64,000 bases of DNA from Candidatus Methanoperedens sp. (GTDB lineage Archaea; Halobacteriota; Methanosarcinia; Methanosarcinales; Methanoperedenaceae), in NCBI GenBank assembly GCA_012026795.1, contig VEPM01000010.1, forward strand, positions 62,001-126,000. The letters run 5' to 3'. Below the pieces are notes generated by a model. That model had not been told where the DNA came from and searched no databases. It saw only the letters and a list, made by a program, of their open reading frames with translations. Position 1 is the first letter of the stretch. Each line of letters begins with the position of its first letter. The position numbers were made by a program, and so were the translations under genes. Below are positions 1 through 64,000 of the stretch, piece by piece.

Positions 1-658
1 GACCGTGAAGCATAACACCTTTAGGCGGCTCTATACCGAGTTTTTCGAAGAGTTCAGGATGCCGGAGCGGAAGTTCTATCATTTCCCTGATAAGGCCGAT
101 CTCGCGCCGCAGGCCCCCGATATCTTCATAGGTAAGATGAGTTTGTCGCACTTCGATATCTTCTATGACCTCTTCTTTTACAACAAGGCTTGTTGTCCTT
201 GATACGATAACAGGGCTCTGGGGCTGTGTTGATATGACAATGAATGATAAAGGGTTGCTTACAGTCTCTACGCGCAGGCGCTGTCCTTTTGTGACAGGCC
301 GTCCTTCAAGAAGCCTTATCAGGTACTGCGGGCCTCCGACAAGGCGTATTTGCTCGGTCGGGGCAAGTACCACTCTTTTTGCGACCTGCGGGGTTGATTT
401 CTGGAGATATATTTTATCATCTATCCCCACACGGGCATTTGCTCTTATGCTCCCATCTATCCTTATTATATCCATCCCCTGGTCTTCAGGATATCCGGGT
501 GCTGCGATAACACACGCCTTTTCCTTACCCACTACCATTACGACATCGCCGCTTAAGATACCTATTTGTTCCATGGTATCCCGATCTATCCGCGCAATAT
601 CCCTGCCTACGTCCCTGTGATGGGCTTCGGCAACCCTCAGCATTATTCTATCGTTCAT
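1..658 (-). CDS. CDC48/VAT-type AAA+ ATPase, N-terminal part (cut by window edge)
   Basis: CDC48/p97/VAT proteins are hexameric AAA+ unfoldases that feed substrates to the archaeal proteasome. The reverse strand from 658 reads open to base 1 (about 219 residues). It starts [20 protein letters not shown], which is the CDC48 N domain (double-psi barrel, about residues 1-90), followed by the second N subdomain and the linker [12 protein letters not shown] that opens the first AAA module. The window ends at PPKGVMLHG, just before the expected Walker A motif. The ATG lies about 70 bases from an AT-rich promoter-like stretch. The identification rests on the N domain plus the start of D1; the catalytic parts are outside the window. 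Confidence 0.9.
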
Positions 659-750
659 AGTCTTTCCTGATTATATTTTTGTCGTGATAATACTTAAATT
701 CATGCGTCTTTATTTTATATGTGAATTACGCATTAAGAGTCGCACTACAA

Positions 751-1638
751 TCAAACATCAAGCATCAAAAATCCATAGAATAGTTTTGTCTCTATCTCAC
801 TAAATCCTTCCAGATCATCCTTTTCTATTGTAACACCGTTTAATGCTTCCAGCGCCCCCTCAGTTATTGAGGTTTCATGAAGTTGGATAGTATCCGCTGT
901 TATTTTACCAAGAATCCTGCTGTTTCGTCCTACTCTGACTTTTCCTTTTGTTGAAATAAGATTCCCATGGATTGTGCAACTTTTACCCACGGTGATATCG
1001 CCCGAAGTTCGGATGCTTCCAAACAATGTATCATGGTTTCCCATAGACATTGATCTTGATCTGAAATTCCCGAGCAGGCGGCAATAGCTTCCAACTGTTG
1101 CGCGCGTATTGGCTCTTATTGTATTAAGATCAATTTTTGCCCTGTTCGGGATTGATAATATTTTATTCTCCGGTGTATTATCCGAGAAAAGCTCTTCGAG
1201 CGCTTTTTCCACTTCTTCTTCACTGCCAAGCTGCAAAAGCGCCATCAAATAAAAGAAAATGAACATTACAACAGGGAGAGGCTGGCGTACTACCAGCCAT
1301 CCTTTTACATCATACCCTCCATCGATCTTTACATCATTCCCAACATCAAGATTTCCTGCAGCAAAGAGTTTTCCTGATATTTTGACAAATTCCCCGAGGT
1401 ATGCATCAGATTTTGTCCTGACTTCACCCTGTATCTCTGACCACATATCGATGCGGACATCATCCCTGGAAATGACATTCCCATTGATCTTGACATGCTC
1501 ACCAGCGACGATCAGGTTAGCGATCAGGCCGTAGCCCAGTTCAGCATAATTTCCCACAATAATATCTCCCTGGACAACGATAGAGTGTTCTTCCATGACA
1601 GTATGATCGGGTATTATGAGTCCTTTCAGTTCAGCCAA
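751..1638 (-). CDS. Bactofilin-like polymer-forming / hexapeptide-repeat surface-scaffold protein
   Basis: The product (about 295 residues) is a run of short beta-helix-like repeats (GDIIVGNYAELGYG, VKINGNV, VRIDMWSEIQGEVRTKSDAYLGE, SGDITVGKSCTIHGNLIS), typical of polymer-forming bactofilin or left-handed beta-helix proteins. A hydrophobic stretch (MFIFFYLMALLQL) interrupts the repeats near the middle, with an acidic helix after it, so the protein may be membrane-tethered. I chose the TTG at 1638 because GGAGG lies 10 bases upstream and IIPDHT follows soon after. The open frame extends to 1797, but that extension runs back across the divergent CooT-like gene. The role is inferred from the repeat type only; a cytoskeletal or envelope scaffold is likely. 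Confidence 0.6.
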   Translation of the reverse strand: MAELKGLIIPDHTVMEEHSIVVQGDIIVGNYAELGYGLIANLIVAGEHVKINGNVISRDDVRIDMWSEIQGEVRTKSDAYLGEFVKISGKLFAAGNLDVGNDVKIDGGYDVKGWLVVRQPLPVVMFIFFYLMALLQLGSEEEVEKALEELFSDNTPENKILSIPNRAKIDLNTIRANTRATVGSYCRLLGNFRSRSMSMGNHDTLFGSIRTSGDITVGKSCTIHGNLISTKGKVRVGRNSRILGKITADTIQLHETSITEGALEALNGVTIEKDDLEGFSEIETKLFYGFLMLDV

Positions 1639-1714
1639 AAGCCTAAAGCCTCCACACTCTGTATAGTTGCAGGGTATGATAAATATTAATATCAAATAGA
1701 CCGATTTAACACTC

Positions 1715-1888
1715 ATGTGTGAACTAAAAGTAATTCTTAAAGGAAAAACGATCATGGAAGATGTGGTGCGAATCACACAGGAAAGGGAAAATATCATACT
1801 CCAGAGCCTGCTTGGTGAGAGTAAGACCGTTCGTGGCAGGATTGTGGATGTTAATATTACAAAACAGGAAGCTACAATAGAATGTTAA
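1715..1888 (+). CDS. CooT-family small nickel-binding protein
   Basis: A 57-residue frame begins MCELKVILKGKTIMEDVVRI and ends in a Cys (ATIEC). The MCE/MCL start, with Cys2 as metal ligand, the small beta-rich body and the length match the CooT family, whose founder binds Ni(II) during CO dehydrogenase maturation. It is divergent from the bactofilin-like gene and about 50 bases upstream of the PurM-like gene. A methanogen-type archaeon has several nickel enzymes (CODH/ACS, MCR), so a role in nickel handling fits, but that link is inference. The frame is short and easy to miss. Confidence 0.7.
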   Translation: MCELKVILKGKTIMEDVVRITQERENIILQSLLGESKTVRGRIVDVNITKQEATIEC

Positions 1889-1938
1889 AAAAATACAGCA
1901 AGTAATATTTAAAATTATTGGAGCAAACGGATGTTTCT

Positions 1939-3276
1939 ATGGATTTAGAAGGGTATGCAAAAAGGTTTTTAGATAAAGGTGAGAATGAAATTAATATCAA
2001 AAATAAACTTATTGATAGGATCGTCGAAATTAAAAACATATCAGGAGTAGAAGCTAAACAAATTGCTGAGGCCATTTTGATGGAAGCAAAAACCACCCTC
2101 AATGTGGAGGGGGATGTATTGACTTCAACCCTGTCCGGTGTCTGCATGGGTGAATTTGGAGTTGGATCTCGTGGAAAAGGCGATTTTCACGTTCATGAGA
2201 AGATTGCTGAAATAATTGGAAAAACTGATGCAGTTATCGATTCATCTCATTTAGATGATGCAGGAGTCATGAAATTGGATGATGGAAAATATATACTTAT
2301 GACAGTTGATGGAATGCACTCAAGACTTAGTGATTTTCCGTTTTTGGCTGGTTTTCATGACGCAAGAGCAGCGCTTAGAGATATTTATGTTATGGGTTCG
2401 CATCCAATTGCTTTATTTTCAGATATCCATGTCGCCGATGATGGAGATGTTGCCAAGATTTTCGATCACATTGCTGGAATTACAGCAATATCAAAGTTGA
2501 CAGGTGTGCCATTGATTACTGGTAGTACTCTTCGTATTGGAGGAGATGTTGTAATTGGAACAAGAATGAGCGGATGTGTTGGTGCATTGGGGATCGCGAC
2601 AAATTTGACTCCTCGCAAATCTGCACAAGAAGGAGATGTTATACTAATGACGGAAGGATCAGGAGGTGCTACAATTTCGACAACGGCTCTTTATAATGGA
2701 ATGCATGAAGTGGTAAAAGAAACGCTTAATGTTAAATTCTTCGATGCATGCAGAGCCTTAATCAATTCTAATTTGATATCAAAAATCCATGCAATGACGG
2801 ATGTTACCAATGGTGGAATACGCGGAGATGCAAGCGAAATATCAAAAGCTGCAGGAGTAAAACTTATTTTTGATGATGATAAATTGCGTCGACTTGTCAA
2901 TGGTCGGGTACTGGAGATGCTTGAAAAACTTGAAATTGATTATCTTGGTGTTTCTTTGGATGCACTTTTAATTATAGCAAGACCAGAGTATGCCAATGAA
3001 ATTATTGAATGCATACGAAAGCAGGATGTAGAAATTGATATCGTTGGAAGAGTTGAGGAAGGCAAAGGAGTGGAAATTATTATTAATGATGATGTTCATG
3101 ATTTGACACCACGATTTAGAGAATCTGCGTATACTCCCATAAAAAAAGTAATTGGTGAAAATACGCCTGAGGACTTTGATTATATGAAACGACAAATTAA
3201 TTATGCTGCAAAGATGTCTATTGAAAAAAGAGATCGTGTTATAAAACAGATAAGAAATAAATTAGATAATACATGA
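1939..3276 (+). CDS. AIR synthase (PurM)-related protein
   Basis: This 445-residue protein belongs to the PurM/SelD/HypE ATP-binding superfamily: an N-terminal helical extension, then the glycine-rich and acidic ATP/metal segments (DDAGVMKLDDGKYILMTVDG; AALRDIYVMGSHPIALFSDI) and the C-terminal half with MTDVTNGGIRGDASEI. The family is known from methanogens as AIR synthase-related protein with no assigned reaction; the enzymes of this fold phosphorylate or activate acyl or thio groups. I prefer the ATG at 1939 (MDLEGYAKRF) to a TTG at 1918. The next gene overlaps its stop by 4 bases (ATGA), implying co-translation. The DNA is AT-rich, like the two following genes. Confidence 0.75.
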   Translation: MDLEGYAKRFLDKGENEINIKNKLIDRIVEIKNISGVEAKQIAEAILMEAKTTLNVEGDVLTSTLSGVCMGEFGVGSRGKGDFHVHEKIAEIIGKTDAVIDSSHLDDAGVMKLDDGKYILMTVDGMHSRLSDFPFLAGFHDARAALRDIYVMGSHPIALFSDIHVADDGDVAKIFDHIAGITAISKLTGVPLITGSTLRIGGDVVIGTRMSGCVGALGIATNLTPRKSAQEGDVILMTEGSGGATISTTALYNGMHEVVKETLNVKFFDACRALINSNLISKIHAMTDVTNGGIRGDASEISKAAGVKLIFDDDKLRRLVNGRVLEMLEKLEIDYLGVSLDALLIIARPEYANEIIECIRKQDVEIDIVGRVEEGKGVEIIINDDVHDLTPRFRESAYTPIKKVIGENTPEDFDYMKRQINYAAKMSIEKRDRVIKQIRNKLDNT

Positions 3277-5504
3277 GCACAATTAGAATTCTTCATCTTT
3301 CAGATTTACAATTTGGCAAAAAAAATAGATATAATAATCCTACTCCAGATTCAAACATTGGAACTTTCGCTAAATCTATTGCAGATGAAGTAAAAATACC
3401 GCCGGATATGATAGTAGTCACTGGCGATATTGCACACTCTGCCAGTAAAAAAGAATATCAAGATGCATTAGAATTTTTTAAAAAGCTGGACGCAGAATTT
3501 AAAAAGTGTGGTAAACAACCTACCCTGTATATAGTTCCAGGAAATCATGATTTAGAGTGTAACAAAACAGGACTTAATGATGCAGAAAAAAATTTTGACG
3601 CAAAATTTTTCCAATATAATTTTTTTATTCAATCTCTCCATGGATCACAAGAATTTTGTACAAAATTTAATCATTCCTATTATGTTAGCAAAGCGTGTAA
3701 TGATCAGATTTTGATAATAGGGCTCAATTCTGCAATCAATATTACCAAAGATGATATGCGAGGGGAGATATCTTTCAAACAAATAGATGGCGCAATTCAA
3801 GAAATTGAAAAAAAGAATACAACTTTTAGAATAGCTATTGTCCACCATAACTTTACGAGAAATAGTGATAATGATCAGACGAACATCCGCGATGCTGATA
3901 TAATCCAGCACAAATTAATAGATGCAAAAATTCAATTACTTTTGCATGGACACCAACACATTGCAAGCGCTGAATTAAGACGAAATCTGGTGAATGGAAA
4001 TCAGATTTTTATTCTATCAGCAGGTAGCACCTCTCTAAGACCAGCCCGTACTGATTTTGAGGTTCAAAATCAATTTCAATTAATAACATTGGAACTTGAA
4101 CCAACCATAAAAGTTTCAGTTGACAGAAAAGTTTTTTCTGTGCAACAAAACAAACACGGTAAATGGACTCCAGATGGGTCAGAAGCGAAGAATGGTAAAT
4201 TTCATTTCTTTATTTATCCTGAAAATATCCGAAGTGTTATAGAAGCTATCCAAGAAATAAAAGATTGTCAAATATGCTCCAAGACTCCTTCAATTCATTT
4301 TTCAAAAGGATTTGAATCTCCTGAGTTATATAAAATACTTCTAGAAAATACAACACGAAGACTATGGATTTTTGGACGGAAAAATTGGAAATTATTCGAT
4401 AGCAGTGTTAGAAATGAATTAACTAAATTTCTTAACAGACAAAAGGCAGAGAAATTGGATTTCAAAGTTCTATTTCTAAATCCCAATGCGCCTGATACAA
4501 TTATTAGCAAAGCACATGCCGATTCTAAGAATTTTATAATAAGATTAAATGAATCTATTGAACATGCCAGAACAGCGTGTAAAAAAAACGATATAATATT
4601 TGAAGACATATGTAGATTTTATCAAAAAGAAAGATGCATAGCAACTATCATTATTGATAATGCAGTACTTTTTAAAAAAATAAATATAGATAAAGATGAA
4701 AAACCTGAACCCCTTACAGATACGCCATTTGACATAGTTTCATCAGATTCTGTAATTGGAATAGATTTAGTGCGTCATTTTAAAGAGACTTGGTCAGATA
4801 AATCAGTAAAACCATCTAAATATAGTATAAATGTTCTTAAAGCTACAAATGAATTAGGAATAGAGGACATTTTCTTAAGAAAGGTTTCTGAAATCGAAGC
4901 TGGGAGAGAACGCTATAAAGACCAAATTTATAGGGCAATTTCTAATCAATTTGATAAGAATTCTGGGAAAATTCAAATTTATTGCGTTGCAGCACAAGAT
5001 ATTTTTGATATTGACTATCCTGAAAATGTTATTGCAAGAATGATTGTCAAAAATCTTAACAGATCAGAAAACAAATGTACTTTAGAGGTTCTAATATTAT
5101 GTCCGAAATCCAATGCATATGAGATTAGGGATGGACTCGAAAAGGGTCATGGATTAAGAACACATATTGAACTTTCATTAGACCGGCTTCGTAATCTTAA
5201 TATTGAAAAACCAGAGAAAATTAAATTCAAATTATATGATTTAATTCCATCTGTGTTGCTAATCATAACTGATGATTTTGTATTTGTTGAGACCTATCCG
5301 ATGTATAAGATTGAAGGTAAAGTTGTTTCGATTGGTGGCAAATTGCCAATGCTTATGATAAAAAAGATGACACACGAAGGAATTGAAAACAAAATGTATC
5401 AAATATGGAAAGACCATTTTGATTATGCCTGGAATAATTTTTCACATGATGATGGAAAACCATGTACTTTAGAATATAAGGAGTTTAGAGATAAGATATC
5501 TTAG
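3273..5504 (+). CDS. Calcineurin-like metallophosphoesterase fused to two degenerate PLD-like modules
   Basis: Residues 1 to about 300 form a calcineurin-type phosphoesterase: LSDLQFG (D11; Gln instead of the usual His at 13), GDIAHS (51-56), GNHD (90-93), HH (191-192) and GHQH (226-229), so nearly the whole dinuclear metal site is present. The remainder (about 330-743) looks like two copies of the degenerate phospholipase D-like fold seen at the C termini of some regulators. Each copy has a conserved strand (FKVLFLNPNAP; LEVLILCPKSNAYEIRDG), a helical stretch with SIEHAR or SLDRLR, and a final aromatic helix (VRHFKETW; YQIWKDHFDYAW). HKD catalytic motifs are not visible, so these are probably ligand-sensing. 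The gene overlaps the PurM-like gene by 4 bases. Substrate unknown; a nucleotide-signal or defence role is possible. Confidence 0.75.
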   Translation: MSTIRILHLSDLQFGKKNRYNNPTPDSNIGTFAKSIADEVKIPPDMIVVTGDIAHSASKKEYQDALEFFKKLDAEFKKCGKQPTLYIVPGNHDLECNKTGLNDAEKNFDAKFFQYNFFIQSLHGSQEFCTKFNHSYYVSKACNDQILIIGLNSAINITKDDMRGEISFKQIDGAIQEIEKKNTTFRIAIVHHNFTRNSDNDQTNIRDADIIQHKLIDAKIQLLLHGHQHIASAELRRNLVNGNQIFILSAGSTSLRPARTDFEVQNQFQLITLELEPTIKVSVDRKVFSVQQNKHGKWTPDGSEAKNGKFHFFIYPENIRSVIEAIQEIKDCQICSKTPSIHFSKGFESPELYKILLENTTRRLWIFGRKNWKLFDSSVRNELTKFLNRQKAEKLDFKVLFLNPNAPDTIISKAHADSKNFIIRLNESIEHARTACKKNDIIFEDICRFYQKERCIATIIIDNAVLFKKINIDKDEKPEPLTDTPFDIVSSDSVIGIDLVRHFKETWSDKSVKPSKYSINVLKATNELGIEDIFLRKVSEIEAGRERYKDQIYRAISNQFDKNSGKIQIYCVAAQDIFDIDYPENVIARMIVKNLNRSENKCTLEVLILCPKSNAYEIRDGLEKGHGLRTHIELSLDRLRNLNIEKPEKIKFKLYDLIPSVLLIITDDFVFVETYPMYKIEGKVVSIGGKLPMLMIKKMTHEGIENKMYQIWKDHFDYAWNNFSHDDGKPCTLEYKEFRDKIS

Positions 5505-5614
5505 GTTAAATTGGATTATATAATTAAAATATTAATTAAATCAAAATTCTTAACGATTTACTGAAAGTATTTAATATTATTAAATCCTACTGAGGTCAAG
5601 GAGAAAAGTCATAA

Positions 5615-6634
5615 ATGAAGAAAGCAAAAGTCGCGATTAATGGTTATGGAACTGTTGGTAAACGTGTAGCAGACGCTGTAAATTTACAGGATGATATGGA
5701 ATTAATTGGAATAGGGAAAACACGTTTGGATTTTCAAGCTCAAATTGCTTCCAATAAGGGTTATAAAGTATATCTATCCGAGACCGAACAGAAAAAGAAA
5801 TCAAATGAAACATCTCTCGAAGTTAGTGGTGGGTTGGAAGATATGCTCAATGAAGCGGATATTGTTGTGGATTGTACTCCTGATGGCATTGGAGAAAAAA
5901 ATAAACCTCTGTATGAAAAAGCTGGAATAAAAGCTATATGGCAGGGTGGAGAAGAGCATGAAATCGCAGGTTTTTCTTTTAATGCGTTCGCTAATTACGA
6001 TGAAGCACTTGGAAGAGAGTTTACAAGGGTAGTCTCTTGTAATACTACTGGTTTGACAAGGGTTCTTTATTTATTGGACGAAGCCTTTGAAGTTGAGAAA
6101 GCAAGAGTTACATTGATTCGCAGAGCCGCTGATCCGAATGATATAAAAACAGGGCCAATAAATGCCATCGTGCCAGATATAGAAATGCCTTCACATCATG
6201 GGCCTGATGTACAAACAATATTACCGCATATAAACATTGCAACTGTAGCTTTAAAAGTGCCGACAACGTTAATGCATGTCCATGCAGTAAACCTGAAATT
6301 GAATAATAAATGTTCAGTAAATGATATAATTAATGTTTTGAATAATTCATCCAGAATGAGATTGATAAATGGGAAGTCAGGAATTAAATCTACAGCCCAG
6401 ATTTTTGAGTTAGGAAGAGACTTGGGAAGACCACGAAATGACATGTGGGAGAATAATATTTGGAGAGATTCAATAAGTATCTACGACGATGAAGCATATT
6501 TCTTCCAGGCAATTCACCAAGAATGTGTTACTGTACCTGAAAATATAGATGCTATTCGTGCAATGATGAAAATTGAAACAGATGGCGAAAAATCTATAAA
6601 GAAAACAAATAAATCCCTTGGAATGACAGTTTAA
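5615..6634 (+). CDS. gap: Type II (archaeal) glyceraldehyde-3-phosphate dehydrogenase
   Basis: This is the archaeal phosphorylating GAPDH, converting glyceraldehyde 3-phosphate to 1,3-bisphosphoglycerate and back in glycolysis and gluconeogenesis. The 339-residue length is normal. The Rossmann motif VAINGYGTVGKRVA is at residues 6-19, and the catalytic cysteine is C142 in SCNTTGLTR. The C-terminal signature GRPRNDMWENNIWRDSI is intact. A GGAG element sits about 12 bases before the ATG, and an AT-rich promoter region precedes it. The gene is as AT-rich as the block upstream. A broken copy of the 3' end of a second gap gene follows directly, so this copy may have been inserted beside, or have replaced, an older gap gene. 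Confidence 0.93.
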   Translation: MKKAKVAINGYGTVGKRVADAVNLQDDMELIGIGKTRLDFQAQIASNKGYKVYLSETEQKKKSNETSLEVSGGLEDMLNEADIVVDCTPDGIGEKNKPLYEKAGIKAIWQGGEEHEIAGFSFNAFANYDEALGREFTRVVSCNTTGLTRVLYLLDEAFEVEKARVTLIRRAADPNDIKTGPINAIVPDIEMPSHHGPDVQTILPHINIATVALKVPTTLMHVHAVNLKLNNKCSVNDIINVLNNSSRMRLINGKSGIKSTAQIFELGRDLGRPRNDMWENNIWRDSISIYDDEAYFFQAIHQECVTVPENIDAIRAMMKIETDGEKSIKKTNKSLGMTV

Positions 6635-6660
6635 CAAATAAGAAGTAATATAGGGATTTT

Positions 6661-6821
6661 ACAGAAATTGCTTCATTCAATATTGCAAAAGACCTTGGAG
6701 GCCAAAAGGCGATATGTGGGAAAATGTTGTGTGGAAAGACTCAATTGCCATAAACAAGGGCGAGTTGTATTTCTTCCAGGCAATATAAGAAATTGGAGTT
6801 GAACCGGAATTGGAAACATGA
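6661..6821 (+). pseudogene. Remnant of a second type II GAPDH gene (C-terminal part)
   Basis: Read in two frames, this stretch gives TEIASFNIAKDLG and then RPKGDMWENVVWKDSI followed by INKGELYFFQAI, and then an in-frame TAA. It matches the intact GAPDH just upstream (ELGRDLGRPRNDMWENNIWRDSI...EAYFFQAI), but with clear substitutions (VVWKDSIAINKGEL against NIWRDSISIYDDEA). A one-base deletion near 6697-6701 breaks the frame. So it is the decayed 3' end of a different gap copy, not a recent tandem duplication of the present one. Reading continues EIGVEPELE to a TGA at 6819. Confidence 0.8.
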
Positions 6822-7082
6822 AGCTGCCTTCCGAATTGAGAAGGTCATAATGCGTTTGGGTAAAGTTAGGGAAAAGTAATATAATTATTAAAGGAATTGT
6901 AACCTTTGCAGAAAAATAGATTGGATTATTGGTGGTGGTATTTTTTTTGGCTGCAAAGGTCAGTATATACTTTAGTCTTAAAGTAATAAAGACTTTTCCA
7001 ATGACATCTGCAAAAAAAAAGTATCCCACCACTTAACGGCGGGATTAGTTCCAAATTTTTCCTGGTCTTTTATGCTTAATAC
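6822..7082. other. Intergenic stretch, no convincing gene
   Basis: Between the gap remnant and the stop of the large secreted protein I see only short frames. A 119-residue reverse frame (6673-7032) covers part of it but reads through the gap remnant in antisense and resembles no family. A short forward frame (HEAAFRIEKVIMRLGK) ending near 6879 could be further remnant coding sequence. Confidence 0.4.
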
Positions 7083-9515
7083 TTATCTCCTACTCTGAAG
7101 CCATTCATCAATCAAGGAAAGCAGTCCTCGCGTTGTTATAGAGCGCTCAAATCCAGCGGGTGCCCGGCTGTTTACCCAGTCATCTATGGCCGTCAACACA
7201 TCCGCAGTCTCTATTACATTGGGATCACTGCCAAGTCTGCCATAATACGCTGTAATATCAAGAGTGATTGTATTATCCCCCTGTACAACTACCACATCAT
7301 TTGATGTAATTACTGTTCCGTTAATGTGATATGTCCCACTGGTAGCATTGCTGGGGGCAGTCAGCCTATAGACAACTATCTTGTTAATTCCTGGAGTCAT
7401 ATTGAACCATATCCATTCATTGGTGCTATTCTTGAAAGCGTCTGCATCGTCAGAAATTTTTGTCAAATTCCATCCAGCCGGGATAATTTCCTGAAGGGAT
7501 AATGCCTGGTTTGTAGAACTGCTGATATTAACAGTAACATTGGCTGATTCTCCAAAGCGTAGAGATTCTTTATCGATTGTACGCATAGCAACGGTAACAT
7601 TCGTTGTAACATTCGTTGGTGGTGGCACAGACAAGTTATTGCCGAAGTTTATACCTGTTATACTTTCATTGCCTGTGATGGTTACATTATAAGTTCGATT
7701 CGCTGGGAATGTCTGTATCCAACCAGTCTTAAGAACCTCTGCCACAGTATAATTGCCAGGTGTCAGATCGCTGAAGGTATAGTTACCATTATTGTCCGTA
7801 GGAGTAGTTCCAGTGCTATTATTTTGGCCTGTTAGAGTGATTGTCCAGTTCGCAAGTCCGGGTTCGTCTGCGTCCTTCGCTGAATTATTGTTGAGATCGT
7901 TGAACTTCATCCCTGAGATACTACCATTTCCGATTACTGTTGTCGGTAGTGCAAAAACAAGTTTATTCGCTTTATTGTCATAGCTGTGCCTTGTCTGTGC
8001 ATTATCGAAAACCGCCGTCCCAAAGAGATATTCCTTTGTTAGATCTGAGAATTGAACATCAAACTGGCTTCCTGTTGTCAGTTTTCTGCCATATTCCAAA
8101 ATCCAGTTACCATCCTCGTAAACCGCTTTGCCTTCAATATCTGCCCTATCTCCCGTAGGTGGTCTTACTATAATGCCTGCAATTTCATCGCTGGCATTGT
8201 ATGTATCATTGAATGGCTGTTTCTGGTCGTCAAATATCCAATAGGGCGGCGCTGGCTGGTCTGCTGCGGTGAAATTCGGTGCGGTTTTATTCGCATTTAT
8301 GTTATCATAGTAAGGCACAAGCCCGGGGTCGCTGTGTCTGCCTGCATCTGCTGTAGTATTGCTATAACGTACAGAGTCCAGATACTGGTCATCCACAAAG
8401 CCAGTTGTATTGGTCCGTACTATTTTCATGTGCCATAAATCGCCTATTTCGCCGGGATTTGTAGTGTACATATTACCATAAGCTTTCACATCAGAATTTT
8501 CACCTGCATGGCAGGTCGCAAAACAGCCACCTGTTTCAAAGTCAGTGATGTTTATGTCCCACAACTGTGAAAACTTATCTTCATAATATGTTTCTTCTCC
8601 TCCTTCTTTAGCATTGGGCGTTTTAAGCTGTACCCATGAACCATTAGCCTGTTTCTGCCAGGGCATACGTCTTAGGCTTTCTGTAGGGTCGTTCCACTTT
8701 GCAAGGAAATATACCGAATCACCCGTATAAATGCTCTTTAAAGTGACTGTATGTGCTCCTGTGTTCGCCCCGCCGGCTATATCGATAGTCATGGCAGTTG
8801 CCTGGTCCCATATTGCTTCAGGTAAGCCGTCTATGACCGGCGGTGTTGCCACTTTTACAGAAGTAAGATTACCAACTGATGGTAATGCAATCGTGAGGTT
8901 ATTGCCAAAATCAATACCAGTTATACTTTCATTGCCTGTGATGGTTACGTTATAAGTTCCATTCATTGGGAATGTCTGTATCCAACCAGTCTTAAGAACT
9001 TCTGCAACAGTATAATTGCCAGGTGTCAGATTGCTGAAGGTGTAGTTACCATCGTTGTCCGTAGCAGTATTTAGAGTGCTGTTATTTTGGCCTGTTAGAG
9101 CGATTGTCCAGTTCGCAAGTCCGGGTTCGTTTGCGTCCTTCGCTGAATTATTGTTGAGGTCGTTGAACTTCATCCCTGAGATACTGCTCCCTACAACAAC
9201 TACAGGTGGGTGATCGCCTGCATTTCCAGGGAAATTCAGATTATTGATTTCGTCGATGTTGATAAATCCGTCACCATCTGAATCCAGGGACTCTATCGCT
9301 GTAAAGTTCATTCCACTGTCCGACACGTCTATACCATACGCGTTTAAAGACGGAGGACCTGTATGGCATGTACTGCATGTATCAAGCCTTGATCCCGCTG
9401 TGTCATATTCCATGTTGAAATTGTCCTTAATAATGCTATTAGCTAAAGCATTCGGTACGCTCACAAGAGTTACAACTGCCAGTAGCAATAGCATAAAACT
9501 TATTTTTCTTTTCAT
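7083..9515 (-). CDS. Large secreted haem-type protein with ethylbenzene-dehydrogenase-like domain and two SdrD-B-like repeats
   Basis: The 810-residue product starts with a signal peptide (MKRKISFMLLLLAVVTLVSV, cut after ANALA-like residues). Then comes a haem c motif CSTCH (about residue 46), an EF-hand/dockerin-like loop DSDGDGFINIDE, a first SdrD-B-like domain (SISGMKFNDLNNNSAKDANE), and a central domain with APPVIDG-type opening, AKWNDPTESLRR and a CX3CH (CFATCH) that resembles the haem b-binding ethylbenzene-dehydrogenase-related (EB_dh) fold. A second, nearly identical SdrD-B-like domain follows, then an Ig/DUF11-like segment and a dockerin-like tail (LGSDPNVIETADVLTAIDDW). There are many N-glycosylation sequons. 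It is probably an extracellular electron-transfer protein; partner unknown. Confidence 0.75.
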   Translation of the reverse strand: MKRKISFMLLLLAVVTLVSVPNALANSIIKDNFNMEYDTAGSRLDTCSTCHTGPPSLNAYGIDVSDSGMNFTAIESLDSDGDGFINIDEINNLNFPGNAGDHPPVVVVGSSISGMKFNDLNNNSAKDANEPGLANWTIALTGQNNSTLNTATDNDGNYTFSNLTPGNYTVAEVLKTGWIQTFPMNGTYNVTITGNESITGIDFGNNLTIALPSVGNLTSVKVATPPVIDGLPEAIWDQATAMTIDIAGGANTGAHTVTLKSIYTGDSVYFLAKWNDPTESLRRMPWQKQANGSWVQLKTPNAKEGGEETYYEDKFSQLWDINITDFETGGCFATCHAGENSDVKAYGNMYTTNPGEIGDLWHMKIVRTNTTGFVDDQYLDSVRYSNTTADAGRHSDPGLVPYYDNINANKTAPNFTAADQPAPPYWIFDDQKQPFNDTYNASDEIAGIIVRPPTGDRADIEGKAVYEDGNWILEYGRKLTTGSQFDVQFSDLTKEYLFGTAVFDNAQTRHSYDNKANKLVFALPTTVIGNGSISGMKFNDLNNNSAKDADEPGLANWTITLTGQNNSTGTTPTDNNGNYTFSDLTPGNYTVAEVLKTGWIQTFPANRTYNVTITGNESITGINFGNNLSVPPPTNVTTNVTVAMRTIDKESLRFGESANVTVNISSSTNQALSLQEIIPAGWNLTKISDDADAFKNSTNEWIWFNMTPGINKIVVYRLTAPSNATSGTYHINGTVITSNDVVVVQGDNTITLDITAYYGRLGSDPNVIETADVLTAIDDWVNSRAPAGFERSITTRGLLSLIDEWLQSRR
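7635..7921 (-). repeat. Direct repeat copy A (SdrD-B-like domain DNA)
   Basis: This segment of the secreted haem-type gene is close to 90% identical by eye to 8896-9183. Both encode the SISGMKFNDLNNNSAKDA...FGNNL domain. The DNA-level similarity points to recent intragenic duplication or gene conversion. Confidence 0.8.
8896..9183 (-). repeat. Direct repeat copy B (SdrD-B-like domain DNA)
   Basis: Partner of copy A at 7635-7921 within the same gene. The copies bracket the central EB_dh-like domain and could recombine to delete it. Confidence 0.8.
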
Positions 9516-9738
9516 TTATTTACCCCCATTTATTATAAGAGACAACTAAATTACGTGTTAGTGCTGATCGAACTGAGATTTAGAGCGTCATCTAAGAAAG
9601 CCTAAAGCCTTCATACTCTATCTAATATTACTAACCCGAATTAAATGTCCCATAATTATGCATAGCTTCAGGGCTGATAAGCCTTACGGTCGGTTTATTT
9701 TATATGCAGTCCTGAAAAAAAAATTCTGAGTCGATCCA
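9516..9738. other. Upstream region of the secreted haem-type gene
   Basis: No gene seen. GGGGG in the leader lies about 10 bases upstream of the ATG at 9515. About 80 bases upstream is a GCCTAAAGCCT-containing stretch that also occurs upstream of the bactofilin-like gene near 1641-1663; the meaning is unknown. Confidence 0.35.
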
Positions 9739-9831
9739 TCATCTGTTATAGATATTCTTTCGATGGCCTACTTTAAGAACAAGTATACGGAGGACGTCAT
9801 TCTGGATATCAAAAACAACGCGGATTTCATC
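9739..9831 (-). pseudogene. RelE-type toxin, C-terminal remnant
   Basis: Directly after the antitoxin, the reverse strand reads DEIRVVFDIQNDVLRILVLK followed by VGHRKNIYNR and a stop. This is the end of a RelE/ParE-superfamily mRNA-interferase: the strand-strand-(L/I)KVGHRK-Y pattern is typical of the last 30 residues. The N-terminal two thirds are missing: the sequence runs straight out of the antitoxin's last codons. So the toxin is deleted and the antitoxin is orphaned. Confidence 0.7.
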
Positions 9832-10048
9832 AGAATCCCATTTCTTTAGCCAGCTTTTCGTGCGTAATATATTTACCGCTCTTGAGCTCTTTAATTGCGG
9901 ATTCTATCTCTTTTTTTGTTTCTTCATTAAGTTCCTGAACATCTTCAATGAGCCGTTCTAAAACATCATTATAGGTCTCACGTTCAAAAAGTTTCATCCG
10001 GGTCAATGTTGATTTTATATCTTCATTTATCTGGATCGTTGTGACCAT
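9830..10048 (-). CDS. RelB-like antitoxin (orphan)
   Basis: This 72-residue protein (MVTTIQINEDIKSTLTRMKL...) has a short N-terminal beta strand and ribbon-helix-helix-like start, then a long charged helix (YNDVLERLIEDVQELNEETK) and a tail (YITHEKLAKEMGF) typical of archaeal RelB/DUF7557-like antitoxins. These bind and neutralise RelE-type mRNA-cleaving toxins and repress their own promoter. The toxin gene that should follow survives only as a fragment. A TATA-like CTATAAATC sits 23 bases upstream of the ATG, which suggests a nearly leaderless transcript. Confidence 0.7.
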   Translation of the reverse strand: MVTTIQINEDIKSTLTRMKLFERETYNDVLERLIEDVQELNEETKKEIESAIKELKSGKYITHEKLAKEMGF

Positions 10049-10070
10049 AGTGTAATGTTTGTTTTGGAAA

Positions 10071-10079
10071 GATTTATAG
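10071..10079 (-). promoter_or_regulatory. TATA box of the orphan antitoxin
   Basis: CTATAAATC on the reverse strand, 23 bases before the ATG at 10048, the spacing expected for an archaeal TATA box with transcription starting at or next to the start codon. Confidence 0.5.
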
Positions 10080-10121
10080 CTTACTATAGAGATCTGTAAG
10101 ATATTACAGTGCTGCTTTTTG

Positions 10122-10209
10122 CTAAACTATCATGTAACTTCGGACATGAAAAACACAAACAAATTCCTCATTCCATCAATTCAGATGAAATAGAAGGAAG
10201 TTTGCTCAA
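10122..10209 (-). pseudogene. HicA toxin remnant
   Basis: Overlapping the HicB stop (TTGAGC), the reverse strand reads LSKLPSISSELME and then a stop. This matches the opening of HicA mRNA-interferases (usually M-x-KLP-x-ISGKEL). A shifted frame then gives EEFVCVFHVRSYMIV, which could be the decayed GF-x-x-x-RQ-x-GSH core. The normal HicA length is about 60-80 residues, so this copy is broken. The call depends on a short match. Confidence 0.5.
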
Positions 10210-10451
10210 ACTGCCACACCAATAATAGAAGTGAATTTATTTGGGGAATGTAAGGATGCAGCAAAATCATTTAAAATTCCCAGAGCCTTTGAGTTCTCAA
10301 GATATAATTCAACTGCCTCCTTCAGGTTAAGAAGAGCTTCCTCTGGTGTGTTACCTGCACTTGCAACTTCAAGTTCAGGGCACTTTGATACATAAACATC
10401 ATCTTCCTGCCAGATTATAGCCGTAACATTGAATTTTTCCAGATTTTTCAT
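10206..10451 (-). CDS. HicB-like antitoxin
   Basis: An 81-residue protein with the HicB partial RNase H-like fold: MKNLEKFNVTAIIWQEDDVY, then VSKCPELEVASAGNTPEEAL and the helix LLNLKEAVELYLEN. HicB proteins neutralise the HicA RNA-cleaving toxin. I start at the ATG at 10451 because the family begins at this strand; the frame continues upstream to 10541 with unrelated sequence. The hicA gene that overlaps its stop is broken, so this antitoxin is probably an orphan. Confidence 0.75.
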   Translation of the reverse strand: MKNLEKFNVTAIIWQEDDVYVSKCPELEVASAGNTPEEALLNLKEAVELYLENSKALGILNDFAASLHSPNKFTSIIGVAV

Positions 10452-10756
10452 AATTATTGAAGGGTAATTATGGTTATTAAACCCTTCCCATTGAAAACAA
10501 AGCCTCATCCAGCCGCTCTCTTTTATAAACAGCGCTGTCAATTGCCCTGGTCGTGCATGCTGGTGATCCCAAGCCTGCTTCCGGCCAGAGATATCCCCGT
10601 ACTGGGACGCGCCAAGTCATTTGCGGGAATGTGGAACTTTCCCTGTTATTATAATGCTTCCACAGGAGTCTCATCTGAGGCTCTCATCGTGATCTTTGAA
10701 GTCTCGGCAAGGAACTCGCTTGCATCCAGGATTTCCATTAAAACAGGTTTTCATAT
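10452..10756. other. Probable decayed coding DNA, unidentified
   Basis: No intact gene. The reverse strand carries coding-like pieces in different frames: MEILDASEFLAETSKITMRA up to a double stop near 10645, and AIDSAVYKRERLDEALFSMG up to a stop near 10477. They look like the front and end of a broken gene, but I cannot name the family. Confidence 0.3.
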
Positions 10757-11137
10757 CTATGCCGTCAACGGAACCGTAATATGCAGCGCATCGTAATCAA
10801 CAACAGGCACTTTCCTGATATGATTTTTACCTTCCTTAAGCTCAAGAAGACCTATTCCCTCCAGGAAAGTAAGATCATTGTGCACATTTGATTCTTTGCG
10901 TTTTAGCATCCTTGCAAGTTCGCTGATGGATTCAGGCTTCTTTTCTTTTATGATATGAAGCAGGCGCAGGCGCTCATGGGTTAATATCTTTCCAATATCC
11001 TCTGCTGTACGAGTCACTATCTTATGCGGCTCTGGTTCGCGAATCTCACCGCGCTTCACTCTTTCAAATAACTGGTCAAGGTGCTCCCCATATTTCTCAT
11101 CATTCATAACTATAATTTCAACGTCTTTTAATTTCAT
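10757..11137 (-). CDS. HTH antitoxin/regulator of the TumE-type module (HVO_A0114-like)
   Basis: The 126-residue protein has an N-terminal dimer-like helix and a winged helix-turn-helix in the second half (HERLRLLHIIKEKKPESISE, LARMLKRKESNVHNDLTFLE). This is the HVO_A0114-type regulator class. It overlaps the end of the upstream toxin-like gene by 20 bases, the arrangement of toxin-first type II modules in which the HTH protein neutralises the toxin and represses the operon. The frame is intact. Assignment as antitoxin comes from context. Confidence 0.7.
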   Translation of the reverse strand: MKLKDVEIIVMNDEKYGEHLDQLFERVKRGEIREPEPHKIVTRTAEDIGKILTHERLRLLHIIKEKKPESISELARMLKRKESNVHNDLTFLEGIGLLELKEGKNHIRKVPVVDYDALHITVPLTA

Positions 11138-11447
11138 CGATTATCCTCCGATTGGCTTCTATAAAACTCATTATCTCTTCAATTAATTTTTTTGGGCTGT
11201 TAAAATCTATCTCCTGCGCCTCATTTTCAAACGTATGCCTGTGATCTCGTTTATTGTGTCCTTTTATTGTATGTGCATTATCAAAGCGTATCAAAGTCTT
11301 CCATCCTTCACTGGTTCTCACACGGTAATTGAAATTATATCTTACACCGTGTGGGATTTCAAGTGAGATCGGTACCTGCGTTACTGAGATGTCAATGATC
11401 TCATCTTCAGCAAGTATTCTTGTCTCTCTGATGGTTCTTTCTGGCAC
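11118..11447 (-). CDS. TumE-family (DUF6516) toxin
   Basis: The 109-residue protein fits the DUF6516/TumE toxin family: an N-terminal strand region (RILAEDEIIDISVTQVPISL), YNFNYRV, WKTLIRFDNAH, and the histidine-rich stretch KGHNKRDHRHTFENEAQEI typical of the family. The start is GTG; a TATA-like element lies about 22-30 bases upstream, so the message is probably leaderless. With the overlapping HTH gene it forms the only TA pair of this region that looks complete. The biochemical target is not visible from sequence. Confidence 0.7.
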   Translation of the reverse strand: MPERTIRETRILAEDEIIDISVTQVPISLEIPHGVRYNFNYRVRTSEGWKTLIRFDNAHTIKGHNKRDHRHTFENEAQEIDFNSPKKLIEEIMSFIEANRRIIDEIKRR

Positions 11448-11469
11448 AGTATGAATAGGATTTTTAACC

Positions 11470-11478
11470 TATAAATAG
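11470..11478 (-). promoter_or_regulatory. TATA box of the TumE-type module
   Basis: TATTTATAG on the reverse strand, about 23-31 bases upstream of the GTG at 11447. Consistent with an archaeal core promoter and a leaderless transcript. Confidence 0.45.
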
Positions 11479-11551
11479 TTATATGGTAGTAGCATATAAC
11501 TAGCGAGCTAGGAAGCTTCTCGTCCACTAGTCGAGTGGAACTGTATATGAC

Positions 11552-12427
11552 CTATTGCATGATTTGTTTGCCCTGCATCCTAAACATTTTTGTATCAATA
11601 ACAAATTCTTTGCCTGTTACATCCAACCAACCATTAATATCTTTCAGTAATTCAAAAATAACAGCAGAATAAGCTTCTAATTGTTTCGAGTTTATTTCGT
11701 AATAATTAAGGCATTTTTTCAAATTATACTTTGGAATATCACCAAAATCCCAAACAATAAATTTGTCCTTATCTAAATGCTTTAATAGTAACCATCTATT
11801 GGGGAATTTATTATTTTCAGGATTTATTTCAATGCCATTTTGAATTTCATAACCTTCTGCCCTTTCTTCTGTATCAATGTATAGAACATCAATTTTTTGC
11901 ACAGACTCAAGATATCTAAGACGTTTTAATTTATTTATTATCGAGATGATTTGTTCATCTTCTAATTTTTCTAAAATGAATGGGTTTTTTAGAATTTCAT
12001 GTAAACCTTTTTCACTCGTTTCCCAATTTTTAAAGATTTGAAAACCTAAATATTTATTTTGTTTAATTTGACTCTCAATTTCATCTTTTTGAAAAGATAG
12101 GAATTTATTTATTGCTCTATTTGAAAAATCTTTTTTATCAAGGGTATATACAATTTTTTGTAATTGATTCAAAATAGACAATAATTCTCTGTCGATTTGC
12201 ATTTTGGCATAATCGAAAATTTCTCTATTTAATCGTTTATGCGAAAAGGATTTTGCTGTTTCATAGAATAAATAGAGTAAGGGAATAGCGAAAAATGTGG
12301 CCGAAATATTTATGAGCAAATCATAATAAGGATCCATCTTGTTTGCAAGAAAATAAAAAATTCCCCCTGTGATTATTGCAGCAAGATATGGCAATGATTT
12401 TAGTAATACTTTTTTAGTCATATTCAT
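11552..12427 (-). CDS. Two-helix membrane protein of unknown function
   Basis: I do not recognise a family. The 291-residue protein has two N-terminal membrane helices (LPYLAAIITGGIFYFLA; LLINISATFFAIPLLYLF) followed by a roughly 230-residue cytoplasmic part: a long charged helical region (MQIDRELLSILNQLQKIVYT), then a mixed alpha/beta end with WLLLKHLDKDKFIVWDFGDI. It is AT-rich compared with gatE next to it and lies beside the TA modules, which suggests horizontal gain. The start may be ATG 12427 or 12421. A defence effector is possible but unproven. Confidence 0.55.
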   Translation of the reverse strand: MNMTKKVLLKSLPYLAAIITGGIFYFLANKMDPYYDLLINISATFFAIPLLYLFYETAKSFSHKRLNREIFDYAKMQIDRELLSILNQLQKIVYTLDKKDFSNRAINKFLSFQKDEIESQIKQNKYLGFQIFKNWETSEKGLHEILKNPFILEKLEDEQIISIINKLKRLRYLESVQKIDVLYIDTEERAEGYEIQNGIEINPENNKFPNRWLLLKHLDKDKFIVWDFGDIPKYNLKKCLNYYEINSKQLEAYSAVIFELLKDINGWLDVTGKEFVIDTKMFRMQGKQIMQ

Positions 12428-12466
12428 CTAACAAAAGTGGGCATATATTTCACATATCATGAAATT

Positions 12467-14353
12467 TCACAACCCAAATTTCTTCCCGATCTTCTCCTTC
12501 AACATCCTGCTGACCTCTTCCCCGCTGACCTTCCCCCTGAATTCCTTCATAATAATACCCATCAACGGCCCAACCGCATTCAAACCCTTTCCTTTAATAA
12601 AATCTGTCTTTTCCTCAACAAGCTTATCAACAGCAGTCTCCAGTTCCCCTTTTTCAACACCCCCGATACCAAGGGATTGCGCCGCCTTCTCTGCACTCAT
12701 TTCAGGCTTTCCTGCTATTGTTTTCAGGACATTGCTTATTGCTTCGTTAGGGATCTTTCCCTCTGACTGTAGCCTGAAAAGCTGTATCAGGTGGTCTTCC
12801 GTAATTTTATTAATATCAATGTCTTCTTTTTGAAGTTCATACAGGATGGTTTCAAGCACTCTCACTACCGAATTTGGATTTACCTTCGGAACCTGGCTCA
12901 TTATACTGTCAAAAATTACAAAATTAGCCGAGCGCGCGATCTGGTTCGCAATCTCTTCATTAAGACCGAATTGTTTTATGTATCGTGCTTTTCGCTCGCC
13001 TATCAATTCAGGAAGCTTGATATTTTGGATTCGCTCTTCTGTGATCACAACAGGCGGAACATCTGTCTCAGGATACATGCGCGCCGCCCCTGGAAGCGGT
13101 CTCATGTACGCCGAATTCCCATCAGGCAGCGCCCTTCTTGTTTCTTCGGGAATGAATTCAAGCGCTTCCTTTGCGCGGGTTATGACTGCTTCCATTGCGC
13201 CCTGCGCTTTTTCCCTGGAATCAGCGACCATGACAACACAATCCTTTTCCTTTGCGCCTACGGCATGCCTCAGCGCTTCGACTTCCTCCCTGGTGATACC
13301 GTAATTCGGTAATTCATCAGTATGGAATATGCCCCCTACACCTGATTTCTTGGCGCGGTCGGAAAACTCCGTTCCCAGGCGCCTTCCGGGCTGGATCTCT
13401 TTCCCGACAAATCCCGCAAATCCAGGCAGGTTAACAGCATAAACCACGCCGCTTTTCAGGGCTTTTAGAATCACTTTAGAGGTAGTGTTTGCAAAAACAG
13501 ATGTGACATCAATGATCTTATCGGAAACTGAGGCTTTCTTGTTTTTAAGTTCCTTCTTTATTTCTATAAGTGTTGCCTGCCTTTTAACTTCCCTCTCCAC
13601 GATGGTTTCAATAAGTGCAAGCTCCTGTACACCTTTTATCTCAACCCTTGCGCCCTCGGCTATCGATATGTTTACATCCTGCCGGATAGTTCCAAGGCCG
13701 CGCTTTACCTTTCCTGTTGAGCGCAATATCATACCAATCTGCTCAGCGACTTCCCTGGCATGGGCAGGAGAAACGATATCAGGCGCAGTTCCTATCTCCA
13801 CAAGCGGGATTCCGAGCCTGTCAAGAGAATAAACAACGGAATCTCCCTTATCCTCCACTTTCTGCGCCGCCTCTTCTTCGAGGCACAGGACATCAATACC
13901 CACGCGTCCTGCGCTGGAATCGATATATCCATGAGTTGCGACAAGACCTGTCCTCTGGAAACCTGATGTGTTGGAGCCGTCGATCACGATTTTTCGCATG
14001 GTATAGAGTTCATCCACGATCTTCATGTTCATCATGCGGGCTACCATCAGGGAAAATTCTACGGCTTCAGGATTCAACTCACGCGGCGGCTCCTCATCGT
14101 TCTCAACGAGGCATGTTGTGTCGTATGCTTTATAAATGAATTTTTTAATGAGTTTTATTTCCTCAAGCGCAGCTTTATCAACGATCCCCATCTCGCTCTG
14201 GGTGGGGCGAAGGTACCTGAAAAATTCAAAATTTGATTCCTTTGTATCACGAAGAAGGGTAGGACAGCCGCAGAATAGTTTTTCTTCAGTGTCGAGCTGC
14301 TGGTGTATCTCAAGCCCGGATTTTAGTCCGAGCGCCTTATAATCGTGACTCAT
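12467..14353 (-). CDS. gatE: Glu-tRNA(Gln) amidotransferase subunit E
   Basis: GatE is the tRNA-binding and kinase subunit of the archaeal GatDE complex, which turns Glu-tRNA(Gln) into Gln-tRNA(Gln). The 628-residue length is normal. Visible signatures include [14 protein letters not shown] at the start, CGCPTLLRD zinc-site cysteines, [14 protein letters not shown], the central VRVETKGVQEL-like segment ([13 protein letters not shown]) and the [19 protein letters not shown] region. An AspRS-like insertion and a C-terminal YqeY-like helical tail ([20 protein letters not shown]) complete it. GatD is not in this window. It is divergent from the RecJ-like gene. Confidence 0.95.
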
Positions 14354-14461
14354 ATGGCTTCCTGATATAATGCAATCTATAAAAAAATTGTTATCGGCCC
14401 GCTCAGGGTTTTCTTAATTGTCCAAAGGTTTTATTAATAATTGTAGCTACCAGAACAACAG

Positions 14462-15826
14462 ATGACACTCGTGAAAAAAGCAAAAGAATGTGCTGATCAT
14501 ATCAAGAAACATTCTTCAGCTCTCGTTGTGTCACATATTGATGCTGACGGCCTGACTTCGGCAGCGATCATGGGAAAAGCCCTTGAGAGGGCAGGTATCG
14601 ACTCCCGGATCATTTTTCTAAGACAGCTTGACCAGAAAAACCTCCTGGAAATAGCCAGCAGGAATCCCCAGCTTATAATATTTACAGATCTTGGCAGCGG
14701 TATGCTTGATGCGATAAAATCCTTAAAGCTTAATGCAGTGATCGCTGACCATCACCAGCCACAGGGGAAACATGAATTTCATCTGAATCCCCATATTTTC
14801 GGACTTAATGGTGGTATAGAAGTAAGCGGCTCAGGGATGACCTATTTTATCGCAAGGGAAATGGGTGATAATGGTGATCTTGCTGCTCTTGCAATTGTGG
14901 GAGCTGTGGGAGATCTCCAGCACTCAAAGCATGGGCAATTGATCGGCTTGAACAGGACAATTCTTGATGAAGGAGTAAAGAACAAAGTCATCAAGCATGA
15001 GAAAGACCTCATGTTATTCGGAAGACAGACTCGTCCTGTATTTAAACTCCTCCAATATTCAACTGATATTTATTTTCCGGGATTGACAGGAAGCGAAGAA
15101 GCAAGTATAGAATTCCTCAAACGAATCGGCATCAGGCAGCAGGGTGAGAAATGGAGGCGGTGGATAGACCTTGAACCGGGTGAAAAACAGAAAATCGTAT
15201 CCGCTCTTATACAATTCGGACTTTCATCAGGACTTCCTGGTTTTAAAGTAGAAAGGCTTGTGGGCGAAGTATATACATTATTATGTGAACAGGAAGGCAC
15301 AGAGGTCAGGGATGCCTCGGAATTTTCAACGCTTCTTAATTCCACTGCGCGTTATGACCATGCTGATATCGGGCTTGCGGTATGCATGGGCGACAGGGGA
15401 AAGAGCCTGGATGAAGCATGCGTACTTCTTAGCGAGCACAGGAAAAATCTTGTAGAGGGACTGAATTATGTGAGGGAGAAGGGAATAACTGAAATGAAAA
15501 ATCTCCAGTATTTCGATTCCGGAAATTTAATCCGCGAAACCATCGTAGGAATTGTTGCGGGAATGAGCGCATCGTTTGTCAATAACAGGAATCTTCCCAT
15601 TATCGCTTTTGCAGATTCTGACGGCGGGGTTAAAGTCTCATCACGGGGAAACCAGGATCTTATCAGGAAAGGACTGAACCTTGGCGCTGCAATAAGCGAA
15701 GCTGCAAAATCAGTTGGAGGAACCGGAGGCGGTCATGATATTGCGGCAGGGGCCTTCATTCCAGGGGATTCAAAGAGCGAATTCCTGAAAATTCTAGATA
15801 TGAAAATTGGGTTGCAGATAAATTAG
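14462..15826 (+). CDS. RecJ-like single-strand exonuclease (DHH/DHHA1)
   Basis: The 454-residue protein is an archaeal RecJ-family phosphoesterase. Motifs are SHIDADGLTSAAI (motif I, residues about 24-36), IIFTDLGSG (motif II), ADHHQP (DHH motif) and GAVGDLQ (motif IV). The C-terminal DHHA1 domain contains the GGTGGGHDIAAGA glycine motif. In archaea these proteins act on DNA or RNA ends and some (GAN) bind the GINS replisome subunit; which function applies here is not visible. Divergent from gatE, with an AT-rich promoter (TTTTATTAATAAT) before the ATG. Confidence 0.88.
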   Translation: MTLVKKAKECADHIKKHSSALVVSHIDADGLTSAAIMGKALERAGIDSRIIFLRQLDQKNLLEIASRNPQLIIFTDLGSGMLDAIKSLKLNAVIADHHQPQGKHEFHLNPHIFGLNGGIEVSGSGMTYFIAREMGDNGDLAALAIVGAVGDLQHSKHGQLIGLNRTILDEGVKNKVIKHEKDLMLFGRQTRPVFKLLQYSTDIYFPGLTGSEEASIEFLKRIGIRQQGEKWRRWIDLEPGEKQKIVSALIQFGLSSGLPGFKVERLVGEVYTLLCEQEGTEVRDASEFSTLLNSTARYDHADIGLAVCMGDRGKSLDEACVLLSEHRKNLVEGLNYVREKGITEMKNLQYFDSGNLIRETIVGIVAGMSASFVNNRNLPIIAFADSDGGVKVSSRGNQDLIRKGLNLGAAISEAAKSVGGTGGGHDIAAGAFIPGDSKSEFLKILDMKIGLQIN

Positions 15827-16052
15827 GATACATCCCCGCCTGAATCAGTGTTATCCGCACAATCATGCCTGGTAGAGTAATTATAGAAAGCATAAGGACA
15901 AAAAGGCTTCCCGTCCATGCCAAAAGAGTATTGTGATAGCAACCCCATGCGCCAAGTGCAGCCCCAGAAGCAAAAATGAGGAATATCGGGTTAAATGCCC
16001 CCTCCCAGACTGTTTCTCTTACAAACCATATATTCTGGGATTTGAAAAGCAA
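15756..16052 (-). CDS. Possible small membrane protein
   Basis: A 98-residue reverse frame encodes two hydrophobic stretches (FLIFASGAALGAWGC; LLAWTGSLFVLMLSIITLP) and fills the gap between the RecJ-like and DUF4349 genes. Its last 70 bases overlap the RecJ-like gene in antisense, and I recognise no family. It may be real or a chance frame. Confidence 0.3.
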   Translation of the reverse strand: MLFKSQNIWFVRETVWEGAFNPIFLIFASGAALGAWGCYHNTLLAWTGSLFVLMLSIITLPGMIVRITLIQAGMYPNLSATQFSYLEFSGIRSLNPLE

Positions 16053-16087
16053 CTCTTATATATTTTCATAGCTGTTATTGTCCTGCT

Positions 16088-16948
16088 ATGAATAATAAGA
16101 TACTGGCTATATTTATAATTTTCATTTTTGTAATTCTTGCAGGGTGCCTCAATACCCAGAATTACCAGATGGGCGGGAAAGAAGAATCTAAATTTGTTTC
16201 AGACCTTCGATTCGCAGGCCTTGGAAACAAAGGAAGTCCTTCAATAGATGAAGTAAGTAATGTAAATGGAAAAACATTGCCAGAAAGAAAAGTCATTTCA
16301 ACTGCAACCCTAACAGTAGAAGTGGCAAGCGTGCAGGTGGCAATTAATGATATAACTAATTTAACGCTTGAAAGCGGAGGGTTTGTTTCAAGTTCTTCCA
16401 TCAGTGATACCGGAAGCAATCGCAAAAACGGTCATATCACTGCAAGAGTACCTCAAAAGAGTTTTTATTCAGCTATCGAAAAAATAGATGCGCTTGGGAC
16501 TGAAAAATACAGGCAGGTTTCAGGGCAGGATGTCACGGAAGAGTTCATAGACCTTGACGCCAGGCTTGATAATCTCCAAAAACAGGAAACACGGCTTCAG
16601 GAAATTCTTAAAATGGCAACTACTGTTAAAGATATTATTGAAGTTGAGCATGAACTTGAACGGGTGCGGGGCGAGATAGAGAGTATGACTGGCAGGCTAA
16701 ATTACCTGAACCAGAGTGTGGAGATGTCAACAATTGCGGTAACTGTTATGGAACCAGCGCCAATTGGGGGCGATGACGGATGGGGCATTTCGAATGCACT
16801 CCGGGATGCAGTGAGAGGATTTATTGAGAGCGTAAGAGGAATAATCATATTCACAGGATTTATTATCCCGATATTGATCTATTTAGGTGTTGCAATTTTA
16901 ATAGCATTAGGTATTAAAAATAAAATACTTCCATATTTGAAACGATAA
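16088..16948 (+). CDS. DUF4349 lipoprotein
   Basis: The 286-residue protein has a lipoprotein signal ending in LAGC (Cys20). The DUF4349 domain follows: a strand-rich start (RKVISTATLTVEVASVQVAI), the GGFVSSSS segment, RVPQKSFYSAIEKIDALG and a long coiled coil (LDARLDNLQKQETRLQEILK) before VEMSTIAVTVMEP. A membrane helix (IIIFTGFIIPILIYLGVAIL) closes the protein. DUF4349 proteins are widespread envelope proteins with no assigned reaction. The lipobox plus C-terminal helix predict a periplasm-facing coiled coil tied to the membrane at both ends. Confidence 0.8.
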   Translation: MNNKILAIFIIFIFVILAGCLNTQNYQMGGKEESKFVSDLRFAGLGNKGSPSIDEVSNVNGKTLPERKVISTATLTVEVASVQVAINDITNLTLESGGFVSSSSISDTGSNRKNGHITARVPQKSFYSAIEKIDALGTEKYRQVSGQDVTEEFIDLDARLDNLQKQETRLQEILKMATTVKDIIEVEHELERVRGEIESMTGRLNYLNQSVEMSTIAVTVMEPAPIGGDDGWGISNALRDAVRGFIESVRGIIIFTGFIIPILIYLGVAILIALGIKNKILPYLKR

Positions 16949-17040
16949 ATCTAATATTTGACATGCTTGCTCTGCATAGTTATTTAAAGAGTTATTAATT
17001 ATCCTATTTCACAGGTTTAGTTCTAAATCGAACACGGATG

Positions 17041-17092
17041 ACACAGATTGCGCGGATCTTCACGGATCCGTGCGCATCCGTGCAATCTGTGT
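17041..17092. repeat. Long imperfect inverted repeat
   Basis: ACACAGATTGCGCGGAT is followed by an 18-base centre and then ATCCGTGCAATCTGTGT: a 17-bp stem with a single mismatch. The centre itself contains the perfect palindrome CACGGATCCGTG. Flanking bases add further CACGGAT copies from about 17034. It lies between the stop codon of the DUF4349 gene and the stop codon of mfnF, so it may be a bidirectional terminator or a REP/MITE-like mobile repeat. Confidence 0.85.
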
Positions 17093-17112
17093 TCTATCTC
17101 ATGGTTTTTCTC

Positions 17113-18087
17113 TTAACCGATGACGAATGGATTAGAATCTTTTAATAACTTTGCTACTGCATAAGCCGGAAATACTTTTGATATTTCCGTCCCATATTTT
17201 TCAGAGAGCAAAATTATCTCTAATCCGGTTTCATTTACTGCCTTTTTAGCCAGGAATTCCCCGATACCGCATGCGACAATCCCCCAGATGCCATGTTTTT
17301 TTGATATTTCGAAAAGAGCATCCTTGATTTCGCTGACCTGCACTTCCATTACCTGACGGGCAATTGAAAAAATCTCCTCATCTTGTATTTCGCATAGATC
17401 CGCACAAACAACGCGTGCAAGCCTCCTTTTGGCATCCGGGATCGTTTTTCCCGCACCATCCGGCGTGTCGCATGTATAATCCTGAGGTTTTATCAGACCA
17501 AGAATAATATATGCATCAGCCGTAATAGCAAATAATTCTGAGGAGACGCGCGACTCTATTTTCCCGAATGTCACTTTTTTCAAAATTGCGGCAATATTTG
17601 TCCGCAACGCCCCTGAATACACAAGTTCCCCTTTTTTCAAACGCTCAAAATCGGTCTTGCCTGCAAGAGGCTCACCTTTCTTGATCGGGATTATATCAGT
17701 AGTCGTTGAACCAATATCAAGAAATATGCAATCCCCGAACTCTTTTCCTGTTAGAAGAGCAGAGGCCATCCAGTTAGCAGCAGCAATGCTGCGTATTTTC
17801 TCCTGTGTCAGGATACCGTTGCTATCAAGGAAAAAAGCATTCTCAAATGTATTATTCACTGCATCTATAATGTATGAAAGGCCTGCATCCTTATCAGGGA
17901 AACAATCAGCAAGTTCTCCTGTTATCACTACACCAACTTTTTCAGGTTTCAGCCGCCCTGCTATCTCAATTAGCGCCTCAGGCAGCCTTGTGTTCTTCCA
18001 GAGGGGGATATAATGCAGTTCCACTATCCTGCCATCATCAGATGCTATTTTGGTGTTCGCTCCACCAATATCGATTCCAAGTATCAT
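17113..18087 (-). CDS. mfnF: MfnF-type methanofuran biosynthesis enzyme
   Basis: MfnF (MJ1427 family, formerly H4MPT-linked C1 transfer pathway protein) joins the phosphomethylfuran amine unit to glutamyl-tyramine to build the methanofuran core. The 324-residue protein shows the ASKHA fold motifs: GIDIGGANTK at residues 4-13, FLDIGSTTTDIIP at 122-134 and a late glycine segment GIVACGIGEFL. This length and motif set match the family. It is monocistronic here, with the inverted repeat at its 3' side. It links the window to an organism using methanofuran, in agreement with the Fwd genes at 31-33 kb. Confidence 0.85.
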   Translation of the reverse strand: MILGIDIGGANTKIASDDGRIVELHYIPLWKNTRLPEALIEIAGRLKPEKVGVVITGELADCFPDKDAGLSYIIDAVNNTFENAFFLDSNGILTQEKIRSIAAANWMASALLTGKEFGDCIFLDIGSTTTDIIPIKKGEPLAGKTDFERLKKGELVYSGALRTNIAAILKKVTFGKIESRVSSELFAITADAYIILGLIKPQDYTCDTPDGAGKTIPDAKRRLARVVCADLCEIQDEEIFSIARQVMEVQVSEIKDALFEISKKHGIWGIVACGIGEFLAKKAVNETGLEIILLSEKYGTEISKVFPAYAVAKLLKDSNPFVIG

Positions 18088-18192
18088 GCAGGTATTGAGT
18101 AAACGTGATAAGTAAAAAGGTTTTTGGAAAAATTATGAAAGCATGACAATCCGTAATTAGACGCAATGCTCTTGTTTCGCATTTTGTAGGAC

Positions 18193-19788
18193 TTAAATAC
18201 TGATACTGAAGTTGCTCTTACTTGAATTTGTATAAACGGAATAACTTGTGCTTGTAATCCTGATTTTATAATCACTTCCCAGCTTCTGGATCGTTGGAAT
18301 TAGCCAGGGATGTGAACCGTCATTCAGAGTGCCTGCTGTAATCACCCTGTTCAGCACCCCGGCTTTCAGGAGTTCGATCTTTACATAGCCTTTTGGATTC
18401 TCTGTTGATGTCCAGTTTATAATCCTTGTCGTACCTATTTTCCAGTTCTCTCCTCCAGCCGGAGAAACGATTGTGTAGGACGGGATGGGGATTGTGAAGT
18501 TGTTATCGCTGGTGTCACTGTTAGAAACATTGGCAGTGCTTGTGATCTTCACTTTGTAGTCGGTTCCTGGAGTCTGCGTCGCCGGAATAAGCCACGGATG
18601 CGAGCCATCATTCAGCGTATATGATATAATTAACTGGTTCAGCTTACCGGGTTTCAGTAGTTCTATCTTGACATACGTTCCTGGACTTTCGGTTGAATTC
18701 CATCTTATTGTTTGAGTCGTTCCCCTGATCCAGTTCTCTCCGCCATTGGGAGAAATTACCTTGAAAGATGGAGCCGGGATAGTGAAGCTGTTATCACTGG
18801 TATCATTGTTTGAAGCATTAATGGTACTTGTGATTTTCACTTTATAGTCTGTTCCCGGTGTCTGTGCAACCGGGATCAGCCATGGATGTGAGCCGTCATT
18901 TAGCGTCGATGATATAATTAACTGGTTCGCCTTACCGGGTTTCAGTAGTTCTATCTTCACATATGACCCTGGACTTTCGGTTGAATTCCATCTTATTGTT
19001 TGAGTCGTTCCTCTTATCCATGACTCTGAACCGTTTGGAGATACGACCTTAAAGGAAGGAGGCAGGATAGTGAAGCTGTTATCGCTTGTATCATTGTAAG
19101 CAGCGTTAGTGGTGCTCGTGATCTTTATTTTATAGTCTGTTCCCGGCTCCTGTGCTGCGGGGATAAACCATGGGTGTGAACCGTCATTCAGGGTTGCTGA
19201 TATGATCAGTTGGTTTGACTTACCCGGTTTCAGAAGTTCTATCTTGACATACGCCCCCGGACTTCCGGTTGAATTCCATTTGATAGTTTGAGTCGTTCCT
19301 CTTATCCATTTCTCTCCTCCATTGGGAGAGGTGACTTTAATACCCGGAACAATAGCATTGACAACCAGGGTAATGGGATTGCTTACAACACTGGCATTCC
19401 TGGCATTTACCTTGATAATTCCTTTAGCGAGTGCAGTAAATGTAGTGGTTGCACCTCCAGTCACATCTGTTTTTGTTATCACAGGAATGACCTTTCCAAC
19501 AGCAGTATTACTGACCGTCCATGATATATCAACACCTGCCATCGGATTATTATATTGATCCAGTGCTCTTCCGGTGATACTCTGTGTTTGTCCAGCTGTC
19601 AGCGTAGTTGTTATTGATGGGAAGACCTTAATATATTTCAGGATTTGGCCACTCTGGGGCGTTAATCCATTATCAGTTTGGGAGCCAGGGGTGGATCCTG
19701 CATAAGCTCCGCCTGCCAGCAATAAAACGACCATCACAACTCCAACCGCTATACTAAGATCACATCTATTATCCGGGTTTTTCACCAT
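18193..19788 (-). CDS. Secreted surface protein with Ig-like domain and four Kre9/KNH-like repeats
   Basis: The 531-residue protein has an N-terminal hydrophobic export signal (LSIAVGVVMVVLLLAGGAYA), a bacterial Ig-like domain (TTTLTAGQTQSITGRALDQY) and four near-identical repeats of about 85-90 residues. Each repeat opens with (V/I)SPNGGE-W-RGTTQTI-WNST and continues YVKIELLKPG and LNDGSHPW(L/F)IP. This is the Ser/Thr-rich Kre9/KNH-like module of archaeal cell-surface proteins. There is no obvious anchor. The repeats are strongly conserved at DNA level, implying recent amplification or conversion. Adhesion or S-layer association is likely but unproven. Confidence 0.8.
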   Translation of the reverse strand: MVKNPDNRCDLSIAVGVVMVVLLLAGGAYAGSTPGSQTDNGLTPQSGQILKYIKVFPSITTTLTAGQTQSITGRALDQYNNPMAGVDISWTVSNTAVGKVIPVITKTDVTGGATTTFTALAKGIIKVNARNASVVSNPITLVVNAIVPGIKVTSPNGGEKWIRGTTQTIKWNSTGSPGAYVKIELLKPGKSNQLIISATLNDGSHPWFIPAAQEPGTDYKIKITSTTNAAYNDTSDNSFTILPPSFKVVSPNGSESWIRGTTQTIRWNSTESPGSYVKIELLKPGKANQLIISSTLNDGSHPWLIPVAQTPGTDYKVKITSTINASNNDTSDNSFTIPAPSFKVISPNGGENWIRGTTQTIRWNSTESPGTYVKIELLKPGKLNQLIISYTLNDGSHPWLIPATQTPGTDYKVKITSTANVSNSDTSDNNFTIPIPSYTIVSPAGGENWKIGTTRIINWTSTENPKGYVKIELLKAGVLNRVITAGTLNDGSHPWLIPTIQKLGSDYKIRITSTSYSVYTNSSKSNFSISI

Positions 19789-19906
19789 TTTTTACACCTA
19801 TCCAAAGTATTATATAATATTGAAAGTGCACTCTCTTTGCACGCGAATTTTAATATTTAATAATTGAAGCCCTATATATATAATTTGTGTTCTAATTTTT
19901 CAATAT

Positions 19907-20728
19907 TTACGCCAGTTTACTCCTGACCTTTTCATAAAACCCATCCTTTCTTGTCCTTACGAATCTCGCGGGTATATCCGCCCTGGTAATAACGATTATG
20001 TCATCCTCTTTTATCTTCCTTGAGTATTGCCCGTCGATCACAAGCACTGCTTCCTTTTTGGGCACTGTCAGTTCCACCTTTATTTCACTCCGGGCCGGAA
20101 CCACCCAGGGACGGGATGATAATTTAAAGGGAGCAAGAGGCACAATAACCGTACCATCCACCCGCGGGTCAACAATAGGCCCTCCCGCGCTCATCGCATA
20201 TGCTGTCGAGCCTGTTGGCGTTGCAAAAACAGCGCCATCAGACCGCAGTTCCTCAAGATGGATCTTGTCCACGAATATCCGATATGAGAGCATCTTGGCG
20301 GGATTGGCTGTCAGGATGACAACTTCGTTTGTTGCACATGGAAGTATCTCATCATTCACTACAATTGAGAGGCGAGAGCGTTCTTCGACCTCAAAACCAC
20401 ACAATACTTTATCAATGACACAGAGAGAATCTTCAGGAGCCACATCCACAAGAAAACCAAAAGTTCCCATATTTATCCCAAGGACAGGAAGCGGATCATC
20501 CATTTTCTGGATCCCGCGTAAAACCGTACCATCGCCACCTATGGATATGATAAATTCGGCGCCATTTTTTTTCATGTCAGCCATTTGGGTGCCTTCCAGA
20601 TTGAGCTTCTGAGCAGTTTTCGGGTCTATCAATACATCGACTCTGGATTTCAGGTGATCAATTATCTTTTCAACCAGAGAAAATATTTCATCCCTGTCGC
20701 ATCTTGAAATTATACCGATCTTTCTCAT
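19907..20728 (-). CDS. nadK: NAD kinase
   Basis: NAD kinase makes NADP from NAD and ATP or polyphosphate. The 273-residue protein contains the GGDGT motif (residues 64-68), GINMGTFGFLVD, ATNEVV, LRSDGAVFATPTGSTAYAMS and the conserved GGP segment that follows. All are family signatures. It follows the inositol-monophosphatase gene with a gap of 14 bases on the same strand. In other methanogens these two activities are fused in one protein (NADP phosphatase/NAD kinase), so the pair here is the unfused version and probably controls NADP levels. Confidence 0.93.
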   Translation of the reverse strand: MRKIGIISRCDRDEIFSLVEKIIDHLKSRVDVLIDPKTAQKLNLEGTQMADMKKNGAEFIISIGGDGTVLRGIQKMDDPLPVLGINMGTFGFLVDVAPEDSLCVIDKVLCGFEVEERSRLSIVVNDEILPCATNEVVILTANPAKMLSYRIFVDKIHLEELRSDGAVFATPTGSTAYAMSAGGPIVDPRVDGTVIVPLAPFKLSSRPWVVPARSEIKVELTVPKKEAVLVIDGQYSRKIKEDDIIVITRADIPARFVRTRKDGFYEKVRSKLA

Positions 20729-20742
20729 CCTTTTTGCCTCCG

Positions 20743-21528
20743 CTATACAAGTTCAAGCAATTTGTTATGTGTTATTCTATTACTTGCAATAATATTTACC
20801 CGTTTCCTGACATCAAGCGGAGTATTAAGCGGATTTCCTTTTTCATCCGTAATTTTTCCCCCGGCTTCTTCGACGATGAGCTTCGAGGCAGCTATATCTG
20901 TTATACGAAGCATTCCGCGCATATCGAAAAAAGCATCAAATATCCCTGAAGCGATATAACAAAGTTCAAGCCCTGCGCATCCGAATACTCTTACCCTCCT
21001 GACTGAATGGTTATTTATCAAAACTGCATGGGGACGGTGGCTGTATGATAATACACTGAGTTTGGATAGCTCCGATATATCTGATACATGTATTTGTTTC
21101 TCATTTAAAAAAGCTCCTTTTCCCTTCTCTGCTGAATAAACATCCCCATTAACAAGATTCTTGACAAAACTATATCTTATATCGGATAAATCAGATTTTC
21201 CAATAGCCATCGGCACACAGAAAAAAGGAATATTGTTCACTGCATTGAATGTACCATCCACGGGGTCAAGTACGAACGTAAACTCAGGTTTTCCCCCGAT
21301 ATTTTTCTCACCCAGTTCTTCACTCACGAATAATATCGACCTGCCATCGGCTTCAAGAACCGAGAGGGCTGCATTTTCCGCAACTTCATCTATCCTCTCG
21401 GTAGGCGTACCGTCTGCCCCGATTCTCAATGATACGCCTGCTTCAGGTTTTCCTATCAGTCCCGAAACAGCTTTTCTTATTTCGGCTGCTACATCATTGC
21501 AAAGAGTGAAATACTGTGATTCGGTCAT
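20743..21528 (-). CDS. Inositol monophosphatase / fructose-1,6-bisphosphatase family
   Basis: The 261-residue protein is a Mg2+-dependent phosphatase of the archaeal IMPase/FBPase family. The metal-site motifs are SEELGE (residues 69-74), LDPVDGTFN (87-95) and the C-terminal (I/L)TDIAASKLIVEEAGG. Archaeal members hydrolyse inositol 1-phosphate, fructose 1,6-bisphosphate and sometimes NADP. It lies just upstream of nadK on the same strand, with which it is fused in some methanogens, supporting an NADP phosphatase role here. Confidence 0.9.
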   Translation of the reverse strand: MTESQYFTLCNDVAAEIRKAVSGLIGKPEAGVSLRIGADGTPTERIDEVAENAALSVLEADGRSILFVSEELGEKNIGGKPEFTFVLDPVDGTFNAVNNIPFFCVPMAIGKSDLSDIRYSFVKNLVNGDVYSAEKGKGAFLNEKQIHVSDISELSKLSVLSYSHRPHAVLINNHSVRRVRVFGCAGLELCYIASGIFDAFFDMRGMLRITDIAASKLIVEEAGGKITDEKGNPLNTPLDVRKRVNIIASNRITHNKLLELV

Positions 21529-21590
21529 TTTCGTACTTTATCCTTTTAGTGTTAGCTTTATATAAAAAGATTTATCTAATTTTTCATAAT

Positions 21591-22631
21591 CTACAAGACG
21601 TCGCAGCCTGCTACAATCCTCTGTTTAGGATTATTAAGCTGGACGATAAGAAGGCGGTCATTCTTGCTGTATGCGATGTTTTTTTGTGTTGTTAACATAA
21701 CATTGCAATCAGAACCCGCAGGCGCCTGCGTTGCATCTTTTCCACCGATCGTCATTGCCGTGATTGTTGCAGGGATATCCTGGAGCCCGGCAAAAAGGTG
21801 GACTGCATCACCTACACCCAATCCTGTGGTGAATTTTGTAAGGTGGCATTTCAAATTGAATTTTGAGGAGACTTCCTCTTTCTGGGATATTATATATCCC
21901 CGGTCGAATTCTTTTGACTGCACTCCTTTTAGCGCAAGCCCCACTCTTGTTCCGGCAGGTGCTGATTTCATATCAACATCGTTGCTCTGGATGGAACGTA
22001 TTTCCGTTGGTCTTTCTGTAGGATAGAGCATAAGCTTGTCATGTTCCCTGACAGTGCCCTGAGCCACAATTCCCAGTACAACGCATCCCATACCTGTGAC
22101 ATTAAAGAAGTGGTCAACTATGATTCTCGGCGGCAGGTCTTTTTTTGCAGCGTATGCATTTCGCACCTCTTCACCAAGTGCAAATATTTTCTCCTTGAGA
22201 TTCTCAAGACCTTCAAAGGTCGTATTTGAAACTGCGATAGTCTCCCATTTTTCAAGGTTGGTACCTTTTGCGATCATCTTGATTTTTTCAGATAATTCCG
22301 AAATAGCGGCAGGATTGGATTTATCCGACATTGTGATTACGAATAATCCGCGTTTATTGCCCAGCAGGTCAAGAGCAATGATGCATTCTCCCACCTGTGC
22401 ATTAAGACCGCCTGAAGGAACACATACCAGCGCGATATCCGAGAGATTGATCGCCTGGATAAGCGTTTTAAACGATGACGGATAACCGTTTGCATCCACG
22501 AATGAATATATCCTGTCCCCTTTCACAAAATTATAGAGTGTGATATCGGACTCAGTGCCTTTTTTCCCTAGCTTTCCTGCAAGGCTTGTCCTGCCTGATT
22601 TTTCGCTTCCGATGATTGCAACGTTGGCCAT
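21591..22631 (-). CDS. EF-Tu/SelB-like translational GTPase paralogue with altered G motifs
   Basis: This 346-residue protein has the G domain and two following beta-barrels of EF-Tu/SelB-type factors (GLENLKEKIFALGEE, then RIIVDHFFNVTGMGCVVLGI and GTVREHDKLMLYPTERPTEI). The G motifs are unusual: P-loop GSEKSGRTS (residues 8-16, Arg in place of Lys), DANGYP for switch II DxxG, and TMSDKSN in place of NKxD. Such SelB-like paralogues are known in archaea but their function is not settled; GTP hydrolysis may be weak or lost. It stands alone between the phosphatase and the sensor gene. Confidence 0.8.
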   Translation of the reverse strand: MANVAIIGSEKSGRTSLAGKLGKKGTESDITLYNFVKGDRIYSFVDANGYPSSFKTLIQAINLSDIALVCVPSGGLNAQVGECIIALDLLGNKRGLFVITMSDKSNPAAISELSEKIKMIAKGTNLEKWETIAVSNTTFEGLENLKEKIFALGEEVRNAYAAKKDLPPRIIVDHFFNVTGMGCVVLGIVAQGTVREHDKLMLYPTERPTEIRSIQSNDVDMKSAPAGTRVGLALKGVQSKEFDRGYIISQKEEVSSKFNLKCHLTKFTTGLGVGDAVHLFAGLQDIPATITAMTIGGKDATQAPAGSDCNVMLTTQKNIAYSKNDRLLIVQLNNPKQRIVAGCDVL

Positions 22632-22771
22632 AATATCTATGCTGTAATAAACAGGAAGCTATATGAAATTGGCGTTCAGTTAGCCAATATTTCGCCATGG
22701 ATTATACTTTAGATAAAATGGGTAAAGATTATATATTATGATTATAATTATTATATAAAAAAGGTTGATCT

Positions 22772-23398
22772 ATGAAATTAGATATCAAAAAATCAATAGT
22801 TACAAAGTTCTCAATATATAGTGCAATAATTTTGATCTTATTAGGATTTATGATGAATTATGCATTATCAGCAAAAATTGAAGATTTGGTGATACAAAGA
22901 GCAATAACTACAACCGCGAATCATGCTCAACAGAATGCTGGCAACTATTTTACCAGTGATTTTTTTTCAAATAGTGATTATATCAAAAATAAAGATACTT
23001 TTGAAAAATATTATCAGGATGTAAAGACAAATGAGATAGTAAGGATCAAGATTTTTGACACAAATGGAAATATAATCTATTCTGATATTGAGAATCTTGT
23101 CGGTCAAAGATTTCCTGATAACAAGGAGTTAAATGAGGCTATAGCGGGTGAAATTAAAGTCGAGATTAAACGAAACCTGGATAAAGAGGAAAATATATTT
23201 GAAAAACGTGAGTATAAAGCGCTTATGGAAATCTATGCCCCGATAAAAATGGGGTCAGTAATAGTTGGAGTCGTTGAGGTATATCATACTCTGGATGATA
23301 TAGAAACACAAGTCAATGAATCTACAAAACTTGTTACATCCTTTATTTTCATTGGATTTGCCGTAATATATATATTACTAAATGCATGGCGACAATAA
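22772..23398 (+). CDS. Membrane sensor domain (Cache-like) without output
   Basis: The 208-residue protein has a first membrane helix (YSAIILILLGFMMNYAL), a roughly 150-residue outside domain of Cache/sCache type (IKIFDTNGNIIYSDIENLVG; LMEIYAPIKMGSVIVGVVEV) and a second helix (LVTSFIFIGFAVIYILL). It then stops after NAWRQ. Histidine kinases with this input continue with HAMP or coiled-coil and kinase domains, which are missing here, and I see no kinase sequence downstream. It is either a truncated sensor kinase or a stand-alone sensor. Confidence 0.7.
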   Translation: MKLDIKKSIVTKFSIYSAIILILLGFMMNYALSAKIEDLVIQRAITTTANHAQQNAGNYFTSDFFSNSDYIKNKDTFEKYYQDVKTNEIVRIKIFDTNGNIIYSDIENLVGQRFPDNKELNEAIAGEIKVEIKRNLDKEENIFEKREYKALMEIYAPIKMGSVIVGVVEVYHTLDDIETQVNESTKLVTSFIFIGFAVIYILLNAWRQ

Positions 23399-23419
23399 TC
23401 CCGGCCCAATTTATTTTTT

Positions 23420-23860
23420 TCAAGGATTAGCCAAAAACCCAATACCCATCAAACCAAATTCAACAACGATTGTTAACCCGACGGCGCAAATGATGATCCC
23501 AAGGCTCATCCAGAAAAAAAGGCGATTAGCAGGAACGCCCAGTGCAATGCCAAGCGCCGTTCCAATGGGAGCCCCGATAAGCAGCGGAGACAATAAGCCA
23601 AAACCTGCTGCACCATAACGATCCCATATCCGGCTAATATACTTATTTCGCTTATTGTCACTGCTCACTCGTTTTAACAACCTGTTCCTTATTCGTTCTC
23701 CAAGGGTCAAAATAACAAGCAGGCCAAGCACAGCGCCGGAGGCTGCCGTAATAGCTGTCACGGACGGAGGCAGATCCAGTGCAAAACCCGCAGGTACAGC
23801 TACCCAGAGCTCAACTGCTCCCAATCCCAATACGGTAAGCAGTTTGATTAATAATTCCAT
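23420..23860 (-). CDS. Small multidrug export family membrane protein (COG2426)
   Basis: The 146-residue protein has about four membrane helices: an N-terminal LGLGAVELWVAVPAGFALDL, the ITAASGAVLGLLVILTLG segment, LLSPLLIGAPIGTALGIALG and a final FWMSLGIIICAVGLTIVV. This pattern with GAPIGTALGIALG is typical of the small multi-drug export family, whose transport activity is poorly known. It follows the PspAA gene closely (3 bases between the two), so it is part of the psp operon and may have an envelope-stress role. Confidence 0.75.
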   Translation of the reverse strand: MELLIKLLTVLGLGAVELWVAVPAGFALDLPPSVTAITAASGAVLGLLVILTLGERIRNRLLKRVSSDNKRNKYISRIWDRYGAAGFGLLSPLLIGAPIGTALGIALGVPANRLFFWMSLGIIICAVGLTIVVEFGLMGIGFLANP

Positions 23861-23863
23861 TTA

Positions 23864-24142
23864 TCAATCCGGAAAAAGTCCATCCCCTGCAAAGATCCTC
23901 TTTGCTTCATCAAGCGTCAGGTCAGACGGCGGTACAATGCAATCGCTTGGTTTGATTACATCATCCGGTATCTTTTTCCCATATGTGCGGACATAATCTG
24001 AAAGTTTCTTGAATTCGGTCTTGAATACTTTCTCGTCTCCTTTTTTGACGATATTCACAATGTTATTATCGATCTTATTGACCTCATCCAGATACTTTTT
24101 ATCAAGTTCGTACTGGCCCTCTCCCATTAATCTTACGATCAT
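23864..24142 (-). CDS. pspAA: PspA-associated protein PspAA
   Basis: A 92-residue protein opening MIVRLMGEGQYELDKKYLDE and ending PSDCIVPPSDLTLDEAKRIF, the pattern of the PspAA domain found next to PspA in archaea and actinobacteria. PspAA is thought to couple PspA to its membrane partners. Its start overlaps the end of pspA by 4 bases, implying translational coupling. Confidence 0.85.
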   Translation of the reverse strand: MIVRLMGEGQYELDKKYLDEVNKIDNNIVNIVKKGDEKVFKTEFKKLSDYVRTYGKKIPDDVIKPSDCIVPPSDLTLDEAKRIFAGDGLFPD

Positions 24143-24840
24143 TTTCCCATCTCCTTCTTAAGCGCTTCAAGCTGCGTGTCAACCTCACCTTTTGATTTTA
24201 TCTTTGAAAGCTCGCGGTCAATATCATCCTGTGTGCCGCCGGTCACATCTTCAAGTGTTCCTGCTTCCACAAGTTCATCAAGAGCAGAGGCGCGCGCTTT
24301 CATATTCTCAGTCTTGTCTTTCGCGCGCTGGACTGCCATCCCTACGTCGCTCATTTCTTCACTGATACCGCTCACGGATTCGGTTATCTTGACCTGTGCT
24401 TCAGCCGCGCTATACTGGGCTTTTATTGTTTCCTTTGTGGAGCGGAATGATTCTATCTTTGCAGATAGCCGCTTTTCTGTTGCAATTAGTTTATCCTGCT
24501 GGTTCTTGATATCCGCTATCTGGGAATTCAGACTTGCAATTTCTGCCTGTGATGTACTCTTTCTTTCAAGCGCTATCCTGGCAAGGTCTTCGCGCCCTGC
24601 TATTACAGCTTCACGCGCCTGGTCATCCAGTTTTTTGACATTCTCTTCCAGTTTTACCTTCTGGAGTTCAAGCCTCTTCTTTGAGGTTGTTACCTCAGCC
24701 ACACCGCGCTTAACGTTCTGTAAGAGTTCAACCTGCTTTTCATAAGAATAATCAAGAGTTTCTCTCGGATCTTCGAATTTTCCTAATATCTTGTTGATCT
24801 TTGCTTTTATCATTGTACTTGTTCTATCTATTAGCCCCAT
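24139..24840 (-). CDS. pspA: PspA/Vipp1 (ESCRT-III-like) membrane-remodelling protein
   Basis: The 233-residue protein is almost entirely helical coiled coil: GLIDRTSTMIKAKINKILGK at the start (the amphipathic helix that binds membranes), then DPRETLDYSYEKQVELLQNV and long charged helices to the end. It matches the PspA/IM30 family, which protects and reshapes stressed membranes and forms ESCRT-III-like rods. It leads an operon with pspAA and the small membrane protein gene. Confidence 0.9.
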   Translation of the reverse strand: MGLIDRTSTMIKAKINKILGKFEDPRETLDYSYEKQVELLQNVKRGVAEVTTSKKRLELQKVKLEENVKKLDDQAREAVIAGREDLARIALERKSTSQAEIASLNSQIADIKNQQDKLIATEKRLSAKIESFRSTKETIKAQYSAAEAQVKITESVSGISEEMSDVGMAVQRAKDKTENMKARASALDELVEAGTLEDVTGGTQDDIDRELSKIKSKGEVDTQLEALKKEMGK

Positions 24841-24886
24841 AATTTTACCTCCTCTTTTTAATTAATTTTTTGCCCTAAATACCTTT

Positions 24887-25147
24887 TTATTCAATAAAAT
24901 GATATCCACATGGTTCATGAGCTTTTTCCCATTTAGCCCTTGGATATTTCCTGCATTGCGGGGGTCTTAAACTGTGGATAGTACACATGGATTTATTAGA
25001 TCCATGATTTTCAAATTTCAGGAACGGACATTTAAACACAAACTTACAGCATTCTCCACACCGTTTACATTCTCCGGCACGGGTCTTTTTTACAGGAAGA
25101 AGAAGACTTGTAGCGGCTCTTATGATTTTTCCAGATACCCTCTTCAT
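24887..25147 (-). CDS. Small cysteine-cluster protein (YkgJ-like)
   Basis: The 86-residue protein has eight cysteines, in a pattern ECKRCGECCKF, KCPFLKFE, MCTIHSLRPPQCRKYP and EPCGYH. This is the YkgJ-family Cys cluster thought to bind zinc or an Fe-S cluster; no function is assigned. Length is below the usual 100-150 because the N-terminal helical part is short. Confidence 0.7.
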   Translation of the reverse strand: MKRVSGKIIRAATSLLLPVKKTRAGECKRCGECCKFVFKCPFLKFENHGSNKSMCTIHSLRPPQCRKYPRAKWEKAHEPCGYHFIE

Positions 25148-25252
25148 CGGATTTGTTTTATTCCTTCAAACTATATAAATATTTTCATTTTCCCCGATAA
25201 TCCTTTCAAGGTTTCATAATCCTTATCACATATCAAAGATATTATATCTACT

Positions 25253-25915
25253 ATGGCTTTCCCCTCTAATAGATCAGTCGTAGCCCCAATCGCTAAAGAT
25301 CCGGTAAATACATCGATCAAAGCAAAATATCTTGGCGCTGACATACTGGAATTACGCATAGACCTGATCAACGAAGATCCGTTCAAAATACTTATAGAAC
25401 TTAAGAAGCTCGGACTTCCGGTTATTATCACCAATCGAATGAAAAAAGAAGGCGGAGCATGGCAAGGAAGTGAAGAAGAGCGCATCCATGAATTAATATC
25501 TTTAATTCAATATGCAGATATCGTTGATATCGAACTATGTGCAGAAAAAAAGGATTTAGTAATCAATGAAGCAAAACGAGCCGGAAAAAAAGTTATAATT
25601 TCCACTCATGATTTCCAGGATACACCGGACAATGAGGTCATGGCAGGTTTTATCCGGGAATCATTCGAAGCGGGCGCAGACATTGCCAAGATTGCAGTGA
25701 TGCCTCACTCACTCGATGATGTATTGCGTTTGCTTGATGTTACGTTGCATTCATCCGGGCAGGTATGCACAATCGCAATGGGTGAAATCGGAAAGCATTC
25801 CCGTATCATGGCGCCTCTATACGGTTCTGTGATGACATACGGATATGTTGATATTCCAGTGGCTCCGGGACAGTTAAGGGTGGACGAACTGAAGAACATG
25901 CTGCAACTTCTCTGA
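25253..25915 (+). CDS. aroD: 3-Dehydroquinate dehydratase, type I
   Basis: AroD removes water from 3-dehydroquinate in the shikimate pathway. The 220-residue TIM-barrel protein shows ADILELRIDLI (residues about 29-39), the Schiff-base region ADIAKIAVMP with the catalytic Lys, IISTHDFQDTP with the His-Asp signature, and the C-terminal APLYGSVMTYGYVD. The length is typical of the archaeal type I enzyme. It stands alone, divergent from the cysteine-cluster gene. Confidence 0.93.
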   Translation: MAFPSNRSVVAPIAKDPVNTSIKAKYLGADILELRIDLINEDPFKILIELKKLGLPVIITNRMKKEGGAWQGSEEERIHELISLIQYADIVDIELCAEKKDLVINEAKRAGKKVIISTHDFQDTPDNEVMAGFIRESFEAGADIAKIAVMPHSLDDVLRLLDVTLHSSGQVCTIAMGEIGKHSRIMAPLYGSVMTYGYVDIPVAPGQLRVDELKNMLQLL

Positions 25916-25945
25916 CCGCTTTAAGTCATATTATGAAATAAAAAG

Positions 25946-27043
25946 TTAAGGTATTTTGATGTTTTTATTATTGATGTCCTTCTCTTCATCAGTATAGTTA
26001 TTATAAATATACTTTTGCATGTAATTGTATATATTATAATAAATATTATATGGTATCCCAAATAAATATGATCTGGAAAACATAAGAGAGAATTCATTTT
26101 CATAACGACACCCAAATCTATCTTTGACTTTGTAATGAACATCATTCGGATAAGGAGGTGTCCTCCCAAAACATATTTTGTTATATCCCATTTCTGACGC
26201 TCTTTTTATACAATCCCAATATAAATACAATGTTGGGTGATATCTGGCTGGTAAATCTCTATTAAGCGATAAATATCTTAAATACATTGTCTTTCTGGAA
26301 TCATATAAAAAAGCTAATTGTCCTCCTGCAACGATTTCATCTTTAAATAAAAGAGTAAGTTTCATTTCTTCTGTTGAGTATATATTCAATAAATCTTCAA
26401 AATGAGAAAATAAGTAAGGGTTGGCTTTTTTGAATTCGATATTTTTCTTATAATACTTATAGAATTTTTTGATATCTTCTATAGAATTTATTTCCTTAAT
26501 TATAAATCCATCATTATCGAATCTTTTTATATATTTCCTGTGTGTCTTGGACAACTTTTCTTTCCAGATCCTGTCCGGACTAAATTCATCTAAATTAAGA
26601 GTCATATCCCCACCAATTGGATATGGAAGAGGGTTATATTTACTAAGATGCTCCTTTGTTAATTCACTTAAAGTAGTGATAAGAATAAAGAACAACTTAT
26701 TTCTTTTGGCAATCTCTTTACATTTTTCCAATATGTGATATGCTATTAAAGGATCGCTTTCATCAGTTATTATTATATGATTATAATCTGAGTTAGGCAG
26801 TGACATCAAACCTCGAATCCCACTAACAGTACCTTCATAGAATGGGCAAAGAGCAACTGGTTCGTTATTTCGATATAAAAGAAAACAATGCATTTTGAAA
26901 CCATACGATTGCTCTAAGATCTGTTTCCATTGCAGGGTGTGGAAAAAACTTCCGTCTTCCCTTTCTTCACATAACCTTATCCAGTCGCCTGAATTAGTAT
27001 CATTTAATTCTTCAGTATAATAGCCCATTGATAACCCACACAT
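25946..27043 (-). CDS. FemAB/GNAT-like peptidyl or aminoacyl transferase family
   Basis: The 365-residue protein resembles the FemAB/FemX-like acyltransferases (tandem GNAT fold). Visible parts are the N-terminal DGSFFHTLQWKQILEQSYGF, PFYEG and the second-half pattern GGQLAFLYDSRKTMYLRYLS, YWDCIKRASEMGYNKICFG and DVHYKVKDRFGC. Bacterial members add amino acids to peptidoglycan; archaeal members act in unknown, perhaps polysaccharide, pathways. The gene is AT-rich compared with aroD next to it. The start may be 27043 or 27028. Function remains a class call. Confidence 0.7.
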   Translation of the reverse strand: MCGLSMGYYTEELNDTNSGDWIRLCEEREDGSFFHTLQWKQILEQSYGFKMHCFLLYRNNEPVALCPFYEGTVSGIRGLMSLPNSDYNHIIITDESDPLIAYHILEKCKEIAKRNKLFFILITTLSELTKEHLSKYNPLPYPIGGDMTLNLDEFSPDRIWKEKLSKTHRKYIKRFDNDGFIIKEINSIEDIKKFYKYYKKNIEFKKANPYLFSHFEDLLNIYSTEEMKLTLLFKDEIVAGGQLAFLYDSRKTMYLRYLSLNRDLPARYHPTLYLYWDCIKRASEMGYNKICFGRTPPYPNDVHYKVKDRFGCRYENEFSLMFSRSYLFGIPYNIYYNIYNYMQKYIYNNYTDEEKDINNKNIKIP

Positions 27044-27054
27044 AATTTTCCATT

Positions 27055-27096
27055 CTTAATTATATATCTTAACAACTTAATTATATATCTTAACAA
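27055..27096. repeat. Perfect tandem repeat of a 21-bp AT-rich unit
   Basis: CTTAATTATATATCTTAACAA occurs twice back to back directly upstream of the FemAB-like gene. Each unit holds a TATA-like ATATATC. Placement suggests promoter or operator duplication, or slippage. Confidence 0.9.
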
Positions 27097-27346
27097 ATTA
27101 CATTTTAAACTGATCGCTATTTTTACATGTCCATTCACTCCTCTATTCATATCCATCCACACTCATTTAGTCCATTAAATATAATCCTTATTTGTTGATA
27201 CATAAATAAATAGTATTTGTTTAAGTCCCGGAAGCTAGTAAAACACATAGAAAAGTATATGTTTGAGTATGTTCAAATGTTAAAATTGGAGTTGGGGATT
27301 TCAAACATGTGTTATCAGGCGGGAAAAGACTCTTTTAATAACAATC

Positions 27347-27580
27347 ATGAATAAATTAATATTTTGTCAAATTGTGTATATACTCTTACTGGCATCAACC
27401 ATAGGGATAACTATAATCTTTTTCTGTGCAATCAAATGGTATGATGGGATAATTGATATCAATGCACTTCATAATCAATCTGGATGGATGTATGGGGAAG
27501 GCTGGTTTGAAACAATAATGTTTGCAGTATTTTCAGTACTTGGTATTGTCGGATTAATACATATGAAGAATTATAGATAA
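27347..27580 (+). CDS. Small two-helix membrane protein
   Basis: No family recognised. The 77-residue protein has a first helix (YILLLASTIGITIIFFCAI), an outside loop with many aromatic residues (WYDGIIDINALHNQSGWMYG) and a second helix (TIMFAVFSVLGIVGLIHM). It ends 10 bases before the convergent stop of the membrane-tethered regulator gene. Upstream, 27097-27346 is AT-rich and holds no gene that I can see. Confidence 0.5.
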   Translation: MNKLIFCQIVYILLLASTIGITIIFFCAIKWYDGIIDINALHNQSGWMYGEGWFETIMFAVFSVLGIVGLIHMKNYR

Positions 27581-27589
27581 TTATAAAAG

Positions 27590-28504
27590 TCATACCATCC
27601 GGATCAGGTTTTCACGTCCTTTCCTGATCTTCTGGATAACATTCTTATCATGCAATTTATTCAATACCGAGCTGACAGTTGATTTCGGAAGATTAAGTTG
27701 TCTTACTATCTCGGACTGGTAAAGTGCTCCCCCGCTTTCTTTAAGCATTTTCATTATCCTGTCCTCCACATCCAGCATTTCAATTTCAGGTATATGGATG
27801 TTAGTTTCAGATATTTCCGCTGATGTCTTTTCTTCTGCTTCTTTTCTACGCTTTACAAACAACATGCTGACAGTTATAAAAAGTCCAATTATAACCAATA
27901 CAGCCACCGTTGTTGATGTGAATAGTGGTTTTGCAAGGATTATCCGTGGTTCTCCGGCACTGAAAGAACGAAGACCATACCATATCATTCCATCCCTGTT
28001 CTGGTCCGGCCCTGGTACGACCTGTTCCACCGTATAATCTTGTGGATATCGGATTATAAGGGTATTATCATTTGAAAGGTACAATCCTCCCACGAATACA
28101 TCTCCTACATTGATATTTTGGCCTGTTTTTGCAAAGTTTGTCCAGGTAAAAGTATAACGAACCACACCATACTTGCCTGTGGGAGTGGACTGTATTATCG
28201 CTTCACCGTTAAAATCCCTGGCAGCCATAGTCCTTGCTGTCGCCACTGCTGCTTCCTGGGCAGATCTTTGCATTAATTCTTTAAAATCCACAAGGTACTT
28301 AGAGTTTATTTGTGCAGAATAATTCTCAAAGGAATCAAAGTCTTCTTTAGTAGAAAGTAGGGTGCGATATTCCACATCCCATATTGCTGAACCGTTTTCT
28401 TTAATATTTATTGTATATGTCACTTTGTAATTATCAGGTGCAGCGCCAACTATTGAAACAGAAATTAGACAAAAAATTGCAATATGCAGGATCTTCAATG
28501 ACAT
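27590..28504 (-). CDS. Membrane-tethered winged-helix transcriptional regulator
   Basis: The 304-residue protein has a signal peptide or N-terminal helix (KILHIAIFCLISVSIVGA), a roughly 170-residue outside domain (YTINIKENGSAIWDVEYRTL; VRYTFTWTNFA) of the DUF7345 type, one membrane helix (VAVLVIIGLFITVSMLFV) and a cytosolic winged helix at the end (RIMKMLKESGGALYQSEIVR, LNLPKSTVSSVLNKLHDKNV). This layout is known from methanogens and haloarchaea (DUF7343/DUF7345). It probably senses something outside and controls genes directly; the target is unknown. Confidence 0.8.
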   Translation of the reverse strand: MSLKILHIAIFCLISVSIVGAAPDNYKVTYTINIKENGSAIWDVEYRTLLSTKEDFDSFENYSAQINSKYLVDFKELMQRSAQEAAVATARTMAARDFNGEAIIQSTPTGKYGVVRYTFTWTNFAKTGQNINVGDVFVGGLYLSNDNTLIIRYPQDYTVEQVVPGPDQNRDGMIWYGLRSFSAGEPRIILAKPLFTSTTVAVLVIIGLFITVSMLFVKRRKEAEEKTSAEISETNIHIPEIEMLDVEDRIMKMLKESGGALYQSEIVRQLNLPKSTVSSVLNKLHDKNVIQKIRKGRENLIRMV

Positions 28505-28573
28505 AAGATTTCCAGATATTGAACCGATATTGTTTTTCCAGTAATAATAATCTTTACTATTAATCTGTCCAGA

Positions 28574-28599
28574 AAAAGATAGGCAAAAACCTATCTTTT
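28574..28599 (-). terminator. Hairpin terminator after the DUF5667-like gene
   Basis: AAAAGATAGG and CCTATCTTTT form a perfect 10-bp stem around a six-base loop, followed on the reverse strand by a T-rich run. It lies 37 bases past the stop of the helical exported protein gene. Confidence 0.7.
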
Positions 28600-28635
28600 C
28601 TTTCCTCTTTATTATCCTGCCTCTGGGGGACCCTT

Positions 28636-29373
28636 TCAGTCTTCTCTCTTATCATTTCGTTCTTGTCTTTCATTATGATCCTCTGGTTTATTATCGGACG
28701 TTTCTTCAAATTTCTTTTCCATTTCACCCTGATTTATATCTTTCTTATCCTGAATGCTCTTTATTTCCTGAACATCAACGATGTACCCTCTTGTCAGATT
28801 TCCTTCTTTTATATAGTGTTTTCCTTCTTTTGTTTGAACACGTTCAAGTTTCCTCCGGGTCTTTTCCTCAAATTTATCTTCAAGTTCAACACTATTATTA
28901 TAGGCACTCTTTAATCCGGTATTATTCGGATGTGATTCAAGAAGTCTCTCCAGCACATACTGGTGTTTTTCAATCATTTTCTGGGCATTGATAATTCCTG
29001 AATCATTTCCCAGGATACCTGAAATAGATATTTCTGTCTCATTTATTTTCTCTTTATAATTTTCAAAAGCCTTGTTTGCGCCTTTATTGTTCTCCTTTTT
29101 CAATTCGGTCTTGGCCTCAGATATCCGAAGCTTTGAATGATACACTTTTTTATCAAGCTTTTCAGTTTCATTAAATGTGAAGCTTTCATCCAGTCTCTCA
29201 AATGCAAGTTTCAAACCATAAAATACATTATCTGGGCCCATTGAACCATTATATTCCTCTATATCATCAACAAGCTCATCCGGTGACATTTTATCATCCT
29301 GTGCCGTACCAATAATATTCATGGCGAATGCGATCAGGAGTAATCCTGTCACCGATATTCTTAGAGTATTCAT
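28636..29373 (-). CDS. Exported helical protein (DUF5667-like)
   Basis: The 245-residue product starts at the ATG at 29373 (the frame continues upstream to 29430 without support). It has a signal peptide (LRISVTGLLLIAFAMNIIGT) and then helical, strongly charged sequence with DNVFYGLKLAFERLDESFTF, LDKKVYHSKLRISEAKTELK and a very acidic/basic tail ending DKRED. The P-(D/S)-N-x-x-Y-x-LK-x-x-E opening is the DUF5667 pattern. Function unknown; an outside coiled-coil role is likely. Confidence 0.65.
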   Translation of the reverse strand: MNTLRISVTGLLLIAFAMNIIGTAQDDKMSPDELVDDIEEYNGSMGPDNVFYGLKLAFERLDESFTFNETEKLDKKVYHSKLRISEAKTELKKENNKGANKAFENYKEKINETEISISGILGNDSGIINAQKMIEKHQYVLERLLESHPNNTGLKSAYNNSVELEDKFEEKTRRKLERVQTKEGKHYIKEGNLTRGYIVDVQEIKSIQDKKDINQGEMEKKFEETSDNKPEDHNERQERNDKRED

Positions 29374-29580
29374 TTTGTGCCTCGATGTCTTTTTGCTTGT
29401 ATTCAGATTGACCTGTCCTAATATAAGCATTTTTACAGTATAAATAGAATTTTAAAGTCCATTTTAATCCGTAAAAGTCCAAAAACGTTCAATAAAGCTT
29501 TATTCATCATATTGACCATCGATAATGCTAAGTATTGTAAGTACTAAATCGATACAATAAAATTATGAGGATACTATAAT

Positions 29581-31098
29581 ATGGAACTTAAAGTTCAACA
29601 ACTTCAGATAAAAGCAGGTAAGTATAAAGTAGTTATCAATTCACAGGATGCAAAAGAACTCGGTGTCAGGGGAGGTGACCGTGTCCAGTTAAAAAATCAT
29701 GGCTACCTGACGGCCATAGTTGAAACAGGCGACATGATCCCGAAAGGTACTGTGGGAGTTTACCAGGAATGCTGCGAAAAACTCGGGCAGGTATGTCCAC
29801 TTACGATTGATCTTATCCCGGCATCAAGACCTAATTCAGTAGGTTTCATAAAGAAAGTGATGGACCATCAGAAATTGACGCAGGAAGAGACCCACCAGAT
29901 AATCCAGGACATTGTCAGGGAGAATCTTACAGAGATAGAAATGTCTGCATTTGTTACAAGTTCCTATATCCACGGGATGACCACGGATGAAATTGAATGG
30001 ATGACAAGGGCCATGATCGATACTGGCGAAAAAATTGAGTTCGATACTCACCCCATTATGGATAAACACAGTATAGGAGGAGTTCCGGGCAATAAGATAT
30101 CCCTTCTTGTGGTTCCGATAATCGCCGCAAACGGTCTTCTCATACCCAAGACCAGCTCACGGGCGATAACAGGTGCCGCAGGAACGGCTGACCTGATGGA
30201 AATACTTGCACCTGTTGAATTCACAGCAGATGAGATAAAGACCATGACTGAAAAAGTTGGAGGCGTGATTGTATGGGGAGGAGCTACAAATATAGCTCCG
30301 GCTGATGATAAGCTCATACGCGCCGAGTATCCCCTCTCAATAGACCCGCATTCCCAGCTTCTTGCTTCAATAATGGCTAAAAAAGGTGCAGTCGGCGCGG
30401 ATTGTGTTGTTATCGATATCCCTGTTGGCAGCGGAACAAAAATTCACTCGATGGAAGAAGGGAAAAAACTTGCACGGGATTTGATCGACCTCGGGGAGCG
30501 CCTGGGAATGAGCGTGGAATGTGCCATGACATACGGTGCATCACCGGTTGGAAGAACCGTTGGTCCGGCACTTGAAGTAAGAGAAGCGTTGAAAGTATTG
30601 GAAACTATGCAGGGCCCGAACAGCCTTATTGAAAAGAGCACAGGGTTAGCTGGCATTCTTCTTGAAATGGGGGGCGTGGCGACAAAAGGCCGGGGAAAGG
30701 ATATGGCCCTGGAAACGCTACGTTCGGGGAAAGCGTTTGAAAAACTCAAACAGATCATTGAAGTCCAGGGCGGAAATCCGAATATTGTTCATACTGATAT
30801 TAAACCCGGGGAGCACAGGGGAGAACTTACATCCCCGGCCGATGGCTATGTCATTGAGTTCAATAACAAGCGCATTGTGGAACTGGCAAGGATCGCAGGG
30901 GCTCCGGCTGATAACGGGGCAGGCGTCTGGATACACAGGAAAAAAGGTGAAATGGTCAAGAAAGGTGAACCACTGATAACGATTTTTTCAGATAAGAGCT
31001 GGAAATTGGCAAATGCATTAAAAAGCGCGGAAAAGGATTATCCGATAATAGTTGAAGGCATGCTTCTTGAAAGGGTACAGACCTACAAGGTATTCTAA
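29581..31098 (+). CDS. deoA: AMP phosphorylase
   Basis: AMP phosphorylase splits AMP with phosphate into adenine and ribose 1,5-bisphosphate, feeding archaeal RuBisCO. The 505-residue length fits the archaeal enzyme with its extra N-terminal barrel (residues 1-85). Motifs are KHSIGGVPGNKISLLVVPI, KTSSRAITGAAGTADLMEIL and LASIMAKKGAVGADCVVIDI of the thymidine/AMP phosphorylase family, and a C-terminal barrel. It is followed closely by the ferredoxin and Fwd genes, so it may share a transcript, though the link is not functional in an obvious way. RuBisCO is not in the window. Confidence 0.93.
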   Translation: MELKVQQLQIKAGKYKVVINSQDAKELGVRGGDRVQLKNHGYLTAIVETGDMIPKGTVGVYQECCEKLGQVCPLTIDLIPASRPNSVGFIKKVMDHQKLTQEETHQIIQDIVRENLTEIEMSAFVTSSYIHGMTTDEIEWMTRAMIDTGEKIEFDTHPIMDKHSIGGVPGNKISLLVVPIIAANGLLIPKTSSRAITGAAGTADLMEILAPVEFTADEIKTMTEKVGGVIVWGGATNIAPADDKLIRAEYPLSIDPHSQLLASIMAKKGAVGADCVVIDIPVGSGTKIHSMEEGKKLARDLIDLGERLGMSVECAMTYGASPVGRTVGPALEVREALKVLETMQGPNSLIEKSTGLAGILLEMGGVATKGRGKDMALETLRSGKAFEKLKQIIEVQGGNPNIVHTDIKPGEHRGELTSPADGYVIEFNNKRIVELARIAGAPADNGAGVWIHRKKGEMVKKGEPLITIFSDKSWKLANALKSAEKDYPIIVEGMLLERVQTYKVF

Positions 31099-31143
31099 AT
31101 AGACCCATAAATTATATCCCTTATTAAAATCAATTCACCACTC

Positions 31144-31602
31144 ATGGTTACAGTTATGGAGCTATACCAGCTCTTACCCAGAACCAACTGCAAGAAATGC
31201 GGAGAATCCACCTGTATGGCGTTTGCGGTTGCAATGTTAGGAAGAAAAAGGAATGTAGCAGAATGTACACCTCTTCTTGAAGTGAATTTTAAAAAGCAAA
31301 AAGAGAAACTTGAATCACTTCTTTTACCAGCCGCCGGAGCTGAAGAAACAGGACTGATTGTGCATCCTGAATTATGCACAGGTTGTGGGAATTGTGTTGT
31401 GGCATGCCCCGTAGACGTAGCAAATGATCCGCATGGCGCTGGTATGGGCTGTGCTCCTACAAATGATAAGGTTATCTTCAAGGTAGTTGATGGAAAAGTA
31501 CTGGCTTCAAATATCAAAGAATGCCGACGCTTTGGGAAAAATAAGGTTTTGTGTTATGCGTGCATAGACCCGTGCCCAACAGGCGCAATAGAGTTTGTAT
31601 AG
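31144..31602 (+). CDS. Iron-sulfur (ferredoxin-type) protein of the Fwd cluster
   Basis: The 152-residue protein has an N-terminal Cys cluster NCKKCGESTCMAFAVAML with a later Cys (the Fes/CODH-gamma-type [4Fe-4S] module) and a ferredoxin part with CTGCGNCVVACPVD and CYACIDPCPTG. That gives three predicted [4Fe-4S] clusters. It lies 18 bases before fwdB, so it is probably the electron-carrier subunit feeding formylmethanofuran dehydrogenase. It is shorter than FwdG/FwdF polyferredoxins and I give no letter. Confidence 0.85.
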   Translation: MVTVMELYQLLPRTNCKKCGESTCMAFAVAMLGRKRNVAECTPLLEVNFKKQKEKLESLLLPAAGAEETGLIVHPELCTGCGNCVVACPVDVANDPHGAGMGCAPTNDKVIFKVVDGKVLASNIKECRRFGKNKVLCYACIDPCPTGAIEFV

Positions 31603-31620
31603 TTTGTACAGGAGGCTTAT

Positions 31621-32832
31621 ATGATTACATGCACAGGATGCGCGCTGTTATGTGATGACATTGAAGTGATTGTTGAGAATAACAGGATAAAAGAGATAAA
31701 GAATGCATGCAGGCGCGGCGCAGCAAGAATGAAAGGTTGTTCAAACAGGCTTGTTCCTTCCATAGATCAAAAACCTGCTGACATCGAAAGTTCCATAAAG
31801 AAAGCAGCGCAAATCATCCGTAATTCAAAAGCGCCTGTGCTTTTTGGATTGGATAACTCAACATGTGAAGCCCAGGTAAAAGGAATTCAATTTGCCAAAA
31901 AAATAAATGGGATTCTGGATGATACCTCTTCATTTTGCCAGGGAATGCTTATCGAAAGTGTCCTTTCGCAAAAGTTCAGGACATGTTCTCTTGATGATAT
32001 AAGGAACAAAGCCGATGTACTTGTTTACTGGGGCTCTGATGCGCAGGACTCGCAGCCGCGCCATCTTTCGAGGTTCTCATATTTCCCGCGGGGAGAATTA
32101 CGACAGCGCGGGTATGAGGAAGACAGGATGGCAATAGCCATAGATGTAAGGGAATCAAATACGGCAAAGATCTGCAAAGGACATTTTTACAGGATACCCC
32201 CAAAAGGAGACAGGGAATTTATCCTGGCATTGATTGATGCCCTATCCGGAAAAGTACCGGCTTATGACACGAAAAAAATGCTTGAACTTGCAGGTATTTT
32301 GAAAAAAGCCGAATTCGGGGCGATTTTTGTGGGTATCGGACTTACATATTCAATAAAAGATGATTTTGACATATTGACAACTCTGGCACAAAAGCTGCCG
32401 AATTTTAATATAATGCCTATGGTTGGCCATTATAATATGCGTGGCTTTAATGAAAACCTGTTTAAAGAAACAGGGTTTGTTAATAAAGTAAAGTTTGATG
32501 GAAAAGCAGTTCATGATATTAAATATTCAATTATGGAGTCACTCAATGAAAAAACAGTGGATGCAATCGTTGTTGCGGGTTCTGATCCGGTTTCAAGTCT
32601 TCCCGGCCCTGTACTTTCACGCCTTGCATCGATACCGGTGATTTGTATTGACCCATGCGTAACCATGACATCAAAAATCGCAACTGTGACTATCCCTTGC
32701 GCTGTATCAGGACTGGAATCTGCAGGGACAGCAGTAAGGATGGATGGAAAAGTAATAAGATTATCAAAAATCATCGAAAGTGGATATTTGACTGATGAAG
32801 AAATCATGAAACGGTTGGCGGAGGCGGTTTAA
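31621..32832 (+). CDS. fwdB: Formylmethanofuran dehydrogenase subunit B
   Basis: FwdB holds the W/Mo-bispyranopterin site and reduces CO2 to formate, which FwdA then joins to methanofuran (the reverse in methane oxidation). The 403-residue protein has Cys4, Cys7 and Cys11 (TCTGCALLC) for the [4Fe-4S] cluster, and Cys106 in SSFCQGMLIE as the metal ligand. It is a cysteine, not selenocysteine, enzyme. PMVGHYNMRGFNE is the expected methanofuran-associated stretch. It is followed by fwdD with a one-base overlap. The W/Mo type is not decidable from this subunit alone. Confidence 0.93.
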   Translation: MITCTGCALLCDDIEVIVENNRIKEIKNACRRGAARMKGCSNRLVPSIDQKPADIESSIKKAAQIIRNSKAPVLFGLDNSTCEAQVKGIQFAKKINGILDDTSSFCQGMLIESVLSQKFRTCSLDDIRNKADVLVYWGSDAQDSQPRHLSRFSYFPRGELRQRGYEEDRMAIAIDVRESNTAKICKGHFYRIPPKGDREFILALIDALSGKVPAYDTKKMLELAGILKKAEFGAIFVGIGLTYSIKDDFDILTTLAQKLPNFNIMPMVGHYNMRGFNENLFKETGFVNKVKFDGKAVHDIKYSIMESLNEKTVDAIVVAGSDPVSSLPGPVLSRLASIPVICIDPCVTMTSKIATVTIPCAVSGLESAGTAVRMDGKVIRLSKIIESGYLTDEEIMKRLAEAV

Positions 32833-33266
32833 TGGATAAGGGTATGGATTTTGGGAAATTCCTTAAAAGCCCGGAATATGATATCAAGATCATCACATAT
32901 CGAGATATCTTCCATGCCGAAGCGCTTGAGAGCGACAGGTTCGGGGAAGAATACAGAAAGCTTTCCGCTGCAATAACTATGAGTAAGACCAATATGCAAA
33001 AAATGGGTATAAAGCCCGGAGACAGGGTGAAAATATCCAATAATTTTGCAAGCATTGTGGTGGAAACAAAGGAGTCTAAAAGGGATGAGCCTGGCGGATT
33101 GGCTTTCATGGTTAACAGCCCATGGTCAAACGCGCTTGTATCAGGTGAGACCGGGGGAAAAGGTATCCCGGAGTTCAAAAATATCGATGCCAGGATATCT
33201 CTTTCAAAAGAAGAAATTACAACACTTGAAAAACTAATGAAGGCGTTTATTAAGAAACCTGTTTAA
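32832..33266 (+). CDS. fwdD: Formylmethanofuran dehydrogenase subunit D
   Basis: FwdD is the molybdopterin-dinucleotide-binding subunit that packs on FwdB. The 144-residue protein opens LKSPEYDIKIITYRDIFHAE and has the beta-barrel segment MGIKPGDRVKISNNFASIVV and GLAFMVNSPWSNAL, the cofactor-binding signature. The ATG shares a base with the fwdB stop (TAATG), implying coupled translation. FwdA and FwdC, which usually belong to the same operon, are not in the window, so they must lie elsewhere. Confidence 0.92.
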   Translation: MDKGMDFGKFLKSPEYDIKIITYRDIFHAEALESDRFGEEYRKLSAAITMSKTNMQKMGIKPGDRVKISNNFASIVVETKESKRDEPGGLAFMVNSPWSNALVSGETGGKGIPEFKNIDARISLSKEEITTLEKLMKAFIKKPV

Positions 33267-33298
33267 ATTTCAATATTACAGGATGGCAAATTCTTTTA

Positions 33299-35131
33299 TC
33301 AATATTTGATAATGGGCTTATAGAAAAGGGCGAACCTGTGCTCATTATCAGGCGGTCTGTTCATCTTCCTGAAAAGGATGAATTCAGGTGTAAGATCAGA
33401 TGGTCTGAACCGATACCAGGACATCCTCGTGCTGTTAAGCCGAATGTAATCGCTGCCGAGATTGAACTGCATGATGTCAGCTTCAGTCTCATTCCCATCA
33501 GAATTGCGTGTCATGATAAGAGGTGCATCGAATCTGGCATCTTTACTCACCTTCCATTCTACATTAGGGTAATGACGTGTGTACCATAGCAACTGGGTCT
33601 CCAGGGTTTCATCTGTAACCTGCACCCTGGTGGATTCGTTGCTGTACTGCGAAGATATCTCGAACATTTTCGTAACGAATTCAGAAAAATTCTGCGGCGC
33701 CTGCGATGCCTGTACTATCGGTTCGGTTGTATTAGCATAATTTATAAAATTCAATTGAATACTTGAATTGACAAAAAACAGGCTGCTTACCATAAGGAAA
33801 ATAATTGTTAAAGCCCCGACCCTTGACCTTATTTTCAATCCTGGCAGAACTTCTCCAAGATATGCGGAACAGATTATTATAAGAGGCAAAAGCGGGTTCA
33901 ACACAAGCCACTGGACTTTTTCCTGGACATATGAATATACAAAAAAGTTGGTCAATACCCAATAGGTTAAAAAAGCAAAAAAAAGATTTCGAATATACAG
34001 GACACCAATAATCCCCAATAGAAGAAGTGGGAGAAGTATGATAATTGATGGCTGGAGATATGACGCCGGTAAGAATCTGTCTGCAAATGAATAATTCTTT
34101 GATATGAGATACATTACGCCCACAGCCATCCAATAAAGAAGCAATATTATCAGCAGCTTACCTTTTTTCCTGCCGCCGAATCCATGATGAAACATACTCA
34201 TAATACCAAACACAAGTACGGGTAATTCATATAGTGCAATAATGCCCAGATAGAAAAAGTAAGGTCCCCCCAGACGTTGTATCCTGTGCATCTCATACCA
34301 GTGGGATATCGCTTTTTCAACTGCTATTTTCATGCCTGCGATATCAAGGATATTACCTGTATAGAACAATGAAAAAACCACGAGGATTACAAGAATAAGA
34401 AATATCCCTTCTGCGATCAGAGTAATAAATTTCGTATCAGGTTTTATCATTTTATCTATCAGACTTCTTAAATACCGTTCCCTTATGAAAAACAGGAACA
34501 TGAACAGGGTTATCAAAGCCATCGTTATGTATGCGTTCTCTTTCAGGGCAGCCATAAAGGAAAGTGATATCCCCCCAAGAGCAAGATAAAAAATCCTTTC
34601 AATAGGATACCCTGCTATAAAATGAAGGTTAGAAAACGAAATTGAATGCCTGCCTTTATCAATTGCTTCTGCATATTTTACGGCGCATACAAGCGCCAGC
34701 ATGGTGAAAAACGATATGAATATGTCTTCCCTGTAGAATCTGGAGTAATACAGGAATGAAGGTGAAAGAGCGAAAAAGAAACCGGCAAAAAGCATGCCTG
34801 AATTCCCAAGGTATTTTCGCAAAGGTATCAGCAATAAAATCATCGATGCGCCCAAAATTGCGGGAAGCAACCTGGATGCATAAACAGTGTCCCCAAGGCG
34901 CCGGTACGTTTCTGATGTAACATAGTACATGAATGGACCATGGAACGCCGGATCATATGAATAGGAACTGTCATTGAATAATTTGTATGTTATATAGCCT
35001 ACGGCGGCTTCATCCTGGTGGGGAACCCTCTCATCAAGATGGTATATCCTCAGGAAAAACGCAAGAATTATTATGAGAAAAAAAAGATACGATACAAGAT
35101 GTCTTTTATTCATTAACTTATAGAATGGCAT
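33299..35131 (-). CDS. Polytopic glycosyltransferase-like membrane protein (TIGR03663 family)
   Basis: The 610-residue protein has about a dozen membrane helices. An early outside loop carries HLDERVPHQDEAAVGYITYK with the acidic DE pair typical of GT-C (GT39/PMT) enzymes that use dolichyl-phosphate sugars. RLLPAILGASMILLLIPLRK and SPSFLYYSRFYREDIFISFF are typical of the TIGR03663 group found in methanogens and haloarchaea. A soluble C-terminal domain follows the last helix. It probably glycosylates cell-surface proteins or lipids. The start may instead be the ATG at 35113 (MNKRHLV). Confidence 0.75.
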   Translation of the reverse strand: MPFYKLMNKRHLVSYLFFLIIILAFFLRIYHLDERVPHQDEAAVGYITYKLFNDSSYSYDPAFHGPFMYYVTSETYRRLGDTVYASRLLPAILGASMILLLIPLRKYLGNSGMLFAGFFFALSPSFLYYSRFYREDIFISFFTMLALVCAVKYAEAIDKGRHSISFSNLHFIAGYPIERIFYLALGGISLSFMAALKENAYITMALITLFMFLFFIRERYLRSLIDKMIKPDTKFITLIAEGIFLILVILVVFSLFYTGNILDIAGMKIAVEKAISHWYEMHRIQRLGGPYFFYLGIIALYELPVLVFGIMSMFHHGFGGRKKGKLLIILLLYWMAVGVMYLISKNYSFADRFLPASYLQPSIIILLPLLLLGIIGVLYIRNLFFAFLTYWVLTNFFVYSYVQEKVQWLVLNPLLPLIIICSAYLGEVLPGLKIRSRVGALTIIFLMVSSLFFVNSSIQLNFINYANTTEPIVQASQAPQNFSEFVTKMFEISSQYSNESTRVQVTDETLETQLLWYTRHYPNVEWKVSKDARFDAPLIMTRNSDGNETEADIMQFNLGSDYIRLNSTRMSWYRFRPSDLTPEFILFRKMNRPPDNEHRFALFYKPIIKY

Positions 35132-35143
35132 TGATTAAGAATT

Positions 35144-35461
35144 TTATTTAGGTATGATCTTGCCCGACGGCAATTCTTTTATCCTCAAAAGGTGAAAAAA
35201 AGCTCCAAGAGTTAACAACAGGTACAGGGTTTCAAGTAATTCATCAAAAACAGTTTCGCGTCCTTCCGTCAATCCGTATTTGATAAATTCCCTGACCGAG
35301 AAGACCATTATACCTGTGGACAGCAATATAAGAGGTATCCTGAATTTATTATCTTTATTTTGCAACTGCCTCCTGAAATCTCTTAACAGGACAATCGTAA
35401 TCAAAAGAATTGACAGTCCCAGTGTTGCATTCGCAAGCTCTAAGAATCTTGTATCTACCAT
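35144..35461 (-). CDS. Small three-helix membrane protein
   Basis: No family recognised. The 105-residue protein has helices at ATLGLSILLITIVLLRDF, IPLILLSTGIMVFSVREF and LLETLYLLLTLGAFFHLL, with charged loops. It sits 12 bases upstream of the glycosyltransferase gene on the same strand, so it is probably in the same transcript. Confidence 0.55.
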   Translation of the reverse strand: MVDTRFLELANATLGLSILLITIVLLRDFRRQLQNKDNKFRIPLILLSTGIMVFSVREFIKYGLTEGRETVFDELLETLYLLLTLGAFFHLLRIKELPSGKIIPK

Positions 35462-35608
35462 TATATACCACTTAACATATATTTTACCGTATTATTTTCA
35501 ACTGTTTAATCGTGATGATTGTCTATACTCCATCACAGATAAACTTTCTGGAGTGCCCGGATTATCGGAAAACTATCTGCTAAAAAATGAGAAAAAAAGA
35601 AAATAAAT

Positions 35609-35635
35609 CAGTAATATGCTTTGCGCATATTACTG
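35609..35635 (-). terminator. Hairpin terminator overlapping a stop codon
   Basis: CAGTAATATGC and GCATATTACTG form a perfect 11-bp stem. On the reverse strand the TAA stop of the next listed gene lies inside the stem and a T-rich run (ATTTATTTTCTTTTTTTC) follows. Confidence 0.75.
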
Positions 35636-35983
35636 GCTTGTTTCATATCTTTTCAGGATATTTATAACCTGGTTCAACAGGTTCTTTGAGTCCGAAAGGT
35701 GCCTTGCTCCGATATCTGCAGCCTTATCGAGATTCGAATCAAGGGTTGACAGGTTTTCCTGCAACAGATATATCAGGTAAACCATTACGCTCCAGTACAC
35801 TGCAATTGCAAGGAATGCAAAAATACCTATATAAATAAGTTGATCATATATTTTTGCGGTTGATCCATCAGGGACCATCGTTACCAATGTATTAATTGCG
35901 CTCATGAAATTCCAGATGATTATTATTCCGAATAATAATGGAATTATCGTCGCCAGAACTAAACTTTGTTTACTCAGCCTCAT
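35630..35983 (-). CDS. Two-helix membrane protein with coiled tail
   Basis: No family recognised. I start at ATG 35983 (117 residues) because GGAGGT lies 6 bases before it; an upstream ATG at 36004 has no such site. Two helices (LATIIPLLFGIIIIWNFM; LIYIGIFAFLAIAVYWSV) are joined by an outside loop. The C-terminal 40 residues (LSTLDSNLDKAADIGARHLS) look like a short cytosolic coiled coil. Confidence 0.6.
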   Translation of the reverse strand: MRLSKQSLVLATIIPLLFGIIIIWNFMSAINTLVTMVPDGSTAKIYDQLIYIGIFAFLAIAVYWSVMVYLIYLLQENLSTLDSNLDKAADIGARHLSDSKNLLNQVINILKRYETSQ

Positions 35984-36124
35984 ATTGTACCTCCGATTAT
36001 ACATTTCATGTTATCTTTATATATAAATATATCTTAATGGTGAGAATTCTATATTACCCAACAAGTTAGCGGATATTAATCTTAACCTTGACCCTAACCT
36101 TAAAAGAAAATCATTTCCATTCCG

Positions 36125-36421
36125 CTAACCGAAAATCATTCCCATACCAGTGGCAGCATTATCTTCCTCAGCTATGAAAGCTGATGTGACTGTTTTCAGC
36201 TCTTCTCCAATAAGTTTTTTAAGTCCGGTCCCCTCAAATTTCTTTTCTGCACGGTCGATATCTTCTGAATTTGCCTTTATATACAGGAAATATCCTTTGC
36301 GCGGGGAACCCAGGAGGCTGCATTCCCTTACCGTATACCCCAGGCGCTTAAAAAAATCATCCTCCAATATTTTTGAAACATCTTTACTGACATCCTCTTC
36401 ATAAAAATATACTGATTCCAT
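36125..36421 (-). CDS. Conserved hypothetical protein
   Basis: The 98-residue soluble protein (MESVYFYEEDVSKDVSKILE ... GLKKLIGEELKTVTSAFIAE) has a ferredoxin-like alternation of strands and helices. The end is glycine- and methionine-rich (ATGMGMIFG). No family or function is visible, and it stands alone, divergent from the RPA operon. Confidence 0.6.
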   Translation of the reverse strand: MESVYFYEEDVSKDVSKILEDDFFKRLGYTVRECSLLGSPRKGYFLYIKANSEDIDRAEKKFEGTGLKKLIGEELKTVTSAFIAEEDNAATGMGMIFG

Positions 36422-36549
36422 AATTCATCCTCAAATACCTGAATGGTAATAAACGGTGATAAATTATTCTAATCATTTAATTGTTCTGCGATGGTTTTTT
36501 ATCTTATATTATCCTATTACTCGTATCCTATTGCTTGGAAGGAGGCATT

Positions 36550-37815
36550 ATGCAGATCGAATTTGCGCCTCATGTTGAAGAAATAAAAAAGGCGCTTGAT
36601 AACAAAATAGAAGACAGCAATATAATTGCGGATTTAAAAAAACTGCTTGAATACAGGGTACCATTGAATGAAGCAAAACGAAGCCTGATAAAAAAATATG
36701 GCGGATCTGAAAAAAGCACTGGCAGAAAACTAAAAGATATCCGGATAGGAGAACATAATATCGAAATAACCGGACAGGTCGTTGAAGTAACCAGGAAAAC
36801 CGTTAATATTAAAAATGTCGAAAAAATCCTTTTTTCAGGAGTGATCTGCGATGAGACCTCATCAAGGAGTTTCACAGCCTGGTCTGATTTTAATCTTAAC
36901 CCGGGTGATGTGATTTCAGTCACGCAGGCTTATGTCAGGAACTGGCAGGAACGGCCTGAAGTAAATTTTGGTCCCAGATCGAAAGTCACAAAGCTTACCA
37001 CCAAAATCCATGTTATGGAGGACTGCGAACTTAAAAAACTTGCAGATTTAAGAGATGGGGATATAAATGTTCATACACAATTCACTATCCTCGATATTGA
37101 TATGCATGAAATCAATACAAAGGATGGCCCGAAAAAGATACTTGGCGCAATTGCGGCAGATGAGGATACAAAACTCCCGGTCACAGCCTGGATATTGTCT
37201 CCGGAACTTGAAGCGGGCAATTCAATTGATGTAAAAAACGCTTATGTAAGGTCATTCCGGGGTGTTCCTACCCTGAACATCAACGAATCAACCATTGTAA
37301 CAAAGCTTGAAAATAAGATTGAATACATAGAAAAAGACAGATTAAAAATCGGGGATTTGATTATGAAAGACGGGGCTTATGATGTCGTAGTTGAAGGGAA
37401 TATACTTTCCATCAGACCTGGTTCGGGATTAATAGCCAGATGCCCCGAATGTTCGCGTGTGATCCAGAGAGGCATGTGCAGAGTACACGAAAAAGTCCAT
37501 GAGAAGATTGATATGCGTATCAAAGCCATAATTGATGATGGAACTGGCGCACTCACGCTGGTTCTTGATTCCAGGCTTACCCAGAAGATATTCGGACTTA
37601 ATATTGAAGAAGCTCAAAAGATCGCAAAGACAAATATGTCCCAGAAAGCAGTGGAAGATGATATTAAAAGGAAACTTCTGGGGAGAAGATTCGCTGCAAG
37701 AGGAAATATGTCTAAAGGTGAATTCGGGATCACACTTGTAGCAAGCGATGCCTGGGAACCTGCACAAACGATACAGGAACAAGCACAAAAGCTCATCGGA
37801 AGGGTCACGGGTTAA
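36550..37815 (+). CDS. rpa: Replication protein A (RPA), OB-fold single-strand DNA-binding protein
   Basis: Euryarchaeal RPA binds single-stranded DNA in replication and repair. The chosen ATG at 36550 follows GGAGG and gives 421 residues. There are three OB folds: about residues 75-160 (NIEITGQVVEVTRKTVNIKN), 170-260 (QFTILDIDMHEINTKDGPKK) and one that includes a zinc finger (ARCPECSRVIQRGMCRVHEK). The next gene, RPA-associated, begins two bases after the stop. The earlier frame start at 36481 adds a hydrophobic leader with no Shine-Dalgarno site and looks spurious. Confidence 0.9.
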   Translation: MQIEFAPHVEEIKKALDNKIEDSNIIADLKKLLEYRVPLNEAKRSLIKKYGGSEKSTGRKLKDIRIGEHNIEITGQVVEVTRKTVNIKNVEKILFSGVICDETSSRSFTAWSDFNLNPGDVISVTQAYVRNWQERPEVNFGPRSKVTKLTTKIHVMEDCELKKLADLRDGDINVHTQFTILDIDMHEINTKDGPKKILGAIAADEDTKLPVTAWILSPELEAGNSIDVKNAYVRSFRGVPTLNINESTIVTKLENKIEYIEKDRLKIGDLIMKDGAYDVVVEGNILSIRPGSGLIARCPECSRVIQRGMCRVHEKVHEKIDMRIKAIIDDGTGALTLVLDSRLTQKIFGLNIEEAQKIAKTNMSQKAVEDDIKRKLLGRRFAARGNMSKGEFGITLVASDAWEPAQTIQEQAQKLIGRVTG

Positions 37816-37816
37816 A

Positions 37817-38863
37817 ATGGAAAAAACAGAAAAAATAATGGACAGGGAAATTGCGTGGCGCATTTTCGCACATGAGTTCAACATGTCAAACCTGTATGTC
37901 AGTGAAGGCGATGAACGGGCTCCGAATTATATAATTACGCCAACGGGTGTTAAATGCAACAGGCTCTTTATTGTCGGGGTAGTTACCGAGGTTGAAAATA
38001 TCGGCAAGGATAATAATCTCTGGCGCGCGCGCATAGCCGATCCTACAGGGGTATTTACTGTATATGCCAGCCAGTACCAGCCAGATGCTGCCATATTTTT
38101 ATCTGACTTGCATGTTCCTGCTTATGTTGCACTTGTAGGCAAAGCAAGAAAATATGAACCGGAAGATGGCACCGTTTATTTATCAGTACGGCCTGAAGAA
38201 ATAAATGCTTCTGATGAAAAGCAAAGGGACAGGTGGGTCCTGGAAACAGCAGAAAGAACACTGGAACGCATCAACATTATCGAAGATGCCTTAAAACCGG
38301 GATTATCGGGAAATGAATTGCAGGAATTCCTTTCTAAGAAAGTGACGAACATCGCACTTCTCAATGGCGTGATACTTGCAATCAAGCATTATAAAAATCT
38401 GGATAAAACCATACCGGAACTTAAAAAAATGCTTATTCATGCAATTGATACAATTACATCTGTATCTGATAGCGGGATTATAAATCAGCCCCAAAAACCG
38501 GAAAAAACAAAAGAACATGATATTCCCGTGAAAAAAACAGAATTCAAAACCCATGAATCATCTTTTGAAAATGAACCGATTGTTGAGGAAATAAGTGTTG
38601 GAGAAAATAATGAAATTGTTGAGGAGATACAGAATCCTTCCGGACCCGATACCAAAGAAGAACCACCTGAGTTGGAGCCAAAAGAGTTACTTGCTGCCAT
38701 AATTGATAAACTTGATACCGGGAAGGGCACGTCCTTTTTAACAGTCATTGAAACCGCCGGGAAAGCAGGGATAAATGCCCAAAGTGTGGAACTATCCTTA
38801 AAAGAGCTTATGGAGGAAGGAAGATGCTACGAGCCAAAGATCGGGGTGCTGAGGAAAGTCTGA
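37817..38863 (+). CDS. RPA-associated OB-fold protein
   Basis: This is the partner that accompanies RPA genes in euryarchaea (COG3390, RPA-associated protein). The 348-residue protein from ATG 37817 begins MEKTEKIMDREIAWRIFAHE, has an OB fold (LFIVGVVTEVENIGKDNNLW; ADPTGVFTVYASQYQ), a helical part and an acidic disordered stretch (KEEPPELEPKELLA). A winged-helix-like end (SFLTVIETAGKAGINAQSVE) follows. Start is set by the stop of rpa (TAA, then ATG one base later). It likely supports RPA heterodimer formation. Confidence 0.85.
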   Translation: MEKTEKIMDREIAWRIFAHEFNMSNLYVSEGDERAPNYIITPTGVKCNRLFIVGVVTEVENIGKDNNLWRARIADPTGVFTVYASQYQPDAAIFLSDLHVPAYVALVGKARKYEPEDGTVYLSVRPEEINASDEKQRDRWVLETAERTLERINIIEDALKPGLSGNELQEFLSKKVTNIALLNGVILAIKHYKNLDKTIPELKKMLIHAIDTITSVSDSGIINQPQKPEKTKEHDIPVKKTEFKTHESSFENEPIVEEISVGENNEIVEEIQNPSGPDTKEEPPELEPKELLAAIIDKLDTGKGTSFLTVIETAGKAGINAQSVELSLKELMEEGRCYEPKIGVLRKV

Positions 38864-38904
38864 TACAGCGCCAGTATTCCTGGTAGATTAATATCCCTTT
38901 TTCT

Positions 38905-39594
38905 TTATGCTATTTCTCTTGAGGTATCCATTATGATCCCGCCCTCTATCTTGAACTTAAGCACATTTCCATGTATCGGGCGGTTTCTTGCTTTTGGTAT
39001 TGTCAGTTCAGTAGTTGTTTTATCTGCTTTTTTTATAAGTGAAATATCAAATACCGCATCGCAGATATTTATTACTTCATTTTCAATAAAAGAACGTTTT
39101 TCATCTTTGATCCCATAAAGGAACCCGAGCCCTTTTGTTCGTTTCACAGTATCATAAAGTTTATCTATAATTTCCCTGGTTTTGTTCCTTTTTATTTCAA
39201 GATGCTGGAAAAATGTTATGGTATCAACAATAAGATTTATTTCCTTAGCTTCGATAATTTCAAGCTGTTTAATAAAAAAATCCATAATCCTGTAATCCCT
39301 GAGTTCTCCACTGTCCAGCAATTTGCTTATATTTTCGTAATATTTCTCATGTATATCTATGAATTTTATGCCATCTATATCAAACCCGAATTGTTTTAAA
39401 TCATTTAATATATATTCAGGTTTACGCTCAGTATTTACATAAAAGCTTGGTCTTTGCTGGATGAACTGGTATAAGAAAATCTCTCCCATAGTCATAGAAT
39501 CCGCCATAAGGTATACTAAAGAACCCGCAAGTAAGCCACCGTCCAGTTCTTTATCAAGAGTTGGAAGCCCTGTAGGTAATAATTTAGTTGTCAT
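38905..39594 (-). CDS. KaiC-like ATPase fold with degenerate Walker A
   Basis: The 229-residue protein has the RecA/KaiC core (TGLPTLDKELDGGLLAGSLV; INLIVDTITFFQHLE as the Walker B-like strand). The P-loop position is replaced (MADSMTMGEIF, no GKT), so it is probably inactive in ATP hydrolysis. It lies just downstream of the active paralogue (39639-40352) and of the kinase-regulator genes, which suggests they form one signalling complex. Some methanogen KaiC-like proteins are regulatory ATPase partners of response regulators. Confidence 0.7.
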   Translation of the reverse strand: MTTKLLPTGLPTLDKELDGGLLAGSLVYLMADSMTMGEIFLYQFIQQRPSFYVNTERKPEYILNDLKQFGFDIDGIKFIDIHEKYYENISKLLDSGELRDYRIMDFFIKQLEIIEAKEINLIVDTITFFQHLEIKRNKTREIIDKLYDTVKRTKGLGFLYGIKDEKRSFIENEVINICDAVFDISLIKKADKTTTELTIPKARNRPIHGNVLKFKIEGGIIMDTSREIA

Positions 39595-39638
39595 AATTTA
39601 TTTGTTGCCATAATTTATTTACCATTGATTTTACCGGT

Positions 39639-40352
39639 TTATTTCTGTAAAAATTCTATACCTTTGGAAGTAATTTCAAATCTGATGGGAGCCAAGGAAA
39701 TTTTGGTATTACGTATCTTCAGGACTTCGAACAGGCGTTCTCTTGCTCCTGTAAAGGGATTATCCTTGATAGAAGTCCGCAGAACCCCGTAAACAGAATA
39801 TGAAGCAATGCTCTCTGTGCGGTTATCTGCTGACTGGTCCATTATCAGTAAGGCTGTAATATTCCTTTTCATTAATCCTGCAACTAATGAGTCAATCTGT
39901 GCCCTGAATTCGTTTGCAGACATGTTAAGTGTAAAAACACCTATATTGTCAATCAAAACACTCTCTACATCCTTGGGTATTCTGTCCAGCAACCCGATAA
40001 GATTGGATTGCAGTTTATCGGTATCCGTTATTTCATAAGCTAATAATTCCTTGGCATACATTGTCCGCTCTTCATAGACTTTATTTATTGCCAGTAAACC
40101 ATTTTTATTGAATTTCCCAAGGTCCATACCAACCGATTCTGACTGGGCAATGATATCTCCTGGTAATTCTTCGCTGGCGATTATAAGGGATTTTCGTCCC
40201 TCTGTACAGGCCTTATGAATAAAACTCAAGCCCAGTATGGTTTTGCCCGATCCTGTCATCCCGAGAATTAACATAGTACGGCCCTTTGGATATCCACCCC
40301 CTATCATTTCATCAAGCCCTGTAATTCCAGTATGTATTCGTTCCATGATCAT
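39639..40352 (-). CDS. KaiC-like ATPase
   Basis: The 237-residue protein is a single RecA/KaiC domain: IHTGITGLDEMIGGGYPKGR, Walker A GMTGSGKT, ELP motif (IIASEELPG) and Walker B strand SVLIDNIGVFT. The end (TKISLAPIRFEITSKGIEF) matches KaiC-domain proteins of archaea. The start may be ATG 40346 (MERIHTG). Such proteins often integrate ATP state or act with kinases; the partner here is probably the neighbouring response regulators. This fits the cluster but is inferred. Confidence 0.85.
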   Translation of the reverse strand: MIMERIHTGITGLDEMIGGGYPKGRTMLILGMTGSGKTILGLSFIHKACTEGRKSLIIASEELPGDIIAQSESVGMDLGKFNKNGLLAINKVYEERTMYAKELLAYEITDTDKLQSNLIGLLDRIPKDVESVLIDNIGVFTLNMSANEFRAQIDSLVAGLMKRNITALLIMDQSADNRTESIASYSVYGVLRTSIKDNPFTGARERLFEVLKIRNTKISLAPIRFEITSKGIEFLQK

Positions 40353-40405
40353 GTTATATTTATATTATGTTTAATTGTTAATAAATTCAATCCCTTAATT
40401 GCGGG

Positions 40406-41251
40406 TCAGGCTTTCATAAATAATTCTATCAGACAACAATCATCCCCTCCTGCTATGGTTTTTTTAATATCTATATTTATATCTTTATATATATGAATGC
40501 CGACCCGGGCAAATATTGCTTTTGTCATCATGCAAAGTACCGGATTTAACCCGTTTTCCCCCCATGGACATTTACTATTTATTATAACATATCCTTTTTC
40601 ACTTGCTTCTTTTACTGAAAAGTTCCCACCCATTTTGTTCAAAATACTGCACGTGATGTTTGCTGTTTGTGCGCTTTCTTTTGGAATGTCATGAATATAT
40701 TTTGTCCAGATTATATCTTCTACCTGTTCACTCATAAGGGTCATTACTTCAGTCATTTTTCCAGGGGGAATACTCCGAAGGATAAGAGGAAGAATGTCAG
40801 TCATAATAGTTTTGAAATCATTTTGAGCCTCAATTTGTTCTTTGGCCTTGAGAAGTTCGTCATGATAATTCTTTATCTTCAGAAGTGATTTTACGCGGGT
40901 ACGGAGTTCAAGCACGTTAACCGGTTTAGAAAGAAAGTCATCAGCCCCGGTTTCTATAGCTTTGATCTTATCTTCTACTTCAGACAATGCTGTGACCATT
41001 ACTACAGGAATGAACCTTGTGGAATCCTGTTGTTTTATTTTTTCACATACTTCATATCCATTGACCTGGGGCATCTTAATATCCAGGAGAATAATATCAG
41101 GTTTATCACATATCACTTTTTCAAGCGCTTCTTTTCCGCTGTATGCCGGTATTAAATCGTAATAATTTTCAAGATAACCAAAAATAAGCTCGACATTTAC
41201 GGGTTCATCATCAACCACAAGGATTTTTGCCTTATTATCTTGATTTACCAT
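40406..41251 (-). CDS. Response regulator with methanogen output domain (MetOD1)
   Basis: Residues 1-125 are a receiver with D14/D15 and the phospho-acceptor D57 (IILLDIKMP), with the conserved Lys in LSKPVN. The second half (about 150-281) ends in KCPWGENGLNPVLCMMTKAI and TIAGGDDCCLIEL, the pattern of methanogen output domain 1, a V4R-like or ligand-type fold with conserved cysteines. So the phosphorylated receiver probably controls a Cys-containing sensor/output domain. It lies between the KaiC-like genes and the receiver-only gene, in line with one signalling cluster. Confidence 0.85.
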   Translation of the reverse strand: MVNQDNKAKILVVDDEPVNVELIFGYLENYYDLIPAYSGKEALEKVICDKPDIILLDIKMPQVNGYEVCEKIKQQDSTRFIPVVMVTALSEVEDKIKAIETGADDFLSKPVNVLELRTRVKSLLKIKNYHDELLKAKEQIEAQNDFKTIMTDILPLILRSIPPGKMTEVMTLMSEQVEDIIWTKYIHDIPKESAQTANITCSILNKMGGNFSVKEASEKGYVIINSKCPWGENGLNPVLCMMTKAIFARVGIHIYKDINIDIKKTIAGGDDCCLIELFMKA

Positions 41252-41284
41252 TTAATACCTCAAAAAATCACTTATAATTTCATA

Positions 41285-41656
41285 TCAGGATTGTTTATAT
41301 TTCTGCACTTGTTTTATGAAACCCGGTACATCGATTGGTTTTGCTATATAATCATCAAAACCTGCTGCCAGGAATTTTTCCCGGTCTCCTTTCATAGCAA
41401 AAGCAGTCAAAGCGATATTTGGTACAGCATCATATCCGGGCTTACTTTTTATGATCTTTATGGCAGATATGCCATCCATCCCCGGAAGTTCTATATCCAT
41501 CAGGATCAAATCATAGTGTTCATTTTCAATCATTTTTATCGCTTCTTCCGCATTAATTGCCCCGGATACGAGAAATCCTGATGATTTGAGAATCTCAATG
41601 ACAAGTTCCATATTCAGGGGATTATCTTCTACAATGAGTATTTTCATTTGCGCCAT
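41285..41656 (-). CDS. Stand-alone receiver domain response regulator
   Basis: The 123-residue protein is one receiver domain: ILIVEDNPLNMELVIEILKS, D54 in LILMDIELPGMDG, and KPIDVPGFIKQVQKYK with the conserved Lys. There is no output domain, so it is a phospho-relay or partner protein, like CheY. The stop of the histidine kinase lies at its first codon's side, 1 base away, so the pair is one operon. Confidence 0.9.
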   Translation of the reverse strand: MAQMKILIVEDNPLNMELVIEILKSSGFLVSGAINAEEAIKMIENEHYDLILMDIELPGMDGISAIKIIKSKPGYDAVPNIALTAFAMKGDREKFLAAGFDDYIAKPIDVPGFIKQVQKYKQS

Positions 41657-43231
41657 TTAATTCCCAACCTTCTTTTTTACAGTCAGCGGTAATTGAAAAA
41701 TGAAAGTACTCCCTTTCCCGTATTTACTCTCGGCCCATATCCTGCCCCCGTGTAGTTCCACCAGATGCTTTGAAATAGCAAGACCAAGACCTGTACCACC
41801 ATATTTCCTGGAAGTGCCGGAATCGACCTGCTGGAACTTATTGAAGAGCTTGTCCAGATCCTCTTTCTTGATTCCAATACCAGTATCTGATACTGAAATT
41901 TGCACCATTTCACTATCTTTTCTTGTGGTTATGGTTATAATCCCGCCATCTTTCTGGCTGAATTTGACTGCATTGCTCAGCAGATTGAAAAGTATTTGTT
42001 TAAAATTCTGTTTATCACCTTCAATGAACTCGACCTGAGGATCAAATTCTTTCTTCAGGGCAATATTATGTTTTGCGGCTGTAGCTTTTATAAGTTCCAT
42101 AGTATCATTTATCATCGGGGATAAATAAATCTTCTCAACGTTCAAATCTATCTTTCCAGCTTCTATCTTGCTCAGGTCAAGAATATCGTTGATCAGATCA
42201 AGAAGATGTTTACTGCTCTTGATTATATTATCTATATAATGTTCCTGTTTCTCGTTTAGATCTCCCATCATTTTTTGTTTCAACAGGTCGGAAAAACCAA
42301 TTATAGAATTCAAAGGTGTGCGAAGTTCGTGGCTCATCGTTGACAGGAATTCGGATTTTATCTGGTTTGCACGCTCAGCTTCTTCCTTTGATACTTTTAA
42401 TGATTCTTCAGCTATCATTAATTTTTTATATGGTAACTCTATATACGATTGATGAAGGGCAAGATATGCAAAATAGAAACCTGCACCTTTTAATAAGAGC
42501 CCTGGAAATTCTAATGTATTCAGGATAAGGTAGCTAAATACTATGATATTAAATCCATAAATGAGATTAATAATATCCTGGTCTTTATTTAGTTGGAGTC
42601 TTTTTGCATACAGGTAACTTGCATATAATGTTATTAATATGCTTAACAGTACCAATGATACTCTTAATTCAGATGGTCCGCCCCCTGAATATATTTTCGG
42701 ATATTCATTCAGCAGGAACCTCAGATAATACATTGTTATAAATGGCAGTACTGACAGGATAATTGCTGAAATAAGAAGAATACTTTTGTTGAGCAATCTC
42801 AGGCTATCCTTAAACAGGTATGCACTTATCAGGAATAATGGTGCGATAATTACCTGAACAACATCACTGAAAATCCTTGCTTTTTGAACTGAGTTCGGGG
42901 TAAAAAAATCAGGCATGAAAGGATAAGAAAGTATATGGAATAGTTCAAAAATCCCTATTATTAAAAAAGTGGCTCCCATGAATAGCGTATGATCATTCTG
43001 GTTCTGGCTGTATGCAAACCACGTCATAGCAAAAATGGATAAGGAGACAAAAACAAAAAAGAATTCTATTAAAAGATCAAAAGGACCGAGCATCCCATGA
43101 ATATACTGGCTATTTCCAATCAGATAGCCGATGAATAAAATCATTACTATTATCAATATTAACTTCAGGAGGTGTTTCAAAGCCCCTCTTATGTTAATTC
43201 CTGGATTATTCCTATCAAATCGCATGATCAA
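41657..43231 (-). CDS. MASE3 sensor histidine kinase
   Basis: The 524-residue protein has a membrane sensor of MASE3 type in residues 20-270 (about eight helices; [20 protein letters not shown] and [15 protein letters not shown]), a coiled linker, HisKA with H301 (SHELRTPLN), and the catalytic HATPase domain with N, G1 and G2 boxes ([38 protein letters not shown]). It is the input of the cluster: the two response regulators and KaiC-like proteins lie directly downstream. The signal is unknown. Confidence 0.9.
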
Positions 43232-43351
43232 ATGTATTCAAGTAAGCCTGATATTTTAAACAACACTTTGAATGAACAATATATTAACTAAAGGTGTGAA
43301 AAAGGTGTCACACTTTTGATCATAGAATTTTGATCCTGAAAACACCATAAT

Positions 43352-43360
43352 CTTTATATC
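43352..43360 (+). promoter_or_regulatory. TATA-like promoter element and nearby inverted repeat
   Basis: CTTTATATC stands about 55 bases before the ATG at 43414. Further upstream GTGTGA and TCACAC face each other (about 43295-43314), a possible operator. A strong GGAGGT site precedes the ATG. Confidence 0.4.
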
Positions 43361-43413
43361 GGATTACGGTTATGTATAGTTTTGTCAAAACATGACATCA
43401 AATCGGAGGTAAC

Positions 43414-43842
43414 ATGACAGCAAGCCTGAATTTCTTTAAACAATATCACAGCACTGTAATAAAAGCACTGGGCGAGGATGCCAGGAAAGTAAATGCAAAA
43501 GTGGGTTCAATATTTGCCGATAACTGGGCTGATAAAGCAGGAGATATAAAAAACCAGGGCGAATTTGCAAAGAGTTTTGAGGATTATCTCAAGAATGACC
43601 TGGAATTCGCAAAATATGTAAAGGTCAACTGCGACGAGAATAATTATACTCTTGATATCAAAGGATGTGCAATTTGCCATGGTAATGAAATACTCAGGAA
43701 GGAAGGCATAGCAACAGCATGTCCCATAGTCCAGGCAGCAAAATACGCGGCTGTTAAGAAAATCGGAAGGAACGTTATTACTAAAGGTGTTGATAAACCC
43801 GGAACAGTGGGAGAGTGTACTATCAAGTTTGAACTCGAGTGA
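43414..43842 (+). CDS. Cysteine-rich stand-alone protein resembling a methanogen output domain
   Basis: The 142-residue protein has a helical first half and an end with KGCAICHGNEILRKEG, ACPIVQAAKYAAVKKIG and GTVGECTIKFELE. The order Cys-Cys-His, CP, Ala-rich helix, GxxxCxIxxE resembles the C-terminal MetOD1 part of the response regulator at 40406-41251 (CP, CMM helix, GGDDCCLIEL). CAICH is CxxCH, but the lack of a signal peptide argues against a c-type cytochrome; metal or Fe-S binding is possible. It is divergent from the histidine kinase and has its own promoter and GGAGGT. Confidence 0.6.
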   Translation: MTASLNFFKQYHSTVIKALGEDARKVNAKVGSIFADNWADKAGDIKNQGEFAKSFEDYLKNDLEFAKYVKVNCDENNYTLDIKGCAICHGNEILRKEGIATACPIVQAAKYAAVKKIGRNVITKGVDKPGTVGECTIKFELE

Positions 43843-43846
43843 AATA

Positions 43847-45166
43847 CTCCCTGCTAAAGCAAGGGAGCTTCCTGCTTCATTGCTTCTCTATTGAGATTGC
43901 TCAGGCAGGCTTGAAATCCCGTAGTTCCTACGGTACTGATTGATCTATTTTTAATATTGATTGCAGCATTATGATCTCTATCCAGAATAAGGCCACAAAA
44001 AGGACAACTATGCACCCGAACTTTCAGGTCTTTTGAGACTGATTTACCACAATTGCTACAACTCTGACTCGTATTTCTCGGATTAACAAATTCAACTATT
44101 TTCCCAGCGTATTCTGCTTTGGACTTTGTTAAATTAATTAACTGTGACCATCCTGCATCTAATATGGATTTGGCAAGATGATGGTTCTGTACCATGTTTT
44201 GTACTTGTAAATCCTCAAATACAATATGATCATATTTCTTAACAAGATTCGTACTTAATTTTTGATTGAAATCTTTCCTCTGATTCCTGATTCTTCGATG
44301 TACTTTTGCTACAACGATTCTCTGATTATCCCGGTTCTTTGAACGAAGTTTCTTTTTTGATAGATGTATCTGTTCCCTTGATAGTCTTTTTTCAGATGCC
44401 CTTAGAAATTCAGGTGGTTCTATCTGTGTCCCATTGCTCATTGTTATTAAGGAATTTAAGCCAACATCAATTCCTGTTTTGGTCTTGATCTCAACAGATA
44501 TTACGGGTATTTCGATTTCACAGGAAAAAGTAACATACCAGTGGTCAATATCCTTCTTGATCGTACAGGTCTTGATTTTTCCTTCGATTTCTCGATGTAA
44601 TATTATCTTGATAGCTCCGATTTTCGATAAGTTGAGTTTTTCCTTTTTGAGTGAAAAACCTGATTGTGGATATGTGAAACTATTATACCTGTTCCTTCCC
44701 TGGAATCGAGGATAGCCAAAGCCGTTAAAGAAATTCTTAAAGCTTCTATCAACTCTTTTCAGGACGTTCTGGAGTACTTGAGAGAATACTTCTTTCTGGA
44801 AATCTGTCTTTGACCCTGACAGGCTATTAGCCTGGTCGTAATAGTTCATCCATTCTGGTTTTCCCCAGGGAGTTACATCAAAAGACCGCTTTAATTCATT
44901 AAGTTCCGATTCTCTTTTTCGTTCAGAAAGAGAATCATTATAGAGGTGTCTGCATGTGGAAAGTGTTCTATTTAGGATTACCTCTTGATTCTTAGTTGGA
45001 TATATCCTGAATTGATATGTTTTTTTCATGCAAAATCTACAAGCCTTATATTGTTTTGATGCTATTTATGTTTTGTATATCCCTAAAATGCAGAATCGAC
45101 AACTACTTTTTCGGGATAGATATTACAATTGCAGGGGTCAGATTCATCCCCGTCCTACAGGAACGG
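43847..45166 (-). mobile_element. Solo IS200/IS605-family (TnpB-only, IS1341-like) element
   Basis: A complete tnpB gene is bracketed by hairpins: CTCCCTGC-TAAA-GCAAGGGAG at 43847-43867 (the tnpB stop codon lies at the loop side) and CCCGTCCT-AC-AGGAACGGG at 45148-45166. Both stems carry a bulged A, the form typical of IS605-type ends recognised by TnpA. No tnpA is present, so movement would need a transposase in trans. The ends are estimated from the hairpins; the exact target junction is not certain. Confidence 0.75.
43854..45029 (-). CDS. tnpB: RNA-guided nuclease TnpB
   Basis: TnpB is the omega-RNA-guided DNA endonuclease of IS200/IS605 elements and the ancestor of Cas12. The 391-residue protein is complete: RuvC-like D188 (GIDVGLNSL), E272 (VFEDLQVQN) and D352 (DRDHNAAINI), with the zinc ribbon C324, C327, C342 and C345. 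All active residues are present, so it may be functional. The unusual last 25 residues (SISTVGTTGFQACLSNLNRE) are encoded by the region where the omega RNA should lie, which also forms the right end. Confidence 0.92.
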   Translation of the reverse strand: MKKTYQFRIYPTKNQEVILNRTLSTCRHLYNDSLSERKRESELNELKRSFDVTPWGKPEWMNYYDQANSLSGSKTDFQKEVFSQVLQNVLKRVDRSFKNFFNGFGYPRFQGRNRYNSFTYPQSGFSLKKEKLNLSKIGAIKIILHREIEGKIKTCTIKKDIDHWYVTFSCEIEIPVISVEIKTKTGIDVGLNSLITMSNGTQIEPPEFLRASEKRLSREQIHLSKKKLRSKNRDNQRIVVAKVHRRIRNQRKDFNQKLSTNLVKKYDHIVFEDLQVQNMVQNHHLAKSILDAGWSQLINLTKSKAEYAGKIVEFVNPRNTSQSCSNCGKSVSKDLKVRVHSCPFCGLILDRDHNAAINIKNRSISTVGTTGFQACLSNLNREAMKQEAPLL

Positions 45167-45173
45167 GTTTTCT

Positions 45174-45866
45174 CTACCCCTTGACCCGAGTTTCTAATCT
45201 TTCAAGTAAAGGATCTTTTGTGCCGGATATTTCAAAAGCGCGTTTTCTCCTCAGACAGGATTCGCACGTTCCACAGGGTTTTTCCGATCCATCGTAACAT
45301 GACCATGACCATTCAAGAGGCGCCCCGATTTCAAGACCGCGCTTCACGATATCGGATTTATTCATGGAGATCAGGGGGGCATAGACCGAAGTTTTTGTGA
45401 GGGTTCCGAATTTTAACATTTCATTGAAACGCTTAACGAATTCGATCGTATTATCCGGGAACGTTGCAGCTTCTTCGACATCAAAACCCGTGACAATTGT
45501 GTCATATTTAAAGTTTTCGGCAAGTGCTGCTCCTATTGAAAGAAAAACAACATTACGCGCCGGTACCCAGACATTTTCCGCTGATTTTTTCGTAATTTCC
45601 TTATCATCGAGTTCATTCTCTGATATTTCCGGCAGAGCACTTCCTCCGGTCAGAGCACCCCGGAAGGTCCTGTACCATGGAAGTTCTATGACAACGTGTC
45701 CTGCTTTATATCGCTCACAAATCGTCTTTGCAAATGAGATCTCTTTTCCTCGTGCTTTCTGGCCATAATCAAAAGTTACGCACAGGATTTCATCACTTAT
45801 ATCATATGCTTCTTTGAAGGCGACTGTGGAATCAAGACCAGATGAAAGTAAAACTATGGGTTTCAT
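45174..45866 (-). CDS. queC: 7-Cyano-7-deazaguanine synthase
   Basis: QueC makes preQ0 from 7-carboxy-7-deazaguanine, in the archaeosine pathway in archaea. The chosen ATG at 45866 gives 230 residues starting MKPIVLLSSGLDSTVAFKEA with the PP-loop SGLDST; an upstream start at 45938 runs into the dCMP deaminase gene. The zinc site is CYDGSEKPCGTCESC. The 3' end lies next to the TnpB element's left hairpin, so the insertion was just beyond the stop codon. RaSEA at 49318-50343 serves the same pathway. Confidence 0.93.
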   Translation of the reverse strand: MKPIVLLSSGLDSTVAFKEAYDISDEILCVTFDYGQKARGKEISFAKTICERYKAGHVVIELPWYRTFRGALTGGSALPEISENELDDKEITKKSAENVWVPARNVVFLSIGAALAENFKYDTIVTGFDVEEAATFPDNTIEFVKRFNEMLKFGTLTKTSVYAPLISMNKSDIVKRGLEIGAPLEWSWSCYDGSEKPCGTCESCLRRKRAFEISGTKDPLLERLETRVKG

Positions 45867-45925
45867 ATTGAACAATTGATTCTTTAAGCAGTAAATATTT
45901 ATCGTTTGGTGGTTATTAATTGCCG

Positions 45926-46384
45926 ATGCGACCCACACTGGATGAATATTTCATGGAAATAGCAACGATTGTTGCAAAACGCTCCACATGCCTCAGGAAC
46001 CAGGTAGGGGCGGTAATAGTGAAAGATAAGAGGATACTTTCCACAGGTTATAATGGCGCACCAAGGAATCTTGAACACTGTCTTGATATAGGATGTATCA
46101 GACAGCAAAACAATATTGCGTCGGGGACGCGTCATGAACTGTGCCGCGCCGTCCATGCGGAACAAAATGCCATTATCCAGGCTGCGCTTCATGGTGTGAG
46201 TATTGAGAACGCTACTGTTTATTGCACTCACCAGCCATGCATCCTGTGTGCAAAGATGCTGATCAATTCAAGAATTGAAAAAATCGTGTATGGGACGGTA
46301 TATCCTGATAAAGAATCCCTGGTTTTTTTTGATAAAGCAGGTGTTAAGGTTGAGCAATTTACACCTCCAATCCATGAGCAGTGA
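45926..46384 (+). CDS. Deoxycytidylate (dCMP) deaminase
   Basis: This enzyme deaminates dCMP to dUMP for thymidylate synthesis. The 152-residue zinc enzyme has HAEQNAI with catalytic His and Glu, and [12 protein letters not shown] with the two zinc cysteines; the N-terminal [20 protein letters not shown] and [17 protein letters not shown] are typical of the family. I take ATG 45926 over the TTG at 45920. It is divergent from queC and coupled to carS, which overlaps it by 4 bases if a GTG is used. Confidence 0.9.
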
Positions 46385-46389
46385 GGTTA

Positions 46390-46941
46390 ATGTTTGAAAT
46401 TTTTGTAACTATTTTCGGATTGATCCTGAAAGCGTCATGGCTGATGCTTCCGGCTTACATGGCGAACCCGACTGCTGTTGTTTTCGGGGGTGGGACACCC
46501 ATTGACCTGGGGAAGAACTGGAAAGACGGCAGAAGAATATTTGGCGATGGCAAGACCTTTCACGGTCTTGTGGGGGGTACTGCATGCGGCGTTATCGCAG
46601 GTTTTATCCAGATGCAGTTCACGCCACTGCAATATCTCGGTACATTCACTTTCATATCGATATTCACGCTGTCTTTTGGCGCTCTTCTTGGCGATATGGC
46701 AAAAAGTTTTTTTAAAAGGAGGCTTGGGTATGAACGCGGTGCAGAATTTCCTCTTGTTGACCAGCTTGATTTTGTGGCAGGCGCCTGGATATTAACATAT
46801 CTCTTTGACCCGGTGTGGTTTTCAGATAATTTCCTTGCAGCGCCATGGATAATGGTCACTGTTGTTCTTTTCACACCGCTTTTACATCGGCTGACTAATA
46901 TTATCGGATATTATGCCAGATTAAAAAAGGAGCCCTGGTAA
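46390..46941 (+). CDS. carS: CDP-archaeol synthase
   Basis: CarS activates unsaturated archaetidic acid with CTP to CDP-archaeol, the key intermediate of archaeal phospholipids. The protein (about 183 residues from ATG 46390; a GTG at 46381 overlaps the deaminase stop) has five or more membrane helices and the family signature NPTAVVFGGGTPIDLGKNWK, RRIFGDGKTFHG and DMAKSFFKRRLGYERG. All are strongly conserved in CarS. It is followed directly by pyrE (1-base overlap). Confidence 0.92.
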   Translation: MFEIFVTIFGLILKASWLMLPAYMANPTAVVFGGGTPIDLGKNWKDGRRIFGDGKTFHGLVGGTACGVIAGFIQMQFTPLQYLGTFTFISIFTLSFGALLGDMAKSFFKRRLGYERGAEFPLVDQLDFVAGAWILTYLFDPVWFSDNFLAAPWIMVTVVLFTPLLHRLTNIIGYYARLKKEPW

Positions 46942-47471
46942 TGACTTCACTTAAAGAATCACTTAAAGAATGCGGGGCAATTAAATTCGGGGATTTTACC
47001 CTTGCCTCAGGAAAGAAGAGCAAATATTATATCGATATTAAAAAAGCAAGCGCATCTCCTCATATTTTGAAACAGGTCGCTGCTGAGATTTCAGGAAAGA
47101 TGAAGCACCATTCAATTAAAGCGGATTATATCGGATGTGTGGCGCTTGGCGGCGTCCCGATAGCCGTTGCGGTATCGCTTGAAACCGACCTGCCCCTTAT
47201 AATTATCAGGAAAGAAGCCAAGGAATATGGGACAAAAAGGCAGATTGTAGGGGATTTTATCAAAAACAGCACAGTAATCATGGTTGAAGATGTTGCAACG
47301 ACAGGCGGCTCTGTTTTGAAAGCGATCAAACTCTTAAAAGGTGAGGGCCTGGTGGTCCGGCATGTTATTGTTGTTGTTGATCGCGAGGAGGGAGCGGTGG
47401 AGGCACTGGCGGATGAAGGCGTTGAGTTAATACCGCTTGTGAGGATAGGCGAGTTGTTGCATGGAAACTGA
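46941..47471 (+). CDS. pyrE: Orotate phosphoribosyltransferase
   Basis: PyrE joins orotate to PRPP in UMP synthesis. The 176-residue protein has SGKKSKYYIDIKKASASPHI at the start, LGGVPIAVAVSLETDLPLII, KEAKEYGTKRQIVG and the PRPP motif VIMVEDVATTGGSVLKAI. The length is normal for the archaeal enzyme. It overlaps carS by one base and the following cysteine-cluster gene by 11 bases, so the group is a compact operon. Confidence 0.95.
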   Translation: MTSLKESLKECGAIKFGDFTLASGKKSKYYIDIKKASASPHILKQVAAEISGKMKHHSIKADYIGCVALGGVPIAVAVSLETDLPLIIIRKEAKEYGTKRQIVGDFIKNSTVIMVEDVATTGGSVLKAIKLLKGEGLVVRHVIVVVDREEGAVEALADEGVELIPLVRIGELLHGN

Positions 47472-47997
47472 CATCAATAAGATAAAGAAGATATCAAGAC
47501 AAAAAGAAGAGGAGAATTGGAAATTCCGGTCATTTTTGAAAATGTGCAATATATCGGATGAAAAAATAGATTCGGTTGTCCATAAATTATATCGTGATAT
47601 CGTTTCAGAAATAGATTGTCAAAAGTGCGCCAATTGCTGCGTAGAAATGGTACCAATCCTGGATAATGAAGATATAGATAAATTCTCAAAAAGTTCAGGG
47701 ATTCCTGTTGCTGAATTCAAAAGCAGGTATCTTGTAAAAAATAAAGGATCAAACGATTACACTTTTAATAAGATACCATGCCCTTTCCTCAAAAATAATT
47801 CATGTTCATGCTATGCCTATCGTCCCAAGGATTGTGTGGCTTATCCTCATTTGCATAAGAATGAGTTCACTTCAAGATTGATAAATATAATTGTAAATTG
47901 TTCAATCTGCCCGATCGTGTTTAATGTTTTTGAGGGGGTGAAAAATGAAATTTTTTATTATGACCGGGAGGAAAAAGAAAATTTAAAAATAGAATAA
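47461..47997 (+). CDS. YkgJ-family cysteine-cluster protein
   Basis: The 178-residue protein has a helical front part and a Cys cluster: DCQKCANCCVEMVPILD, CPFLKNNSCSCYAYRPKDC and NCSICPIVF. This is the YkgJ Fe-S/zinc-cluster pattern; the function is unknown. It overlaps pyrE by 11 bases and is the last gene of the operon. It is a longer relative of the small protein at 24887-25147. Confidence 0.8.
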   Translation: METDINKIKKISRQKEEENWKFRSFLKMCNISDEKIDSVVHKLYRDIVSEIDCQKCANCCVEMVPILDNEDIDKFSKSSGIPVAEFKSRYLVKNKGSNDYTFNKIPCPFLKNNSCSCYAYRPKDCVAYPHLHKNEFTSRLINIIVNCSICPIVFNVFEGVKNEIFYYDREEKENLKIE

Positions 47998-48002
47998 ATT
48001 TG

Positions 48003-48143
48003 GTGAAATATTTTCAAAATTTAAACCAAAATCATTTTGTATTAGAAAAAGATAATCCTAAAAGTAATAACGATATATCAAAATTACGGCGATTGTGGGG
48101 AGAGTATAATGATCGTGGTATTTTTGGTGAGAATATACTTTAA
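48003..48143 (+). CDS. Possible 46-residue small protein
   Basis: A GTG-started frame (VKYFQNLNQNHFVLEKDNPK..., ending WGEYNDRGIFGENIL) lies between the cysteine-cluster gene and the DUF305 gene. It reads like real coding sequence (charged, balanced composition), but I recognise no family. It may also be a leftover from an older gene. Confidence 0.3.
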   Translation: MKYFQNLNQNHFVLEKDNPKSNNDISKLRRLWGEYNDRGIFGENIL

Positions 48144-48153
48144 GGGGTGAAAT

Positions 48154-48915
48154 ATGAGAAATAAAATATTAACTGTGGCTATTATAACCGGGATATTACT
48201 GGTATCTGGTATGACCTCTGTAATGGCCGGAAATATAAGCGACGGAAATACAGGAGATATGCAAAATCATAAGTGTTCTTCCGAAATGATGACAAATATG
48301 GAAGCGGACTATCCGAAGGATATAATGTCCGGTTACAGTAATACAATGATGGGTGGCAGAATGATGGGAGACATAGATCGCAACTTCATCGAGCAGATGA
48401 TTCCTCATCATAAGATGGCGATCACGGAGGCTGATATTGCGCTGCAAAAGGCAGAGCATGAAGAGATAAAGAAACTTGCGACGGATATAAAAACTGCACA
48501 GGCCAAAGAAATCGATGACATGCGTTCCTGGTACAAAGAGTGGTATGGAACCGAAGTCCCGGAATATCCAACGGGAATGGGCATGATGAGCGGGGATACA
48601 AGCATTGAACGCCTCAATAATACCGATAATTTTGATAAAGAGTTCATCGAACAAATGATCCACCACCATCAAATGGCAATCATGATGGCTGATATTGCGC
48701 TGCAAAAGGCAGAGCGTGAAGAGATAAAGAAAATTGCGGCAGACATAAAAACTGCACAGGCCAAAGAAATCGATGACATGCGCTCCTGGTACAAAGAGTG
48801 GTATGGAACTGAAGTTCCAGAGAACCCAACGGGAATGGGAGACATGATGAGTGATGGGATGATGGATGGTGGAATGATGGGTGATGGGATGATGAGTGAT
48901 GAATTATGGAGGTAA
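48154..48915 (+). CDS. Secreted protein with two DUF305 domains
   Basis: The 253-residue protein has a signal peptide (KILTVAIITGILLVSGMTSV) and two near-identical DUF305 domains (FIEQMIPHHKMAITEADIAL; FIEQMIHHHQMAIMMADIAL), each with MI-x-HH-x-MA, the family's histidine motif, and DDMRSWYKEWYGTEVPE. Met-rich stretches fill the start and end (NTMMGGRMMGD; MMSDGMMDGGMMGDGMMSDE). DUF305 has a ferritin-like four-helix fold; Met and His together suggest copper or silver binding outside the cell, which is inference. The repeats are almost identical in DNA, so the duplication is recent. Confidence 0.8.
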   Translation: MRNKILTVAIITGILLVSGMTSVMAGNISDGNTGDMQNHKCSSEMMTNMEADYPKDIMSGYSNTMMGGRMMGDIDRNFIEQMIPHHKMAITEADIALQKAEHEEIKKLATDIKTAQAKEIDDMRSWYKEWYGTEVPEYPTGMGMMSGDTSIERLNNTDNFDKEFIEQMIHHHQMAIMMADIALQKAEREEIKKIAADIKTAQAKEIDDMRSWYKEWYGTEVPENPTGMGDMMSDGMMDGGMMGDGMMSDELWR

Positions 48916-49317
48916 GTTAAATGAAATAATAAAGATGTTTGCAATATGAACGCGGATTCAATGATGAATCGATTAACCATGAATCCAAAGATAATGAGAT
49001 GGGCACCAGAGGAACGATGTGATCGATATGATTGAAGACTTTCAGTTCAATACGATTTCGGAGACTCTTCAACAATAGATTCATATCTTTCATCTTCTAT
49101 ACGAATTTCTTACGTGAGGTCTTCCGCCCAAGCTTGAATTTGCCTTTTCGGGTTTTATCGCAAAGTATAGCTTGTAGAGTCTTAGACCCCGCTGGACTCA
49201 CTTCACCTTGCTGTGGCGCAGAACTCTCTGCTATGCCAGACAGGGTGTTCAGTTCTGAGGTGGCGGCTTACCCTTTCCTCATGCTGGAAATCGATGACGT
49301 ATGAAAAATAATCCTGT
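48916..49317. other. Intergenic stretch with a possible TnpB tail remnant
   Basis: No intact gene seen between the DUF305 gene and the archaeosine radical-SAM gene. The reverse strand at 49097-49267 carries a coding-like piece (see next entry). The rest is short frames. Confidence 0.4.
49097..49267 (-). pseudogene. Possible TnpB C-terminal tail remnant
   Basis: Reverse frame AATSELNTLSGIAESSAPQQ continuing GEVSPAGSKTLQ and ending in a basic tail (KGKFKLGRKTSRKKFV). Low-complexity, guide-RNA-encoded tails of this style close many TnpB proteins, but no nuclease motif remains. Upstream the frame is cut by a stop. This is a guess from style. Confidence 0.3.
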
Positions 49318-50343
49318 CTATTTCACAAGCGGCGCCCCGAATGTGAAATCCTCAAGCTCAACTACTTTTTTCCATAACTCTTTGCAGTCACAATCAAGAT
49401 TCTTAAAAACAGCAGTATCCTGGGTCAGCGAGAAAATACGGATGGCCTCTGCCACATCATTATCGCATTTACCGCAATTATGGGGGCCGCGCATTGAACC
49501 TGCGCCCACCGGGTCTGACATTATAACCGTTCCCGGGGATGATTCCTTTCCGACCTTAAGCGCTTCAACAGCGCTCCATAACCACGGCGGCCTGTAATCA
49601 CCGCGCTCGAACATCTCATCCACAAGTGTTCCCTTCTGGACATTGCACAGGTTCATGGATATTGTCCTGACAAAGGGCGCGGCATCATTAATGGAATTAA
49701 TCATGTCATTCATGGCGATCCCTTCTGAAAGAAATGGCGGTTTTTGCATAAGGTACGCTTTTACGGTCACATCATTCCTTCCTGCAACTTCGCTTGCCCC
49801 TGTAAAATCAGAAAATGAAAAACCTTTATTGATGCAGTCCTTTCTGATCATGTCATTACTGGTTTCAAGACCCATTGCCACTTCAAACCTCTTGCCAAGA
49901 GCCTCTCTTGCTTCTGCCAGCTTCTCGTCAGTTACGTATTCCGGTCTTGTCTCTGCGATCACTTTTTTTACCCGGTCATTTTCTCTTAACCGTGACAGCA
50001 TCTCGATACGCGTTGAAGATCCGATCTCGCTATCATCAAGAAAACTGCCTGATGTGAATATTTTTACAATGAATTCTTCATCCTTGCAGCACGACATTGC
50101 ATAATCGAATTGCTTCATCAGGTCATCATGCGATGGGGGTGAGCGCGCGCTATCATAAACATACCCGCACATGGTGCAGTTGTTCCAGCGGCAGCCTGAG
50201 GTCTGGAAAATAATGGTTAACGCGGTTACAGGCTTTCCATCAAGCAGGTCTTTCCCTGTCCAGACAGCGGTAGGCCTGTCAGGGGGAGTGAATTTGATCT
50301 TTTGCTTTGCGCGGATATTTCGTATAACTGTTGTGAGTGACAT
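49318..50343 (-). CDS. Archaeosine synthase radical-SAM subunit (RaSEA)
   Basis: RaSEA works with ArcS to turn the lysine adduct of preQ0-tRNA into archaeosine. The protein (341 residues from ATG 50343) has a radical SAM cluster motif CRWNNCTMCGY, followed by MPPF-like YLMQKPPFLSEG and ETRPEYVTDEKL. A C-terminal Cys group (HNCGKCDNDV; NLDCDCKELW) is also typical of the COG1244 family. It begins just after the GMP synthase gene stop on the same strand. QueC, another step of the pathway, lies 4 kb away. Confidence 0.88.
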   Translation of the reverse strand: MSLTTVIRNIRAKQKIKFTPPDRPTAVWTGKDLLDGKPVTALTIIFQTSGCRWNNCTMCGYVYDSARSPPSHDDLMKQFDYAMSCCKDEEFIVKIFTSGSFLDDSEIGSSTRIEMLSRLRENDRVKKVIAETRPEYVTDEKLAEAREALGKRFEVAMGLETSNDMIRKDCINKGFSFSDFTGASEVAGRNDVTVKAYLMQKPPFLSEGIAMNDMINSINDAAPFVRTISMNLCNVQKGTLVDEMFERGDYRPPWLWSAVEALKVGKESSPGTVIMSDPVGAGSMRGPHNCGKCDNDVAEAIRIFSLTQDTAVFKNLDCDCKELWKKVVELEDFTFGAPLVK

Positions 50344-50347
50344 GGCT

Positions 50348-51262
50348 TTACTCAAATTCAATCGTCGCCGGAGGTTTCGGTGTCAGGTCATAAAGAACCC
50401 TTGAAACACCTGGTATCTGGCTTGTTATCCTGGACTCGATCCTTCGAAGCACACTCCACGGCAATTCCATGGACTCTGCCGTCATCCCGTCCCTTGAACT
50501 TACGGCGCGCACTGCGATTATCCATCCATGCACCCTCACATCTCCTTTTACACCAGTTCCCTTTTCAATAAGCGCAGCAAATGTCTGCCATGGGGCAAAT
50601 TGCTCCACAAGTTCTTCTTCAACAATTGCATTTGCTTCCCTTATCACATCCAGCTTTTCCTCGGTGACTTCTCCAATTATCCTGACTGAAAGGCCAGGCC
50701 CGGGGAATGGCATCCTGTCCGAGATTTCCTTCGGAAGGCCAAGCGCTCTTGCAACCTCCCGCACTTCATCTTTGTAAAGGTCTGCTATCGGTTCGACAAT
50801 ACCTTCAAAATCAATAACTGATGGCAGGCCGCCAACATTATGGTGACTCTTTATCCCGCCTTCTGACTCTATCCTGTCCGGATAAATTGTTCCCTGGATA
50901 AGATATCGTGCTCCGAGTTTCCTGGCTTCCTTTTCAAATTCCCTGATAAAAGCCTCACCTACTGCTTTTCTTTTTTTCTCAGGATCGGTTTGTCCTTTCA
51001 GGGCTTTGAGGAAATTTACTTTTCCATCCACGACCCGGAGGTTCATATCGGAAAATATTGTCTTAATCCTCTCAGTTTCACCCTTTCGCATAAGGCCAGT
51101 GTCAATGTAAATGGGTGTCAGCATATCTCCTATTGCCCTGTGCGCAAGTACGGCACAGACAGAACTATCAACTCCACCTGAAAGGGCGATTATTGCCCGG
51201 CCTTTAATATCTTTCCTAATTTTTTCAATGCTATCATGAATGAATTTATCAACTTTGACCAT
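50348..51262 (-). CDS. guaAb: GMP synthase, ATP-pyrophosphatase subunit
   Basis: In many archaea GMP synthase is split; this subunit activates XMP and adds ammonia. The 304-residue protein has [20 protein letters not shown] (PP-loop), [20 protein letters not shown] and the C-terminal dimer part [18 protein letters not shown]. All are family signatures. The glutaminase subunit (GuaAa) is not in this window. It precedes the RaSEA gene in the same direction. Confidence 0.94.
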
Positions 51263-51330
51263 TAGCCTCTAAATTATTATTAATGCTTTAAATGGTTTTA
51301 CTCTTTTTCTTATGCGGGAAATCATTCAAC

Positions 51331-51600
51331 TCATGGCAATATTTTTGTATATGCTTTCATGTAATTAGAAATATCACAGAGATTTATCACTTCAGAACAT
51401 ATCGATTGGGCATATTCAACTGCCTCTATACAATTCATGCATATATCCCTGCCATATAGATCATTAATTTCAATTAACTCAAAAAATACGGGCGTATTAA
51501 CAAGTTTGAAATTATTTCCTTCAATATATAACTCTTCCATTTGTTTTTGTGTAAAACCCTTTTTTAACAATTTTATTCTTTCCTCAATTGTCTCTAGCAT
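51331..51600 (-). CDS. Hypothetical protein
   Basis: No family recognised. The 89-residue acidic, helical protein (MLETIEERIKLLKKGFTQKQ ... GRDICMNCIEAVEYAQSICS) contains CMNC and a further Cys pair, possibly metal-binding. It is AT-rich and lies between guaAb and an AT-rich upstream region. Confidence 0.45.
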   Translation of the reverse strand: MLETIEERIKLLKKGFTQKQMEELYIEGNNFKLVNTPVFFELIEINDLYGRDICMNCIEAVEYAQSICSEVINLCDISNYMKAYTKILP

Positions 51601-51777
51601 TTTTTATCCTTCCACATATGTTTCGAACACCGATATCTTATAAAGATACATAATGATAATAATGATTTAAATATTTTGGTAACAAATCTGATAATAAATG
51701 TGATATTAATACAGATAATTAAATCAAATATATCAAAGCATATAATTATAGTCATGTAAAATTATAATGAAACCATT

Positions 51778-52569
51778 ATGCTCTTATATCAAATTGTCCG
51801 CCTGGACAACGTATCATTCATTAGAAATGGCAAAGCGATCCTGCAAAATATATCATTGCGTATAGAGCCAGGCCAGCACTGGGTGATAATCGGGCAAAAC
51901 GGTTCGGGTAAAACAAGCCTTATCAGTATAATCAATGGCTATCACTATCCATCGGAAGGAAAAGCCCGTGTCCTGGGTAAAAAATTCGGTTCTACTGATC
52001 TTCGGGAACTCCGCTTACAGATAGGAGAATGCAGTTCCGAGATACGTGATATGATCCATGGGTGGGAAACAGTAAGGGATATTGTGCTTTCAGGCAGGTT
52101 TGCAAGTATTGGCCTGTATGAGAAACCGGATTCAAAAGATCATGAACGTGCAGCTTATTTACTTGATTCACTGGGAATGTCTGATATGGCAGGATGCATA
52201 TTCAATACACTTTCGGACGGTGAGAAGCAAAGAACCCTTCTTGCAAGGGCGCTGATGCCTGAGCCGGAATTACTTGTCCTTGACGAGCCATGTGCAGGAC
52301 TTGACCTGAAAGCCAGAGAAGGATTACTGGATGCTGTGCAGGAAATGTGCACTAAACGCAATGGTCCGACTTTAATATATATCACACATCATATTGAGGA
52401 GATCATCCCCGCGATTACCCATGCTCTGGCTTTGCGAAATGGAAGGATAATAGCAAGCGGTAAAAGAGAAGATGTTCTTACAAATACTGTTCTCAGTGAG
52501 ACTTTTGAAGTACCGGTCGAGTTGCATGAGAGAGAAGGGCGTTTGTGGCCGATGATAATGAAAAGTTAA
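51778..52569 (+). CDS. ABC transporter ATPase, YlmA/ModF-like
   Basis: The 263-residue ABC ATPase has Walker A GQNGSGKTS, a Q-loop (QIGECSSEI), the signature NTLSDGEKQRTLLARAL, Walker B LLVLDEPCAGLDL and the switch His in ITHHIEEI. The EL-HERxGRLWPMI-like tail is typical of the YlmA/ModF-type stand-alone ATPases. No permease gene is adjacent; the next gene is convergent. The substrate is unknown. Confidence 0.85.
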   Translation: MLLYQIVRLDNVSFIRNGKAILQNISLRIEPGQHWVIIGQNGSGKTSLISIINGYHYPSEGKARVLGKKFGSTDLRELRLQIGECSSEIRDMIHGWETVRDIVLSGRFASIGLYEKPDSKDHERAAYLLDSLGMSDMAGCIFNTLSDGEKQRTLLARALMPEPELLVLDEPCAGLDLKAREGLLDAVQEMCTKRNGPTLIYITHHIEEIIPAITHALALRNGRIIASGKREDVLTNTVLSETFEVPVELHEREGRLWPMIMKS

Positions 52570-53708
52570 ACATTCAGCCTTGCCGCTTTTATCAATTCTC
52601 TCGTAATCTCAGGCAGCCTCTCACTCAACTTCTTATGTTTTCTGGGTTTGCAGTTTTCAAGAGCATACGCAAAGATTATGGGGATACCCACAGTTGCATC
52701 AAGATAGGGAATTACATTTCCTTCTCCAGCCTTCGGTATTTTACCCCATGATTTGCCTTCGTTTATGGTGGCTCCTGAGAGTCCGCCTGTATCCGGGCGG
52801 TCAACAGTTACCTGGACAACATAATTCTCTCCAGGGCATTCCATCCCTATGATCTGGGATATCATCGGGCCTGTCTGCTGAAGGAAATTCTTTGGCAAGC
52901 CGCCTCCCACTTCAAGAACACCCCGGGGAATATCATGTATCATGCTGTCATGCACGATGGCAGCACTTTCAAGGACATCCATTGTAGGGCTTGGATCTAC
53001 GAAATCCTCTGGATCCAGATCAAATGAACCGGATTTTCCATTTGCAAGGATGGGCAAATAGCTGGTTCCCATGCCTACCGATGAATCAGCAAAACCGGGA
53101 ACGAAAACCGGAACTTTATTTTTTGAAGCTGAGGCTATAAATGATCTCTCAGGATTCTTTGCAGTCTCCCATACGCCTTCGCCAAGTATTTTATAATAAT
53201 ATGCGGTTGAAAATTTTCCAGGGAACTTATTATCTTCAACAGCTTTACTCGTAAGCGCCTGGATGATCTTATCCTGGGCTATAAGAGTTCTTTGCATATC
53301 GATATAAACATCATAGATACGCACAACATCATGCTCGGCAAGATCATTATCGTCAGCGCAATGATCTCCCTGGTGCACAGGAAGTTTATATGCAAAATGA
53401 AGATCATGATAAGTGTTTGCGCCTGTTGTGACGATCCAGTCCACAAATCCCTTCTCTATCATTTTAATAATGCCTCCACCCATTCCTACCGGGGTCATTG
53501 CACCCGCAAGTGTTAAACACACAGTTGAGTTCTCATCCAGCATGGACTTAAAAAGATGGCACGCCTCCGCCAATCGCTTTGCATTATATCCCATCCCATC
53601 GAATATGTCATCAACAAGCTGCGTTATCGTCATTTTTTCATCAAGAGCAATCGGCAGGATAGTTTTCCCTTCCCAGTGATTATGTTTATTGTGATCCATT
53701 TCAGTCAT
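52566..53708 (-). CDS. Deoxyhypusine synthase-family protein
   Basis: Deoxyhypusine synthase transfers the aminobutyl group of spermidine to a lysine of aIF5A. The 380-residue protein retains the fold and NAD-site segments (CLTLAGAMTPVGMGGGIIKM; WIVTTGANTYHDLHFA) and the nucleophile Lys in KSWGKIP. The substrate loop is altered: canonical SDSGARPDE is replaced by GLSGATINE, keeping the Glu but not the Asp. Such paralogues exist in archaea and bacteria and may act on another amine. So the family is firm, the exact reaction open. Confidence 0.75.
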   Translation of the reverse strand: MTEMDHNKHNHWEGKTILPIALDEKMTITQLVDDIFDGMGYNAKRLAEACHLFKSMLDENSTVCLTLAGAMTPVGMGGGIIKMIEKGFVDWIVTTGANTYHDLHFAYKLPVHQGDHCADDNDLAEHDVVRIYDVYIDMQRTLIAQDKIIQALTSKAVEDNKFPGKFSTAYYYKILGEGVWETAKNPERSFIASASKNKVPVFVPGFADSSVGMGTSYLPILANGKSGSFDLDPEDFVDPSPTMDVLESAAIVHDSMIHDIPRGVLEVGGGLPKNFLQQTGPMISQIIGMECPGENYVVQVTVDRPDTGGLSGATINEGKSWGKIPKAGEGNVIPYLDATVGIPIIFAYALENCKPRKHKKLSERLPEITRELIKAARLNV

Positions 53709-53802
53709 TTCCAGTCGTTACTATATATTTTAGTAATAATTCAAATAATTATTCAAGACATATCGGGCAAAGTTTGGGTAAAACCATTTAAGCTTAATTA
53801 TC

Positions 53803-53892
53803 ATGAATACAATCCGGTGGTATCGTGATGAATTAGACAGGTTGGGTTTGGGGGCATTTGATAAAAGAAAAATTACCTTGATACCTGTCTGA
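53803..53892 (+). CDS. Possible 29-residue peptide
   Basis: Frame MNTIRWYRDELDRLGLGAFD..., ending TLIPV, in the roughly 250-base region upstream of the AOR gene. It has a promoter-like AT-rich stretch before it. It could be a leader peptide or chance; I recognise nothing similar. Confidence 0.2.
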   Translation: MNTIRWYRDELDRLGLGAFDKRKITLIPV

Positions 53893-53959
53893 CAAAGCCA
53901 GATTATTTCATTTATCTTTTGACATATCTTTATTATCAGAAACCATCATTCTGATTCTC

Positions 53960-55666
53960 ATGCATGGCTGGACAGGAAGAAACGTAATTATCGATTTAAC
54001 CGACGGAAAAATTACCGAAAGTAACAGCGACCCGGATGAATTACGTTCTTATATCGGCGGAAGAGGTCTTGGTGTAAAGCTATATTATGACTTAGTGGCA
54101 CCGGATATTGATCCTTTATCGCCTGAAAATATCCTTATTTTCACGACAGGCCCGCTCACAGGGACACGGACGCCCCTGTCAGGCAGGCATGTCATGGTTT
54201 CAAAATCACCTCTTACAGGCACTATATTTGATTCAAGCAGCGGCGGGTTTTTCGGAAAGGAATTAAAATCCGCAGGGTTAGATGCGCTCCTTATAAAAGG
54301 TGCATCTGACGAGCCGGTTTATATTTCCATACAGGACGATGATATCCGGATAAACAATACAAATGATCTATGGGGAAAAAATGTCCGGCAATGCACTGAT
54401 AAGCTTTCGGGAAAAGGACGCGTGGCATGCATAGGGCGCGCAGGCGAGGGGCTTGTTCCAATTGCAAATGTCATGAATGATTATTTCCATGCATGCGGGC
54501 GCGGCGGACTTGGCGCAGTGATGGGTTCAAAAAAACTAAAGGCAATAGTTGTAAAAGGATCACGAAAACCCGCAATTGCAGATGAGGAACAATTTGAAAA
54601 AGGATGCAAAGAGGCTTCAAATCTAATAAAAAAAGGATCAATAGGTCTTTCGACTTATGGAACATCAGCACTCCTGAACCTTATGAATTTCCAGAAAATC
54701 CTGCCGGCAGGAAATTTCAGGAAAAACGAATTCGGCGATGCTTCAATGGTATCAGGTGAATTCATCAAAGAAAATTATGACATTAAAGGCCATGCCTGTT
54801 ATAATTGCACTATCGCCTGCAAGCACATAATAAAAAGCGGGGCATTTGAAGGTTATGAGGTGCCTGAATATGAAACATTATGGTCATTCGGGCCTGATAA
54901 CAATAATTCTGATATAGCATCGATAATCAAGGTCAACCGACTGTGCAATGATTACGGGATCGATACCATATCAGCAGGCTCGACAATTGCTGCCTATGCT
55001 GAGATAATGGGTGAGGATGTAAAAGAATTCACGGAATTAGTGAAAAAAATGGGTGATAATACCGGGATTGGAAAAGAGCTTGGAAATGGTTCGAAAGCTT
55101 TCTCAAATTTACGGGGAAAAGATGTTTCCATGCAATGCAAGGGGCTTGAGCTTCCGGGTTATGACCCGCGGGGACTTCTGGGCATGGCTCTTGCATATGC
55201 AACTTCAAATCGCGGTGGATGTCACATGAGGGCTTATATGGCAGGACCGGAGGTTCTTGGCAAACCAAAAAAGGTTGACCGCTTAACATTTTCGGGGAAA
55301 GCAGAGCTTGTGAAAATACAGCAGGATGAAACTGCCTCTATTGATTCGCTTGTCCTGTGTAAATTCGCATCATTTTCAGTTCCGGAAGAGATATTCGCAG
55401 AATTATTAAGTGCTGCTACGGGTGTGGATTATTCAATTGAAGAATACCTGAAATGCGGTGAAAGGATATGGAATCTTGAAAGACTCTTCAACAATAAAGC
55501 CGGATTTTCAAAAAAGGATGATACTTTGCCTGAAAGGTTTTTCGAAAATGGTGGGATCGATAGGAATGATTTTGAGAAGAGTCTTGATGAATATTACCTG
55601 CAAAGGGGCTGGGATGAGTATGGGGTGCCGGGTGAAGGGAAATTGAGGGAATTGGGGATAATATAA
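53960..55666 (+). CDS. Aldehyde ferredoxin oxidoreductase family
   Basis: The 568-residue protein is a tungsten-dependent AOR-family enzyme that oxidises an aldehyde or acid with ferredoxin. Cys280, Cys283 and Cys287 (CYNCTIAC) bind the [4Fe-4S] cluster, with a further Cys at DSLVLCKF. YIGGRGLGVKLYYDLVAPDI and GPLTGTRTPLSGRH in the N domain carry the bispyranopterin contacts. It stands alone with no ThiS-like or molybdopterin genes next to it. Which substrate it uses is not visible. Confidence 0.9.
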   Translation: MHGWTGRNVIIDLTDGKITESNSDPDELRSYIGGRGLGVKLYYDLVAPDIDPLSPENILIFTTGPLTGTRTPLSGRHVMVSKSPLTGTIFDSSSGGFFGKELKSAGLDALLIKGASDEPVYISIQDDDIRINNTNDLWGKNVRQCTDKLSGKGRVACIGRAGEGLVPIANVMNDYFHACGRGGLGAVMGSKKLKAIVVKGSRKPAIADEEQFEKGCKEASNLIKKGSIGLSTYGTSALLNLMNFQKILPAGNFRKNEFGDASMVSGEFIKENYDIKGHACYNCTIACKHIIKSGAFEGYEVPEYETLWSFGPDNNNSDIASIIKVNRLCNDYGIDTISAGSTIAAYAEIMGEDVKEFTELVKKMGDNTGIGKELGNGSKAFSNLRGKDVSMQCKGLELPGYDPRGLLGMALAYATSNRGGCHMRAYMAGPEVLGKPKKVDRLTFSGKAELVKIQQDETASIDSLVLCKFASFSVPEEIFAELLSAATGVDYSIEEYLKCGERIWNLERLFNNKAGFSKKDDTLPERFFENGGIDRNDFEKSLDEYYLQRGWDEYGVPGEGKLRELGII

Positions 55667-55667
55667 G

Positions 55668-56333
55668 TTAATGCTCAATTATCCCATCCCTGAAATGTAT
55701 AATCCTGTCCGTCATCCCGCCGATCTCAGGACTGTGCGTTACCATCACGATAGTCTGACCTTGCTCCCGGTTCAATTTCCTGAAAAGTTCGATGATTTCT
55801 ATCGAAGACTTTGTATCCAGGTTACCTGTCGGTTCATCAGCAAGAAGAATTTTCGGGTCATTGGCAAGACTTCTTGCAATAGTTACGCGCTGCTGCTGCC
55901 CTCCAGATAGTTCGGACGGCAGGTGGCTTAATCTATCACCAAGACCCACAAGGTTGAGCAATTCCTTTGCCCGTTCCTTATAATTTGACGTCTTATTCAG
56001 CATCATAGGGAACATTACATTTTCCATGACCGTGAGCTCATTAAAAAGATTGAAGAACTGAAAAACGAAACCTATGTATTTCAGTCTATACTCCGCTCTC
56101 GTGTTGCTATTCATATTTGTTACATCATTACCCTCTATGTATATTTCACCGGAAGTCGGGGTGTCAAGCATGCCTGTCAAATTCAGAAAAGTTGACTTGC
56201 CGCAGCCTGAAGGGCCCATAATGGCAACAAATTCACCCTGTTCTACACAAGTATCCACGCCATTAAGCGCTTTAACCTCGACTTTTCCAAGCATATAGCT
56301 CTTTTTAAGATTGTTGGTTTTAATTATTTCCAT
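55668..56333 (-). CDS. LolD/MacB-type ABC transporter ATPase
   Basis: The 221-residue ATPase has Walker A GPSGCGKST, signature LSGGQQQRVTIARSL, Walker B LLADEPTGNLD and the switch His (VTHSPEIG). This is the MacB/LolD class, which works with FtsX-like permeases that push substrates out by mechanotransmission rather than carrying them through the membrane. It is the last gene of an operon whose two permeases come directly before it (1 base between stop and start). Confidence 0.93.
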   Translation of the reverse strand: MEIIKTNNLKKSYMLGKVEVKALNGVDTCVEQGEFVAIMGPSGCGKSTFLNLTGMLDTPTSGEIYIEGNDVTNMNSNTRAEYRLKYIGFVFQFFNLFNELTVMENVMFPMMLNKTSNYKERAKELLNLVGLGDRLSHLPSELSGGQQQRVTIARSLANDPKILLADEPTGNLDTKSSIEIIELFRKLNREQGQTIVMVTHSPEIGGMTDRIIHFRDGIIEH

Positions 56334-56334
56334 T

Positions 56335-57492
56335 TTAATCGCCCCAGATTGCTTTTATTATGTTCGTTCTGCTTGCCATAAGTGCAGGAAATGCTGCTGC
56401 AAGGATTACAATGAGCATTGTTACAAGCGAGGCATCATAGATGAGATATAAATGAAATCTCGGACCTAAAGAACCAAGGGTTGGGTCAGGAAAAGGATGT
56501 GCTTCCAGATATTTAGTACCTGCATATCCCAGCGCATCACCAATCAGGATACCCATTGTTCCAAGAAACACTGCCTGGAGAATATATACAAACAATACCT
56601 GTAAGTCCTTCATTCCAATTGCTTTTAATATACCTATCTGCCTTCTTTTATGTAATATATTTATATAAAGCACTATACCGACGGATGCTGCTCCTGTGAA
56701 TAATCCAATTGCATTCATAAAATTACTGATATCCCTGAATGTTTTGAATGAACTCAGTACGGATTCAATCTCTTGTTCCCATTCTTTGATTTTTTGAATG
56801 CCAAGTTCCCTGGATATTTTGTTTTTATATTGCCCTGAAAGAGTTTCATCATGCAGTTTGACAAGAATAATAGATGCTTTATTAAACAGGTTAAGCTGTT
56901 CTGCTGCATCTTCAAAGTTTATTATTATTGTGTTCGTATCCATTGCCAGACCAGTGTGCAGTACACCCCTGATTTTAAAAACTCTGGTTTTTCCGTTTTC
57001 AAATATCATGGTCGCTTCATCACCGAGTTTTACCTTTAAATCATCTGCCAGCCGGTATGATATCAACATTCCATCCCGGTCATTAGCTGCAAGCGTTTCA
57101 CCTGGATCAACTTTACTTAGCAGGATAGTAACTTCGTTTTCTTTTAAGGGATCTAAGGCTAAAATTTTTACAATTTTGAATTTTTCCTTATAATGTAAAG
57201 TTCCGCCTGCCGTGATTCTTGGAGAATAAGCAACCACCTCATCCAGGCCCTCAAGTTTTTTTTCCTTTATGCCCAGCCCTTCTATATATTTATCGTTCTC
57301 ATCTGGATAGATGTTGATATGTCCGGAAGAAGTGTCCATGGTTTTTTCTAAGAAACCATCAGTCAGGCCATCCATGAAACCATTTATTATAATAATATTC
57401 GCAGTAGAAATGGCAATTGCTATTATTACAAAAAAGAACATTTTCCAATTTTTCTTTGCATCTTTTCTTGCATAGAAGAATATTGAGGACAT
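56335..57492 (-). CDS. FtsX-like ABC permease (first of two)
   Basis: The 385-residue protein has the MacB/FtsX layout: an N-terminal membrane helix (MFFFVIIAIAISTANIIIIN), a large outside domain (about residues 45-260; GHINIYPDENDKYIEGLGIK), then three membrane helices (GLFTGAASVGIVLYINIL; ILQAVFLGTMGILIGDAL; LVTMLIVILAAAFPALMA) and a C-terminal end. It is a paralogue of the next permease (about 40% alike by eye), and the two probably form a heterodimer with the ATPase. Confidence 0.88.
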   Translation of the reverse strand: MSSIFFYARKDAKKNWKMFFFVIIAIAISTANIIIINGFMDGLTDGFLEKTMDTSSGHINIYPDENDKYIEGLGIKEKKLEGLDEVVAYSPRITAGGTLHYKEKFKIVKILALDPLKENEVTILLSKVDPGETLAANDRDGMLISYRLADDLKVKLGDEATMIFENGKTRVFKIRGVLHTGLAMDTNTIIINFEDAAEQLNLFNKASIILVKLHDETLSGQYKNKISRELGIQKIKEWEQEIESVLSSFKTFRDISNFMNAIGLFTGAASVGIVLYINILHKRRQIGILKAIGMKDLQVLFVYILQAVFLGTMGILIGDALGYAGTKYLEAHPFPDPTLGSLGPRFHLYLIYDASLVTMLIVILAAAFPALMASRTNIIKAIWGD

Positions 57493-57493
57493 C

Positions 57494-58669
57494 TTATGTA
57501 CCCCATATGGCTTTAATAATTTCCATCCTGCTTGCTTTAATAGCGGGATATACTCCTGCCAGTATCGTTATTGCAAATGAAACAGTTGTTGCAATATAGA
57601 ACAGCCGGGATTCATACCTTGCACTTATCCAGGTCTGTGATATGGCATCTAAAAATGGGTTTGCTTCAAAGTACTTGATCGCAAGATATCCGAGAAAATC
57701 TCCGAGAAAAACACCTATTACGCCAAAAATTGCAGCTTCCATCAAAAATACTGTGAAAATGAAGGCATTACTCGTTCCTATGGCTTTCATTATGCCGATT
57801 TGTCTTTTTTTATGAATTACATTTATATAGATTACAATTCCAACCGAAATCGCTGCTGCGATTAAACCCACTCCTGATATTATACTTGAAATACTCCGCC
57901 ATGAATTAGCGAAGTTTGATATGAATTCTGTCTCTTCTTTCCATGTTCTTATATTATTTACATCCAGATTCTGCATGATCATTGGCTTGTATATTTCCGT
58001 CATGCTCTTATCTGAAAGCTTAATCAGGATAATAGAAGCCATATTATCAACAGCAAGCTGCCTGTAGGCTTCATCCATGGGCATAATAATGGTGGAGCTG
58101 TCGAAATCCAGGTTACCGGTGCGGACAATTCCTTTTACAGTATATACCTTAATTATTCCATTTTCAAATGCCAGCGTGGCTTCATCTCCGACATTTAGTT
58201 TTAAATCCTCAGCAAGTCGGGAAGAGACGAGAATGGCATTCTTATCATTAGAATTTACAGAAGCACCCCGGATGAGTTTTTCAAGAAGTTTTGTTGTCTT
58301 TCGTTCCTTATCCGGGTCCAGAGCCAGTATAGTATTGGATGTTGATAGCTCTTTATTAGATAAAACACCGGTTGCCGAAATCCTTGGTGAATATGCCTCC
58401 ACTTCCTTTAATGCAACAAGTCTCTGCTCCTTTATCCCGATACCTTCTATAAACCGTTCATTGTTATCAGGGTAGATATTTAAATGACCCACCGAAGATT
58501 CAACAGTGTTATCAACTAAATCTTCGATCATTCCATCAATAAGCCCATTGATAACGATGATATTCGCAGTCGCTAAAACAATCGATAAGGTAATAATTAT
58601 GAAGATCTTTATATTTTTGAAGATGTCTTTTCTTGAATAGAAAAAAGCAGAGCCAAGATCAACAGACAC
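57494..58669 (-). CDS. FtsX-like ABC permease (second of two)
   Basis: Paralogue of the preceding permease, 391 residues, same layout: first helix (FIIITLSIVLATANIIVING), outside domain with GHLNIYPDNNERFIEGIGIK, then three helices (SSIISGVGLIAAAISVGIVI; FLMEAAIFGVIGVFLGDFLG; ATTVSFAITILAGVYPAIKA). Both permeases share NIYPD-N-(K/R)-(Y/F)IEG-GIKE as the start of the outside domain. Fused translation with the neighbouring genes (1-2 base gaps) implies one complex. Confidence 0.88.
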   Translation of the reverse strand: MSVDLGSAFFYSRKDIFKNIKIFIIITLSIVLATANIIVINGLIDGMIEDLVDNTVESSVGHLNIYPDNNERFIEGIGIKEQRLVALKEVEAYSPRISATGVLSNKELSTSNTILALDPDKERKTTKLLEKLIRGASVNSNDKNAILVSSRLAEDLKLNVGDEATLAFENGIIKVYTVKGIVRTGNLDFDSSTIIMPMDEAYRQLAVDNMASIILIKLSDKSMTEIYKPMIMQNLDVNNIRTWKEETEFISNFANSWRSISSIISGVGLIAAAISVGIVIYINVIHKKRQIGIMKAIGTSNAFIFTVFLMEAAIFGVIGVFLGDFLGYLAIKYFEANPFLDAISQTWISARYESRLFYIATTVSFAITILAGVYPAIKASRMEIIKAIWGT

Positions 58670-58671
58670 TC

Positions 58672-59556
58672 TCAGTTCCTCCTATTATTTATCAAAACAA
58701 TAAAGGCTATTGCAAGAACTGGCCAAATTATTGTAAAGCCCGAAGCACTGTAATCACTGCCCCCTGACAAGCCGGATTGATTTGTCGTCCCAGGGGTTTT
58801 GGGAACCGTCCTGTTATCAACATTAAAGATCTTATCGTAATTAACAGTAAGATTTCTTGCATTTAATATTACTGAAACCATATATGTACCCTCATCTAAA
58901 TTATCAGGCCACAGGATGTTTACCGTTTTTTCCTTATCGTTTGACATAATATGAGGAGCATCGGTTTCCCTGGTTTCCACAATCTTGCTGCCTTTCTTCA
59001 GAGTAAAAATGATTTTACCATCCAGAGGAACCATAGATGTGCTCTTTATTGTAGCACTTGCACCTATGCTGTCCCCATAAACTTCGGTTATTTCAGCATC
59101 ATTTCTGGCAGTGAAACTCGATTGTGCTGTCAGGTAATATTCTGGAATTCCTTTGTTGTACAGGTACACTTTTGCCACCCCTTCGTAATTTTTATCCTCT
59201 TCGAGTGCTATATTTCCATGATGTTCGAGGATAATAACTCCTTCTACCCCGGTAGATAGTGGAATCTGTTCAACTTTCTTAGAGTAAACAACCTGTCCCC
59301 CGCTATCAATCAAAGCATATTCTATATCAGCAAGAAAAGGCTGATAGCTGGTTTCCATACGTCTCTCATACGTCCGTAAAATTAGCTTGAAACCATTGGA
59401 ATTTACACCAAAGCCATCTACATAGATTTTTGAAAAAACAAATGTCGAGTTGTTTTCAGTAGAAAATTTCACTTTTTCTACGGAACCTTCTGAGGCATCT
59501 GCTATGGACGTAATTATCATAAAAATAGCAAGAATCATCATTATATTTTTAACCAT
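58672..59556 (-). CDS. Secreted, C-terminally anchored protein of the ABC operon
   Basis: No family recognised. The 294-residue protein has a signal peptide (NIMMILAIFMIITSIADASE), a beta-rich outside part (EKVKFSTENNSTFVFSKIYV; GKIIFTLKKGSKIVETRE) and a C-terminal membrane helix (FTIIWPVLAIAFIVLINN) with a short basic end. It resembles surface proteins with Ig/CARDB-like domains. It sits directly upstream of the two permease genes in the same operon, so it is probably the outside partner or cargo of that ABC system. Confidence 0.65.
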   Translation of the reverse strand: MVKNIMMILAIFMIITSIADASEGSVEKVKFSTENNSTFVFSKIYVDGFGVNSNGFKLILRTYERRMETSYQPFLADIEYALIDSGGQVVYSKKVEQIPLSTGVEGVIILEHHGNIALEEDKNYEGVAKVYLYNKGIPEYYLTAQSSFTARNDAEITEVYGDSIGASATIKSTSMVPLDGKIIFTLKKGSKIVETRETDAPHIMSNDKEKTVNILWPDNLDEGTYMVSVILNARNLTVNYDKIFNVDNRTVPKTPGTTNQSGLSGGSDYSASGFTIIWPVLAIAFIVLINNRRN

Positions 59557-59565
59557 AAAACTCCA

Positions 59566-59892
59566 TTATTTAGCCACACTGAGTATTTGTTTTCTCATAT
59601 CGTCCTCATTAAATTTACCCAATGAGATAATTTTCCCGTCCATTACAACAACGGGGAATGAATCCATTATTACAGACAACCCGTTTTGTTCTACTTTTTG
59701 CCATACATCAGGCCGCTGTTCCTGTACTAATTTTATCAGAATATCCTGTACTGCCATCGGATCAGCATCATTGAACTTAATATCGGCTTCTTTGCATATT
59801 TTTTTTAATATCCGGGAGTAATTCCTGTTAGCAAGCCCTCTGGTCAATGCACAGCAGCCCGGTATCTGAAATAGTATAACTGTGTGTTCCAT
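59566..59892 (-). CDS. ArsD-like small redox/metallochaperone protein
   Basis: The 108-residue protein from ATG 59892 (MEHTVILFQIPGCCALTRGL) has a thioredoxin-like fold, a CC pair at residues 12-13 and a C-terminal cis-Pro region FPVVVMDGKIISLGKF, which resembles ArsD (LPLLLLDGETVMAGRY). ArsD carries As(III) to the ArsA ATPase through CC-x4-C; the third Cys is absent here. It follows the ArsA-type gene with a 4-base gap, the usual partner of ArsD. The start at 59919 overlaps ArsA and is less likely. Confidence 0.6.
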   Translation of the reverse strand: MEHTVILFQIPGCCALTRGLANRNYSRILKKICKEADIKFNDADPMAVQDILIKLVQEQRPDVWQKVEQNGLSVIMDSFPVVVMDGKIISLGKFNEDDMRKQILSVAK

Positions 59893-59896
59893 AATA

Positions 59897-60805
59897 TCAC
59901 CCATAAAGAATTTTCCCAATTTTTCTCATATTTTCTATTCCCGTAATATCTGTTTCAAAGAGAGGCACTTCTGTTTTGTATAAATCTTTAAATCTTTTAT
60001 TTATGATATTTATGTATCTGTCCTGCGTTGATCTTCGCCTTTCTAAAAACCAATTTCCTTTTAACACCTCATTGGGTATTATTTCGTTTATTATTAAGGT
60101 CGGAACATTTATTTTTAGCTGGCTCAAATTCTCGATCGCTCTTGCCGTTTCTTCAATGGGGAGATTTTCAGCGAGCAATACTAATGTAAATAAAGTTGTT
60201 TTTGTATCTGCCAGTGTTTTTATTGCACTTTCGTACCTTTTTTGTTCCAGGTTTAAATTATCCATTGTATCTCCTCCCGTTTTGATATTCAATAATTTAC
60301 CCAGCACTAATCTATTTTTAAGCTGCCTGGAAATATAATTCGCCCAATCAAAAGGCATTGACAGTTCCCTTAGTGTATGTCCTGTAGGAGCGGTATCAAA
60401 TACTATAACATCTTTTTCATCTGTATTCAAATAGCTTACAAATTGATCAAAGGCTGCCATCTCCTCTGCACAGGGTGTATTCATTACTTCCTTTCCGAAC
60501 ATTCCTGTGAGCTGGTCTACCATCTGATTCAACCGTGCCTGAAAAACACCGGATGCTTTCTTTGGATTTATATTGAGTCCGCAGAGATTCTTAACCTCTT
60601 TTATTTTTGTCATCTCTGTTTCTCCAATCTCCTGTTCAAAAATTGCGGATAAGCTCACTGTTGGGTCTGTTGCCACTACCAATGTATCATACCCATGATC
60701 TGCCAACCATACTGCTGTAGAAGACGCCATTGTGGTTTTTCCTACGCCGCCTTTCCCACCAAAGAAAAGGAACTTCTTATTATCTATCAAATCTTGCATT
60801 GTCAT
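59897..60805 (-). CDS. ArsA/GET3-type anion-pump-like ATPase
   Basis: The 302-residue ATPase has Walker A FGGKGGVGKTTMASSTAVWL, the ArsA signature DTAPTGHTLRELSMP, and late VPTLIINEIIPNE. It belongs to the ArsA/TRC40 family, which drives ArsB efflux or inserts tail-anchored proteins. The start is uncertain: TTG at 60823, ATG at 60805 or 60799. No ArsB/Acr3 is present in the window, while an FtsX-type ABC system is downstream in the same direction; so the ATPase could serve a different metal or protein-targeting task. The HTH gene on the other strand is a likely regulator. Confidence 0.85.
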   Translation of the reverse strand: MTMQDLIDNKKFLFFGGKGGVGKTTMASSTAVWLADHGYDTLVVATDPTVSLSAIFEQEIGETEMTKIKEVKNLCGLNINPKKASGVFQARLNQMVDQLTGMFGKEVMNTPCAEEMAAFDQFVSYLNTDEKDVIVFDTAPTGHTLRELSMPFDWANYISRQLKNRLVLGKLLNIKTGGDTMDNLNLEQKRYESAIKTLADTKTTLFTLVLLAENLPIEETARAIENLSQLKINVPTLIINEIIPNEVLKGNWFLERRRSTQDRYINIINKRFKDLYKTEVPLFETDITGIENMRKIGKILYG

Positions 60806-60890
60806 GATAACGCTATCAAGCAACCAACAAAGATAGGTTTTTACCCATACATGTAGGAGTGTATATAAGACCGGTTGACAAACTAAGATT

Positions 60891-61526
60891 ATGAGAAAAA
60901 TGACCGTGCGTGTTTCCGGAAGCTTATTTCAATGCTGTGTTCCTTTAAACAGCATGATAGATCGCCTTGAAGTTCTTTCGATTTTTAACTTTACGCCCAC
61001 CACTCATACAGAGGTCTGCAATATTACGCTCAAAGATGGAATGAGCATAGAAAGTATAAAGAACGATTATATTACTGATTTGATCATAATAGAAAATGAA
61101 GGCAAAAACTATACATGCCTGGCAAAGGGAATTTTCTCTGATGAGATTTCCAGGTTTTTGGGACAATTTGATCTTAAACTGGAGTATCCGATTATTTTTG
61201 ATGGGACTATATGCCAATTTGGAATTATAGGTTCGGCTGAAGAATTGAATAATATACTTAAAACTGTAAAAGAATTTGGGTGGGGATTTGATGTATTATC
61301 AGTACAAAAATATAATCCCCTGAACATAAATGCCTTCAGCAAACTTACTAAGAAGCAAAAAGAAATATTGCTGCATGCATATGATAACGGTTACTTTGAT
61401 CACCCCAGGAAAATTAATGCAGACCAGCTTGCCAGGAAAATTGGAATTCATAAGACAACTCTTCTTGAACATCTGCATAAGGCTGAAAACCAGGTCATCC
61501 GGAATTTAATAGGAAAAAAAAGTTAA
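60891..61526 (+). CDS. HTH-10 (bacterio-opsin activator-like) transcriptional regulator
   Basis: The 211-residue protein ends in the HTH-10 domain: LTKKQKEILLHAYDNGYFDH, RKINADQLARKIGIHKTTLL, EHLHKAENQVIRN. The N-terminal 140 residues (VRVSGSLFQCCVPLNSMIDR) are a probable small-molecule or metal-sensing domain with cysteines; similar regulators in haloarchaea and methanogens control redox and stress genes. It is divergent from the ArsA-type gene with only about 85 bases between them, so it probably controls that operon. The start could also be ATG 60900. Confidence 0.85.
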   Translation: MRKMTVRVSGSLFQCCVPLNSMIDRLEVLSIFNFTPTTHTEVCNITLKDGMSIESIKNDYITDLIIIENEGKNYTCLAKGIFSDEISRFLGQFDLKLEYPIIFDGTICQFGIIGSAEELNNILKTVKEFGWGFDVLSVQKYNPLNINAFSKLTKKQKEILLHAYDNGYFDHPRKINADQLARKIGIHKTTLLEHLHKAENQVIRNLIGKKS

Positions 61527-61544
61527 ACAAGTTTAAGATTTCAA

Positions 61545-62741
61545 TTATTCGATAATTCCGTTTCTCATCATTTTTTGCCATTTTCTATTATGTAGGTCAT
61601 CATACTTGCTTAATGCTTCTAACGAGAAAGCTGTAGTAAATTCTTCTGAACCATAATAGAATGTTAATGACTGGACGCCAATCTCTGGCCAGCTCCCGTC
61701 ACTTCTCTGAGTATTCAATATATATGTTATAGCCCTATCTAATGCTTTACCTTTATATCCTGAATTCATTAATGAAATAGCAGCCATACTTGTGTTTATT
61801 TCATTTCCCCAGCTTCCATCCGGTCTTTGAGTATTCAAAAGATAATTTCTTATTACTGGCATTGAAAGTTCTAAGTCCTTTGCATGCCCATCCGCATACG
61901 CTCTTGAGAACGTATAAAGCTGGATATAGGGAATGTGATAATACATTGTGGCTTCAGTGAAAGAATTATTTTCTATATAACTATTCAGATAGTCGCTAAC
62001 TTCTGGCGCCTGCTCGCCTGCAAGAGAGAGACCATACAGCATATTGGCATTGACTACAGGATCTATATCGTTATTTTTATATAACAAATAAAAAGGGTCC
62101 GATTCGTTCATCCATTTCTCTTCATTCATCCATGTATAAAATAAACCTTCTTGATTTCTGTAGTTAAGTGCATACTCTAAGCCGCTTTCTTCAACAGATA
62201 TTCCGGTTTCTTTTAAAGAGGCAAAAGCTACTGATGTATCATCCAGATCAGGCGGCATACTGGAATACTTCCCATAGAATCTCCACACACCCGGTTCTTC
62301 TTTATTTGCCAATATATATACTGCTGTTTTATTTCTCATTTCATTGATTTCTGAATCGGATTCTACAAAGCTAAGCGAGTGAAGAACAATTGCCGAACTA
62401 AAAACCTGTGGTAAATATATTTTATCAGCCATATCATGGCTCAATGAAACGTATGTTTGAAACTCGCCTGATGGTAATTGGCTTTCTTTTAAGAAGGATA
62501 TGGCTTTCCCTATTGCTGTATCCACATCTCTATGAGGTAAACAATAGTTGTTACTGTGCCATTTCTCTGCCATCTCGCATTGCAGCAATTGCATCCCTGA
62601 CAACACATGTGAAGCAGGGGCTTCTGGCATGCCAGAAGCTATAGAGGCAGAAAATCCCAGTAGAAGGATCAACATTGCCCAGCAGTTGACTGGTTTTCTG
62701 AAAATGATTCGTCTGTTATCTATTATTTTTTCTTTTGACAT
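61545..62741 (-). CDS. Exported alpha-toroid protein with terpene-cyclase-like DxDD motif
   Basis: The 398-residue protein from ATG 62741 has a signal helix (WAMLILLLGFSASIASGMPE) and a body of prenyltransferase/squalene-cyclase-type helical repeats. QW-like motifs occur twice near the end (LLNTQRPDGSWGNEI and ILNTQRSDGSWPEI), and DLDDTSVAFASL at 165-176 matches the DxDD motif of class II terpene cyclases. Being outside the cell argues against a normal terpene cyclase, which needs membrane lipids on the inner face; it may bind or modify a surface lipid or peptide. It follows the aquaporin gene with a 1-base gap. Confidence 0.7.
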   Translation of the reverse strand: MSKEKIIDNRRIIFRKPVNCWAMLILLLGFSASIASGMPEAPASHVLSGMQLLQCEMAEKWHSNNYCLPHRDVDTAIGKAISFLKESQLPSGEFQTYVSLSHDMADKIYLPQVFSSAIVLHSLSFVESDSEINEMRNKTAVYILANKEEPGVWRFYGKYSSMPPDLDDTSVAFASLKETGISVEESGLEYALNYRNQEGLFYTWMNEEKWMNESDPFYLLYKNNDIDPVVNANMLYGLSLAGEQAPEVSDYLNSYIENNSFTEATMYYHIPYIQLYTFSRAYADGHAKDLELSMPVIRNYLLNTQRPDGSWGNEINTSMAAISLMNSGYKGKALDRAITYILNTQRSDGSWPEIGVQSLTFYYGSEEFTTAFSLEALSKYDDLHNRKWQKMMRNGIIE

Positions 62742-62742
62742 T

Positions 62743-63402
62743 TTAACCGTCCATAACCTTTTTTCCGGTCCTGATATACTCATAAATCACGACCGCGATT
62801 AGTGAACCTATGACCGGGGCTACCAGATATATCCATTGATGATCCAGTATTCCACCAATTATCGCTGGTCCTAAAGACCTGGCAGGATTCATTGACGCAC
62901 CGGAGATTGCACCCCCGAAAAGTGCATCAAGGGCTACGACCCCGCCTATTGCAATACCCGAAACTTCAGGTTTAACCCTGGCATCTGTAGCGACTGATAT
63001 TATAACTAACATCAGGAAAAAGGTCATTACAACTTCTAATATAAACGACTGCTCCCATGAACCTCTGGGCAGGGTAGCGCCAAGGTTCCCGATATTACCG
63101 AATATCATAAAAAGTAAAGCGCTTGCGAGAATTGCACCTCCAATTTGAGCACCGATATAAGGGAGAACGTGCTTTTTTTCAAATTTCCCGACTGAAGCAA
63201 AACCAATCGTCACAGCAGGATTAAAATGGGCTTTCGATATATGCCCCAGGGAATATATCATAACAGCTACCACCAATCCAAAAGACATGGCTATGCCAAT
63301 GTGTCCTATTTTCCCGGTTAATGAATCATCAATTATAGCTCCTGTTCCAGCAAACACAAGAGCAAATGTTCCTATAAATTCCGCCACGATTTTCTTGAAC
63401 AT
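62743..63402 (-). CDS. Aquaporin (MIP family)
   Basis: The 219-residue channel protein has six membrane helices and both NPA boxes: HFNPAVTIGF (NPA at 61-63) and SMNPARSLGPA (172-174, followed by Arg175 of the filter). It resembles archaeal AqpM, which passes water, glycerol and CO2; some bacterial relatives pass arsenite. It follows the CobW-like gene with a 2-base gap and precedes the toroid gene by 1 base, all on one strand. The position near ArsA/ArsD-like genes hints at a metalloid link, though that is inference. Confidence 0.93.
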   Translation of the reverse strand: MFKKIVAEFIGTFALVFAGTGAIIDDSLTGKIGHIGIAMSFGLVVAVMIYSLGHISKAHFNPAVTIGFASVGKFEKKHVLPYIGAQIGGAILASALLFMIFGNIGNLGATLPRGSWEQSFILEVVMTFFLMLVIISVATDARVKPEVSGIAIGGVVALDALFGGAISGASMNPARSLGPAIIGGILDHQWIYLVAPVIGSLIAVVIYEYIRTGKKVMDG

Positions 63403-63404
63403 GG

Positions 63405-64000
63405 TTATCCCAGAATCCGGTGATGTGGTTCAGGCTGCGGTGGACTGAAACTTTCTATTTTCAGTGTATTAAGTTCCGTATCATACTTTGAGGAGACTAT
63501 TTCCAGCGAATCCAGAATAGTTTGTTTCAGCTCTTTGGGGCCTATTGCAACGCGAGCATTTATTGCCATCTCCCCTGATCCTGATTTGTCCGGAATTAAA
63601 CCTGTGAAACACACATCCTGGCCAAATGAAACTAAGCTGGCTTTTGTAAAATTTTTTTTGTCCGAGAAATATATCTTAACATGACCTATCTCTCCATTTT
63701 TTTGTTTTATATCTGTCGCCGCAGTTATCAGAATATCCCTGATGAATTCCTTGACTCTGAAATCCTGTTTGCTATCTACCTTCCATACCCCGTTTAACCA
63801 TCCCATCTCTGCCTCGGCACTGCCGTAAACTTTATAATCAACATGCGGATAATAATAGTTTTTATATTCGTCATTCAATATTTTTCCGGCCAGCATATCC
63901 ATCCCGGTTCCGTTCGCAGCTGAGATTAACATTATTTCTGCCCTGCTGTTGAGTTTCTTTAATATTTCTTTTATTTTATCTATTTGATCAGGGGACACAA
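63405..64000 (-). CDS. CobW-type GTPase (C-terminal half, cut by window edge)
   Basis: The frame runs out of the window at 64000 (about 198 residues visible). It begins inside the G domain (VSPDQIDKIKEILKKLNSRA is the usual stretch after the NKxD motif; LISAANGTG is the G5-like part) and goes on to a C-terminal domain with VYGSAEAEMGWLNGVW and a histidine-containing tail (EPHHRILG). CobW/ZNG1-like GTPases insert metals into proteins. The internal GTG at 63998 is not a real start. The metal is unknown; it leads the operon with the aquaporin. Confidence 0.7.
   Translation of the reverse strand, partial: VSPDQIDKIKEILKKLNSRAEIMLISAANGTGMDMLAGKILNDEYKNYYYPHVDYKVYGSAEAEMGWLNGVWKVDSKQDFRVKEFIRDILITAATDIKQKNGEIGHVKIYFSDKKNFTKASLVSFGQDVCFTGLIPDKSGSGEMAINARVAIGPKELKQTILDSLEIVSSKYDTELNTLKIESFSPPQPEPHHRILG

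Follow-up and report, generated by a model that had tools for sequence, protein, structure and literature searches.

In cyanobacteria, the ATPase KaiC acts on the SasA-RpaA pair, and its K-x-R finger works on the ATP of the neighbouring subunit. Many archaeal two-component systems have no DNA-binding outputs and their targets are unknown; for one of the domains found in such systems, MetOD1, we know of no function or partner so far. KaiC-like ATPases are said to have been described by Makarova et al. in 2017 as archaeal signal hubs, and the general idea of archaeal KaiC hubs is already published. According to the accessible part of another study, KaiC-REC fusions occur in six Methanosarcinaceae genera, and the text there names both MetOD1 and KaiC without connecting them (PMC5847659). 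In M. acetivorans, the kinase MA4377 phosphorylates the REC-only protein MA4376 and the REC-MetOD1 protein MA2445 within 30 s, the latter being termed a stand-alone 'orphan' in the available text (PMC11784639). A linkage of KaiC with pilus genes in Methanomicrobia was reported in 2016, with a second component not evident in most cases (PMC4858521), and ArlH, a KaiC homologue, acts on ArlI (PMC4858521, PMC8978795). The proteins listed for a Borg, one of the extrachromosomal elements of Methanoperedens, include a MetOD1 protein that has a tandem repeat (PMC9879509). A search of open-access full text, a scope outside which the 2017 KaiC-hub paper falls, found no paper that links MetOD1 to KaiC.

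Here, we compare with these systems a gene cluster of Candidatus Methanoperedens sp. that lies in the window, i.e., the whole stretch of 64,000 nucleotides that was analysed. We hold it reasonably probable that this cluster is a copy of a conserved module by which a two-component system signals to KaiC; the signal would pass from kinase to REC-MetOD1, to KaiC and on to an effector. The genes concerned, and one divergent neighbour, are as follows:

41657..43231, minus strand: membrane histidine kinase (MASE3-HisKA-HATPase), 524 aa, first gene in transcription order
41285..41656, minus strand: REC-only response regulator, 123 aa (Pfam PF00072, 96.5 bits)
40406..41251, minus strand: response regulator REC-MetOD1, 281 aa, with the MetOD1 part at about 40424-40807
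39639..40352, minus strand: KA, single-domain KaiC ATPase, 237 aa (Pfam PF06745, 173 bits against a cut-off of 26.6)
38905..39594, minus strand: KB, KaiC-like protein (Pfam PF06745, 59.6 bits) with Walker A and the EE pair lost and K-A-R kept
43414..43842, plus strand: X, Cys-rich protein, 142 aa, divergent, starting 182 bp upstream of the kinase

The earlier note had described a kinase, a receiver, a receiver-MetOD1 protein and two KaiC-like proteins, one active and one with a lost P-loop, as tightly packed on one strand; coordinates and above-cut-off Pfam matches agree with this, the gaps from the kinase down to KB being only 0, 33, 53 and 44 bp. The kinase combines the three domains of a MASE3 histidine kinase (PF17159, MASE3, 89.3 bits; PF00512, HisKA, 84.7 bits; PF02518, HATPase, 115.4 bits; all above cut-off), and its translation contains the H-box SHELRTP. 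It scores 247.7 of the 560 bits required for the longer NCBIfam subfamily MASE3_PAS_HK; its start is a TTG in the list of open reading frames, with an ATG two codons downstream. The REC-MetOD1 protein (PF00072, 96.1 bits; PF18546, MetOD1, 77.2 bits against a cut-off of 23.8) has the phospho-acceptor Asp, D57, and a MetOD1 domain with three conserved Cys, C228, C240 and C273, and these residues are invariant across 62 relatives. In the AF2 model (pLDDT 87.7), a long helix (residues 113-159) joins the REC and MetOD1 domains. Foldseek matches to the whole model were essentially to the receiver domain only, and were uninformative for MetOD1.

KA belongs to the KaiC family with a complete active site, including Walker A (P-loop GMTGSGKT), the EE pair, Walker B and the K-x-R finger, and a 97% identical KaiC is known from Ca. 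Methanoperedens sp. BLZ2. KB has ADSMTMGE and NTERKP where the P-loop and the catalytic Glu are expected, and thus does not have the ATP-binding and catalytic residues of KaiC. An assignment of KA as a circadian KaiC was rejected, as KA has one domain of 237 aa and reached 103.6 of 408 and 70.5 of 546 bits with the equivalog models, and so was an assignment as ArlH/FlaH (NF052589, 39.7 of 215 bits). Pfam found neither a DNA-binding domain nor KaiA or KaiB encoded in the cluster, and there were no tRNA or Rfam matches within the window.

The earlier note had suggested looking at neighbourhood conservation in other methanogens; the order of this cluster is conserved in its family. The 34 Methanoperedenaceae genomes contain 30 MetOD1 domains above cut-off, and when coordinates were compared using KA as query, a KA-type KaiC lay directly downstream on the same strand of 29 of the 30 genes. 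The sole exception (genome G019) has its KA-type KaiC 2 kb off on the opposite strand. The window's own genome has three such pairs, on contigs C10, C33 and C6, each within a cluster of kinase, REC-only protein, REC-(PAS)n-MetOD1 protein and KaiC. Three four-gene clusters in one genome indicate that the module was duplicated as a unit or repeatedly built, with the PAS part swapped.

To place the linkage in a wider frame, MetOD1 loci were sampled across the order and phylum and their surroundings annotated, giving 85 REC-MetOD1 genes from five families; 'ANME-2-like' and 'Methanosarcinaceae' are inferred labels for coded families. KaiC was present in the same cluster for 73 of these genes (64 adjacent on the same strand with a gap of at most 256 bp, and 9 others), counts that are not independent since the genomes are related. 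By comparison, with 25 KaiC matches in a genome of 3.6 Mb, a KaiC would lie beside a gene picked at random in an estimated 1-2% of cases (uncorrected for kinship). For about 5 of the 12 genes without KaiC, the contig or fetched stretch ends at the expected KaiC site, and 4 belong to genus g21. Three arrangements were found across the five families. KaiC comes after MetOD1 in the Methanoperedenaceae, in family f10 and in part of family f3; it comes before MetOD1 in Methanosarcinaceae; and in the ANME-2-like families f3 and f4 it comes before a hybrid kinase. Where genes stay together although their order has changed, the case for a functional connection is stronger than conserved order by itself would make it. 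In ANME-2-like genomes, the hybrid kinase, REC-only, REC-MetOD1 and KaiC genes all lie in one cluster. The neighbours of the Methanosarcinaceae KaiC-MetOD1 pairs (PurE-like, chorismate mutase, 2-oxoacid oxidoreductase, Lon and TldD) are housekeeping genes and gave no clue.

These arrangements also bear on the direction of the signal. KaiC might instead sense ATP/ADP or its own ring state and act on the kinase or on REC-MetOD1, with MetOD1 as the input/output domain of the regulator. The cyanobacterial precedent and the position of KaiC beside the hybrid kinase in ANME-2-like clusters are consistent with this reversal. However, the window kinase consists of MASE3, HisKA and HATPase only, with no KaiB-like docking domain found such as that of SasA, and where the cluster is split, in Methanosarcinaceae, KaiC has stayed with MetOD1 and not with the kinase. 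We therefore regard a reversed flow as rather unlikely.

The module in which the regulator precedes KaiC gains from a comparison with M. acetivorans. The hybrid kinase at 5.395 Mb of genome G148 carries H497 and D818, as published for MA4377, whose published D940 is position 941 in the present numbering of this kinase. The next gene, which encodes a REC-only protein, has a 29-nt overlap with it, in agreement with what is published on MA4376. Such a kinase with such an overlapping gene identifies G148 as M. acetivorans. As the single MetOD1 match in G148 is a REC-MetOD1 protein, it must be MA2445, and the REC-MetOD1 of the window corresponds to MA2445. The window's REC-only protein likewise finds its best M. 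acetivorans match in MA4376 (44% identity, 99 bits; next best 80 bits), and the ANME-2-like hybrid kinase in MA4377 (507 bits against 491 for the runner-up). Contrary to the 'orphan' label, MA2445 directly follows a KaiC, and this KaiC is of the clade described below.

A maximum-likelihood tree was built from selected MetOD1-linked KaiCs together with the other KaiCs of the window's genome and of M. acetivorans. All sampled MetOD1-linked KaiCs grouped in a single clade (support 99/97), to which most other KaiCs of the two genomes do not belong; further members are the second KaiC found at Methanosarcina-like loci and, from M. acetivorans, one KaiC linked to pilus genes. The tie between MetOD1 regulators and this clade extends over Methanosarcinales plus one more family, in archaea that oxidise methane as well as in archaea that make it. 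KaiCs of M. acetivorans that lie beside other T2SSE genes, and are presumed to be ArlH, are placed outside it. KA and its relatives retain Walker A, the EE pair, Walker B and K-(I/M)-R. KB, which occurs only in part of one family, lies outside the clade on a separate long branch, and its origin as a recent duplicate of KA was rejected on this ground. In ten full-domain orthologues of KB, Walker A and the EE pair are lost and K-A-R is kept in all ten. Another divergent second KaiC adjoins KaiC-MetOD1 at 5970-6695 of locus L141 and at equivalent positions in L113-L116 and L142-L148; it keeps the P-loop and has R-E in place of E-E. Judged from its residues, this Methanosarcina-like R-E KaiC represents another route by which one member of a KaiC pair has been altered.

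The confinement of the linkage to one KaiC clade, and its persistence in at least three gene orders and after duplications, argue against mere co-transcription or co-inheritance without contact, in which MetOD1 would be an independent sensor or an ATC-hydrolase-like enzyme and KaiC would serve another pathway. Such separate roles would fit the distant relationship of MetOD1 to an enzyme family and genus g21, where MetOD1 occurs without KaiC, and we consider them distinctly improbable. In that genus, genomes G102 and G103 (loci L118-L123) have 5-7 MetOD1 matches with no KaiC near those inspected, so that MetOD1 appears to have expanded without the partner. Several g21 genes of this kind indicate that MetOD1 can function without a KaiC partner.

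The earlier note had joined a phosphorelay to a KaiC module and included the divergent gene X, which was thought to resemble the MetOD1 end. Linkage through changes of order, a dedicated KaiC clade and the published phosphotransfer between M. acetivorans homologues support the former part well, whereas membership of X is not supported. X has no Pfam match to MetOD1 (PF18546) and only a sub-threshold match to ATC_hydrolase (18.4 bits against a cut-off of 28.1), and the profile comparison of X with MetOD1 that the earlier note had called for gave no significant match. Its model (pLDDT 85.5) points to a possible fold of the V4R/TRAPP-Bet3/H-NOX group, with weak Foldseek matches to TRAPP Bet3 and to MopR/PoxR phenol-sensor domains (probability 0.98-1.00 for the top matches, E at least 0.003, TM about 0.5-0.6). 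X and MetOD1 have in common their general predicted topology and a similar Cys spacing, and nothing more. X could still be the dedicated output of the cluster, considering that it is its divergent neighbour in four close genomes and has a related predicted fold. Yet X, which is 79-94% identical across the genus, occurs in 24 of the 31 genomes of that genus, in most cases at a distance from the cluster, and several of these genomes have no MetOD1 above cut-off; its stable neighbour in many genomes is QueC, often with dCMP deaminase and CarS. We therefore find a role of X as output very improbable and, on distribution, neighbourhood and profile comparison, rejected X as part of the module; it is probably a separate conserved protein.

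In the window, an IS605-type OrfB/TnpB gene (43854-45029, minus strand) lies between X and QueC. X is directly beside QueC in relatives, e.g., at L033 and L075, so that this gene looks like a recent insertion. A second MetOD1-type KaiC adjoins X at L034 (13379-14623), on the QueC-facing side, and at L049 (6758-9381), and only in L049 is a MetOD1 gene along with it. The spot beside X thus seems to collect MetOD1-KaiC modules in two genomes.

The nearest solved relatives of KA are KaiC proteins (about 104-124 bits), which would fit a circadian or other self-sustained clock of the KaiABC kind. This reading is almost certainly wrong, as KA is single-domain and far under the cut-offs of the circadian models, and neither KaiA nor KaiB was found in the cluster.

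If the cluster is a two-component-to-KaiC module, it could work as follows. The MASE3 kinase would sense a membrane signal and phosphorylate both the REC-only and the REC-MetOD1 proteins, a step for which phosphotransfer has been shown for homologues only (PMC11784639). The REC-only protein could be a phosphate sink or an adaptor. The signal might travel from REC to MetOD1 along the long helix. MetOD1 would be a V4R/H-NOX-like domain whose three invariant Cys may bind a metal or ligand. As gene linkage and the dedicated clade suggest, MetOD1 may bind the KaiC ATPase and alter its ATPase activity or oligomeric state. Given that K-x-R acts on the neighbour's ATP in cyanobacterial KaiC, a mixed KA-KB ring is a reasonable idea, and from its residues the Methanoperedens KB might join or cap the KaiC ring and lend its K-x-R finger to the ATP of a neighbour. 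KaiC would finally act on an effector, as its linkage in relatives suggests.

For the ANME-2-like relatives, the candidate effector is the type IV pilus motor of the same operon, by analogy with the action of ArlH on ArlI. In 12 ANME-2-like and related loci, REC-MetOD1 is followed by T2SSE (type IV pilus ATPase) and then by T2SSF (TadC-like) and pilin genes. The M. acetivorans gene that best matches this T2SSE lies behind a member of the dedicated KaiC clade, from which a 63-aa ORF separates it. A secretion ATPase and a TadC-like gene beside KaiC, the signature of a KaiC-regulated type IV pilus locus, are seen both in M. acetivorans and in the ANME-2-like relatives; the window's cluster, which has no pilus genes beside it, does not have this signature. 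M. acetivorans has a second pilus operon (T2SSE, T2SSF and pilins; L240, 5024-7729) behind a short, apparently truncated KaiC-like gene of 161 aa. In genus g27 (L153, L154 and L155), a REC-less MetOD1-like protein directly precedes T2SSE and T2SSF, with no KaiC in the fetched stretch. We put forward only tentatively, and consider unlikely in its full extent, that MetOD1, switched by phosphorylation, controls a KaiC ring dedicated to it (mixed in Methanoperedens, where KB would give the trans K-x-R only) and that this switch sets the activity of type IV pilus motors across Methanosarcinales. If this is true, one phosphorelay of bacterial type has become attached to the KaiC/ArlH type of motor control known from archaea.

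The conserved linkage suggests the dedicated KaiC as partner of MetOD1, and with it a next step for the phosphorelay from MA4377 to MA2445, which can be tested in the methanogen M. acetivorans, where genetic methods are established. MetOD1 regulators would also be candidates for the second component of most pilus-associated KaiCs, which the 2016 survey of archaeal pili did not see (PMC4858521).

Compared with known systems, the module resembles cyanobacterial KaiC-SasA-RpaA in joining KaiC with a histidine kinase and a response regulator, a coupling that we infer from genes for the window; it differs in that its KaiC has a single domain, that neither KaiA nor KaiB was found in the cluster, and that it has no DNA-binding regulator. 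With the KaiC signal hubs of 2017, as cited in PMC5847659, it has in common that KaiC proteins, active as well as inactivated, go together with signal-transduction domains, whereas here one KaiC clade is specifically paired with MetOD1 regulators encoded as separate genes. The phosphorelay of MA4377, MA4376 and MA2445 likewise has REC-only and REC-MetOD1 targets, the window's REC-only protein having its best match there in MA4376. That relay has a hybrid kinase and scattered genes, unlike the MASE3-type kinase and clustered genes of the window, and the available text of the study (PMC11784639) does not consider KaiC, which the present analysis links to it. The likeness to KaiC-associated archaeal type IV pilus loci and ArlH-ArlI (PMC4858521, PMC8978795) lies in a KaiC beside a secretion ATPase and a TadC-like protein, genes that are seen in the relatives of the window's cluster and not beside the cluster itself. 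To these loci, the present system adds a phosphorelay and MetOD1, with a KaiC, KA, that falls outside the ArlH model.
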